A stretch of 44,346 nucleotides of DNA from Bacteriovoracaceae bacterium (GCA_947448205.1 CANFNL010000003.1:1-44346); one strand, 5' to 3'. Positions 1 to 44,346 are shown, numbered from the stretch's first letter. The notes: a model not told the origin generated them from the sequence alone. Program-made: numbers and translations.

Positions 1-432
1 AGTATTGGAGAAATCTTGTTGTTGAACTCTCTCTTTAAGTAGTAGGGAAACTGCATTTAAGGTTAAGCTTTGATTAAGTAGTTTTTTAAATTGTGAAATA
101 GATCCTTTTCTTGCCTTCTGGCCGTATTTTGCTCTTTCAGCTTCGGAATTAATTGCCTCAAAGGCATTAAGGTAATCATCGCGCAATGATTGCATGTCTG
201 ACAGGATTTTTTTCTTGGCCTCGAGCTCATTTATTTTTGCTTTCAATCCTTCGATTTTTTCAACATCGCCTTTGGTTAAGTTGTCTAAATTGATCATTTT
301 TTTTTCTGCACCTTCAGCACAAAAATTCTCTCTATCAAAGGCAAAAGCAGTTTTGCTTGCACTTTCGGCGAATGCCAAGTGATCCATTAAATAACAGACT
401 AAGAGGGCCAACATAAATTTTACATACTTCAT
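1..432 (-). CDS. Exported protein of unknown function (3' end lies outside window)
   Basis: Open reading frame of 144 codons on the minus strand that starts at ATG 432 and runs off the left edge without a stop. The N-terminus (MKYVKFMLALLVCYLMDHLAFA) is a Sec-type signal peptide with likely cleavage after LAFA-E. The mature part has one Cys near residue 38 and then a Lys/Glu-rich, probably helical or coiled-coil stretch (KGDVEKIEGLKAKINELEAKKK). No family was recognised. It probably acts in the periplasm or outside the cell. A forward ORF at 194-382 is an antisense shadow of it. Confidence 0.7.
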   Translation of the reverse strand, partial: MKYVKFMLALLVCYLMDHLAFAESASKTAFAFDRENFCAEGAEKKMINLDNLTKGDVEKIEGLKAKINELEAKKKILSDMQSLRDDYLNAFEAINSEAERAKYGQKARKGSISQFKKLLNQSLTLNAVSLLLKERVQQQDFSNT

Positions 433-552
433 AGAAATAGCCTCAAGAGAGATTACCTTGATCGTATCGGTTGGTTGAGTATTTTACTAAAATGTTGTGT
501 GAGCTTAAGCTTTGCGATGAAGTTAGTGCCAAAAAATTAAGGCATTCGGCAA

Positions 553-1641
553 TTAACCATGTCCCGAGGTCATAAATGCATCGTGATCTTGTAAGCGCTT
601 GCGTTTATCTTTTTGGGTGCAGAAAAATTCTTCTGTGATCTTCAGAGTTTCTGAGAGCTCTGGCGTCTTAAATAGAATATCGCGAAAATAACTGACATTA
701 TTGTAGCCTGCTGCTAGCCAGATAATATGTTTTCTAATTGAGACTAAAAGTGTGTGATCAGTAAAAGCGTAAAGGCGAGAGTATTCAACCAGTTTTTTTA
801 CTATTTCGTAATGATCTTCCGGCGTAAAAAAGATTTCTTCGCCTTCGTTAATATAAGGTTCCAAAAATAAAAAAGGATTTCTAAGAGGACCTCTTCCAAG
901 CATCAAGGCCGTACATTTTGAGGTCTTCATTTTTTCACGAACGAGGCTAACGGTATGTAAATCACCGTTTGCAATAATATCTAAAGGAGCTTTTTCACCC
1001 AATTGTTCTAAGAGTTCCCAGTTTGCTTTGCCTGTGTATTGTTGAGCTCTCGTGCGTCCATGAACGGCCACAAACTCAACTCCTTCTTCGCGGGCAATAT
1101 GAATAACTTCCATAGCGTTAATAGAATCGTGATCCCAGCCGAGACGTATTTTTATTGAAAGCGGCACTGAGATGGATTTTTTAATGGTTGAAAAAAAGTG
1201 CCCAAGAGTTGAGGTATCTTTTAACAAAGAAGAGCCTGCTCCAGTGCCAACAACTTTTTTTACTGGGCAACCCATATTAATATCGATAAATTTTGGGCCA
1301 AATTCTTCGGTCACTTTTGCGGCCAAGGCCATGGCTTCGGGATTTTCACCAAATAATTGTAGGCCGACATTTTTTTCTCGAGGGTCAATTTTCAACATAT
1401 CTCTTGTTCTGATATTTTTGTAATTAATCCCGTGACAAGAAATCAGCTCGCTAACAGTTCCTCCTGCTCCTAGATTTTCCATCAGTAAGCGAAAAGGAGC
1501 AGTACCAATGCTCGACATAGGAGCTAAAAGTAGTGGAGAGTCAAAAGTGATTGAACCCAATTCAATAGGCTTTCTTCTCTGCTTCAAAAGATCAATTTTC
1601 CTTTGAAGTTCTAGGCTCAATGGGGCATTATTATCTGTCAT
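553..1641 (-). CDS. dusB: tRNA-dihydrouridine synthase, DusB-like
   Basis: A 362-residue flavin enzyme that reduces specific uridines in the D-loop of tRNA with NAD(P)H. Visible family signatures are the N-terminal LLLAPMSSIGTAPFR (start of the TIM barrel, FMN site), DINMGCPVKKVVGTGAGSSL with the conserved Cys of GCP, the HGRTRAQQYTGKANW motif, and IANGDLHT followed by LMLGRGPLRNPFLF. Length is slightly above the usual 320-350. Start ATG 1641 gives a natural N-terminus, although the upstream GTGAG is a poor ribosome site. It is transcribed divergently from the HAD gene at 1711. The Dus family is certain; the DusB subtype is inferred from the motif pattern. Confidence 0.9.
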   Translation of the reverse strand: MTDNNAPLSLELQRKIDLLKQRRKPIELGSITFDSPLLLAPMSSIGTAPFRLLMENLGAGGTVSELISCHGINYKNIRTRDMLKIDPREKNVGLQLFGENPEAMALAAKVTEEFGPKFIDINMGCPVKKVVGTGAGSSLLKDTSTLGHFFSTIKKSISVPLSIKIRLGWDHDSINAMEVIHIAREEGVEFVAVHGRTRAQQYTGKANWELLEQLGEKAPLDIIANGDLHTVSLVREKMKTSKCTALMLGRGPLRNPFLFLEPYINEGEEIFFTPEDHYEIVKKLVEYSRLYAFTDHTLLVSIRKHIIWLAAGYNNVSYFRDILFKTPELSETLKITEEFFCTQKDKRKRLQDHDAFMTSGHG

Positions 1642-1710
1642 TAAAAACTCACTTGCTTGCGTAACAACTTATCTAGCAGAGAATCAATATTGCAGTCAAC
1701 GAGACAATGA

Positions 1711-2187
1711 ATGAGTGATAAAATATATAAAGGTCATATTATTTTTGATCACGATGGCACCTTGGTGAACACCGAAGGGCCTGTTGTTGAGCTTTTTCCT
1801 GGTATTAAAGCCTTACTGATATTTTTGGTTAAAGAAGATTTTAAGCTCTCCCTATGGACGGCCAGGCCTCGGCGGTCAACTTTGGAGATTATTAATCACC
1901 TAGAAATCTTCTCATACTTTTCGCAGATTTATTGCTATGACGATGGTGCACCTAAGCCTCATCCAGCGGGGCTAGCCAAGCTTACTCAAGGCTTCTCCAA
2001 GCTTGATTGTCTTCATATTGGCGATAGCCCTGGGGATTTTCAAGGGGCCCACGATTTTGGTATTGAGGTCGTTGCGGCTTGCTGGAATAATGCAAATACT
2101 GTAGAAAAATACTCACAGTTAGCAGATTATACAGCGCTTAATCTCGATGATTGTAAAAAAATTATCAAAGGAAAATTTAATGTTTGA
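1711..2187 (+). CDS. HAD-superfamily phosphatase
   Basis: A 158-residue haloacid-dehalogenase-like hydrolase. Motif I is IIFDHDGTLVNT (nucleophile and acid/base Asp), motif II the Thr in LWTARPRRST, motif III the Lys in GAPKPHPAGL, and motif IV HIGDSPGDFQGA. The cap region between motifs I and II is very short, so this is a minimal C0-type enzyme that may take a large substrate; the substrate cannot be deduced. Its last eight bases overlap the start of ffh, so the two are probably translationally coupled. It resembles phosphoglycolate phosphatase-like proteins but is shorter. Confidence 0.85.
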   Translation: MSDKIYKGHIIFDHDGTLVNTEGPVVELFPGIKALLIFLVKEDFKLSLWTARPRRSTLEIINHLEIFSYFSQIYCYDDGAPKPHPAGLAKLTQGFSKLDCLHIGDSPGDFQGAHDFGIEVVAACWNNANTVEKYSQLADYTALNLDDCKKIIKGKFNV

Positions 2188-3628
2188 TACTCTTAGTGAA
2201 AAATTTTCAAATGCCTTTAAGTATGTTCAGGGTAAATCAAAAATAACTGAAGAAAATATTGAAGAGACGCTCAAAGAAGTGCGTACAGCCCTCTTGGAAG
2301 CTGATGTAAATTTTAAAGTTGTTAAAGAATTCGTTAACGCCGTTAAAGAAAAATCTTTAGGTGAAAAAGTTATTAAAGGTGTTAATCCAGGCGAGCAATT
2401 TATAAAAATCATGCACGACGAACTCGCTTCGATTATGGGAGACGCCAACGAAGAGCTCAATTTAGACCGTGCGGGAATAGTTCCTATTTTGATTGTTGGA
2501 TTAAACGGACAAGGGAAAACCACTTTTTCTGGCAAGCTTGCTTTGCACTTAAAAGGCAAAAAGAAAAAAGATGTCTTGCTTGTTCCAGCCGACACTTTCC
2601 GACCAGCGGCCAAGGCTCAACTTCAAACTTTAGCAAAACAAATTGATGTCGATTGCTATGATTCCGATCTCTCACTTCACCCAAAAGATTTAGTTTTAGC
2701 CGCTATGGAAGAAGCTAAAAAATTACATAAAAATGTCGTCATCATAGACACCGCCGGGCGCTTGCACGTTGATGAAGAATTAATGGGGCAATTAAAAGAA
2801 GTTAAATCTGCTCTGGAGAGTTATAAACCAGAAGTTCTTATGGTGGCCGATGCGATGACAGGCCAAGAAGCCGTGAATGTTTCAAAAACTTTTCACGAGG
2901 CCATTGGGGTCACGGGGATAGTTCTCTCAAAAATGGACTCTGATGCCAAGGGGGGAGCCGCCCTTTCTATTCGCCATGTAACCGGTGTGCCCATTCGTTA
3001 TGTTTCTATGGGCGAAAAAATGAAAGACCTCGAGCTATTTCATCCCGATCGCCTGGCCAAAAGAATCCTCGATATGGGAGACGTTCTCTCCCTTGTTGAA
3101 AAAGCTCAGGAAAATATCAACGAAAGTGATGCCGAATCAATGATGAAAAATTTCCAAAAAGGAAAGTTTTCAGTGAACGATTTTTTAAAGCAAATGGAAA
3201 TGATGAACTCACTGGGTTCTATGACTTCTCTCTTAAAAATGATTCCAGGTATGGGAGGCATGCTTCGCCAGATTGGCGATCTAAGCCCTGCAGAAACTGA
3301 AATGAAGCGCATGAAGGTCATTATCTCTTCTATGACCAAAGAGGAACGAGATAACTATAAAGTGATCAAGGAATCTCGTTTAAAGCGTATTGCTAAAGGA
3401 TCTGGCACGACTGAAGATGCGGTGAAAGACTTTTTGGCCAAGTTTAAGCAAATGGAACAAATGATGGGCGGGCTCTCCTCGATGATGAATGGCGGTATAA
3501 TGCCAGGATTTCCAGGAATGGGGCCCCAGAAAGGTTTTCGCCATGGACCAAGCGCAGGGCAGCAAAACCCTTTCGGAAAAGAAAAGAAAAAAGGCAGTAA
3601 AGGGCCATGGGGTAAGGGCTACTTTTAG
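2180..3628 (+). CDS. ffh: Signal recognition particle GTPase Ffh
   Basis: SRP54-type protein, 482 residues from ATG 2180. It binds signal sequences of nascent membrane proteins together with SRP RNA and docks to FtsY. Order: helical N domain, G domain with GLNGQGKTT (G1), DTAGRLHVDEEL (G3), LSKMDSDAKGG (G4/insertion), then a methionine-rich M domain (EQMMGGLSSMMNGG) and a Gly/Pro-rich tail ending in KGPWGKGYF. The frame is open 33 bases further upstream, but the family N-terminus begins at MFDTLSEKF, preceded by AAGGAAA. The start lies inside the end of the HAD gene. ffh precedes rpsP as in many bacteria. Confidence 0.97.
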   Translation: MFDTLSEKFSNAFKYVQGKSKITEENIEETLKEVRTALLEADVNFKVVKEFVNAVKEKSLGEKVIKGVNPGEQFIKIMHDELASIMGDANEELNLDRAGIVPILIVGLNGQGKTTFSGKLALHLKGKKKKDVLLVPADTFRPAAKAQLQTLAKQIDVDCYDSDLSLHPKDLVLAAMEEAKKLHKNVVIIDTAGRLHVDEELMGQLKEVKSALESYKPEVLMVADAMTGQEAVNVSKTFHEAIGVTGIVLSKMDSDAKGGAALSIRHVTGVPIRYVSMGEKMKDLELFHPDRLAKRILDMGDVLSLVEKAQENINESDAESMMKNFQKGKFSVNDFLKQMEMMNSLGSMTSLLKMIPGMGGMLRQIGDLSPAETEMKRMKVIISSMTKEERDNYKVIKESRLKRIAKGSGTTEDAVKDFLAKFKQMEQMMGGLSSMMNGGIMPGFPGMGPQKGFRHGPSAGQQNPFGKEKKKGSKGPWGKGYF

Positions 3629-3750
3629 ATTTTGGGATGCTAAGCCTAAGGAGCACTTTAGCATTGACTAATTAACCCGTTTGATTTATTTACTTTAAAC
3701 TGTTTTTTTTAAATATTAGAATTCATAGTGAAACATTTTAGGAGATATTG

Positions 3751-3996
3751 ATGTTAACTGTTAGACTCTCACGCGGTGGAAGAAAAAATGATCCTGTTTA
3801 CACAATTGTGGTAACTGATTCTCGTAAATCAAGAGACGGTGGATTTCTTGAAAAATTAGGGCAATACAATCCACATGACGCTAATTCATTAAAAAATGTA
3901 AAAGTAGACCGCCTTAAAGACCTAGCGTCTAAAGGAGCAACTTTTTCAGATACAGTTAGAACACTTCTTAGAAATCAAAAAATAGCTATTAACTAG
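3751..3996 (+). CDS. rpsP: 30S ribosomal protein S16
   Basis: S16, 81 residues, a component of the 30S body needed for assembly. The N-terminus [21 protein letters not shown] and [13 protein letters not shown] are diagnostic. A TTG immediately upstream is in frame, but ATG 3751 has GGAG at 3741-3744 with six bases of spacing and matches the family start. It is followed by the KH-domain gene khpA. The rimM, trmD and rplS genes that usually follow in this cluster are absent here. Confidence 0.97.
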
Positions 3997-4025
3997 TTTT
4001 TAGTTTTAGTTTTTTTGGAGCAACT

Positions 4026-4265
4026 ATGAGTGAATTAAAAGATCTTATCGTTTATATAAGTAAGGCTTTAGTTGATTTGCCCGAGGAGGTTCACGTTAAT
4101 GAAATCGTCGGCGAGCAAACAACTGTAATAGAGCTTAAAGTAGATAAAACAGATTTGGGAAAGATTATTGGCAAGCAGGGAAGAACTGCACGCTCACTTA
4201 GAACGATCCTGAATGCAGCTTCGACAAAATTAAAGAAGCGCTCTGTTTTAGAAATTATTGAATAA
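4026..4265 (+). CDS. khpA: KH-domain RNA-binding protein KhpA (YlqC family)
   Basis: A 79-residue single KH-domain protein. The GXXG RNA-binding loop is visible in [16 protein letters not shown], followed by the helix in which AASTKLKKR continues the fold. KhpA proteins bind RNA, often with KhpB, and in Gram-positives affect cell division and envelope genes; the role here is inferred from the family. The gene lies 29 bases after rpsP with GGAG five bases before the ATG, and is followed at once by a strong terminator, so it ends the ffh-rpsP-khpA unit. Confidence 0.93.
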
Positions 4266-4285
4266 GTCAAAAAATCAAGTCCGAC

Positions 4286-4317
4286 AAAAAAGGTGGGCTT
4301 CTCCACCTTTTTTTTTT
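4286..4317 (+). terminator. Rho-independent terminator after khpA
   Basis: Perfect stem AAAAAAGGTGG / CCACCTTTTTT around the six-base loop GCTTCT, running straight into a long T tract. It closes the ffh-rpsP-khpA unit; the A-rich left arm means it could also work from the other strand. Confidence 0.93.
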
Positions 4318-4397
4318 CAAATTTTCAAGAATCCTCAAAACTTCTTTTTTAAAATTTGTATTCGAGTAAAATAAATTCAAATATATTGGAGAATATA

Positions 4398-4775
4398 GTG
4401 CCCGATAAAAAAAATACAATTTTAATTGTCGATGACGAAGTTGAGCTATTAGAGATCTATAAAGATTTACTAGAAGCAGAGGGCTTCGAGGTCCAGACTG
4501 CCATTTCGGCAGAAGTCGCTATCTGTATATATCAACAAGATTCATCTATTAAGCTCATTATATCTGATTCTAAAATGTCGGGAATGAGTGGCCTTGAGCT
4601 TTTTAAAAAAATAAAACCACAAGGGCACCAACTATTTCCAATATTTTATTTAGCAACTGGTGATAATACCCAAGATGAAGCAATGGTAAAATCCCTTGGA
4701 GTCACTCGATTAGTATTAAAACCCTTTGATGTAGATGAAATTATCGAGCTGATAAAAAAAGATTTAGAATTTTAA
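4398..4775 (+). CDS. Single-domain response regulator (receiver only)
   Basis: A 125-residue CheY-like receiver without an output domain. The acidic pair is in ILIVDDE (D12, D13), the phospho-acceptor D57 is in LIISDSKMSGMSGLEL, the switch T87 is in YLATGDN, and K108 is in LVLKPFD. An upstream TTG (4356) is in frame, but GTG 4398 with GGAG at 4388-4391 and six bases of spacing gives the usual receiver N-terminus. It probably acts as a phosphorylation-dependent protein partner. No kinase gene is adjacent; the next gene, 23 bases on, encodes the SIS protein. Confidence 0.9.
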   Translation: MPDKKNTILIVDDEVELLEIYKDLLEAEGFEVQTAISAEVAICIYQQDSSIKLIISDSKMSGMSGLELFKKIKPQGHQLFPIFYLATGDNTQDEAMVKSLGVTRLVLKPFDVDEIIELIKKDLEF

Positions 4776-4798
4776 AAACCTAATCTTGGTACAAATAA

Positions 4799-6364
4799 AT
4801 GAATGATCAAAATTATCTTCAAAATAAAAATCTTAATGAAGCACAAGAATTTCTTTTGATTTCCTCTCAGTTTCGCTTAGGTAATCTGCCTACTGAATCT
4901 CCTCACCCCAAAACACTTAATCTTGCCTCCGATGCAAAATATAATATTAATAAGGCAATCTCGAGTATTCAGGAGATTGATCGAGAAGTTTTTGAGCGGC
5001 TTAATTTGTCAGTGAATGAGTTAAGAAAACTACAAGAGGATGTCTCTGATGTAATTAAAAGTGGCGGTAGGCTATTTCTTTGTGGTTGTGGTGCCACTGG
5101 AAGATTATCCCTAGCGCTTGAAACAATTTGGCGACAACAGCATAAAAGTGATCGAGAACTAAGTGAGAAAATAATTAGTTTTATGGCCGGCGGTGATGTT
5201 GCCCTTATTCACTCCGTGGAAAAATTTGAAGATTACCCTGAATTTGGAGAGAGACAATTAAAAGAATTAGGATTTCGCGAAGGCGATATGCTTATTTCTT
5301 GTACTGAAGGAGGGGAGACTCCTTTTGTTATTGGAGCGACGGAAGCTGCATTAGAAATTAGTTCGCGATGCCCCTATTTTCTCTACTGTAATCCCGATGA
5401 TGTTTTATTAAAAACGGCCAAGCGCTCTAAGTTGGTTATTGAAAATTCCAAAATAAAAAAAATTAACCTTACTACAGGACCGATGGCGCTAACGGGATCG
5501 ACTCGGATGCAAGCCACTACCATACTTATGTATGCTGTTGGTTTATGTTTATGGTTTTTTGATAAAGATTTTTCAAGCATAAAAAATGAACTCAATTTAA
5601 TGATAAAATTTGTAAATGATACAAGTTTTGATTTTTTAGCCAACTTTATTATCAGCGAATCAGACGCCTATAAAAAAGGGGAATATGTTTACTACCAAAC
5701 TGATGAGCTCTTAGGCATTAGCATTTTAACAGATACTACAGAGCGCTCGCCAACATTTAGCTTATACCCTTTTGAAAACCAACAATCACATTTAAAGCAT
5801 CCAGCGTTGGCTTATTTATATTTTCCCACATGCCTAAATAGTCAATCGGCATGGAATGAATTATTAGGGCGGGCTCCTCGAACTTTTCACTGGGATGAAG
5901 TCACTGATCAAACTACTCATGAGAGATTGATGGGCTTTGATTTTAGCCAGGAGCTACCCAAATTGCGCTCTCAGTATTTAAAAGCTCCACATAGTTTCTT
6001 CAAAATTTATCTCGATGCCGAAGTGAACACACTTAGCTTTTCGTTGAATGAATACAATTTGCAATTAAGTCTTGGTGATTTAAATTTTTTGAGCACTCAT
6101 CTCGTTTTGAAAATTCTACTCAATAATTTATCTACAATCATCATGGGGAGAATGGAGAGGTACGAATCTAATTTGATGACATGGGTGAGAGCAAGTAATA
6201 ATAAATTAGTTGACCGGGCCGTAAGATATGCCGATACGTTGCTTAAACAAAAGGGTGTGACGATTTCGTATGAAGACCTGGTCTATGCTTGCTTTGAGTT
6301 AAAAGATCAAATCCCTAGGGATCAATCATTGGTACTTACGCTAGTAAAAAAATTTAGCCATTAA
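4799..6364 (+). CDS. SIS-domain protein, GCKR/MurQ-like
   Basis: A 521-residue protein with sugar-phosphate isomerase (SIS) motifs close to N-acetylmuramic acid 6-phosphate etherase (MurQ) and to the animal glucokinase regulatory protein: LFLCGCGATGRLSLA (about residues 93-107), MAGGDVALIHSVEKFED (129-145), CTEGGETPFVIGA and TGPMALTGSTRMQATT (226-241). At about 200 residues longer than MurQ it fits the two-SIS GCKR-like architecture. The SEC segment after the first GxxxGR motif in MurQ, which holds a catalytic Glu, reads LETIW here, so etherase activity is doubtful. It may bind a phospho-sugar as a regulator. The stop overlaps the tatA stop on the other strand at a TTAA. Confidence 0.75.
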   Translation: MNDQNYLQNKNLNEAQEFLLISSQFRLGNLPTESPHPKTLNLASDAKYNINKAISSIQEIDREVFERLNLSVNELRKLQEDVSDVIKSGGRLFLCGCGATGRLSLALETIWRQQHKSDRELSEKIISFMAGGDVALIHSVEKFEDYPEFGERQLKELGFREGDMLISCTEGGETPFVIGATEAALEISSRCPYFLYCNPDDVLLKTAKRSKLVIENSKIKKINLTTGPMALTGSTRMQATTILMYAVGLCLWFFDKDFSSIKNELNLMIKFVNDTSFDFLANFIISESDAYKKGEYVYYQTDELLGISILTDTTERSPTFSLYPFENQQSHLKHPALAYLYFPTCLNSQSAWNELLGRAPRTFHWDEVTDQTTHERLMGFDFSQELPKLRSQYLKAPHSFFKIYLDAEVNTLSFSLNEYNLQLSLGDLNFLSTHLVLKILLNNLSTIIMGRMERYESNLMTWVRASNNKLVDRAVRYADTLLKQKGVTISYEDLVYACFELKDQIPRDQSLVLTLVKKFSH

Positions 6365-6525
6365 GATTTTTTATTATCAGACGAATCATTATTTTCTTTC
6401 ATGCCTTCTTTGAATCCTTTGATTGATTCTCCAAGCGTTCTTCCAAGTTGAGGAATTTTTTTTCCTCCAAAACAGAGGATAGCTATGGCGGCGATTAAAA
6501 GTCCTTCTGTAAATCCGATTCCCAT
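6361..6525 (-). CDS. tatA: Sec-independent translocase protein TatA
   Basis: A 54-residue TatA/E protein: one transmembrane helix (EGLLIAAIAILCFGGKKIP), the hinge FGGKKIPQLGR, an amphipathic helix (LGESIKGFKEGMKE) and a charged tail. TatA oligomers form the export path for folded twin-arginine substrates at the inner membrane. The frame is open further upstream, but ATG 6525 follows a clear AAGGAG. It lies 19 bases downstream of queF in the same direction. No tatB or tatC gene is in the window. Confidence 0.92.
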   Translation of the reverse strand: MGIGFTEGLLIAAIAILCFGGKKIPQLGRTLGESIKGFKEGMKENNDSSDNKKS

Positions 6526-6544
6526 AAAGATCTCCTTAATTATT

Positions 6545-7093
6545 TTAGTAAAGCTTAGCCAGATCCATGGAATATTTTCCAGGTGCATAGTTGATAAGTC
6601 TACTCTCTTTTAAGCCTTGAAATTTTTTACTATTTGAACTTGTTGAGGCGTAAGGAAAAATGGCAATTCCGCCACGCGGGGTAAATTCACCAATTACCTC
6701 TAAATAGAGAGGCTTCATGAGTTTTGTTAAATCATCACATATCTTTTGCACGCAATCTTCGTGAAAATCACCATGATTTCTAAAGCTATAGAGATAAAGT
6801 TTGAGAGATTTAGATTCTACCATTTTTTTATCGGCAATATAATTTATAAAAATTTTTGCAAAATCTGGCTGGCCAGTCTTTGGGCAAAGTGAAGTAAATT
6901 CGGTGCATATAAAAGTGGTCCAAGCAATCTTGCCAGGATTTTTATTGTCGAAAGCCTCTAGTAATTCAGGTGAATAAGATAAAAGATATTCAGTCTTACT
7001 TTCACCCAGTTTGAAGTCTTTTAACTCTTTAGGATTTCTTCCTTTTAGTTTTTTGTCTTGTCTAAGATTTTTCTGATCCAATTTTGAGGCCAT
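6545..7093 (-). CDS. queF: NADPH-dependent 7-cyano-7-deazaguanine reductase QueF
   Basis: A 182-residue type I (short, unimodular) QueF, which reduces preQ0 to preQ1 in queuosine biosynthesis. Signatures: FTSLCPKTGQPDFA, holding the nucleophilic Cys and general acid Asp, and the NADPH motif ESKSLKLYLYSFRNHGDFHE. The C-terminus FTPRGGIAIFPYAST is also typical. It is divergent from the hemH-MFS gene and leads into tatA. No other queuosine gene is nearby. Confidence 0.96.
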   Translation of the reverse strand: MASKLDQKNLRQDKKLKGRNPKELKDFKLGESKTEYLLSYSPELLEAFDNKNPGKIAWTTFICTEFTSLCPKTGQPDFAKIFINYIADKKMVESKSLKLYLYSFRNHGDFHEDCVQKICDDLTKLMKPLYLEVIGEFTPRGGIAIFPYASTSSNSKKFQGLKESRLINYAPGKYSMDLAKLY

Positions 7094-7177
7094 AAATACG
7101 CCACCGCTTTATATGTGTAGTTAAACTTTGTACATTTTGGTATTACTTATAGCATTTAAAATAAAAGGAATAAAGAC

Positions 7178-9607
7178 GTGAATGTAAGAAATAGCACGGG
7201 TAAGACAAAAGTCGTTTTCGTCCAATTGGGCTCTCCTAAAAGTCCCACAACCAAAGATGTTAGGTCCTTTTTAAAGGAATTCTTAGCCGATCCTAGGGTT
7301 GTTGATATTAATCCAATAGTTTGGAAAATCATCCTGAACTGCTTTGTTCTACCCTTTAGACCAAAGCGCTCCGCCATGCTTTACTCCCGCATTTGGGATG
7401 GCAAAAGTTTTCCCTTAATCACTATCACCAAGGCTTTCACTGACAAAGTCCGTGGATTTTTAACCTCGTCTAAAGTTGAAGTTAATCATGCTTTTTTGCT
7501 TTCTGATCCTAGAGTCAGTGCCGTTTGGGATGACTGGGAAGCCGATCCTAATCCCGCCACTAAACTAAAAGTGATTCCCATGTTTCCACAGTATGCAGAA
7601 GCAACCATCGCCTCGGGGCTTGATGCTTTAGGTGGGGAAATTAAAAAACGAGTAAAGATTCCTGAAATCAGTGTCGTGACTAATTTTCATACTTCAAAAG
7701 CATTTATTGATAATAGTGTCGCTCAAATAGAGAGATATTTAGAAAAATTTGAAAATGAGGGTGTTCACATTCATAAATTGCTTCTTACTTTTCATGGTAT
7801 CCAAAAAAGAAGAATCAACGATAAAGGAGATGCCTATTATCAACACTGTTTTGAAACCTTTTTTCTCATAAGAGAGCGACTAAAAAAAATTAAGCATACC
7901 GATGTCATCATGACTTTTCAGTCGCGTTTTGGCTCGGAAGAATGGCTTACTCCTTACACGGAAAATACTGTCATTGATTTAGTGAAAAATGGTGAAAAAA
8001 ACTTAGCCGTTTATTCGCCAAGTTTTGTGGCCGACTGCCTAGAAACTCAAGATGAATTAGCCGTTGAATTAAAAGAGACAGCTCATGAACATGGTGGAGA
8101 CATACTGTTTATACCGTGTTTAAATGATAATGAATCTTGGTGTCGCGACTTTGCCGCCTATGTGGAAAATCAATGCCTGGCTTCTGATGAAGTTATTGCA
8201 AGAGATTTTTATTATCTTGAAAAAGAATACTATCGGGAGTTTGAAATAATGAGTGCCAAAGAATTAAAACAAAAATCAACACCGCTTTCTAAAGAAGCAA
8301 AATCGTCCATTTACATTGTGGGACTTACCATCTTTTTGGATCTCGTTGGCTTTTCCATTATTTTTCCGCTCTTTCCAAGCCTCGCCAAACATTATTTAAC
8401 TGTCGATAGCAACAATTTTTACTTGCAGGCCATCTTTGGATCAATCCAATCGATTTCTCATTACACGGCAAGCTCTAGCAGTGTCTTTTCAGGTATCGTA
8501 CTCTTTGGTGGAATGTTAGGGGCCATTTATTCTGGGCTTCAATTTTTTGCTGCTCCATTATGGGGAGCTTGGTCTGATAAAATAGGAAGAAAACCGATTC
8601 TGGTTCGTTCGATGGCCGGAGCTGCCATTGGGTATGCACTTTGGTTTTTTTCAGGATCATTTACTCTTTTAATCATCTCTCGAATTATCGATGGAATTAT
8701 GGGGGGAAATATTTCAACTGCAACGGCCGTTGTGGCCGATGTAACGACAAAAGAAAATCGATCAAAAGGAATGGCCATTATAGGGATAGCCTTTGCTCTA
8801 GGCTTTGTAGTTGGTCCAGCTTTTGGGGGGATTTTATCTCTCATTGATTTAACTAAAATTTATCCAAGTTTAATCGCCTATGGAGTAAATCCTTTTTCTA
8901 TGCCGGCCGCGTTTGCCTTTTGTCTCTCTCTCTTCAATACTGTTTGGATAATGAGAAAGTTTCAAGAGAGTTTACCACCAGAAAAACGAGGTGTTGTTAA
9001 AACAGAAAGAAGTGCTAATATTTTTAAACTATTTAAGCCTCTACCAAATCCATCAATTAATATTATTAATTTTGGCTATTTTTTATTTCTCTCTGCATTT
9101 TCGGGGATGGAATTTACTTTAACTTTTCTGGCAGCAGAAAGACTTGGTTATACATCTTTGCAAAATGCTTATATTTTCATTTATATCGGCTTTATCATTG
9201 CCTTCGTTCAAGGTGGTGTCGTTAGAAGAAAAGCTTCAAGTGTTGGGGAAAAGAAAATGTCACTAATTGGAATGGTTTCACTTATTCCAGGGCTGCTTCT
9301 TATATCGACAGCTTATTCAAGTGCAATGCTTTATGCTGGATTATTCTTTCTAGCAGTGGGATCATCGATGATTATGCCTTGTCTAACTTCTCTTGTGACT
9401 TTATATACTCCAGCGCATGAGCAGGGACGAAGTGTTGGTATTTTTCGATCTATGGGAGCTTTGGCAAGAGTGATCGGACCGATATTGGCATCAATAGCTT
9501 ATTATAAATTTGGAGCTTGGGCGCCATATATTTTTGGATCAGTGTTTATGATTTTCCCAATTATCCTAGTAGCTCAACTTCCAACAAGACCACCAGAGTT
9601 AGCATAA
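7178..9607 (+). CDS. hemH: Ferrochelatase fused to an MFS transporter
   Basis: An 809-residue two-domain protein starting at GTG 7178 (AAAGGA upstream). Residues 1 to about 350 are a complete ferrochelatase, which inserts Fe2+ into the porphyrin in the last step of haem synthesis: VQLGSPKSPTTKDVRSFL, FPQYAEAT, TFHGIQKRR with H206, FQSRFGSEEWLTPYT, and DCLETQDE with E289. From about residue 372 a 12-helix MFS transporter of the drug-efflux (TetA-like) type follows, with GLTIFLDLVGFSIIFPLFP in helix 1 and the loop motif GAWSDKIGRKPIL. The fusion suggests that product or substrate movement is coupled to the enzyme. An internal GGGAG plus ATG (residue 358) could also yield a separate transporter. 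The 3' end overlaps the next gene on the other strand. Confidence 0.93.
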   Translation: MNVRNSTGKTKVVFVQLGSPKSPTTKDVRSFLKEFLADPRVVDINPIVWKIILNCFVLPFRPKRSAMLYSRIWDGKSFPLITITKAFTDKVRGFLTSSKVEVNHAFLLSDPRVSAVWDDWEADPNPATKLKVIPMFPQYAEATIASGLDALGGEIKKRVKIPEISVVTNFHTSKAFIDNSVAQIERYLEKFENEGVHIHKLLLTFHGIQKRRINDKGDAYYQHCFETFFLIRERLKKIKHTDVIMTFQSRFGSEEWLTPYTENTVIDLVKNGEKNLAVYSPSFVADCLETQDELAVELKETAHEHGGDILFIPCLNDNESWCRDFAAYVENQCLASDEVIARDFYYLEKEYYREFEIMSAKELKQKSTPLSKEAKSSIYIVGLTIFLDLVGFSIIFPLFPSLAKHYLTVDSNNFYLQAIFGSIQSISHYTASSSSVFSGIVLFGGMLGAIYSGLQFFAAPLWGAWSDKIGRKPILVRSMAGAAIGYALWFFSGSFTLLIISRIIDGIMGGNISTATAVVADVTTKENRSKGMAIIGIAFALGFVVGPAFGGILSLIDLTKIYPSLIAYGVNPFSMPAAFAFCLSLFNTVWIMRKFQESLPPEKRGVVKTERSANIFKLFKPLPNPSINIINFGYFLFLSAFSGMEFTLTFLAAERLGYTSLQNAYIFIYIGFIIAFVQGGVVRRKASSVGEKKMSLIGMVSLIPGLLLISTAYSSAMLYAGLFFLAVGSSMIMPCLTSLVTLYTPAHEQGRSVGIFRSMGALARVIGPILASIAYYKFGAWAPYIFGSVFMIFPIILVAQLPTRPPELA
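8235..8251 (+). promoter_or_regulatory. Possible internal ribosome site for the MFS half
   Basis: GGGAG at 8235-8239 is followed after nine bases by the in-frame ATG 8249, residue 358 of the fusion, just before the first MFS helix. It would produce a free transporter of about 452 residues besides the fusion. The motif could also be chance, since CGG GAG encodes Arg-Glu here. Confidence 0.4.
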
Positions 9608-10270
9608 AAAGGGATTTGATTTTTTTTCTATAAAAATATTTGTCGCAGGTCCATGGCCTGCGATGACTTTTGTTTCTTCCGGCAATGTTAAAAGTCTTTC
9701 TTTTATAGATTTAATGATCATTCGACTATCTCCACCAGGTAAATCTGTTCTTCCAATTGATTGCATAAAGAGAGTGTCTCCAGCAAAGAGTTGGGGAGTT
9801 TCAAAATATTCTGTGTAAAAGCAACAAGAGCCGGGAGTGTGCCCGGGAGTGTGAAGGGTTGTTAAAAAAGAATTTATTTCAGGATCATCAAACTTAAAAA
9901 TTTCACCTTCTTCTAAATAGGAATCTAGCTTTTTAGGTGTGCCAACTTGTTGTCCAAAAAAAAGTCCTTGTTGAGGGAGCATATCGTAGAGAAATTGATC
10001 GCCCTTATGTAAATGGATAGTGGCACCAGTGGCCTTACTTACTTCGGTAGATCTGCCAATATGATCAAAATGGGCGTGAGTGTGTAAAAGACTTTTCACT
10101 TTTATTCCCAATTCATTTATTTTTTTTAAAATAAGTTCATGATCATTTCCTGGGTCAATGATGATGGCTTCTTTTGTGGCACTTGAGTAGAGAATTGAGC
10201 AGTTGCAAGCATAATTGCCCACTGGAAAACTTGTAAGATTGAGTGAGTGTTTTTTTATCATTTCTGACAT
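9599..10270 (-). CDS. Metallo-beta-lactamase-fold hydrolase (glyoxalase II-like)
   Basis: A 223-residue MBL-fold hydrolase. The zinc-binding motif is in HTHAHFDHIG, further ligands lie in LHTPGHTPGS and LFAGDTLF, and the C-terminal AGHGPATNIFIEKKSNPFL is typical of the YcbL/GloB-like branch, which hydrolyses thioesters such as S-lactoylglutathione. The true substrate is unknown. ATG 10270 has AAAGGAA upstream and lies one base after the ATP-grasp gene stop, so the two form an operon. The end overlaps the hemH-MFS gene by nine bases, tail to tail. Confidence 0.92.
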   Translation of the reverse strand: MSEMIKKHSLNLTSFPVGNYACNCSILYSSATKEAIIIDPGNDHELILKKINELGIKVKSLLHTHAHFDHIGRSTEVSKATGATIHLHKGDQFLYDMLPQQGLFFGQQVGTPKKLDSYLEEGEIFKFDDPEINSFLTTLHTPGHTPGSCCFYTEYFETPQLFAGDTLFMQSIGRTDLPGGDSRMIIKSIKERLLTLPEETKVIAGHGPATNIFIEKKSNPFLC

Positions 10271-10271
10271 A

Positions 10272-11156
10272 TTATATTCCTTTATAAATTTGAATAATAA
10301 GTTCTCTGGCGATATTTAATCCAGACAGTCTCTCCAATTGCTCAAAGCCTGCAACAGGGTTGATTTCTAAAAACATGTATTGATCTTGATAATAAAGAAG
10401 ATCAATTCCACAATAGTCGAGTCCACTTAATTGTGTTGCTCTCAATATTTCGGCTTCCATTTCTTGAGGAATGGACTTCAACCATTTGCCGCTTGAGCGT
10501 TTGCTATTGCCTCTAAAATCTTCGGAGGAAAGGCTTCTTTCGATTGCCCCAATCACCTTATTATTTATGACAAAAACTCGCCATTCCTTTTTGTGTTCAA
10601 TATAGGGTTGTAATAAAAATCTCTGATCTTTCATGGCATGAAAAGTTTCTAATAAACTCCTCAGGGATTGATGTCCCTCGATGAGATTGACTCCAACTCC
10701 TTGATTTCCTCGAATCATTTTTAAAATATATTTTTGTGAAATCGATAATGCTATTATTTCTTCCCAAAGTTTTTCCGAAAGTTCTCCTCGATAATAGATT
10801 GAGGGCGGGGAGTAGAGATTATGTTTATAAAAAAAGAGAGATTGAAGAGATTTTTCTCTTAAGTTTTTAAGGGCCTCGATGGGATTAGTAACAAAAAAGC
10901 CCCAATCTTGGTGCAGTTGAGAAACAATGAGATCAAAATCATCGTAACGTATGCCCGTTGTGCGATGAAAATATAGCCCAGATTTAGCGACTATATCCGA
11001 GTGATTTACATTTAACGAAAAGCCAATTTGGTAGGGCGAATGCCATTTGGGATCAAATCCTAGTAATTGGCCCTCTGATAGCAATCTCTTAGTGGTGAAG
11101 AGCTCAGTAGATTCGCTTGATACTAAAATAATTTTATTTTTAGATAAAATAGGCAT
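10272..11156 (-). CDS. ATP-grasp ligase, RimK-like
   Basis: A 294-residue ATP-grasp protein. YILKMIRGNQGVGVNLIEG forms the nucleotide-binding loop, FLLQPYIEHKKEWRVFVI the second lobe, and GIDLLYYQDQYMFLEINPVAG carries the Mg-ATP Asp/Glu/Asn ligands. RimK-family enzymes join an amino acid to a carboxylate by way of an acyl-phosphate; the substrate here cannot be told. ATG 11156 is preferred to a TTG 15 bases upstream because the family fold begins at this point, although neither has a strong ribosome site. It is the first gene of a pair with the MBL hydrolase. Confidence 0.85.
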   Translation of the reverse strand: MPILSKNKIILVSSESTELFTTKRLLSEGQLLGFDPKWHSPYQIGFSLNVNHSDIVAKSGLYFHRTTGIRYDDFDLIVSQLHQDWGFFVTNPIEALKNLREKSLQSLFFYKHNLYSPPSIYYRGELSEKLWEEIIALSISQKYILKMIRGNQGVGVNLIEGHQSLRSLLETFHAMKDQRFLLQPYIEHKKEWRVFVINNKVIGAIERSLSSEDFRGNSKRSSGKWLKSIPQEMEAEILRATQLSGLDYCGIDLLYYQDQYMFLEINPVAGFEQLERLSGLNIARELIIQIYKGI

Positions 11157-11223
11157 AGTTAATTTTCTCAAACGAACTCTTAGACTTGAATTCTTAGTTT
11201 TTTAGCAGCTATAATATCATAAT

Positions 11224-12288
11224 ATGAAATTAATTCGTTTTAAAATTATATACCACTTGGTGCTTTCTTTAAGCGTTATTTATTTCATTGCCGTTGGCTC
11301 TAAAGAGACTAGTGCCAATGAATTAGATGCAAAGGCTATTCCCGTTCTATCTTCTGCTATGGCCAGCTATTGCAAGAAATTAGATCTACAATTTAAAAAA
11401 TTTGGTTGGGATAAAAGTGAGTGCCAATCTTACGATTGGATTCACGTGCGGAATTCTGTCCAGGGAGATCCATTGGCCTGGACTGTTTTTGGCGATATAA
11501 GTGATGAAGAAAAACCAAGTTTCAAGCAAAAAGATGTCTCCATTATTATGTGTGGTGTTCATGGTGATGAAATCACTCCAATTAAATTTTGTTTTGATAT
11601 AATGGAGTATCTAAAAGTTACTTATGCCGATCCTGAAGTAGCTAAAAGAGATTTTGCCAATAAAATAGTGATTGTTGCTCCTATAGTAAATCCCGATGCT
11701 TTTTTTAAAGTCCATCCCACTCGAGTCAATGCTCATGGAGTAGATGTTAACCGAAATTTTCCAACTAAAGACTGGGCCCGCGACGCTAGAAAACTGTGGA
11801 TGACTAAATTTAAAAAAGACAAAAGAAGAAATCCAGGCATAAGTGCTAATAGTGAGCCGGAAGTCGTCTTTCAGATGAATCTTATTAAGCGCTACGGACC
11901 AGATAAAATTATTTCCGTACACTCGCCTCTGACTATGCTTGATTATGATGGACCAAATACCATTGTCGATGGATTTGTCGATGGAGCCAAGGCTCACGAA
12001 TTGCTGATTCAGATGAGCAAGGATGCTTCTGATTATAAAATTGAGAATTATCCTTTTTTTCCTGGATCCTTGGGTAATTGGGCGGGAAAAGAGCGAGATA
12101 TTCCTACTTATACGCTTGAGCTACCAACCAGTGATCCCTCCCGTTCGGCCCAATATTGGAAACTATTTAAATCAGCTATCCATAATGCTATAGCTCATGA
12201 CCTAAAAGAAAAAAGTGGGGCAGCGGCAAAAGTTGAATCTGATAAATCCGCAGATGCCTCAAACACCAAAAAAGTACTTATTGATTAA
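11224..12288 (+). CDS. Secreted M14-family zinc carboxypeptidase/amidase, MpaA-like
   Basis: A 354-residue exported metallopeptidase. The signal peptide (KIIYHLVLSLSVIYFIAVGS) ends near residue 30. Zinc ligands are His and Glu of CGVHGDEITP and the His of IISVHSPL; DVNRNFPTKDW gives the substrate-binding Arg, and the catalytic Glu is in YTLELPTSDP. This matches the murein-peptide amidase/DUF2817-like branch of M14, which trims peptidoglycan peptides, a plausible job in a predator's periplasm. The last 25 residues are Ala/Lys/Ser-rich and probably disordered. No clear ribosome site is seen before ATG 11224. A remarkable hairpin follows the stop. Confidence 0.85.
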   Translation: MKLIRFKIIYHLVLSLSVIYFIAVGSKETSANELDAKAIPVLSSAMASYCKKLDLQFKKFGWDKSECQSYDWIHVRNSVQGDPLAWTVFGDISDEEKPSFKQKDVSIIMCGVHGDEITPIKFCFDIMEYLKVTYADPEVAKRDFANKIVIVAPIVNPDAFFKVHPTRVNAHGVDVNRNFPTKDWARDARKLWMTKFKKDKRRNPGISANSEPEVVFQMNLIKRYGPDKIISVHSPLTMLDYDGPNTIVDGFVDGAKAHELLIQMSKDASDYKIENYPFFPGSLGNWAGKERDIPTYTLELPTSDPSRSAQYWKLFKSAIHNAIAHDLKEKSGAAAKVESDKSADASNTKKVLID

Positions 12289-12295
12289 TAAGCCC

Positions 12296-12360
12296 AGAAA
12301 AGGTTCCAGGAGACTTCAGGGGAAGCATTGCTTCCCCTGAAGTCTCCTGGAACCTTTTCT
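12296..12360. terminator. Perfect 65-nt inverted repeat, probable bidirectional terminator
   Basis: Two perfectly complementary 32-base arms flank a single central base at 12328. The left arm begins AGAAAAGGTTCCAGGAGAC and the right arm mirrors it exactly. The last 11 bases (GAACCTTTTCT, 12350-12360) are repeated in tandem at 12361-12371. It lies eight bases after the M14 gene stop and 112 bases before the next gene. A terminator is the simplest reading, but perfect symmetry of this length is uncommon for one. Confidence 0.7.
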
Positions 12361-12472
12361 GAACCTTTTCTAAATTCGGGATTGCAAATTAAAGTTGGCA
12401 TATTTCTCAAGTTTTTAATCATTTTGACCGAATGAGACTGTAGAGAATCGAAAGATCTAGAAGGAGTCTTTT

Positions 12473-14443
12473 ATGCTGGCCAGTTTTTCTGAATTCAAAT
12501 TTTATCAATCATTCAGAATTCCTGTTGAGGAAGCCGACGACCTCAGGTTTCTTGTACAAATCGAGAGATCTCGAGGAAATGTGGAATACATAAATGATGC
12601 TAAGTTATTAGATATTTCTTTAACTGGATTTGGTTTTGCCACAGCAGAGCGGATTTCTGTGGGTAGAGAATTAACGATTTCGCTCCATTATAAAAAGCAT
12701 CATGTCGATTTGACGGGTAAGGTAGTGAGGGCTTTTTCACAATCCCTCGATGATCAAAAAATAATTTATGGTGTTGAAATTGAAGAAGAAAAAAGTATTT
12801 CTAAATTTCTAGAGCACTATATCATGGGTTTTTCTTCAGAGCGTTTAAAAGACTGCCTTATCGATTCTGCTATTAAAGAGCGATACACAAAAGCAACTGA
12901 TGGTTTCGAAGTTTTCTCATTATTACTTTCGTTGTTTAAAGATATCACTCATTTTGGGGATAAAGAAGGATTTATTGAATCGATGCTTGAGGAAGTGATT
13001 CGTATTTTAAATGCCCAAAGAGCATCTTTGTTTTTAATTAATACAGAAACTAACGAACTTGAAGCAGTCTGTGCTTTAGGGATACGCAAAGAGCAATTGA
13101 AATTTGATTACCGTGTTGGGATTGCAGGTTCAGTCTTTACAACCGGCCTAGCACTCAATATTGATACCGTTCATGATAGTACGCGCTTTAACGAAGCTTT
13201 TGATAAAAAATTTGGTTTTGAAACAAAGTCTATTATTTGTCATCCGATTCATAATCGCGAGGATAAAATCATTGGCGTTATAGAAGTTTTAAATAAACGC
13301 AATGAAGACCGCTTCACTATTGAAGATGAAAAAACCATGAAAGTTCTCTCGCTTATTTTCTCATCTGTTTTTTACAATTTCACTCCAATGTCAGACAAGT
13401 CAACCATTAGAAGATTTTCAGGCCCAATTGACAGAAAAAATGCTTTTATTGGACGAGTCCCGCATGTAGCTTCTTTAAGAAGTACGATCTTAAAACTTAA
13501 AGATATTGAAGCACCTGTTTTAATTTATGGTGAAAAAGGTGTAGGGAAGTCTCTATATGCAAAAATTCTTCATGTTGAAGGCCAGCGAGGCCTTAAGAGT
13601 TTTGAAGTTATTCATTGTGAAGACAAAGATTACGATCAATTAGAGAAAATGCTTTTTGGGCCAGATGAAACTGAGTGTAAGTTGATTACTTGTGCTGGAG
13701 GTACTGTTCATCTTCATGAGATTTGGGCACTACCGATGAAGTCCCAGAAAAAATTAATGAGCATTATAAAAGATCGTCATATATCCGATACTAAATTCAG
13801 CTTAGATGTGCGCATTATAGCAACAACGACAAGAGATCTTGGTGTCTTGGTGGCCAATGGAGAGTTTAGTCGTGAACTTTATGAATACTTGGCGAAAGCC
13901 ACTGTCTTTATCGAACCATTGCGAAGACGCGTTGATGATTTTGAATTATTAGTGGATTACTTTTTAAAAGTAGAATGTAAAAAGCAAGGATTGCTCTTAA
14001 AGTCTTTTGCTCCAAAATTAATGGAAAAATTAAAAAAATATGATTGGCCAGGAAATATTAAAGAATTAAAACTTTCAATTGAAAGAGCGGTTCTTTATAA
14101 TCCAAAAGCACATATCATTACCGATGTTGATATCCAGGATTTAGCTTCCCCTATTGTCGATATCACCGAGAAGAAAAGAATGTTCGGGGAACTTCCATTT
14201 GTCAGCGATCATACCATTTCTTTAAAAGATCGAATGGCCTTAATTGAACGAGAGATGATTCACGCTGAAATTAGAAGAAACAACGGCAACAAATCAAAGG
14301 CTGCTAAAGAGATGGGAATAAGCCGTGAGGCTCTTAGAAAAAAACTTTTAATGAGTACAGATATTTTGAAATCTCTCAATCTTTCTGAGGAAGAGCGAAT
14401 GAGAATTCTCAAAGAGGACGATGAGTTTGCTTCTGCCGCTTAG
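12473..14443 (+). CDS. PilZ-GAF-AAA-Fis regulator with degenerate AAA domain
   Basis: A 656-residue protein built like a sigma-54 activator. Residues about 20-110 look like a PilZ domain (AKLLDISLTGFGFATA, the DxSxxG motif; the preceding RxxxR is not clear). Residues about 150-300 are a GAF domain, and 325-560 an AAA domain with a good Walker A (GEKGVGKS, 353-360). The Walker B is HLHE (413-416), where FLDE is expected, and the GAFTGA loop that touches sigma-54 is missing. The C-terminus is a Fis-type HTH (NKSKAAKEMGISREALRKKL). It probably binds DNA and a ligand but cannot remodel sigma-54 holoenzyme. AAGGAG precedes ATG 12473. cdaA follows 15 bases later. Confidence 0.85.
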   Translation: MLASFSEFKFYQSFRIPVEEADDLRFLVQIERSRGNVEYINDAKLLDISLTGFGFATAERISVGRELTISLHYKKHHVDLTGKVVRAFSQSLDDQKIIYGVEIEEEKSISKFLEHYIMGFSSERLKDCLIDSAIKERYTKATDGFEVFSLLLSLFKDITHFGDKEGFIESMLEEVIRILNAQRASLFLINTETNELEAVCALGIRKEQLKFDYRVGIAGSVFTTGLALNIDTVHDSTRFNEAFDKKFGFETKSIICHPIHNREDKIIGVIEVLNKRNEDRFTIEDEKTMKVLSLIFSSVFYNFTPMSDKSTIRRFSGPIDRKNAFIGRVPHVASLRSTILKLKDIEAPVLIYGEKGVGKSLYAKILHVEGQRGLKSFEVIHCEDKDYDQLEKMLFGPDETECKLITCAGGTVHLHEIWALPMKSQKKLMSIIKDRHISDTKFSLDVRIIATTTRDLGVLVANGEFSRELYEYLAKATVFIEPLRRRVDDFELLVDYFLKVECKKQGLLLKSFAPKLMEKLKKYDWPGNIKELKLSIERAVLYNPKAHIITDVDIQDLASPIVDITEKKRMFGELPFVSDHTISLKDRMALIEREMIHAEIRRNNGNKSKAAKEMGISREALRKKLLMSTDILKSLNLSEEERMRILKEDDEFASAA

Positions 14444-14458
14444 TGGAGAATACGAAAA

Positions 14459-15274
14459 GTGGCTTTTTTAACGACATTTTTAACACATCTTAATTTTAAG
14501 GATCTAATCGATATTCTTATCGTGACGATTCTTATTTATCAATTACTACTGATTGTAAGGGGGACAAAAGCTGCCCAAATGATCGTGGGGCTTGGTGTAT
14601 TATTTGTGCTTTTTTGGTTGGGCATTACTTTTAAGCTCTACTCACTCAACTGGGTTTTGGCCCATTTTTTTGATTCTTTTTTCATAATAGTGGTCGTTCT
14701 TTTCCAGGATCAATTTCGAAGTGCTCTGGCCTCTGTTGGAACAAAAAGAAATATCCTTACCATATTTGCTAAAGTCGAGCATGATCTTGAAATCGACGAG
14801 ATTGTCGAAGCCTGTGGGGCTTTATCGCGGGAAAAAATTGGAGCATTGTTGGTCGTGGAGAGAACTCATGGTTTACTAAATTTTGTAAATACCGGAACAA
14901 GGCTTGATTCCCGCATTCATTCAGATATTATTTATTCTATTTTTGAATCCAGCTCATCTCTTCATGACGGTGCCATAATTATTCAAAATGGGAAACTTTC
15001 CGCGGCGGGATGTTTTTTACCACTTTCCAAAAATTTTGATATCGAAAGACATTTAGGTACCCGTCACCGAGCAGCTTTAGGATTAACTGAAATTACTGAT
15101 GCATTGGTTGTTACCGTTTCAGAAGAAACTGGTAAGATTAATCTATGTGTCGAAGGCATTTTTTATATCTGTAAATCTGAAAAAGAACTAGGTCAATATC
15201 TGAGACATATTTGGAGCAATGAAAGTTTAGATGAGAGCTTAAGAGCGATTAAGACAAAGGATATGGTCCGCTAA
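14459..15274 (+). CDS. cdaA: Diadenylate cyclase CdaA
   Basis: A 271-residue membrane c-di-AMP synthase. Three hydrophobic helices fill residues 1-85, then the DAC domain shows SSSLHDGAIIIQNGKLSAAG (DGA at 170-172) and LGTRHRAALGLTE (RHR at 202-204), the catalytic and nucleotide-binding motifs. It condenses two ATP to c-di-AMP, a regulator of turgor, potassium transport and wall synthesis. GTG 14459 has GGAG ten bases upstream. It sits with cdaR and glmM in the same order as in Firmicutes, where both partners modulate it. Confidence 0.96.
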   Translation: MAFLTTFLTHLNFKDLIDILIVTILIYQLLLIVRGTKAAQMIVGLGVLFVLFWLGITFKLYSLNWVLAHFFDSFFIIVVVLFQDQFRSALASVGTKRNILTIFAKVEHDLEIDEIVEACGALSREKIGALLVVERTHGLLNFVNTGTRLDSRIHSDIIYSIFESSSSLHDGAIIIQNGKLSAAGCFLPLSKNFDIERHLGTRHRAALGLTEITDALVVTVSEETGKINLCVEGIFYICKSEKELGQYLRHIWSNESLDESLRAIKTKDMVR

Positions 15275-15276
15275 TA

Positions 15277-15954
15277 ATGAAACGCGAAACAGCACAAAGA
15301 CATTCACTTAAGCTGATAGCCGTTTTTTTTGCAGTTTCACTTTGGTTTTATGTATTAAATAGTGAACCAATTCAAATCGAAAGAAAACTTAATATTAATT
15401 ATATTCTTCCAAAGGGATTCACCATCGCAAGCTTGAGTGAGAAAGAAGTGAGCTTAAAAATAAAAGGCTCTAAAGCTTTCATTCAAAATATTTTTAGTAA
15501 CAAAGAGAAACTAAATGTGGATTTGAATCCTTATTTTTTATCTTCTGGTAAAAAATTTAAAGTGAAATTTTATACCAGCGATATTAATGTTCCATTTGGC
15601 GTTGAAGTTTTAGATATCTCGCCTAAGGAAATGAATATAGAATTAGACCGCTTAGTAATGATGGAAATCCCCGTCAAGTTACAATACATTGGGGATGTTC
15701 CTGCTAATCGTAAGGTGAAGGATGTAAGCATTGAGCCACAAAATCTTATGATCTCTGGTCCCATTGAAATTTTACGATCAGTATCAAGATTAGAGACGGC
15801 TCCAGTTAATCTTGCGATGTTTAATAAAGATGAAGGTAATTTTACAGTTTCCTTATCAGAGCTTGATTCACGGCTAAAATTTGAAGAAAATTCTAAGGTA
15901 AAAGTAAAATATAGAACCCAGTTATTGACTTCTAAGCGCACAGGGGTCAAATAA
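15277..15954 (+). CDS. cdaR: CdaR-like YbbR-domain protein
   Basis: A 225-residue membrane-anchored protein with one N-terminal helix (LKLIAVFFAVSLWFYVLNS) and about two YbbR repeats outside the membrane. VSLKIKGSKAFIQNI and ISGPIEILRSVSRLETAPV are characteristic repeat segments. Known CdaR proteins bind and modulate CdaA. Position two bases after cdaA and before glmM supports the assignment. It is short compared with Firmicute CdaR, which often has three or four repeats. Confidence 0.9.
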   Translation: MKRETAQRHSLKLIAVFFAVSLWFYVLNSEPIQIERKLNINYILPKGFTIASLSEKEVSLKIKGSKAFIQNIFSNKEKLNVDLNPYFLSSGKKFKVKFYTSDINVPFGVEVLDISPKEMNIELDRLVMMEIPVKLQYIGDVPANRKVKDVSIEPQNLMISGPIEILRSVSRLETAPVNLAMFNKDEGNFTVSLSELDSRLKFEENSKVKVKYRTQLLTSKRTGVK

Positions 15955-15992
15955 AGGTTTGGGTAGTTAACAAATTTTTTTAAAGGTTACAT

Positions 15993-17357
15993 ATGTCAGA
16001 AAGAAAATTATTTGGAACGGATGGAATAAGAGGAACAGCTAATGTTTATCCTATGACGGCTGAAATTGCCACGGCTTTAGGACGTGCGGTTACTCATTAT
16101 TTTCAATCAATTAATCCAAGTAATACCAGACCACTTATTATAGTAGGAAAAGATACTAGATTAAGTTGTTACATGTTAGAGATGGCCTTTTCTTCAGGAG
16201 TTTGCTCTCAAGGAGGATCTGTCATTTTAACTGGACCGCTGCCTACTCCAGGTGTCGCTTTTGTGACTCATTCTATGAGAGCGGACGCTGGAGTTATGAT
16301 TTCTGCTTCTCATAATCATTTTCAAGATAATGGAATAAAGATCTTTGATGCCAAAGGCTTTAAACTCCCAGACTCAGTCGAATTAGAAATTGAAAAATTG
16401 GTTTTAAATCCTGATTTAATGCCTGTTAAAATTGGGGCGCAATTGGGAAATGCTGAGAGATTGAAGGAAGTTTATGGTCGCTATATTGTTCAAGTGAAAT
16501 CTGCATTATCAGATGACTATGATTTAGTAGGAATGAGGATTGTACTCGATTGTGCAAACGGTGCTGGTTACAAAGTGACACCAATGATGTTTCAAGAGTT
16601 AGGAGCAGAGGTTTTTCCATTAGGAATAAATCCTAACGGAGAAAATATTAATAAAAATTGTGGCTCCCTTCATCCAGAAGGAGCAAGAGCTGAGGTTTTA
16701 AAGTACCGTGCTGATATTGGAATCTGTATCGATGGAGATGGCGATAGACTAACTGCTATTGATGAAGAAGGGACAATTATCGACGGCGACAAGCTTATTG
16801 GACTTTTTGCAAAACTTTTATTGTCTCGTGGAGAATTAAAAAAAGGCGATACTGTTGTTGGTACTGTAATGAGTAATTTAGGGTTAGAAATTTATCTAAA
16901 ATCATTAGGGTTAAATTTTGTTCGAACTAAGGTGGGGGACAGATATATTATAGAATATATGCGTACCCATAATTGCATTTTGGGTGGAGAGCCATCTGGA
17001 CATATTATTTTTAGTAAGCATTCAACCACTGGGGATGGTTCATTAGGAGCTTTAAAGCTCATTGAATCGATGAAGTTTTTTAAAAAACCACTAAAAGATT
17101 TAGTGGCGGAAATTGAACTTTTTCCACAAGTCATAAAAAATATAATTGTTAAGAATAAACCAGCTCTAGAGAGTGTTTCTAGTATTCAAAAAGGGATAGA
17201 AGAGGCTGAGCAGAAATTAGCAGGTAAAGGGAGAGTGTTACTGCGCTACTCAGGAACAGAGCCACTTTTGAGAGTAATGGTTGAAGGTAATATTGCAGAA
17301 ATAGTTGAAGAAGAATGCCAAAAATTAATTGAAATAGTTACAAAAGAAATTGGATAA
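15993..17357 (+). CDS. glmM: Phosphoglucosamine mutase GlmM
   Basis: A 454-residue alpha-D-phosphohexomutase converting glucosamine-6-phosphate to glucosamine-1-phosphate for UDP-GlcNAc. Domains in order: LFGTDGIRGTAN, the active-site loop MISASHNHFQDNGIK with phosphoserine S106, the metal loop IDGDGDRLTAID, the sugar-binding GGEPSGH and the phosphate-binding RYSGTEPLLRVMVEG. The usual Pro after SHN is replaced by His. AAAGG precedes ATG 15993. It is co-directional with cdaA and cdaR, linking c-di-AMP to wall precursor supply. Confidence 0.97.
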   Translation: MSERKLFGTDGIRGTANVYPMTAEIATALGRAVTHYFQSINPSNTRPLIIVGKDTRLSCYMLEMAFSSGVCSQGGSVILTGPLPTPGVAFVTHSMRADAGVMISASHNHFQDNGIKIFDAKGFKLPDSVELEIEKLVLNPDLMPVKIGAQLGNAERLKEVYGRYIVQVKSALSDDYDLVGMRIVLDCANGAGYKVTPMMFQELGAEVFPLGINPNGENINKNCGSLHPEGARAEVLKYRADIGICIDGDGDRLTAIDEEGTIIDGDKLIGLFAKLLLSRGELKKGDTVVGTVMSNLGLEIYLKSLGLNFVRTKVGDRYIIEYMRTHNCILGGEPSGHIIFSKHSTTGDGSLGALKLIESMKFFKKPLKDLVAEIELFPQVIKNIIVKNKPALESVSSIQKGIEEAEQKLAGKGRVLLRYSGTEPLLRVMVEGNIAEIVEEECQKLIEIVTKEIG

Positions 17358-17375
17358 AATATTAGGAGCTAATCT

Positions 17376-18140
17376 ATGAGTGCAGTTGTTCCTCGTTTGG
17401 GAGTTAATATTGATCACGTAGCAACTTTAAGGCAAGCTCGCGGGGAAGATTATCCTAGTATTGTTGATGCGGCACAAGTATCGTTGTTAAATGGTGCTGA
17501 TCAGATCACGATTCATTTAAGAGAAGATCGAAGACATATTCAAGACTACGATGTGGAGGCGGTTAAGCTTGTTACAAAAAGATTTGGTAAGCCTTTAAAC
17601 CTTGAAATGGGAGTAAATCCTGAAATTATAGAAATTGCCATTGCATCTGCTCCCGAGTGGATTTGTATCGTCCCTGAAAAAAGAGAAGAAAAAACGACTG
17701 AAGGAGGACTTGATTTATTAGATGATTCAAACTTTATTCGCATTGAAGAAGCTGTAAAAAAAATTAAAAGCTCGCTTAAGGATGTAAAAATATCTTTATT
17801 TCTTGAAGCTAAGATGGAAACTCTTGAGAGAGCAAAGGATCTCGACATAGATGCAGTAGAAATCCATACCGGAGAATTTGCAAAAGTTTTTGCCAACGGT
17901 GATGATGTTTCGAAATATTTAGACCATTTTAGAGTCGCTAAAGAATTTTTAAATAATCATAAAATCGCGGCTCATGCAGGTCATGGTCTCACAGATGAAA
18001 GTGTGAAACCCTTGCTAGAGTCTAAACTTTTTGAAGAGTATAATATAGGACATTGGATTATTTGCCATGCTCTATTTCATGGACTTGCTCATTCGGTTAA
18101 AACGTTAAAGGTTAGTTTTGAAAATTATCCCTTGAAATAA
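17376..18140 (+). CDS. pdxJ: Pyridoxine 5'-phosphate synthase PdxJ
   Basis: A 254-residue TIM-barrel enzyme of the DXP-dependent vitamin B6 pathway, joining 1-deoxyxylulose-5-phosphate and 3-amino-2-oxopropyl phosphate. Typical blocks: RLGVNIDHVATLRQARG, ITIHLREDRRHIQDYD, LNLEMG, CIVPEKREEKTTEGGLD, EIHTGEFA, and the C-terminal AHAGHGLT and NIGHWIICHALFHGL. TAGGAG precedes ATG 17376. It lies 18 bases after glmM. PLP would also serve the cysteine desulfurase encoded at 19461. Confidence 0.97.
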   Translation: MSAVVPRLGVNIDHVATLRQARGEDYPSIVDAAQVSLLNGADQITIHLREDRRHIQDYDVEAVKLVTKRFGKPLNLEMGVNPEIIEIAIASAPEWICIVPEKREEKTTEGGLDLLDDSNFIRIEEAVKKIKSSLKDVKISLFLEAKMETLERAKDLDIDAVEIHTGEFAKVFANGDDVSKYLDHFRVAKEFLNNHKIAAHAGHGLTDESVKPLLESKLFEEYNIGHWIICHALFHGLAHSVKTLKVSFENYPLK

Positions 18141-18164
18141 AAATAGCTTATTTGGATTAAAAAT

Positions 18165-18587
18165 ATGAGTTCATTACGTTCGTGGAAAAAAGTTTTAGAA
18201 TCAGATCTCCCTAATTTGGTGATTGAGCTTAAAGAAGTAGTACAACCACCTTGTGTAATTATTTTAGATGGTCCAATTGGTGCAGGTAAGACGACTTTTA
18301 CTCGAGCTTTTCTAGACACTGGAGCCGTGAGTAGTCCAACGTATTCAATCATCAATGAAGTCGACAATATCGTTCATGCAGATCTTTATCGAATTGAAAA
18401 AAAAGAAGAGCTTATTCATTTAGAAATACCAATGTATCTTGAAGAGAAAGATTACTTTCTAATAGAGTGGGGAATGCCATACTTCTATGAACTCCAAAGA
18501 ATAATTGGAGATGAATTTAAGTATTTTCAATTAAAAATTGATATTGCCGGCGAGAAAACACGCCATCTCACACTCCTAAAACTCTAG
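18165..18587 (+). CDS. tsaE: tRNA t6A biosynthesis ATPase TsaE
   Basis: A 140-residue P-loop ATPase that drives turnover of the TsaBD complex in making t6A37 in ANN-decoding tRNAs. The Walker A is GPIGAGKTTF (residues 36-45), followed by the family signatures VSSPTYSIINEV, VHADLYRIE and FLIEWG. It closes the cdaA-to-tsaE run and is followed by a terminator at 18651. The tsaB and tsaD genes are not in the window. Confidence 0.95.
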   Translation: MSSLRSWKKVLESDLPNLVIELKEVVQPPCVIILDGPIGAGKTTFTRAFLDTGAVSSPTYSIINEVDNIVHADLYRIEKKEELIHLEIPMYLEEKDYFLIEWGMPYFYELQRIIGDEFKYFQLKIDIAGEKTRHLTLLKL

Positions 18588-18650
18588 TTCAATAGGGCAA
18601 ATAATACCGACTGAAATACTTTTGTAGATTTATTTTTAGACAATAAAAAG

Positions 18651-18682
18651 CGATGAATCAAGAGACCTAATTCATCGGTTTT
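18651..18682 (+). terminator. Rho-independent terminator after tsaE
   Basis: Perfect eight-base stem CGATGAAT / ATTCATCG around an 11-base loop, followed by GTTTTA. The T run is short, so strength is moderate. Confidence 0.75.
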
Positions 18683-18761
18683 ATTAAGAAAATATGGCTT
18701 TACGACGCTCAAGATTAGCTTAATTTCAACACCTTACAATGTAAAAAAAATATTTTGATGA

Positions 18762-18791
18762 TTGACTTCGAATACGTTTAATTGTCATACT
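18762..18791 (+). promoter_or_regulatory. Possible sigma-70 promoter for the Rrf2/cysteine desulfurase pair
   Basis: TTGACT (18762-18767) and CATACT (18786-18791) are separated by 18 bases, one mismatch each from consensus. It would give a leader of about 155 bases before the Rrf2 ATG. Confidence 0.45.
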
Positions 18792-18952
18792 ATTCTAGAT
18801 AGAAATGATTCTGATGGAATTTAGAATTTATTTCAATGGAGAAGGCAAGGATTAGCAATCTCCTAGGAATGACCGAGTAGACGGCACACAATTTCTAAAG
18901 AATTTTATCTAAAGCAGGCCAGATCAATTGGATTTTTTATGGAGGAAGACCA

Positions 18953-19468
18953 ATGAGACTTACATCAAAAGGACGTTACGCAGTTAGAGCTATGTTAGAC
19001 CTTACTACTCATTCAAATGGGAATCCAGTAAGACTACAAGAAATTTCAACAAGACAAAACATTAGTCTACACTACCTTGAGCAACTTTTCAGAAAGCTTA
19101 GAAATGGCCAAGCTGTAAAGTCTGTTAGAGGCCCAGGTGGCGGTTATGTTTTAGCCCGCAACATGGACCAAATTACTATAAAAGACGTACTAGACTGTGT
19201 TGGTGAAAACATTAACCCAGCTAGAGACATTGTAGGAACTGAAGCAGAAGCTGCAAACTCTCTTGAGTTTCATCTTTCAAAAAACTACTTCATGAACTTA
19301 GGTGTTATCATGAAAGAATATTTAGCAACAACTTCTCTTGGTGATCTAATTAGAAAGTCAAAAGAAACTGAAATTGAAGCTGGTCTTAATCAGTCTAACA
19401 ATGCTGAATCTTCTTCTGGTGTCTTGACTTCTGCGATCAGAAATCCAATCGGAGAGATCAATCAGTAG
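18953..19468 (+). CDS. Rrf2-family transcriptional regulator, IscR-like without cluster cysteines
   Basis: A 171-residue Rrf2 protein. The N-terminal winged helix is typical (MRLTSKGRYAVRAMLDL, SLHYLEQLFRKLR, VRGPGGGYVLAR). IscR holds a [2Fe-2S] cluster through C92, C98, C104 and H107; here the region has no Cys (ARDIVGTEAEA...EFHLSK), although a His is at 107, and the only Cys of the protein is at 82. The C-terminal 40 residues are a low-complexity tail. GGAGG precedes ATG 18953. The end overlaps the start of a cysteine desulfurase, so it probably controls sulfur or Fe-S assembly genes, sensing something other than its own cluster. Confidence 0.92.
   Translation: MRLTSKGRYAVRAMLDLTTHSNGNPVRLQEISTRQNISLHYLEQLFRKLRNGQAVKSVRGPGGGYVLARNMDQITIKDVLDCVGENINPARDIVGTEAEAANSLEFHLSKNYFMNLGVIMKEYLATTSLGDLIRKSKETEIEAGLNQSNNAESSSGVLTSAIRNPIGEINQ
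19451..19463 (+). promoter_or_regulatory. Shine-Dalgarno and AUC start of the cysteine desulfurase
   Basis: GGAGAG at 19451-19456 is followed by ATC at 19461-19463, six bases after GGAG. The frame has no ATG, GTG or TTG between the upstream stop at 19425 and the conserved YFDYNATSPL region. The site overlaps the last codons of the Rrf2 gene (TAG at 19466-19468), so translation could be coupled. Confidence 0.6.
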
Positions 19469-20633
19469 TCGTTTTTATTTTGATTATAATGCTACATCCC
19501 CTCTCTCTTTTAAAGTTATTAACTTTTTAGAGAAAGGGGATTTTTTATTTGGCAATCCATCCTCATTGCACCAAAGCGGAAAAAAAGCTAAAAAATTTAT
19601 TAATGAGACCACATCATTTTTAAGCTCGCTGTTTTCAATATCTCTTAATGAATTTGATCTTATTTATCACTCTGGAGCTAGTGAAGGCATTAACAGTATC
19701 TTTAAAGGCCTGGCCTTTAGAGCTTTTAGTGAAAAAAGAAAAATATGCTTTTATTTTTCTCATATTGATCATGCTTGTGTTTTTAATTTAAAAGCTGATC
19801 TAGAAATTCTTGGTCACGTTGTAAAATACTTCCCAGTGGATTCACTTGGTCAATTTAATTTAAAAGATCTAGTTGAAGATATGTTAATAAGTAAAGACCA
19901 AGGCTATTGCTTAGCACTTAATTATACCTATATTAACAATGAAACTGGTGTTTGTTGGCCACTTAATTGGGCCTGTGAAATTAAAAAAGCGACTGGCTCT
20001 TTTGTTCATGTAGATGCCGTTCAGCTTGTCGGCAAAATTCATGACTGGAAGTCCCTAGAATCTAGCCTTGATAGTTATACTTTTTCCGGTCACAAATTTG
20101 GATCTCTAAAGGGTGTTGGTTTTAGTTTTATTAAGAGCAATGCTCAAATTTCTCCGCTTATTGTTGGTGGAAATCAGCAGCAAGGTTATCGCGCTGGTAC
20201 TGAAAATTCTTTGGGAATCTATAGCCTTAAGTTAGCACTAGAAGATTTCATAGATAATTTTGATGCCTCTGAATTAAAGCTAGCGAAGGAAGCGATAGAA
20301 AAAAAGCTGGTAAACCTTTTGGGAAATAAAGGAAGAATTATCGCTGCTGAAAATAAATTACGTAATTTAAATACTATTTTCTTTTTGATTTATGGCAAAA
20401 AGGCGGAAAGTCTAAGTGCTCACTTTGATCTAAACTTTATTGATGTCTCCACAGGCTCTGCTTGCGCTTCAGGAGTCATTAAGGAGAATCGAGTGCTTAT
20501 GAGTATGGGTTTTTCTAGCGATGATTCACGCTCGGCGATTCGCTTGTCATTTTCACCTTTTATGAATAGAGAGACTGCAGAGATAAATTTTCAAAAAATA
20601 GAAACTGTTTTGTCAGGTATTCTTAAATCATAA
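19461..20633 (+). CDS. Cysteine desulfurase, NifS/IscS family
   Basis: A PLP enzyme taking sulfur from cysteine to make a persulfide for Fe-S clusters or thiolation. Read from ATC 19461 it is 390 residues, the normal length: FYFDYNATSPL (6-15), LFGNPSSLHQSGKKA (29-43), VHVDAVQLVGK (182-192), the PLP Lys in FSGHKFG (K212), RAGTENS, and the catalytic C335 in STGSACASG. Starting at the first common start codon, TTG 19566, would delete the conserved N-terminal 35 residues. No standard start exists upstream, so AUC initiation, a frameshift from Rrf2 or a sequence error must be considered. No iscU, iscA or mnmA gene is adjacent, so the acceptor is unknown. Confidence 0.88.
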   Translation: MSSRFYFDYNATSPLSFKVINFLEKGDFLFGNPSSLHQSGKKAKKFINETTSFLSSLFSISLNEFDLIYHSGASEGINSIFKGLAFRAFSEKRKICFYFSHIDHACVFNLKADLEILGHVVKYFPVDSLGQFNLKDLVEDMLISKDQGYCLALNYTYINNETGVCWPLNWACEIKKATGSFVHVDAVQLVGKIHDWKSLESSLDSYTFSGHKFGSLKGVGFSFIKSNAQISPLIVGGNQQQGYRAGTENSLGIYSLKLALEDFIDNFDASELKLAKEAIEKKLVNLLGNKGRIIAAENKLRNLNTIFFLIYGKKAESLSAHFDLNFIDVSTGSACASGVIKENRVLMSMGFSSDDSRSAIRLSFSPFMNRETAEINFQKIETVLSGILKS

Positions 20634-20743
20634 CCACAATTACAATTTCCGTGGAAAAATACTCCCTATTCTTATTTTTGGCAAAAAAAACTAAATTTCA
20701 TTTTATAATTGGATATTATCGGCCCATTTTAAATTGAGCTATA

Positions 20744-22702
20744 GTGAACACCAATTACGGAAATTATTCAAAAGAACTAGCAAAGTCTCGAGAAGATTTT
20801 AATAGCACCGTACAAAAACTCAAAGAAAATTACGATAAAAACATTAATGATGTTAAAGACAATAATGAAAGGCGCGAAGAACAGATTAAAAAGGTTAATG
20901 AAGATAGACGCCAGAAATTAATCGATCTCAACCATGACCAATTAGTTAATCTTAGTGATAAAACCGAAAATATACTCGAGCAAAAGCAAAAAGAATTTAT
21001 GCAAGGACTGAAATCTGAGCGAGACCAGTCAGATCTTGTTCAAAAAAAAACAAGAGAAGATTTTCAAAACACTTTAGGCTTGATTAAAGATTCTTATTCA
21101 AAATCTACTGAGCAAATGAAAGAGTCTCAGGAGCGACAAAATAGAGATAATGAGCAAAAGTATTTTAATGGAGTTCAAACGACCAAATTTAATACAGATA
21201 AAAAAATTCAAGAGATGCAAAAAAATACAGAAAATACCATCCATGAAGCAAATCTTGACTCTTCAGCTCAGAAAAAAGATCTCACTCATAAACAGCAACT
21301 AGTTATTGATGAAATTAAAAAAAATAATCATGCCGAATTAGATAAAAAGACCGAAGACTTTGCAAGGAAAATGCAAGAATTTACAAGAAACAAAGATAAT
21401 GAAATTAATGGGCTCAATGAGCGGTATGATTTTAATATGGGAAAGAGTAAATCTGAAGAAAAAGAACTTTTTGATGAAACACTCTCTCGCTATGATGATC
21501 ATACAAAGGATCTTTTAAGGTCTTTTCAAAATAAATATAAGCGCCTCGAAGAGAGTGCAACCCACCAAATTCAATCTGAAAAAAGTAAACACGACAAAGA
21601 GCTCTATAATAGTGAAAGGGAAAAAGAATTGTTTGTGGACCGAAACTTTAAGGGTGAGGGAGCAGATGGTGAAAAAGCTGCCGTTAAAGAACACTACGAG
21701 CACAGGCTAGGCAATCTAAAAAAGAACATGCTTGAGCAGTCCGAAAAATTTCAGCGAGAATCCGCCGATTTAAGCATGAATTCCAAATTAGAAATGAAGG
21801 CCCGTGATTTAGAAAATCAAAAAAAGACAGACCATCGAAACGATGAATTTCGTAACGAAATCTCAGGAATTGAAAAAAGGTCTCGCTCTAGTGAGACTGA
21901 GCTTAGTGAAATTTTTAGGGACAAATTGTCTGAGCAAGAGCAAAGTGATGGCAAAAAAATTAATTTTGAGCGCGATATTGGCAAACAAAAATTAGAAAAT
22001 CAAAAGCGTGAATTTGGAAAATCAGTAAATAAATTAGCAGAAATGAATATTAATAATATTCAAAAGCTCCAAGAAGAAACGGCTCAAGAAAAGGCACTTA
22101 TTATTGAGAATTCTAAAAAAGAACTTCATCAAACAGTTGTTGAAGTAAGAGATAATTATCGTCAGAAATTAGATAAAACTCTTGAAAGTTACGATAAAAA
22201 ATTTGCTAATAAGGATACTCTCGTTGAGAAAATCAAACAAGAAGCAGATAACAGAGTGGAGCAAATTAATCGCAATACGCAAAAGCAACTTAATTCCGAA
22301 GTTAGTTATAATTTAGCGGCCAGGGCTTCAGATAGAAAGATTATGCAGGATAATTTTGCAGAACTTAAGCGTGATTATGATCAGAAATTTAGATCGGCAA
22401 AAGCTCAGTTTGATCAAGAATTAGGCCATGTTAAACAACTAAACGATGTCATTGTTACCCGCCTGACACGCAAGAATGAAGATGATAAAAATCAGATATC
22501 CATTGAGCATAATAAAGAAGTAAAGCGCATTACTTCTGAGCTTAAAGATGAGATTTCTCGTTTTGTGAAATCAGCTAAAAATGAGAAAGAAAATTTGATT
22601 GAGACCTATGAAAGAAGAATTCAAGAATTAAAAAGTGCTTATGATTTAGAAAAGTTAAAATATTCATCTAACAAAAGATCAGATCCATATAGTGAAGCTT
22701 AA
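20744..22702 (+). CDS. Large coiled-coil protein of unknown function
   Basis: A 652-residue protein made almost wholly of Lys, Glu, Asp, Gln, Arg and Asn with regularly spaced Leu/Ile, without signal peptide or membrane helix. Short units such as LKENYDKN, VRDNYRQKLDKTLESYDKKF and LKRDYDQKFRSAKAQFDQEL recur, as expected of a long rod. No enzymatic motif is visible. It could be a cytoskeletal or scaffold protein; Bdellovibrio has an intermediate-filament-like coiled-coil protein (Ccrp), but homology cannot be claimed from composition. GTG 20744 has only a weak GAG upstream. A terminator hairpin follows. Confidence 0.8.
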   Translation: MNTNYGNYSKELAKSREDFNSTVQKLKENYDKNINDVKDNNERREEQIKKVNEDRRQKLIDLNHDQLVNLSDKTENILEQKQKEFMQGLKSERDQSDLVQKKTREDFQNTLGLIKDSYSKSTEQMKESQERQNRDNEQKYFNGVQTTKFNTDKKIQEMQKNTENTIHEANLDSSAQKKDLTHKQQLVIDEIKKNNHAELDKKTEDFARKMQEFTRNKDNEINGLNERYDFNMGKSKSEEKELFDETLSRYDDHTKDLLRSFQNKYKRLEESATHQIQSEKSKHDKELYNSEREKELFVDRNFKGEGADGEKAAVKEHYEHRLGNLKKNMLEQSEKFQRESADLSMNSKLEMKARDLENQKKTDHRNDEFRNEISGIEKRSRSSETELSEIFRDKLSEQEQSDGKKINFERDIGKQKLENQKREFGKSVNKLAEMNINNIQKLQEETAQEKALIIENSKKELHQTVVEVRDNYRQKLDKTLESYDKKFANKDTLVEKIKQEADNRVEQINRNTQKQLNSEVSYNLAARASDRKIMQDNFAELKRDYDQKFRSAKAQFDQELGHVKQLNDVIVTRLTRKNEDDKNQISIEHNKEVKRITSELKDEISRFVKSAKNEKENLIETYERRIQELKSAYDLEKLKYSSNKRSDPYSEA

Positions 22703-22705
22703 TAA

Positions 22706-22733
22706 GCAGAGTAGCTAAAGCTAACTACTCTGC
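22706..22733. terminator. Bidirectional hairpin between convergent genes
   Basis: Nine-base perfect stem GCAGAGTAG / CTACTCTGC with a ten-base loop, located between the coiled-coil gene and the BAX-inhibitor-like gene, which point at each other. No strong T run follows on the plus strand (AATATTT), so termination may be weak. Confidence 0.6.
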
Positions 22734-22744
22734 AATATTTGTAA

Positions 22745-23461
22745 TTACCTTCTGCGATCACCCGTTAAACGAAGGATCATCATAAATAAATTAATAAAAT
22801 CTAGGTATAGAGTAAGTGCACCAAGCACAGTCGCTCGCCCTCGATCTTCTTCGTTCATAGATTGACGTCCAATCATTTTAATTTTTTGTGTATCGTATGC
22901 TGTTAATCCAGCAAAAACTAAAAGTCCAATTAAGCTGTAAACAAGCCCAGCAGCTCCGCCCATCATAGAAGGGAAAAACATTGAGAGAATTGAAAAACCA
23001 ATCATACCAAAGAGACCCATCATACAAAATGAACCTACTGGTCCAAGATCTTTTTTAGTTATGTAACCAAAAGCTGTTAATCCGCCAAATCCAAAAGCCG
23101 TAGTGAAAAAAGCTGATTGAATACTTGCTGTTGTATAGATAGCAAAAATAACTGAAAAAGTAACACCAGTGAGAGCAGAATAAAGGAGAAAAAGCATTGT
23201 GGCAGTCATCGCACTCATACGATTAATAAGACCACTAATTGACATAACTAAACCAAATTGAGCGATGATCACAACCCAAAAGAGAACACGATTCATCATA
23301 ATGGTTCTTACTAATTCTTCATTTGTTCCAATCACGCTGGCGATTAGTCCTGTGAGAAGTACACCAATAGACATCCATTGATAAACTCGAGTCATAAATG
23401 CTGAATTTTCTCTTGCTACAACGTCGCCATCTGTAAAAAACTGACCAGATTGATTTGCCAT
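22745..23461 (-). CDS. BAX inhibitor-1/YccA-family membrane protein
   Basis: A 238-residue integral membrane protein with seven predicted helices. The conserved family region is LLVFAGLTAYDTQKIKMIG near residue 190 and the C-terminal ALTLYLDFINLFMMILRLTG. Bacterial homologues (YbhL, YccA, YetJ) are pH-sensitive calcium leak channels or modulators of FtsH. An acidic-basic tail (GDRRR) ends it. It stands alone on the minus strand after MarC, with about 100 bases between them. Confidence 0.94.
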   Translation of the reverse strand: MANQSGQFFTDGDVVARENSAFMTRVYQWMSIGVLLTGLIASVIGTNEELVRTIMMNRVLFWVVIIAQFGLVMSISGLINRMSAMTATMLFLLYSALTGVTFSVIFAIYTTASIQSAFFTTAFGFGGLTAFGYITKKDLGPVGSFCMMGLFGMIGFSILSMFFPSMMGGAAGLVYSLIGLLVFAGLTAYDTQKIKMIGRQSMNEEDRGRATVLGALTLYLDFINLFMMILRLTGDRRR

Positions 23462-23562
23462 ATAAACACCCCTTATTAATTAAGTATTAATACAGGTATT
23501 ATACTCCTAAATTTTTTAGAATTTAAGTTTTTTTAATGTCTCAGAGCATTCAAGACATATCT

Positions 23563-24213
23563 TTAAAAAGAGCCTCTTAGTGCCGGCAGGATCTCTTTAA
23601 TGCCACTGGCAATCATTTCAATTGACATAGATAAAAGGATTAATCCCATTATTCGAGTCATGACATTTAATCCAATTTGTCCTAGGCGCTGACCAAGGTA
23701 TTCAGCATAGCTTAAGATTATCTTGATGATAATTCCAATTAGGACCACTATCGTAATTGCAGCGATCCAATGTGTGCTACTGGTGAAGTGTTTAGCGTGA
23801 ATGATAGATGTTGAAATGGCACCAGGACCTGAGAGCAGAGGAATGGCCAGTGGAATAATTCCAATTTCTCTTTCAAAGTCAAAAGAGCGAATTTCTTCTG
23901 TATTTATTTTAGTAGTTGACTGCTGCCCTGAAATCATACTGAAGGCCATGGTAAAAAGCAGAAAACCACCACCAATGGTGAAAGAGGCAATAGAAATTCC
24001 AAAAAAATTAAGTAAGGCTTGACCAAAAATAAGACTCATTAAGATTGTTATTGTGCAGGCACTGGCACAAGTATTTGTGACATTTTTAATATTGAGATTT
24101 TTGTGATTTTTAGTAAATCCTAAGAAGACGGGAATTGCTCCAAGCGGATTAATAATGGAAATTAGGGTAATAGAAAATTTAATAACATCACTCAAAGCTG
24201 GGTTCATAATCAT
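23563..24213 (-). CDS. MarC-family integral membrane protein
   Basis: A 216-residue protein with six hydrophobic helices and the family pattern FSITLISIINPLGAIPVFL at the start and AIPLLSGPGAISTSI in the middle. MarC proteins were once thought to be multidrug-related, but the function is not established. ATG 24213 overlaps the murJ stop by ATGA, indicating translational coupling; a second in-frame ATG lies two codons later. Confidence 0.93.
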   Translation of the reverse strand: MIMNPALSDVIKFSITLISIINPLGAIPVFLGFTKNHKNLNIKNVTNTCASACTITILMSLIFGQALLNFFGISIASFTIGGGFLLFTMAFSMISGQQSTTKINTEEIRSFDFEREIGIIPLAIPLLSGPGAISTSIIHAKHFTSSTHWIAAITIVVLIGIIIKIILSYAEYLGQRLGQIGLNVMTRIMGLILLSMSIEMIASGIKEILPALRGSF

Positions 24214-25829
24214 TTATTTCCTAATTTTTTATTAAACCTAGATAGAATTTTATTAATTATATTTTTTGATTCCTCAATTTTAAAAAAATAAGTCATTGTA
24301 AAATAGCTTGTTCCAAAAATTGAAAATATCACAAACGCCGACAAAACAACTCCAAAATGAAGCAAAGACTCAACTAAAACACCCACAAGCGCAGAAATAA
24401 TAGCACAACTCCAAAGAGCGAGCTGATACTTTACACTAATTCCTGTTTTACCAATACGAGTGTTAAGGGCATTGCGAAGGAGATAAAACTCTATCCAACC
24501 CGATAGTCCCGCCGAGGCAGTTAGTCCTGCTGTTCCCCAAGATGTTTCAAGTCCTAAAAGTCTTGGAAGGGGAAAGGCAAATAAATAACCCAATACAGTG
24601 GTGAGTAGGACGCGGATAAAAGCAAATTTTAAGGGCGTTTTGGTGTCTTTTAGAGAATAAAAAGTCGAAGAATATAATCTGCCCATGGTAGAAGCTAGTA
24701 ATCCTACTGTTGATCCAATAAGAACCATCCATACATAATGAGCATCGTGATCATTAAACTTTCCCGATCTGAAGATAGCCGAGACAATAATATTTCCCAA
24801 AAAAATAAATGCACAGACCGAAGGAACAATAAAAAAAGCTATTTTTTGTAATCCAGCCTCTAAGCGCTGGCGCAGATAAGTTTGAATTTCTACATCCGAG
24901 CCTTTTATAGAGGACATTGCTGGAAGTTCTGAAGCTGAAATGCTCATACCAAATAAAGAGATAGGCATGAGATAAATGGTTTGCGCGTAGGTAAGAGTTG
25001 AGACCGCGCCTGTTGGTAGTAAACTTGCCAGCATACTGTCGATATAAGCAGAGAGTTGAATCACACCACGGGAAATAACAACTGGAAAAAAATTGCGAAT
25101 AACAATACCTACATTTGTAAGTTTTGTATTAAGAGATGGTCTGAAGTGTTTTACGAGTTTTAGGGCAAATGGTAATTGAATGGTAAATTGTAAAAAACTT
25201 CCGGCAACTAATCCCCAAGCATTTATTTCTGCCAAGTGATTAAGAGTAGATCCTTTTGCAAAAAGAATAAGGGTCATTATTTGAGCAAAACTCCAAACAA
25301 CTGGAGCGACATAAGAGAGAAAAAATTTTCGGTGAGAGTTCAAAATACCTAAACACCAGGCTGACATGACTAGAAAGCCAGTACCTGGAAAAATTATTTG
25401 AACAATTTTAATAGTAAGTTGTTTTTTCTCTCCTAAAAATCCAGGAGCGATTGTATCTATTAAAAATGGGGTAATAAAAATACCAACTAGAACCAATAAT
25501 GAGACAGCTATAAACAGGACACTTCCTATAACAGAGGCCACATGGCCGGCTTCAATTTGATTTTCTTTATCGCTTGCTTCATTATGAGTTGTGGCAATAA
25601 GGTTGGCATACACTGGAATAAATGAGGCGGAGAGCACTCCTTCACCAAACAGATTTTGCAAAAAATTTGGAATTTTTAAAGCAGCATTAAAAGCATCACC
25701 AGCATCGGAATTTCCAAAGTAATGAGCAAAGACCCTCATTCTGATCAGCCCAGAAATGCGGCTAAGGATAATGCCTAGGCCAATTAATAAGGCTCCACTT
25801 TTTTCTTTTTTATTAATTGCTTTATTCAT
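24210..25829 (-). CDS. murJ: Lipid II flippase MurJ
   Basis: A 539-residue MVF/MurJ protein with about 14 membrane helices that moves lipid II across the inner membrane for peptidoglycan assembly. The N-terminal signature is clear: LGIILSRISGLIRMRVFAHYFG and DAFNAALKIPNFLQNLFGEG, which hold conserved Arg and Asp residues, followed by ASFIPVYANL. It lies 23 bases after the Rossmann-like gene and overlaps marC, so the three make an operon. A shift in expression would affect wall growth. Confidence 0.96.
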   Translation of the reverse strand: MNKAINKKEKSGALLIGLGIILSRISGLIRMRVFAHYFGNSDAGDAFNAALKIPNFLQNLFGEGVLSASFIPVYANLIATTHNEASDKENQIEAGHVASVIGSVLFIAVSLLVLVGIFITPFLIDTIAPGFLGEKKQLTIKIVQIIFPGTGFLVMSAWCLGILNSHRKFFLSYVAPVVWSFAQIMTLILFAKGSTLNHLAEINAWGLVAGSFLQFTIQLPFALKLVKHFRPSLNTKLTNVGIVIRNFFPVVISRGVIQLSAYIDSMLASLLPTGAVSTLTYAQTIYLMPISLFGMSISASELPAMSSIKGSDVEIQTYLRQRLEAGLQKIAFFIVPSVCAFIFLGNIIVSAIFRSGKFNDHDAHYVWMVLIGSTVGLLASTMGRLYSSTFYSLKDTKTPLKFAFIRVLLTTVLGYLFAFPLPRLLGLETSWGTAGLTASAGLSGWIEFYLLRNALNTRIGKTGISVKYQLALWSCAIISALVGVLVESLLHFGVVLSAFVIFSIFGTSYFTMTYFFKIEESKNIINKILSRFNKKLGNK

Positions 25830-25852
25830 TTCTAAATTAAAAGCGTATTACG

Positions 25853-26632
25853 CTAAAAGTTCAAGTGAAAAGCTTGAACTTTCATTTTTATAGAATAATC
25901 TTTTGAGACCTCTGGCATCGGTGCTAAGTCCCACCACCATTGTGATGAACATGTAGGTAGGGGGAAATTAATAAAAGGCTTTTGAATTTCTAGAATTTGT
26001 AAATTCGAATCTATTAGATGTGTTTCTATATCAGTAATGAGAACAACAGGATTGGGAAAACTGGTAATATAAGTGTAATGATCAAGGCTTACTTGATTGC
26101 AAAATTGATCTAGGATAGGGGCGCTATATTTATTTTTAGATTGCTTTTCAAGATAATTTCTTAAGTGATAGGAGAGTTGAGATAATAGATTGGCAGAAAT
26201 TACTAAGTCATATTGTTGATCTAGAAAAAGATTGGGAACTTTATTGGAAATTTTTTTACTGGAGTGGATATTTTTTTCAAGTTCAGTGATATCGGATTCG
26301 ATAAAAAAAATATTTTTAAGTGACCCATATTTTTTTTTAGTCTCCTGCAAATGCACGATATCTACCAGGTCAATACTTTGAAATTGAGAAGCTAGATCTT
26401 TGATGGGAATTTCATGTAAAGGACCTGAGCCTAAGATAAGTAGGCGATTGTGAGACTTTATTTTTTTGGCAGCAGCTAAAATAAAATTTTGACAATTCAA
26501 ACGATGAGTTTGCCAATGCTTAAAGCATCTCTTTTCTCTTTCTATGAGCGATATACTTTCATAGAGATGACCAAATGCTCTGGCTTCTGTACTTGTTTTG
26601 GTTGTTAAGTAATTATAAATTTCTCTTATCAA
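25853..26632 (-). CDS. Rossmann-like (possible SAM-binding) protein
   Basis: A 259-residue protein. Residues about 60-150 look like a nucleotide-binding Rossmann segment: LLILGSGPLHEIPIKDL, then IDLVDIVH and YDLVISANLLSQLSYHL, which recall methyltransferase motifs I, II and IV, with FFIESDITELE between. The rest, including SSQWWWDLAPMP, is not recognised. It could be a methyltransferase or an inactive relative. It is the first gene of the unit with murJ and marC. Start ATG 26632 has no strong ribosome site. Confidence 0.6.
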   Translation of the reverse strand: MIREIYNYLTTKTSTEARAFGHLYESISLIEREKRCFKHWQTHRLNCQNFILAAAKKIKSHNRLLILGSGPLHEIPIKDLASQFQSIDLVDIVHLQETKKKYGSLKNIFFIESDITELEKNIHSSKKISNKVPNLFLDQQYDLVISANLLSQLSYHLRNYLEKQSKNKYSAPILDQFCNQVSLDHYTYITSFPNPVVLITDIETHLIDSNLQILEIQKPFINFPLPTCSSQWWWDLAPMPEVSKDYSIKMKVQAFHLNF

Positions 26633-26699
26633 AAATTCTCCATCTTAATTTAATTTAACTAGAAAATGGATAATTTAGATAGGCAAATAAATTGAAAGA

Positions 26700-26957
26700 C
26701 TAAGCTACTTTTTTTCCAGCAAATTTATAATTGACATAATTAACATACGAGGGGATGCGGGCTTGGAGTAGATCCCAAATGAGTTTTTCATCTAGTCCTG
26801 CCATTTTGGCGCTCTCAAGGAGTTCTTTCACTTTTAAATCGAGCAATTCATAATCTATGGTCAATCGATAGACATGCTCACTTTCTTGCAAGACTTCTTC
26901 GATCTCTTCTCGGTACTGAGCCTTGAGCCTTTCAAGTAAATTATTATTTGGTGACAT
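26700..26957 (-). CDS. Small protein of unknown function, downstream of motB
   Basis: An 85-residue, largely helical acidic protein (EEIEEVLQESEHVYRLTIDYELLDLKVKELLE). AAGGA lies seven to eight bases before ATG 26957. It follows motB by 81 bases in the same direction and may be cotranscribed, but nothing in its sequence ties it to the motor. No Cys, signal peptide or membrane helix. Confidence 0.65.
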   Translation of the reverse strand: MSPNNNLLERLKAQYREEIEEVLQESEHVYRLTIDYELLDLKVKELLESAKMAGLDEKLIWDLLQARIPSYVNYVNYKFAGKKVA

Positions 26958-27038
26958 TTATGAGTCCTTGCAGAGCAGATGAATCGCCATCTTCTGACAA
27001 AACTTGTCGGTATTTTTAATGGATAACTTTAGTTGGGA

Positions 27039-27803
27039 TTAGATATTTTTATGGCGAAGAATAAACTCAACACGACGATTTACATTTACACCTTTGTCTT
27101 CTGAATCCGAGGTGCTAACTGAGCTGGATTGAGCAGATGGCGTGAGTTGATCGGCCCTGACTCTGAAGTCTTTTATAAGAGAATTTCTGATGGCCATGGC
27201 CCTTTTAAAGGCAAGTTCCCAATTTGCCTGATCGCTTTCTCCTTCACCTTTTTCAGTATGGCCTACGATGGAGACTGAGCCTTCATAATTTTTAAAAACT
27301 TCTGACAATTTTGCTAAATATTTTTTTCCTTCAAATGAAATTTCAGTTGAACCAAATTGGAAAATAATATTTCCAGGGATGGCAAACTTTAAGTATTCAG
27401 CTGTAAAGTCTTCACTGAAAGCATTTCCATCAAAAATTTCTGTGACTAATTTACTTAAAACTTTATGCTCTTGAAGATAAACTGGGCGAGGTCGAGCGGG
27501 CTCAGTGACATCTTTTTCATCAAATTGTCCTTCTCCACCACTTAAAATAGAATTATTGGAATTTGGTGTATTTCCCGCTTTTCCAAGAGAGTCACTCCCC
27601 CCTTTGAAAATGGTGGCCGTAGTAAAATAATTGGCAATTGCTTTTTTTGTTTCCTCATCAGCTCCCATGAGCCACATAACGAGAAAAAAACACATCATTG
27701 CAGTCATGAAGTCTGCAAAGGCAACCTTCCATGCACCGCCGTGGGCACCAGCGTGACCTTTGTTAATTTTTTTTATGATTATGGGTGCTTTTTCATCTGC
27801 CAT
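27039..27803 (-). CDS. motB: Flagellar motor stator protein MotB
   Basis: A 254-residue stator subunit. The N-terminal cytoplasmic part is followed by the single helix AFADFMTAMMCFFLVMWLMG, where D31 is the proton-carrying aspartate. The C-terminal OmpA-like domain (about 140-254) binds peptidoglycan: IVGHTEKGE and VNRRVEFIL are typical. It begins 31 bases after motA. GlyAlaHisGly-rich residues before the helix (KGHAGAHGGAWKVAFADF) match MotB. Confidence 0.94.
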   Translation of the reverse strand: MADEKAPIIIKKINKGHAGAHGGAWKVAFADFMTAMMCFFLVMWLMGADEETKKAIANYFTTATIFKGGSDSLGKAGNTPNSNNSILSGGEGQFDEKDVTEPARPRPVYLQEHKVLSKLVTEIFDGNAFSEDFTAEYLKFAIPGNIIFQFGSTEISFEGKKYLAKLSEVFKNYEGSVSIVGHTEKGEGESDQANWELAFKRAMAIRNSLIKDFRVRADQLTPSAQSSSVSTSDSEDKGVNVNRRVEFILRHKNI

Positions 27804-27834
27804 GATGAGGTCATCCTCAATTTATACAACTAAA

Positions 27835-28692
27835 TTATTTTTTTCCTGCATTAGCTGTAGCCTCATCAACCTCTTTGAAGCTGGGTCTAAATTCACTTGG
27901 AATGGATCGGCGACCAAATTCAGCACAAACTTTTGCATTTACTCCTTTAGCATAAGCCAAAAGACAAATTTTTGCTGTATTAACAAATTTTGCCTCTTCT
28001 CCCATAATAGTTTCAATTTTAGCAACCAAAGGCTGAACGTATCCATAGGCAATAAGAATCCCCATTAGTGTTCCAACGAGGGCAGACCCTACAGAGTGTC
28101 CGATAACTTCTTTACCTTGATCGAGTTTACCCATGGTGATAACAACCCCAAGAACCGCCGCAACTATCCCTAGTCCAGGAAAGGCATCACCGGTTCTGTT
28201 CATAGTCGAGACGAGGTGATGTTCTTCAGCGTGAACCGCATCCAAATCTGAATTCATTAAGTCTTCTAGATCGTAAGGTGATAGAGACGATGCGATCTGA
28301 ACTTTTAAGGTGTCACAAATAAATTCTATAGCGTGGTGATTGTGTAAAACGGCTGGATAGCGTTTAAAAATTTCTGAAGCCTCAGGATTTTCCACATGAG
28401 GTTCAATGGAGATGGGATTAGCTGAAGCCATTTTTATGAGTTCAAACATGCATTGAAGAAGTTCAATATAAGAAGCCTTGCTAACACCAGAACCTTTCAA
28501 TGATTGGAGAACTCTGTGAATGATTTCTTTAAACATATGAGGGCTACCACACATGATCAATGTTCCTAAGGCCGCACCCCCAATGATGAGAAGTTCTAGA
28601 GGCTGAATCAAAGAAGCAATATTTCCACCTTCGAGTAGGTACCCCAAGATTACACAGACTATAGTAAATAATGCACCAATTATTACAAACAT
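27835..28692 (-). CDS. motA: Flagellar motor stator protein MotA
   Basis: A 285-residue stator subunit with four helices. Visible features: IIGALFTIVCVILGYLLEGG at the start, IGGAALGTLIM, AFPGLGIVAAVLGVVITMG (helix 3) with the conserved Pro, and HSVGSALVGTLMGILIAYG (helix 4) lining the ion path with the MotB Asp. GGAGG lies seven bases before ATG 28692. It is the first gene of motA-motB and is preceded by a sigma-28-like promoter. Confidence 0.95.
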   Translation of the reverse strand: MFVIIGALFTIVCVILGYLLEGGNIASLIQPLELLIIGGAALGTLIMCGSPHMFKEIIHRVLQSLKGSGVSKASYIELLQCMFELIKMASANPISIEPHVENPEASEIFKRYPAVLHNHHAIEFICDTLKVQIASSLSPYDLEDLMNSDLDAVHAEEHHLVSTMNRTGDAFPGLGIVAAVLGVVITMGKLDQGKEVIGHSVGSALVGTLMGILIAYGYVQPLVAKIETIMGEEAKFVNTAKICLLAYAKGVNAKVCAEFGRRSIPSEFRPSFKEVDEATANAGKK

Positions 28693-28716
28693 AAAAATCC
28701 TCCAAAGATTAATTAG

Positions 28717-28743
28717 TTATCGGAATTGAACATTAAAGCTTTA
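28717..28743 (-). promoter_or_regulatory. Sigma-28 (FliA)-type promoter of motAB
   Basis: Read on the minus strand: TAAAGCTT, 11 bases, TCCGATAA. The flagellar sigma-28 consensus is TAAAGTTT-N11-GCCGATAA, so each half has one mismatch and spacing is exact. It lies 24 bases before the motA start codon, leaving a short leader with GGAGG. Confidence 0.8.
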
Positions 28744-28847
28744 ATCGCAAATCAAGGGCTTAGATTTTAGAAAATAGACTACTGCTTCGGTATACTTTTT
28801 TTTAAAAGAGATAAGTTGGAATTTTATTTTGTGATAATATTTAAATA

Positions 28848-29606
28848 ATGAAATTTAAGAATGTAATTTATCGATACCCCTTTATAGTTGTATTTATCAC
28901 TCAGGTAGTTTGCTTACTGTTTATTCGCAATTTATTTTTCTATTCACAACTTTCAGTAACACCACTTCTTTTTGCTATTATTTTAGCAATTATCTCAACA
29001 GCTATTACATATTTTTTTTGGAAACTTCCAAATTGGTTTTTGATAATCTCATTATGTTTTCCTTTTTTATTTTTAATTAATTATCAATTTCTTCATTTCT
29101 CTAGCGGGGTGTATGGAGTCTTGTTTCTTTTTTTTGCCTTGACCTTTTCTCATACGCTTAAAGAGCGAGTACCCCTTTATTTGACAAATCAAAAAACCTT
29201 TGAAGCCTTACGAAAAATTATATTAAGAGAGAGGGCTAAAACCTTTTTAGATTTAGGTTCGGGACTTGGGGGAGTGGTGCGCGCAGTTTCTTCGGATTGT
29301 GTTCAAGCTGTGGGAGTGGAATCAGCACCCCTTTTATGGGTCGTTTCATCGCTATGTTCTTTAATAACCTTTAAGGGAAAAATTAGAAGAAAAAATATTT
29401 GGAAAACTCATTTAGCTGAATTTGATGTCATTTATGCGTTTTTATCACCGGCCATTATGGATCAACTTTACAAGAAAGCCCAAACTGAAATGAAACCAGG
29501 AAGTCTATTAGTATCTAATAGCTTTGAGGTGGAAGGTATTAAGCCAAGTGAATTATGGCACTTAGATGATGGTAGACAGACAAAACTTTATTTTTACAAA
29601 ATGTAG
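28848..29606 (+). CDS. Membrane-anchored SAM-dependent methyltransferase-like protein
   Basis: A 252-residue protein with three or four hydrophobic helices in residues 10-105, then a class I methyltransferase-like domain: FLDLGSGLGGVVRAV (motif I, about 134), AVGVESAPLL (motif II), FDVIYAFLSPAIMDQL (motif IV) and KPGSLLVSNSFEVEG. The last part recalls the ATP synthase c-subunit lysine methyltransferase/FAM173 group, but the match is from memory and weak. The substrate is probably membrane-associated. No ribosome site is apparent before ATG 28848. Divergent from motA. Confidence 0.7.
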   Translation: MKFKNVIYRYPFIVVFITQVVCLLFIRNLFFYSQLSVTPLLFAIILAIISTAITYFFWKLPNWFLIISLCFPFLFLINYQFLHFSSGVYGVLFLFFALTFSHTLKERVPLYLTNQKTFEALRKIILRERAKTFLDLGSGLGGVVRAVSSDCVQAVGVESAPLLWVVSSLCSLITFKGKIRRKNIWKTHLAEFDVIYAFLSPAIMDQLYKKAQTEMKPGSLLVSNSFEVEGIKPSELWHLDDGRQTKLYFYKM

Positions 29607-29658
29607 CAATTGCAACGAATTAAAGTTCTTTGGAAGGACCAAAAAAATTACACAATCT

Positions 29659-29686
29659 TTGACAATTAAGTAATTTCTCTTATATT
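29659..29686 (+). promoter_or_regulatory. Sigma-70-like promoter of the pseudo-receiver gene
   Basis: TTGACA (29659-29664, perfect) and TATATT (29681-29686) with 16 bases between. The palindrome at 29685-29702 begins at the end of the -10 element and covers the expected transcription start, a position typical of repression. Confidence 0.6.
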
Positions 29687-29702
29687 ATTCCAAATGGAAT
29701 AA
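29685..29702. promoter_or_regulatory. Palindromic operator candidate, site 1
   Basis: TTATTCC-AAAT-GGAATAA, seven perfect base pairs per arm with a four-base centre, 25 bases before the start codon of the pseudo-receiver gene. The core ATTCC-N4-GGAAT also occurs at 30996-31009 and 34522-34537. Confidence 0.65.
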
Positions 29703-29727
29703 ATTACTCTTAACCTAGGTTCGCTTA

Positions 29728-30186
29728 ATGGTAGAAAATAGTGATAATAATAGTCTATGTCAAATTCCATTTACAGAAGCGAGATTAATCTATCTTATCG
29801 ATAATGAGTTAGATATTTTAGACTTTTTGGAAGAATTATTTATTTCTCTGAATTTTAAAGTTAAAACTTTTTGTGATTGTAATGAAGCACTCTTGAACCT
29901 GAGAAATGATAATCCAGATATTATTATTTCCGAAGTCAAATTGCCAAAAATGAACGGCTTGGAATTTATTGAATACCTAGAAGTAAATGAATTAAAAATT
30001 CCTATTATTTTTATGCCTGGAATTTTAACTGAAGAAATAATGTTACACTCGAATACTTGTAAACCTTTTGCTATAATTGAAAAACCTTTTGACTTTGGAA
30101 GTTTATTCTCTACGTGCCTGTCTGCACTAGGATATTCACAGAAAGAAGTGAATTATTTAATGGCAGAGACAATAAATTTATTATAG
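29728..30186 (+). CDS. Receiver-like protein with Glu at the phosphorylation site
   Basis: A 152-residue CheY-like protein with altered active-site residues. The acidic pair is D25-N26 in LIYLIDNELDIL. The phospho-acceptor position holds E69 in PDIIISEVKLPKMNGLEF, a natural phosphomimetic substitution. The switch Thr/Ser is P97 in IPIIFMPG, while K119 in IEKPFD is kept. It therefore cannot be phosphorylated normally and may be locked in one state or act by protein binding. Its promoter is overlapped by an ATTCC-N4-GGAAT palindrome. The 3' end overlaps the convergent methyltransferase gene by 34 bases. Confidence 0.85.
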   Translation: MVENSDNNSLCQIPFTEARLIYLIDNELDILDFLEELFISLNFKVKTFCDCNEALLNLRNDNPDIIISEVKLPKMNGLEFIEYLEVNELKIPIIFMPGILTEEIMLHSNTCKPFAIIEKPFDFGSLFSTCLSALGYSQKEVNYLMAETINLL

Positions 30187-30935
30187 AAAAGAGTGTTTTC
30201 TTCTTTAAGCATTTCTTCTAAATATAGTTTTGAAAATTCTTCTGCTAAGTTGTAATTGCCAAGCAAATGAGTAAGTGTTTTTTTTGCCAATCTTAATCGC
30301 TCTTTGTTATTTTTATACTCCATCTGTAAATCCTCACCGGAGAATTGTTCAGCAGAAACACTCCACGTTATCTTTCGAAATCCCGATTGCTTTAAAATTG
30401 CAGGTAATTTTCGTCCAATGTTTAGATCTGATAAAAAATTATTTTTAATAATAGTAAAGAGTTGGTTAAAACGCTCATTTGTTGAATACAAATTAACAAA
30501 TACACCATCAAAGTCAACGATATTAATTTCTCCATCTTTTTTCAGAACTCTGTATAGTTCACTTGTAACTACTTTAGGATCTTTAAGATGTTCATATACA
30601 TATCGAGAAACGATTAGATCATACGTGTCGTCCCTAATTTGTAATTTTTCTAAGTCAGCATGAATAAAATTAATTTTTGAAAACTTAGCACCTTTAGAGA
30701 GATTTTTTGCTTGTTGAATTCTTAGTTCTGAAAAATCACAAGCATCTATTTGTAAATTTTTTTCTATCTCTAATAAGTATCTTGAGAGTAGTCCACTTCC
30801 ACATCCAGCATCGAGAACTTTTGATGATTTTTTAAGTTTAAGTTGATGAAATTCTTCGTAAATATTATAGTGTTTTTGCTTAGCTTGCCATTCCAATCTT
30901 GTAGATTCATCTTCATGCTCATTAGCATAGCTCAT
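30153..30935 (-). CDS. Class I SAM-dependent methyltransferase
   Basis: A 260-residue methyltransferase of the UbiE/small-molecule type. VLDAGCGSGLLSRYLLE is motif I, DACDFSELRIQQA motif II, FIHADLEKLQIRDDTYDLIVSRYVYEHL (given here in parts: HADLEKLQ, YDLIVSRYVYEHL) motifs III-IV, and ELYRVLKKDGEINIVD motif V-VI. The acceptor substrate is unknown; small molecules are likely. GAGG precedes ATG 30935. It is divergent from the acyltransferase-like gene at 31078, and the shared region contains a palindromic operator candidate. Confidence 0.9.
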   Translation of the reverse strand: MSYANEHEDESTRLEWQAKQKHYNIYEEFHQLKLKKSSKVLDAGCGSGLLSRYLLEIEKNLQIDACDFSELRIQQAKNLSKGAKFSKINFIHADLEKLQIRDDTYDLIVSRYVYEHLKDPKVVTSELYRVLKKDGEINIVDFDGVFVNLYSTNERFNQLFTIIKNNFLSDLNIGRKLPAILKQSGFRKITWSVSAEQFSGEDLQMEYKNNKERLRLAKKTLTHLLGNYNLAEEFSKLYLEEMLKEENTLFYNKFIVSAIK

Positions 30936-30995
30936 AGATACCTCATTTTATATATTAAACATTGTTTCGGAATCTTTGTTTTGAACTTTAGCTAT

Positions 30996-31009
30996 ATTCC
31001 ACACGGAAT
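30996..31009. promoter_or_regulatory. Palindromic operator candidate, site 2
   Basis: ATTCC-ACAC-GGAAT in the 142-base divergent region between the methyltransferase (60 bases away) and the acyltransferase-like gene (68 bases away). Related half sites are near: TTTCGGAAT at 30965-30973 and an imperfect TTTCC-GAAT-GGATT at 31046-31059. Confidence 0.65.
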
Positions 31010-31077
31010 TATTAAAATAATTTTTAAATTAAGTATTTCAGTTCATTTCCGAATGGATTTCAAAATTTGGAGGAAAT

Positions 31078-31836
31078 ATGGAAAATAAATCAAAATTTAG
31101 AGTAATTGTTTTGCGTTGTCCATATGATAACTTTTATAATCCTATGGTGCGAGATTTATTTCCTAAAATTGCCCAATTAAAAATAAAGGGCTATCAGAAA
31201 GAATATCCATATGGAGTATTGCCTTTTGATGCTTCCGATTTTATTGCCACTCACATTCTTCTCTGTGAGGATTTAAAAACTGGGCTTAAGCCAATTATGG
31301 GATTCAAATCGGTTACTCTCGAGAGGTGTGATTTGCATAAAATAAATTTTCCTATTTTTGGAATGCTTAAAAGCAATGATAAAACTGATATACATGAGGA
31401 GTCTGTCTTAAAATTAGTGCAAACTTATCGAGAAAGAGGGATTGCTCATAGGCTTGCCTACAATGGCTCTTTTACGATAGATCCTGATTTTAGAGCTTCA
31501 GAGAAAGTAAAAAAAGAAATTTGGGGAATAGCAACGACATTGGTAGTAAAGTATTATGAGGAATACTTTATAGATCATGTCATTGCAGTATGCGCTACAA
31601 CCTTTAAGGTTGACCGATATAAGCGCTATCTCGGTTGGATTAATTTAAATGATGCTTTTGGAAATGAACTCCCTTCGTATAAATGTTATGCGCTCTCCGA
31701 GGCACCTCTGAAGGTTATGCATGTCACAGAAGTTAGTGAAGCTGCCAAGTCGGATGCACTTAAATATATTGATCTTTGGAATAAGCGAATTACCATTGAA
31801 GAAAATATGGGCAAAGTCTTAGAGAATGCAGCTTAA
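31078..31836 (+). CDS. Acyltransferase-like protein (GNAT or autoinducer-synthase-like fold suspected)
   Basis: A 252-residue cytosolic protein. The layout YPYGVLPFDASDFIATHILL, then KPIMGFKSVTLERCD, SFTIDPDFRAS and a helix followed by HVIAVCATTFKVDRYKRYLGW recalls GNAT-fold enzymes such as the N-acyl amino acid (FeeM) and LuxI groups: Asp in the first loop, a His-Leu-Leu strand, then a Gly-x-x-R-like strand. This is a fold-level impression, not an identification. GGAGG lies before ATG 31078. It converges on the HTH gene with only three bases between stops and has an operator candidate upstream. It could make a small acylated compound. Confidence 0.6.
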   Translation: MENKSKFRVIVLRCPYDNFYNPMVRDLFPKIAQLKIKGYQKEYPYGVLPFDASDFIATHILLCEDLKTGLKPIMGFKSVTLERCDLHKINFPIFGMLKSNDKTDIHEESVLKLVQTYRERGIAHRLAYNGSFTIDPDFRASEKVKKEIWGIATTLVVKYYEEYFIDHVIAVCATTFKVDRYKRYLGWINLNDAFGNELPSYKCYALSEAPLKVMHVTEVSEAAKSDALKYIDLWNKRITIEENMGKVLENAA

Positions 31837-31839
31837 TGT

Positions 31840-32745
31840 TTATTGAAATTGGTTGTAGGAATTTTTAGTAGCAAAACTAACATGATAATCGCAGGATTTA
31901 TCACTTTTAGCGAGACAAGAGATTTTCTTGACTCTAGCATTTGGTTGGTTAATAAATCGAGTAATACTTGAAGCAAAGCCTAATCTCAGCAGGCACATAT
32001 GTTGATTGATAATCTGACTTCCAATTTCTTCAAGCTCTGAGTTTAATTTTCCTGAAAGAACACACGTTTCTGAGCTGATAGACTTAATTCTCCAACAAAA
32101 ATTTCGTTCAACATATTTCTCCAAAACACCAGAAAACATTATTTCATAGGCTTCTGGAGCACTTCGAGCTTCTTTGATTAAGCCAGCAACGATACTTTCT
32201 TTTGAATAATCATAGAAGTGCATTCCCATTCCAATAATATCTTCTTTTGAGCCATTTTCAAAAAGACTCTTGCAAATATCAAGCGGAAGGAAAATATTAT
32301 TCAATGCATCTGGATTCACAAAATGATTTTCGTTAAGTTGCATTTTTCTCATAAGGCTGAGGCGTTGGTGATATCCGTATTTAGAATTGATGTAATCGAG
32401 CATATATATGGCCGAGCGTCGGTTGCTATTTGCTGATTGTTGATAACGCTCCGGAAGATAGTTTAAATTGCCATCGGCTTGTTGAGCTAGAGCTCTATAA
32501 TCAACAGAGTTATGTAAAATGGCTTCAAAGCAAATATTGTACTCGTCTAAAATTTCATACACGGAAAGCAATGGCAATTCCATTTTTCCCAAAAGATATT
32601 CTTGAAAACTTAGGTCACTTAACTGAAGCTTCTCTGCCATCTCATTATCAGTTAGATTAAGTGAATTTTGAAAGCCATTAATAAAAACTTTAAAATTTTT
32701 TTTAATAACTTCATTATTTAATTTATTGTCATATGATACAGGCAT
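31840..32745 (-). CDS. HTH-containing regulator with V4R-like tail, paralogue 2
   Basis: A 301-residue protein. Residues about 15-70 look like an XRE-type helix-turn-helix (MAEKLQLSDLSFQEYLLGKM, less canonical than in its neighbour). The C-terminal 200 residues form a probable ligand-binding domain that ends in SCLAKSDKSCDYHVSF, a Cys-x7-Cys pattern as in V4R domains, known in other regulators to bind small molecules or metal. The upstream gene has the same layout and tail, so the two are related. It overlaps the end of that gene by 28 bases. AAAGGTG precedes ATG 32745. Confidence 0.7.
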   Translation of the reverse strand: MPVSYDNKLNNEVIKKNFKVFINGFQNSLNLTDNEMAEKLQLSDLSFQEYLLGKMELPLLSVYEILDEYNICFEAILHNSVDYRALAQQADGNLNYLPERYQQSANSNRRSAIYMLDYINSKYGYHQRLSLMRKMQLNENHFVNPDALNNIFLPLDICKSLFENGSKEDIIGMGMHFYDYSKESIVAGLIKEARSAPEAYEIMFSGVLEKYVERNFCWRIKSISSETCVLSGKLNSELEEIGSQIINQHMCLLRLGFASSITRFINQPNARVKKISCLAKSDKSCDYHVSFATKNSYNQFQ

Positions 32746-33599
32746 TGGTTGGCACCTTTATGTAGACATTCTTTTTCAGTGATAATGATTTCTGCATGTT
32801 TTGTTTCGTAGAGGGCAAAGTTTTTAAGATACTCTTTTTTATGAGTACAAAATATGTCCTTTGAAAATTCATGTTCCAAGTAATTAGATTTTAATACGTG
32901 TTGCTCTGGCTTGATGGATAAGTTGATATAATTGTTTTTATGGCTAATAACCTCGTAGGAGAAGTTTTCTTGGTATTTCGATTGATTAGAGACAAATGAG
33001 AGAAGTTTTTTGTCAGCATCTTTTAGGTTTTTGTAATTGGCATACAATGCCCCTTGGATTTCTTCGGTTCCTGCATAGTGGGAGAGTTCTATAATGTCAT
33101 TTTTAGATAATTTTCCTTTCTTAATTAATAGACTTATAAAATCTAGATAAAAATTAAAATTTATTTGGTTGTCATGATTGTATATAAAAAATGGATCTAC
33201 TTCTAAAGTTTCGATTAAACTATGTAGTTTACTGGTTCCAAATTTATTTTCAGCAAATCGAAAGACTGGATTTAATTCTCGAATTTTTGTGTAACGATCG
33301 CTTGAATATTTTTTGGGTAGTCTAAATCCATTTTCAAGTGCCGAACTTCTGTGTTGGACGCTGGTCTTTTTATCCAGATAACCAACAAATAATGATCCTG
33401 GATCAATGTTTAGCTCATTACAAAGCTGAAGCCACATGAGTGAGGAGGGGAGCAGTGCTCCACTTTCTATTTTTGAAATTGTCGACTGGGCGGCACCTAA
33501 AGTTTGAGCTAGCTCAGATTGACCTATTCCACTTTCTAGCCTGGCACATTTAAAAATTCTCGATATTTTTTGTGCGGCTTCTTTTTCTTGGGGATTCAT
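32718..33599 (-). CDS. XRE-family regulator with V4R-like tail, paralogue 1
   Basis: A 293-residue transcriptional regulator. The N-terminal HTH is clear: RLESGIGQSELAQTLGAAQS and TISKIESGALLPSS (residues about 20-55). The rest is a probable sensor domain ending in KECLHKGANQCLYHMTIN with the Cys-x7-Cys pattern shared with the gene downstream. It follows the alpha/beta hydrolase by 20 bases and overlaps its paralogue by 28, so the three genes are one operon. It is a good candidate to bind the ATTCC-N4-GGAAT palindromes. Confidence 0.85.
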   Translation of the reverse strand: MNPQEKEAAQKISRIFKCARLESGIGQSELAQTLGAAQSTISKIESGALLPSSLMWLQLCNELNIDPGSLFVGYLDKKTSVQHRSSALENGFRLPKKYSSDRYTKIRELNPVFRFAENKFGTSKLHSLIETLEVDPFFIYNHDNQINFNFYLDFISLLIKKGKLSKNDIIELSHYAGTEEIQGALYANYKNLKDADKKLLSFVSNQSKYQENFSYEVISHKNNYINLSIKPEQHVLKSNYLEHEFSKDIFCTHKKEYLKNFALYETKHAEIIITEKECLHKGANQCLYHMTIN

Positions 33600-33619
33600 T
33601 TGAATATGTCCTAAAAGTA

Positions 33620-34459
33620 TTACACTACTGATGTTTCTCTTGTGACTTTAAGTGTATCAATTTTTATTCCATGATTAAAAAATATTTTATTGGAAAATTC
33701 TAATAAAGTGGCATTAAATATTTCTGGTACTTCAATTTGGGGACTATGTCCTGAGGCAATTTGCAAAAATTCAAACCTTGAATTCTCGGGAATAATATTT
33801 TGGGTATAGTCACTATTAATAATCTTATCATCCATGCATATCAGACTCAAAAAGTAGCCGCCAAAGTTTTTTAATAAATCAACCTCATCCAGATAGAGAT
33901 TGTTGGCTACAGAATTAAAAATCTGGGTTCTGAAGTTTGCATCTGACTTTTGATAATCGATAATAAATTGAGTTGTATCTTGTTGGTTATATTTTAATTC
34001 CTCTGCCAAAAGGCTTAATTGCTCCTCACTGCTTTCTGCCATACTCAATGGGAGGGCATTTGTATTGGCCAAAAAACTTTCAGGGTAAAATGGTTTAGAC
34101 AAAGGCGGTGTCCCGAAAATTAAAAGACCTTGAGGTGCTAGTTTTTCCAGCATGTGCAAGGCTACGTGTCCTCCCAGCGAATGACCTACTATTAAAAAAT
34201 TTGTAATGGTTAAGCTATCAATAAATTCTACAAGTACGTTGGCAATATTTATTAATGAATAGCTTGCCAGTTTATCAGATTCACCATGACCTGGTAGATC
34301 AATGAAAATGAGTCTGTATGCACTCAGAGAACTATTATTTAGTTGATTCAAATAACTAAGTGATGAGTGGGAATTGCCATGCAAAAATATGATTGTCTGT
34401 TGGGCTTCTGAGTTTTTTTCTAAATAATGTACTTTTTGATTGTTTATCTCTAAAAACAT
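33620..34459 (-). CDS. Alpha/beta-fold hydrolase
   Basis: A 279-residue serine hydrolase. IIFLHGNSHSS provides the oxyanion hole, LPGHGESD the conserved strand 4 turn, VGHSLGGHVAL the nucleophile S94, CMDDKII the acid and SGHSPQIE the catalytic His. The fold covers esterases, lactonases and thioesterases, so the substrate is open. No signal peptide. First gene of an operon with the two XRE regulators, with palindrome 3 located 63 bases upstream. A lactonase or thioesterase acting on a signal or its precursor is possible but is inference. Confidence 0.9.
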   Translation of the reverse strand: MFLEINNQKVHYLEKNSEAQQTIIFLHGNSHSSLSYLNQLNNSSLSAYRLIFIDLPGHGESDKLASYSLINIANVLVEFIDSLTITNFLIVGHSLGGHVALHMLEKLAPQGLLIFGTPPLSKPFYPESFLANTNALPLSMAESSEEQLSLLAEELKYNQQDTTQFIIDYQKSDANFRTQIFNSVANNLYLDEVDLLKNFGGYFLSLICMDDKIINSDYTQNIIPENSRFEFLQIASGHSPQIEVPEIFNATLLEFSNKIFFNHGIKIDTLKVTRETSVV

Positions 34460-34521
34460 ATTTTTATCCCCTATTTTTCAATAAGGTTAATTTATTTGAC
34501 TATATTCATTATGACAATAGA

Positions 34522-34537
34522 TATTCCTTTAGGAATA
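34522..34537. promoter_or_regulatory. Palindromic operator candidate, site 3
   Basis: TATTCC-TTTA-GGAATA, six perfect base pairs per arm with a four-base centre, upstream of the hydrolase-XRE-XRE operon. A possible -10 (TATAGT on the minus strand, 34498-34503) places this palindrome about at the -35 region. Confidence 0.65.
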
Positions 34538-34565
34538 ATTTTTTATTAAAAGAAGACTAAAACGA

Positions 34566-35183
34566 TTACTCATCCCATTCGAGATCACCACTTATGGTAA
34601 CTCCCGAAACTGTTTTTTCCTTTTCTTTTTTAATGAAAGGAAAGAGCACTTGAGTTGTTCCTTCAAAAGATTCTTCGAAAGCAACAATAATGGTTCGTGG
34701 TGCTGAATCCATCAAGATTCTTAAATAATGGCCATTTTTTATTGACTCTAGGGCAGGATTTTCTGCTTCTTCGTCTATTTCCATATCCAGCATTGGGCGG
34801 TTTGAAGTATTTTTGACAATTAAAGCGGCCTGTATTTTTTCCTTTGGGATATCGGTAGTTAAATTCCAAGATCCCGGATGAAAATAGTCTAAATAAAAGA
34901 CCGACTTTTCATATTTTAATTTTCGAGGAATTAAAAGGGATTGCATAAATTTTCGTGATGAGGGGTCCTTGGCTTTTTTGGCCAATTTTTCAGCCAGATG
35001 TCCGTCCTCTACTCGGATAATATAGGCTCCTGGATTTCTCGTAGACTGAAAGAGTAAATATTGAAATCCCAAGCTAAAAAGGGTGAAGAGTTTTTGCTGG
35101 GGTAGATGAACATGGATAGCGTCGGTTTCAATGAGGGTTTTGACACCTTCGTAGAGGTCATTTTTAGACAGATCGTTGCTCAT
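34566..35183 (-). CDS. Protein of unknown function
   Basis: A 205-residue cytosolic protein, no signal peptide or membrane helix, with alternating strands (IHVHLPQQKLFTLFSLGFQYLLF, given as IHVHLPQQ and LFSLGFQYLLF) and an acidic tail SGDLEWDE. No domain was recognised; it slightly recalls PilZ-like beta-barrel proteins, without motif support. It stands alone between the hydrolase operon and fusA, divergent from fusA, with AAGG before ATG 35183. Confidence 0.7.
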   Translation of the reverse strand: MSNDLSKNDLYEGVKTLIETDAIHVHLPQQKLFTLFSLGFQYLLFQSTRNPGAYIIRVEDGHLAEKLAKKAKDPSSRKFMQSLLIPRKLKYEKSVFYLDYFHPGSWNLTTDIPKEKIQAALIVKNTSNRPMLDMEIDEEAENPALESIKNGHYLRILMDSAPRTIIVAFEESFEGTTQVLFPFIKKEKEKTVSGVTISGDLEWDE

Positions 35184-35458
35184 GATGAGTATAGCCTTTT
35201 AAAAAATTATTTAGTTAGGTTGACTTAAATACAATAAAGCACTTCGGAGGAAAATTTTTAGAGAGTTTTTGTAAACTTGTCAATTTCTTTGTAATGCTTT
35301 GAGTTTAAATTTATTAGTATTTTTATGTAGTATATTATGCGTTCTTCATTGACTCATCTCTCTAAATTTCTTATTATCCGTTCTTAAAAACATATTTTAA
35401 GAGAAATTTTTAAATAAATTTTGACAACCAATTTTTGGTTAATTTTTGGAGATGATTT
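35184..35458. other. Divergent intergenic region upstream of fusA
   Basis: 275 bases, strongly AT-rich. It contains two small inverted repeats: CTTAAAA-ACATA-TTTTAAG near 35384 and AACCAA-TTT-TTGGTT at 35426-35440, the latter 8 bases before the fusA ribosome site, so it could affect fusA translation. No promoter could be placed with confidence. Confidence 0.4.
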
Positions 35459-37618
35459 ATGAAATTAATGGCAAGAACCAGAAACATTGGGATCTCTGCA
35501 CACATCGATTCAGGTAAGACGACTCTCACTGAGCGTATCCTTTTTTACTGTGACAAGATTCACAAAATTGAAGACGTTCGCGGTGGTGGTGCTGGAGCAA
35601 CTATGGACCACATGGAACTTGAAAAAGAAAAAGGGATCACTATTACATCTGCAGCGACAACTGTTTACTGGAAAGGAATTGCTGAAAAAGGTATTACTTA
35701 CGCTGAAGGCATTGATAAAGAATGTCGTATTAATATTATCGATACTCCAGGCCACGTTGATTTTACAGTTGAAGTTGAACGCTCACTTCGCGTTCTCGAC
35801 GGAGCTATCCTAGTTCTTTGTTCTGTTGCTGGTGTTCAGTCTCAATCAATTACAGTTGATAGACAAATGAAGCGCTACTCTGTACCTCGTATGGCTTTTT
35901 TAAATAAGATGGACCGTATGGGCGCAAATCCTCACAAAGGTGTTGCGGCCCTTAAAGAAAAACTCTACCACAATGCTGTGCTTATGCAGTTACCAATTGG
36001 TGCAGAAGAGAACTTCAATGGAGTGGTAGATCTTATCACTAGACAAGCTTACTACTTCGACGGTGAAAACGGTGAAAAAGTAAGAATTGAAGCTATACCA
36101 ACAGATATGGTTGATGATGTAGAAGCCTTTAGAGAAAAACTTCTAGATGCCGCTTCTGAATTTGATGATGCACTCGTTGAGAAAATTCTAGGTGGTGAAG
36201 AAGTTTCTGAAGCAGAAATTCATGAAGCTATTAAAAAAGGTGTTAGATCGTTAAAGTTAACTCCAGTATTTATGGGATCAGCTTTTAAAAATAAAGGTGT
36301 TCAACTTCTGCTTAATGCAGTTGCAAGATACCTTCCCTCTCCAATTACTTGTCAAAAACCTAAGGCAATTGACAATGATTCAAAAGAGAAAATTGATCTT
36401 GAACCAGACAATACAAAACCATTAGTTTGTATGGCGTTTAAAATTACTGACGAACAATTTGGTCAGTTAACTTACACTCGTATTTACCAAGGAACTTTAA
36501 ATAAAGGTGATACTATCATCAATACAAGAACTAAGAAGAAAGTTCGAGTTGGTCGTCTTGTTCGTATGAATGCTAATGATCGCGAGAATATTGAGACTGT
36601 AGGTTCTGGTGATATTATTGCAATTATCGGGATCGACTGTGCTTCTGGGGATACATTCGTTGGAGATGATAAATTAGATCATATTTCTTGCGAGGGGATG
36701 CACGTTCCTGTTCCAGTTATTGAACTTTCTATTTCTGTTAAAGATAAAGATCAACAAACTCGCCTTTCAAAAGGTCTATCTCGATTCATGAAAGAAGATC
36801 CAACTTTTCATGTTTATACAGACGAAGAGTCTGCGGAAACAAGAATCGCGGGAATGGGAGAGCTTCACTTAGAAATTTATGTTGAACGCTTAAAGCGTGA
36901 ATACAACTGCGACGTTCAAGTTGGTGCTCCTCAAGTTAACTATAGAGAGACTATTAGAAACGAAGCTAAATTTGATTACCTCCATAAAAAACAAACTGGT
37001 GGTTCTGGTCAATTTGGACAAGTTGTTGGGATTATCAAGCCATTATTAGAAGAGAAAAAAGAAGACGAAAAACAAGTTTTCAAATTCTACAATGAAATCA
37101 AAGGTGGATCTATTCCAAATGAATTCATTGGGTCTTGTGAAAAAGGATTTAACGACGTTATGGACAAAGGTCCACTTGCTGCGTTTCCTCTAATTAATGT
37201 TGAAGTTTATCTTCAAGACGGTCGCTACCATGACGTTGACTCTTCTGACTTAGCTTTTAGAATTGCTTCAAGAATGGCGATGAGACAAGCAGTTAGAGCT
37301 GCTAATCCAGTTATATTAGAGCCAATTATGAAAGTAGAAGTTGAGACTCCAGATGAGTACCAAGGGGGCGTCATTGGAGATTTATCGTCAAGACGCGGAA
37401 TCATTCAAGCTTCTGAATCTAACGATACAGGCGAAGTTACAATCAACGCTTTAATTCCACTTTCAGAAATGTTTGGTTACTCAACAGTGCTTCGTTCAAT
37501 GTCAGCAGGTAAAGCAAGTTACACAATGGAATTCGCCAAATATGCTGAATGTCCAAACAACGTAGCTGAAAAAGTTATAGCTGAAAGAAAAGATAAGCTA
37601 GCTGCTCAAGCAGAATAA
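35459..37618 (+). CDS. fusA: Elongation factor G
   Basis: A 719-residue translocation GTPase. [14 protein letters not shown] (G1), [13 protein letters not shown] (G2), DTPGHVDF (G3) and [12 protein letters not shown] (G4) are visible, followed by the later domains including [18 protein letters not shown] and the domain IV block GGSGQFGQV. The forms HIDSGKTT and [16 protein letters not shown] differ from the common HIDAGKTT / GAATMDWM and resemble the spdEFG/mitochondrial EF-G1 branch. GGAG lies seven bases before ATG 35459. It stands alone, not in an rpsL-rpsG-tuf operon. Confidence 0.96.
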
Positions 37619-37643
37619 GAGAATCTTTAAATTTCTACTTAAT

Positions 37644-37669
37644 AAGCCTCCTTCGGGAGGCTTTTTTTT
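37644..37669 (+). terminator. Rho-independent terminator after fusA
   Basis: Perfect eight-base stem AAGCCTCC / GGAGGCTT closed by a TTCG tetraloop and followed by an unbroken run of T. A textbook terminator. Confidence 0.96.
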
Positions 37670-37744
37670 GGCAAAATCCAAGTTAGAGCGAAAATAATAC
37701 ATTGCGCATTACTTAAGCGCTTTGCATTTTTTAGTAAGTTTTTA

Positions 37745-37764
37745 TTATCATGATTTCGTGATAA
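37745..37764. promoter_or_regulatory. Inverted repeat upstream of the LysR gene
   Basis: TTATCA-N8-TGATAA lies 30 bases before the LysR start codon. It could be an autoregulatory site, but it is not a clear T-N11-A LysR box. Confidence 0.35.
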
Positions 37765-37794
37765 AATAACTAATATTTAAAATTAGAGGAGCTT

Positions 37795-38700
37795 ATGATC
37801 GAAACGTCTCAACTTCAGACTCTTGTTGCAGTTACAAGAGCAAAAAGTTTTTCTAAGGCCGCTGATGATCTCAGCGTAACACAGTCTGCAATTAGTCAGA
37901 GTATCAAAAATTTAGAAAGTAAGCTCAATGTCAAAATTTTTAAACGCTCTGGAAAAAATGTTGTTTTAACTCCTGAAGGGGAAAAACTCTACGAGTTTGG
38001 TTCACTTTTCTTAGAACAAATGCAAGGCACGCTTGATAGTCTTCAAGAAGAGCGCGACAAAATGAAGGGAAAGGTTCGAATTGGTACATTAACTGGCATA
38101 GGCAAAAGCTGGTTGGCTCACGAGATAGTTGATTATGCTAAAGAAAATCCTGATCTAAGATTGTCTGTGCGCATGGGGCATGTTGAAGAGCTTATTGCTG
38201 ATTTTGAAAATAATCTGCTTGATATTCTAGTAATGCCGGAAGATGAAATCCCAAATAATGGTGAGCGCGAATTTTTTCTTGAAGAGAAATCGACTTTGGT
38301 TTTTCCAAAAGGACATCATGATTTTAATTTTAAATCCAAGTTGACCCTTGCTCAATTGGAAGAATTGCCAATTATTTTATTTGAAAAAGACGATCATCTT
38401 TTTTATAAATGGTGTCGCTCTAAGTTTAAAACGACACCTAAAAAGCTCAATGTCCGCTTCACTGTCAATTCTCATGGTCATATGCTTCAAGCAGTCCATG
38501 AGGGCCTTGGTATTGCGGTTGTTCCCAACCATGTTTTGAATCGTTCTTATTTTTTGGATAAGGTTTCAACTTTAGGTGGAGAGTTCGAAGTTCCAAGTGG
38601 TAAGATTTTTATTGTTTATCAAAAAGAATCAGAAAATCTTTTGAGAATTAAAAATACCATTGATCGTCTATTATCTAATCGAGAAACATTTAAAATATGA
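37795..38700 (+). CDS. LysR-family transcriptional regulator
   Basis: A 301-residue LTTR. The HTH is TRAKSFSKAADDLSVTQSAI with SQSIKNLESKLNVKIFKR completing it (residues 13-52), then a periplasmic-binding-protein-like effector domain beginning at VRIGTLTGIGKSWLA. AGAGGAGC precedes ATG 37795. The usual LysR target, a divergent gene, is absent because the upstream gene is fusA in the same direction. Its stop overlaps the next start (ATGA). Confidence 0.94.
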   Translation: MIETSQLQTLVAVTRAKSFSKAADDLSVTQSAISQSIKNLESKLNVKIFKRSGKNVVLTPEGEKLYEFGSLFLEQMQGTLDSLQEERDKMKGKVRIGTLTGIGKSWLAHEIVDYAKENPDLRLSVRMGHVEELIADFENNLLDILVMPEDEIPNNGEREFFLEEKSTLVFPKGHHDFNFKSKLTLAQLEELPIILFEKDDHLFYKWCRSKFKTTPKKLNVRFTVNSHGHMLQAVHEGLGIAVVPNHVLNRSYFLDKVSTLGGEFEVPSGKIFIVYQKESENLLRIKNTIDRLLSNRETFKI

Positions 38701-39890
38701 TCATTGATTTGTTGCCTAAAGAATTGATTGTTTTGTTAAAAGATATCCAATGCTCTGGTTTTTCATTTTGTCTTGTTGGAGGATTTCCCAGAGACTATTT
38801 TTTAGCAAAAAAAATGAGTCATGATTTAGATTTTGAAATCAGGCCAGCGCTAGATAGACCCCCAATAAGTCCTAGTGAGTGGGATCAATACTATGAAAGA
38901 CTCCTAAATCTCCTTGAAAGCAAAAAAATAAAATACAAAAGATTGCCATACCTTATAACTCGTATTGAATTTGGTGAATTTAATTTGGAATTCACTTCTC
39001 CTCGCATTGAAATAAATAGAGATAATGAACATGGCCACCATCACTTTACAGCTGTTCTTAATCCTAATCTCACCTATGAAGAATCTTTTAAAAGACGCGA
39101 CTTTACTATAAATGCCATTGGTATTGAATTAGATATGGTGCAAAATAGAGAGTTTATCATAGATCCTTATGGTGGCAGAGAGGATTTATTAAATGGTCTT
39201 TTGAAAAATATTAGCCAAGATTTTTTTTTTGATTCAGTACGCTTTTTAAGACTAATTAGATTTCAATTAAAGTTCAAAAAATTTATTATGCAAGAATCCC
39301 TTGCCGATCAAATTGGCAATTTTAATCTCTCAAAGCTCTCCCTCCATCATTTTACCGAAGAGCTATTAAAATCTAATCCAGGTGAATTCTTAAATTTATT
39401 TGTGAAACTTATCAAAGAGCATAATCTTGTTATTCCAAAAACTTTTGCCTTTTGGTCAGATATGTATTTTCCTGATGATTTACAAACTAAAGATGATATT
39501 TTAGCCTATGTTTTGATAGCCTATAATTTAGATTATGCTCAAAAAGTAGCTGTTTTTTTTTCGCTTCCCAACAAGAAGCTTCGCGATCTAAAATCTTTTA
39601 TTCAATCTTTTGAATCAATAATAAAATTAACAAAAAAAGAGGTCGCAAATTTTTTAAAGTTACCTTTAAATGAAGCGCTGTCTAGTCCTATATTGAAGGA
39701 GCTAAAAAACCTTGAAGAGAAAAAAGAATATAAAAGTTTTTTTAAATTGAGCTACGAAGATTTAATTATAAGTTGGGCTGACTGGGAAAAAGTAAAAGTT
39801 GAATTTAGTGAAATTGAGCAGCTCAAAGTTTCAGATCGCTCTTATTATTTATTTTATAAAGCCTTAAAACTTAAGTTTCAACATGAATAA
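38697..39890 (+). CDS. Class II tRNA nucleotidyltransferase/poly(A) polymerase-family protein
   Basis: A 397-residue nucleotidyltransferase. SFCLVGGFPRDYFLAKKMSHDLDFEI contains in order the LVGGxxRD motif and the catalytic DxD of DLDFEI; LEFTSPRIE and KRRDFTINAIG follow, as in CCA-adding enzymes and bacterial PcnB. The C-terminal half is helical and divergent, so CCA addition and poly(A) addition cannot be separated here. The first base overlaps the LysR stop, and its end overlaps the GNAT gene by eight bases. Confidence 0.85.
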   Translation: MIIDLLPKELIVLLKDIQCSGFSFCLVGGFPRDYFLAKKMSHDLDFEIRPALDRPPISPSEWDQYYERLLNLLESKKIKYKRLPYLITRIEFGEFNLEFTSPRIEINRDNEHGHHHFTAVLNPNLTYEESFKRRDFTINAIGIELDMVQNREFIIDPYGGREDLLNGLLKNISQDFFFDSVRFLRLIRFQLKFKKFIMQESLADQIGNFNLSKLSLHHFTEELLKSNPGEFLNLFVKLIKEHNLVIPKTFAFWSDMYFPDDLQTKDDILAYVLIAYNLDYAQKVAVFFSLPNKKLRDLKSFIQSFESIIKLTKKEVANFLKLPLNEALSSPILKELKNLEEKKEYKSFFKLSYEDLIISWADWEKVKVEFSEIEQLKVSDRSYYLFYKALKLKFQHE

Positions 39891-40422
39891 TATTGTTAAA
39901 TTATCCTCCATAAGAGATTCATCTAAAAAAGAGTTGATCGTTTTTCAAATCAAAGAAATATTTTATCTTTCCTCATCCATAAAAGAATTTTCCTCTCAAG
40001 AAAGGAAAGTAGCTTTTTTTAAAAGATGGTGTGGGGACTATATTGAGTATTTCTCTGATCAATTCTATATCATGACCAATGGAGATAAAGTTCTTGGATA
40101 CCTTAGCTCCTGTCGTAATTCTCACGAGGCTGCTTTAAGGCTTGAAATACCAGGATTTAATGAATTCCTTGATCACTTTAGAGAGTTCCCGGCCCACTTT
40201 CATATCAATTGCCATCCCGATAGTCGTGGGTTGGGGATTGGGGGGCAATTAGTTGAAAAGCTCTGCGATGATTTAATGCTCCAACATATTGAGGGCGTGC
40301 ATTTAGTGACAGGCCCTGAAGCTTTGAATGTTAATTTTTATCGAAGATTGGGTTTTAACATAGAGATTGAAAAAGATTTCAAGCAAATGAAGCTTCTTTT
40401 TATGGGAAGAAAATTGAGCTAA
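39883..40422 (+). CDS. GNAT-family N-acetyltransferase
   Basis: A 179-residue acetyltransferase. The acetyl-CoA loop is in HINCHPDSRGLGIGGQLVEKL (split: HPDSRGLGIGGQLV) and the C-terminal NVNFYRRLGFNIE completes motif B. The substrate is unknown. Eight-base overlap with the upstream nucleotidyltransferase gene indicates coupling, so both may be made together. Confidence 0.9.
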   Translation: MNNIVKLSSIRDSSKKELIVFQIKEIFYLSSSIKEFSSQERKVAFFKRWCGDYIEYFSDQFYIMTNGDKVLGYLSSCRNSHEAALRLEIPGFNEFLDHFREFPAHFHINCHPDSRGLGIGGQLVEKLCDDLMLQHIEGVHLVTGPEALNVNFYRRLGFNIEIEKDFKQMKLLFMGRKLS

Positions 40423-40523
40423 AAACTTGGTTACTTGGATGAGTGGTTTTCCTTTGATATCTATGCTAAGCTAGAAGTGATTCAGGGTTCATGGAAATTA
40501 TTTCATGAAACAAGGAATGATTT

Positions 40524-40952
40524 ATGGTCGATTTACAATCCATTCTGGCAGAGCATCGCTCAAAGAAGAAGTTGGGAAGCGTCAATGATAAAGGTGGTAG
40601 TGGGGTTCAATTTGAACCGACAGCTTCTGAAATTCCCGATGTCTTTTTTGATAAAATCATTGTCGACTATAAACTTACTCGTATTGAAATATTAGTATTA
40701 ATGTATATTTACCGCCGTGTTTGGTGTTTTCCTAACCTTCATCGCTCCCATGGTATTTCTCAGCTGATGTCACATACTGAAATGGCCAAAAACCTTGGCA
40801 TTGTTATAGAGGACGTTTACTCAGCGCTAAGGAAGCTTGAAGAATACGATATGATTAGAACAATTCGTGCAGGTCAGTATTTTTCTCGCCGTTTTTTTTC
40901 AAAAGAAATTGATGATCTTTTTGAACAAAAATATGACGATTTCGAAATCTAA
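40524..40952 (+). CDS. Small winged-helix-like DNA-binding protein
   Basis: A 142-residue protein. After an N-terminal 40 residues of low complexity, LTRIEILVLMYIYRRVW and SHTEMAKNLGIVIEDVYSAL with KLEEYDMIRTI form a likely winged-helix/HTH, similar in layout to replication-initiator or phage-type regulators. Targets are unknown. AAGGA sits seven bases before ATG 40524. An overlapping ORF at 40435 in another frame is judged a shadow. Confidence 0.75.
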   Translation: MVDLQSILAEHRSKKKLGSVNDKGGSGVQFEPTASEIPDVFFDKIIVDYKLTRIEILVLMYIYRRVWCFPNLHRSHGISQLMSHTEMAKNLGIVIEDVYSALRKLEEYDMIRTIRAGQYFSRRFFSKEIDDLFEQKYDDFEI

Positions 40953-41030
40953 CTTCTGTCTCTTTGGAATCTCTCGAAATTTATGCTAATAATTATTATA
41001 TCCTAACTCAATTAATAATGAGGCGTTATT

Positions 41031-41777
41031 ATGATTCCTGGCAAACTCAGTGAAGAGCTGACTTCTTTACACCAATCGGTGGCAAATCATTCACTTTACA
41101 GAAAGATTTTAACCATAAATGATCTCAAAATAATGATGGAAACTCATGTCTTTGCAGTTTGGGATTTTATGTCACTTTTAAAGCGTCTTCAGCGCGACAT
41201 AACTTGTGTTGAGCTTCCTTGGAAGCCTAGTCCCTATCCTAAAAAACTTGTTCGCCTTATTAACGAAATTGTTCTTGGTGAAGAAAGTGACCTAGACTTA
41301 AAAGGGGAAGCCATAGATCATTTCACTCTTTATCTTAAGGCGATGGATGAAATTGGAGCTCAGTCACTCAAGCTTCAAAATTTTATTGTCGATTTGGATT
41401 TTAATAAAATTTCTTTAGCACAGAAAAATTTTGTCGAGTTTAATTTGAATTTGTCGGCCCATGGTAAGACTCATGAAGTGGCAGCAGCTTTTTTCTACGG
41501 GCGAGAAAAATTAATTCCCGACATGTTTACTTCAATTCTTGGTGATTTAGAAAAGAATATGGATAAAAAGGATCAGCTACTGTTTCCTAATTTAAAATAC
41601 TATTTGGAAAGACATATTGAGATTGACGGTGGCGAGCACTCTCACGCTGCTAATGATTGCCTTAATATTCTCTGTGGAAATGATTCAATTAAATGGCATG
41701 AAGCAAGTGTTGCTGGAATTGAGTCATTAAAATTGCGATCGCAATTATGGGATGAAGTTGAAGCTAGATTGATTTAG
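41031..41777 (+). CDS. DUF3050-family protein (haem-oxygenase-like fold)
   Basis: A 248-residue protein with the strong family pattern ETHVFAVWDFMSLLKRLQRD, VELPWKP, LINEIVLGEESD, HEVAAAFFYGREKLIP and GEHSHAA. DUF3050 is related to haem-oxygenase-like diiron/biliverdin-type folds; its chemistry is not established to my knowledge. Conserved His and Glu residues in HVFAVWDF and LGEESD, and in GGEHSH near the end, fit metal binding. GAGG precedes ATG 41031. It is not obviously in an operon. Confidence 0.9.
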   Translation: MIPGKLSEELTSLHQSVANHSLYRKILTINDLKIMMETHVFAVWDFMSLLKRLQRDITCVELPWKPSPYPKKLVRLINEIVLGEESDLDLKGEAIDHFTLYLKAMDEIGAQSLKLQNFIVDLDFNKISLAQKNFVEFNLNLSAHGKTHEVAAAFFYGREKLIPDMFTSILGDLEKNMDKKDQLLFPNLKYYLERHIEIDGGEHSHAANDCLNILCGNDSIKWHEASVAGIESLKLRSQLWDEVEARLI

Positions 41778-41896
41778 TTTTTTTAAATTTTTTTCATAAT
41801 CTTAGATTATTCAAAAATCATATTTTCTTACATTCTCCAAAATGTGTTCAAAGCAATTTATAATAAATTTTGCCATTGTTTTTCAAGGAGGAAAAT

Positions 41897-43141
41897 ATGA
41901 GAACACTTTCAATAGTGATTGGCTTGATGTGTGCCCTTGCAGTTAATACTCAAGTTGCACAAGCTAAATCAGCAGAAGCTTTTTTTAAACGTTTTCAAGT
42001 CGTAAGAGCACAAGATGGAAAATTAATAGGAATCAGAGACCGAACACTTCCAGTTAAGTTTTCAGTTGAACCTTATGTTAATTTAATTAGATCTCAACTC
42101 ACTCAAGAGCAGTCACTAATGTCTAAAGAGAATCTTCAAAGTGGTCAATACGACTCTGAAGTTAGAAATCTTTTGTCTGAGGATATGGATCAAGACCTTA
42201 CAGGACAACAAGCTCAGTTTGATCAAAATGTTCAGGTGGTAGTTGATTCACTTAAAAAATTAGCAGTCTTAAATGTTGATTTTGTCTTCTCGCATGATAT
42301 CTTTAAGGATGTTGTGAATCGGTATCAAGTTAAAATGAACGATGCCATTATGTTACTTGATCCAACCATGATTGCCAATGTTAGTGATTCATCATATTTC
42401 TACAAAAAAAATGTCACTTATAAAGCTGTGACCTGGGGATTAGATTTTGCTCGCAAGAGAATGTCTAATATACCAATGTTGAGCACAGTTAGTTATGTCA
42501 TTGTTCAAGTTGAACGATTAATTACTCAAAGAAGACAATTTCATCAGAATATGCTTCTTCATTACTTAGAAAATTTCAAAGAAGAAGAATTAGGATTAAC
42601 TCACGAGGAAGTGAATTTAATTTGGTCTTCAATCTATGAATCTCGCATACAGTGGTATGCTTTTTGGGAATCAAATGCGGCTAAAGGAAACTGGGCAAAA
42701 TACGGTATTAATAATTTTTTCCTGAATTATAGAATGGGTTCATCAAATTTAAAAAATGCTCAGAGTATTTACTCAGAAGTTAGCGACCGAATGAATTTTG
42801 CATTTCAAAAAGTAACTTATAACAATGAAAAAGTAGTCGTTAACTTATTTGATAAAGAAGGCATGTTTCAAAATAGACCTGCGGTTGCCTATAATTACGA
42901 TCGTCCAACTCAAGTAGTAAGAAAAAGACTTTTATTAAATTTAGCTGAGCTTGGATTAAGCTTTGTTCCGATGAGTCCCAATTTTAAAGACTATATTAGT
43001 TCGTTCATTAAGTCGTATTACGAACAACAAAGAATTACCGAAGGTGCTCTTTATGGATTCTTTGAATCTAATGCTGACTCTAAAGGAGCGGCTCAAGTAT
43101 CGGCTCAATACTTAAATCCGTTTGATACACTCTCTCTTTAA
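41897..43141 (+). CDS. Exported protein of unknown function
   Basis: A 414-residue protein with a clear signal peptide (MRTLSIVIGLMCALAVNT followed by QVAQAKS, cleavage likely after AQA). The mature protein is mixed helical with no cysteines visible, and no domain was recognised. The frame is open nine codons upstream, but ATG 41897 follows AAGGAGG with five bases of spacing. It probably sits in the periplasm or is secreted, next to the trypsin-like protease gene on the same strand. Confidence 0.85.
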   Translation: MRTLSIVIGLMCALAVNTQVAQAKSAEAFFKRFQVVRAQDGKLIGIRDRTLPVKFSVEPYVNLIRSQLTQEQSLMSKENLQSGQYDSEVRNLLSEDMDQDLTGQQAQFDQNVQVVVDSLKKLAVLNVDFVFSHDIFKDVVNRYQVKMNDAIMLLDPTMIANVSDSSYFYKKNVTYKAVTWGLDFARKRMSNIPMLSTVSYVIVQVERLITQRRQFHQNMLLHYLENFKEEELGLTHEEVNLIWSSIYESRIQWYAFWESNAAKGNWAKYGINNFFLNYRMGSSNLKNAQSIYSEVSDRMNFAFQKVTYNNEKVVVNLFDKEGMFQNRPAVAYNYDRPTQVVRKRLLLNLAELGLSFVPMSPNFKDYISSFIKSYYEQQRITEGALYGFFESNADSKGAAQVSAQYLNPFDTLSL

Positions 43142-43186
43142 TTCAATTTCGCCTTGTTTTAATTTTTTCCTCTTTCTTCATTGTAT

Positions 43187-43208
43187 GCGGCTCCATTTTG
43201 GGGGCCGC
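43187..43208 (+). terminator. GC-rich hairpin between two exported-protein genes
   Basis: GCGGCTCC / GGGGCCGC (one G-T pair) around a six-base loop ATTTTG, followed by TCTTGT. The stem is GC-rich for this genome, but the T run is poor, so it may only attenuate. Confidence 0.5.
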
Positions 43209-43242
43209 TCTTGTACCGAGTCCCTTTTCTAGGAGGTTCGTC

Positions 43243-44097
43243 ATGTTTAAGAAATTATTATTTTGCTCTCTTATGATTCAAAATCTCTCAGCGGCAGAAG
43301 TCGATAAAGTTATTTATGGAACAGACAATAGATTAGATATTTATCAATCGACTAATTCTAAGTATAAAGTATGGGCAAAATCTACTGCTGCTATGATTTT
43401 AGATTCTTCATTATCTATTAATGGAGATACTGTAACTATTGAAGGATCTACTCTTATCGAAGAGGGAGTTTGTGGCGATGAAAAATTTTCTAAGCAAAAG
43501 ACTTCAGCGATGTGCACCGGTTTTTTAGTTGGTGAAGATCTTTTGCTGACAGCTGGTCACTGTATTAAATCAATGGTCGATTGTGATTCTTATTCTTGGG
43601 TTTTTGGCTTTAGCAATCCCGAGCATGAACAAACTCAATATTCTGTAGATAAGAATGAAGTCTTTAAGTGCGTAAAAATTATCAATCGTGCTTTAGATAA
43701 TGGCAGTTATAATGATTTTGCTCTGGTTCAGCTAGACAGGAAGACTGCTAAAAAAGCTCTCTCTATCCGGCATTCGGGAAAAATTGCCAATAAAACAAAA
43801 CTTGTTGTTATTGGACATCCCTCGGGACTTCCAACTAAGATTGCCGACGGTGCTTATGTTCGCTCCAGCAAGTCTAAAGAGTATTTTGAAGCTAATCTCG
43901 ACACTTTTGGAGGTAATTCAGGCTCTCCTGTTTTTAATGTTAATACAAGCGTTGTAGAGGGTATACTGGTTAGAGGTGAAGAGGATTATATCTTTGACCA
44001 AACTGCAAATTGTTATCGTCCAAAAGTATGTAAAATGACAGATTGTAGAGGCGAAGATGTGACAAGAATAACTAATATTTTAGAGCTTCAAAAATAG
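43243..44097 (+). CDS. Exported trypsin-like serine protease
   Basis: A 284-residue S1-type peptidase. A signal peptide (MFKKLLFCSLMIQNLSA, cleavage after LSAA) precedes a chymotrypsin-fold domain with the catalytic His in LLTAGHC, Asp in NDFALVQL and Ser in FGGNSGSPVF. Many cysteines (CGDEK, MCTG, HCIK, NCYRPKVCKMTDC) suggest disulfides, as in an extracellular enzyme. ATG 43243 is chosen over an upstream in-frame ATG because of AGGAGG and the signal peptide. A predator would use it on prey proteins, which is inference. Confidence 0.93.
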   Translation: MFKKLLFCSLMIQNLSAAEVDKVIYGTDNRLDIYQSTNSKYKVWAKSTAAMILDSSLSINGDTVTIEGSTLIEEGVCGDEKFSKQKTSAMCTGFLVGEDLLLTAGHCIKSMVDCDSYSWVFGFSNPEHEQTQYSVDKNEVFKCVKIINRALDNGSYNDFALVQLDRKTAKKALSIRHSGKIANKTKLVVIGHPSGLPTKIADGAYVRSSKSKEYFEANLDTFGGNSGSPVFNVNTSVVEGILVRGEEDYIFDQTANCYRPKVCKMTDCRGEDVTRITNILELQK

Positions 44098-44154
44098 CAG
44101 GTAAAATCTTCACAGTTTGTCATTTCTCCCAATGATTTTTAATAAAAATGCTAG

Positions 44155-44185
44155 AGTCCTCTTGATGATCTCCAGAGGACTTTTT
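44155..44185 (+). terminator. Hairpin with T run, containing the next ribosome site
   Basis: Perfect eight-base stem AGTCCTCT / AGAGGACT with an 11-base loop, followed by TTTT. It ends 3 bases before ATG 44188, and its right arm contains AGAGGA, the only plausible ribosome site of that gene. It can act as terminator of the protease gene or can fold to hide that site. Confidence 0.6.
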
Positions 44186-44187
44186 AG

Positions 44188-44346
44188 ATGAAGCGAGTTT
44201 TTAGTTTTTCAATATTATTACTCTTTTTAATAATTATAAAAACTTCCATAGTTAAGGCAGCTGCTTTGCCATCTTTTATAGTGCCAGAGTCAGTGTACTC
44301 AATTGATGATAGACGGTTTGTAGATAATTTTTCAAAACCTAAGATA
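44188..44346 (+). CDS. Exported protein, 5' end (partial)
   Basis: 53 codons from ATG 44188 to the right edge with no stop. The N-terminus MKRVFSFSILLLFLIIIKTS then IVKAAALPS is a signal peptide. The mature start VPESVYSIDDRRFVDNF resembles the beginning of the neighbouring protease (VIYGTDNRLDIYQSTN) in spacing, so a related protein is possible, but no catalytic motif is within the window. Confidence 0.7.
   Translation, partial: MKRVFSFSILLLFLIIIKTSIVKAAALPSFIVPESVYSIDDRRFVDNFSKPKI

Follow-up and report, generated by a model that had tools for sequence, protein, structure and literature searches.

A palindromic site conserved at a Bdellovibrionota gene cassette, and its possible role as the operator of an acyl-signal system with an XRE-type receptor

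The window analysed here is a stretch of 44,346 nucleotides of Bacteriovoracaceae bacterium DNA (GCA_947448205.1, CANFNL010000003.1:1-44346). One neighbourhood of about 5 kb within it contains genes for a single-domain receiver, a methyltransferase (MT), an acyltransferase (ACT), two paralogous XRE-type regulators (XRE1 and XRE2) and an alpha/beta hydrolase (ABH), together with three exact copies of the palindrome ATTCC-N4-GGAAT (Table 1). In the translated receiver, Glu replaces the phospho-acceptor Asp, and the protein is therefore probably a pseudo-receiver. With this Glu it is possibly a constitutive mimic and the output of the system.

Table 1. Genes, palindromes and candidate promoters of the cluster, with one group of proteins from relatives (positions are those of the window unless a locus is named)
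Feature	Position	Strand	Description
Candidate sigma-70 promoter of receiver gene	29659-29686	+	TTGACA-16-TATATT, 11/12 matches
Palindrome copy 1	29685-29702		TTATTCC-AAAT-GGAATAA; before receiver gene, begins directly after promoter -10 hexamer
Receiver	29728-30186	+	Single-domain receiver; Pfam Response_reg, 1.2e-15
MT	30153-30935	-	SAM-dependent methyltransferase, BioC/UbiG-like; domain matches
Candidate sigma-28 (FliA) promoter of MT gene	30964-30990	-	TAAAGTTC-N11-TCCGAAAC, 1 mismatch
Palindrome copy 2	30996-31009		ATTCC-ACAC-GGAAT; between divergent MT and ACT genes
Degenerate fourth site	31046-31059		TTTCC-GAAT-GGATT, 2 mismatches; about 26 bp before ACT start
ACT	31078-31836	+	GNAT-fold acyltransferase, candidate signal synthase; predicted fold
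XRE2	31840-32745	-	XRE1 paralogue; degenerate N-terminal HTH, Cys-bearing V4R-like C-terminus
XRE1	32718-33599	-	HTH_19/HTH_3 N-terminus and H-NOX/V4R-like predicted fold; proposed operator-binding receptor-regulator
ABH	33620-34459	-	Alpha/beta hydrolase, first gene of operon; domain matches
Palindrome copy 3	34522-34537		TATTCC-TTTA-GGAATA; upstream of hydrolase-XRE1-XRE2 operon
Histidine-kinase-like proteins of relatives, about 206 aa	L079:7249-7869, L094:3006-3629, L099:6780-7406, others

The first-pass annotation of this DNA had reported three copies of the palindrome and no others in the window. A pattern search agrees: ATTCCNNNNGGAAT has exactly three matches, at 29687-29700, 30996-31009 and 34523-34536. 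The longer arms described for the first and third copies read as claimed, and all three copies have the intergenic positions assigned to them, before the receiver gene, between the MT and ACT genes and before the hydrolase-XRE1-XRE2 operon. The annotation had also judged such a recurrence to be improbable by chance, and the numbers bear this out: 0.12 matches are expected in the window, none of 100 dinucleotide shuffles reached three, and the Poisson probability of at least three copies in 4.85 kb is about 2e-7. The degenerate fourth site lies at the same distance from the ACT start as the exact site does in several relatives.

The genome to which the window belongs (searched as 2.63 Mb in 203 contigs, 89% complete) contains nine copies of ATTCC-N4-GGAAT and one of the reversed control pattern. 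The genome-wide enrichment that the first-pass annotation had proposed as a check was seen in location, not in number: the total is near chance and the positions are not. All intergenic copies found belong to the cluster, and the six copies outside it sit within long reading frames. When the 16-bp form TATTCCN4GGAATA is searched with one mismatch allowed, the 12 additional copies all sit within reading frames too, and no further intergenic copy of this form was found in the genome outside the 5-kb cluster. On this ground we rejected a wider regulon in this genome. The location of the copies also led us to reject a genomic repeat.

The equivalent cassette proteins of relatives are only about 25-45% identical, yet the palindrome recurs in their upstream regions, repeatedly before ACT, XRE1, MT, ABH or an adjoining gene. 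The proposal that it is a shared regulatory site for the cluster thus gains support from its presence upstream of equivalent genes in many genera. The exact site precedes 14 of 205 cassette gene starts and 0 of 300 control starts from the same loci (Fisher 2.5e-6), and the site with at most one mismatch precedes 41 of 205 and 7 of 300 (Fisher 2.7e-11), where some shared divergent regions enter once for each of their genes and the Fisher values ignore kinship; the reversed motif precedes 1 of 205 and 0 of 300. In the order, 13 of 41 ACT starts have the palindrome (at most one mismatch), and sites are also present in cassettes outside the order (L118 and L125). An unbiased scan of the cassette upstream regions for gapped inverted repeats ranked TATTC with a gap of six and ATTCC with a gap of four at the top by frequency, and these are one and the same palindrome. 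The 42 sites in 27 loci share a symmetric ATTC(C) arm that hardly varies, around a four-base centre that is free, although the sharpness of the arm is partly by construction because sites were chosen at no more than one mismatch. Taken as a cis-regulatory site of the cassette, the palindrome leaves us with very little doubt.

The genes of the cluster form a cassette that is conserved in Bdellovibrionota. Of the 129 genomes of the order, 47 contain ACT relatives and 75 contain XRE1 relatives, and the ACT profile matches 88 of 369 genomes of the phylum, in 48 genera. ACT adjoins at least one XRE gene in 52 of 57 mapped loci, where MT is usually present, ABH often, and a convergent orientation of the ACT and XRE genes is the commonest. 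One genome of the same phylum (G136) encodes a histone identical to PDB chain 8fvx, which we take to be the B. bacteriovorus histone, and this identity gives the phylum as Bdellovibrionota; the histone of another genome (G145) differs at one position. The cassette-bearing members of the phylum include a genome with a histone identical to the solved Bdellovibrio histone.

Two variants of the arrangement were seen. One genus (g36, L041-L069) commonly has XRE1-like regulators with no acyltransferase close by, which recall LuxR solos. In a Bdellovibrio-like family (L115, L119-L122 and L124), ACT is divergent from E1/ThiF-like and cysteine-synthase-like genes, names that were assigned by reading the sequence, without a domain scan. 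These loci have a single XRE2-like regulator and no recognisable palindrome, and the variant cassette possibly uses a different signal chemistry.

Both XRE proteins had been put forward as candidate binders of the palindrome, and this holds for one of them. XRE1 contains an HTH_3/HTH_19 domain above the gathering score (4.5e-9). XRE2 has no HTH_3 or HTH_19 match above the gathering score and no recognisable HTH, which leaves XRE1 alone as the clear DNA-binding candidate of the cluster. The site is present in 24 of 40 cassettes with an HTH-bearing XRE and in 2 of 17 without one (Fisher 0.001). The site-bearing exceptions are a locus with an in-frame fusion of XRE1 and the hydrolase (L075) and one whose contig ends inside ACT (L090). 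The other 16 cassettes with an HTH-bearing XRE have no recognisable site, from which we conclude that their operator has changed in sequence or position. Around XRE homologues that lack the cassette, no consistent palindrome was found. A symmetric site of 14 bp would suit a dimer of a lambda/434-type XRE protein. From the co-occurrence of the site with an HTH-bearing XRE, XRE1 probably binds the palindrome, and XRE1, not XRE2, is the likely binder. XRE2 has kept the sensor part while its HTH is degenerate; instead of binding DNA, it may therefore act with XRE1 as a partner or against it as an antagonist.

ACT has no Pfam or NCBIfam match, and a sequence search against the PDB gave none. In its predicted model (pLDDT 93), the GNAT fold of AHL synthases is seen. 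The best PDB matches (Foldseek) are MesI, BjaI, FeeM and LasI, although AHL synthases reach moderate TM-scores (0.5-0.6), with other GNATs close behind. In the XRE1 model (pLDDT 93.8), XRE HTH domains match the N-terminus and H-NOX domains are the best matches overall, covering most of the C-terminal part; palmitoyl-TRAPPC3 and the MopR sensor domain also match. Pfam V4R (PF02830) matches 3 of 45 family members (best 4.8e-9) and neither XRE protein of the window, and XRE2 has a weak match to the MsvR C-terminus. Ligands of the V4R/TRAPPC3 fold include palmitate, bound by TRAPPC3, and phenols, bound by PoxR (PMC10933270), and an acyl ligand is therefore plausible for XRE1. Heme is unlikely, because the H-NOX YxSxR motif occurs in 2 of 92 family members and the single match in XRE1 of the window looks like chance and is unconserved in the family; H-NOX-style heme sensing was rejected for this reason.

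The placement of the sites relative to candidate promoters bears on how they might act. The position of copy 1, directly after the predicted -10 of the receiver gene, would be that of a repressor site. Copy 2 stops 5 bp upstream of the -35 of the sigma-28-like MT promoter, and copy 3 is 5 bp upstream of a candidate -35 of the hydrolase operon (TTGTCA-17-TAAATT). In L083, L094, L099 and L109 nothing separates the sigma-28 -10 from the operator that follows it. Such a placement directly behind the -10, seen in several relatives, suggests repression that would be relieved by ligand; the window sites upstream of a -35 would also allow activation. Among relatives, the operator is likewise seen upstream of receivers (L073 and L087) or of proteins with a histidine-kinase-type ATPase domain (e.g., L079, L086, L094 and L099), which suggests a two-component output. 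Histidine-kinase-like ATPase proteins of about 206 residues, without a sensor domain, adjoin the operator in many relatives (Table 1).

The sigma-28 pattern, with at most two mismatches, is found at 14 of 94 ACT or MT starts and 3 of 293 control starts (Fisher 4e-7, an optimistic value because the pattern was noticed in the same sequences before testing), and altered spacings or a permuted pattern give far fewer matches. The MT/ACT promoters of several cassettes match TAAAGTT-N13-CCGATA, like those of the Bdellovibrio FliA attack-phase regulon. In the available part of the published account of that regulon, two-thirds of the mapped B. bacteriovorus attack-phase promoters are of the FliA type (TTAAG-N16-CCGATA), and a signalling cassette is not reported there among the members (PMC3627812). 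Since promoters of this type dominate the attack phase in B. bacteriovorus, we infer that the cassette may be expressed in that phase. Sigma-28 (FliA)-like promoters before MT or ACT genes were also seen in L072, L079, L099 and L109. The motA gene of the window carries the same sigma-28-like promoter (28717-28743, minus strand).

The cassette resembles LuxI/LuxR systems in having a synthase-like enzyme of the same predicted fold beside a two-domain, ligand-sensing regulator, and in having a palindrome upstream of the candidate synthase, as the lux box is. It differs from them in that the regulator is XRE plus H-NOX/V4R-like, not LuxR, and in its extra methyltransferase and hydrolase. The Pfam LuxI model (PF00765) has no match in ACT, and its matches in seven related genomes lie away from the ACT positions. 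The weak matches of this model at non-ACT proteins (G030:C72, G033:C276 and G123:C16) possibly mark a second GNAT family related to autoinducer synthases. ACT shares its predicted fold with the FeeM-type N-acyl amino acid synthases (2g0b, E 8e-6), but it lacks a match to them at the sequence level and is tied to dedicated regulators and an operator. The predicted sensor fold of the XRE1 C-terminus is like that of PoxR, MopR and MsvR, whereas in the cassette this sensor is joined to an XRE-type HTH.

We favour the reading, which we consider reasonably probable, that the palindrome serves a self-contained cassette as its operator and that XRE1, in this cassette, senses an acyl signal from the LuxI/FeeM-fold ACT. 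ACT would make an acylated small molecule that the methyltransferase and the hydrolase would modify, and an XRE1 dimer would bind ATTCC-N4-GGAAT at the receiver, MT/ACT and hydrolase-XRE1-XRE2 promoters. The H-NOX/V4R-type pocket in the C-terminal part of XRE1 would sense the ACT-derived molecule, which could be diffusible. The cassette would thereby govern both its own synthesis and an output protein of the two-component type, in a lux-box-like manner and through a receptor unrelated to LuxR. That there is an acyl signal with the XRE protein as its receptor we hold to be slightly on the probable side.

Other explanations share part of this evidence. XRE1 could bind the palindrome as the operator of an operon that serves the cell's own metabolism or lipid modification, with feedback by a ligand and no cell-to-cell signal. 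GNAT enzymes, methyltransferases and hydrolases are common among the enzymes that modify lipids and amino acids, metabolite sensing is frequent in V4R folds, and products of FeeM-type enzymes can be surfactants or antibiotics. However, the operator also precedes receivers and histidine-kinase-like proteins in several relatives, and genomes with receptor homologues (75) outnumber those with the synthase (47), as with receptor solos, and we regard such an operon as rather unlikely. The palindrome could instead be bound by a regulator encoded elsewhere, neither XRE1 nor XRE2: the case for XRE1 binding is one of co-occurrence, and the CC-N4-GG core of the palindrome resembles the box of the LuxR-type regulator CviR, CTGNCC-N4-GGNCAG (PMC9654057). 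We think this improbable, as the presence of the site goes with that of an HTH-bearing XRE within one cassette and no other intergenic copies were found in the genome. LuxR itself was rejected as the binder, since the LuxR autoinducer-binding domain (PF03472) was detected in an E. coli control and in 0 of the 129 genomes.

Each copy can also fold as a stem of 5-7 bp with a tetraloop (-3.8 to -6.1 kcal/mol), as would be expected if the repeats were RNA hairpins, that is, attenuators or stability elements in 5' leaders. Yet the arm sequence itself, beyond its pairing, is nearly invariant across genera, copies 2 and 3 are upstream of the candidate MT and ABH promoters, and there is no T tract, which makes hairpins very improbable. 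Chance clustering of a ten-base pattern would agree with the genome total of nine, which is near the shuffle expectation of about seven, but all non-coding copies are at the cluster and relatives carry the palindrome at the same cassette genes. Location and recurrence refute chance in practice, and we give it almost no credence.

If XRE1 does sense an acyl product of ACT, the cassette might serve communication between cells. B. bacteriovorus has been reported to lack quorum sensing (2023 review, PMC10225642), and Bacteriovorax marinus has been placed among AI-2 listeners only (PMC11069264). A literature search, of a kind that misses most subscription journals, found no paper describing the cassette. 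Cell-to-cell quorum sensing by the cassette is to us an evenly balanced proposition. We give the same even weight to the cassette being an undescribed class of Bdellovibrionota quorum-sensing system, composed of a LuxI/FeeM-fold synthase, XRE-V4R receptors, the ATTCC-N4-GGAAT box and FliA-type promoters. If this is true, the LuxI/FeeM fold would gain a receptor partner other than LuxR, the operator would be a ready reporter for finding the signal, and predator-to-predator communication would become directly testable in Bdellovibrionota.
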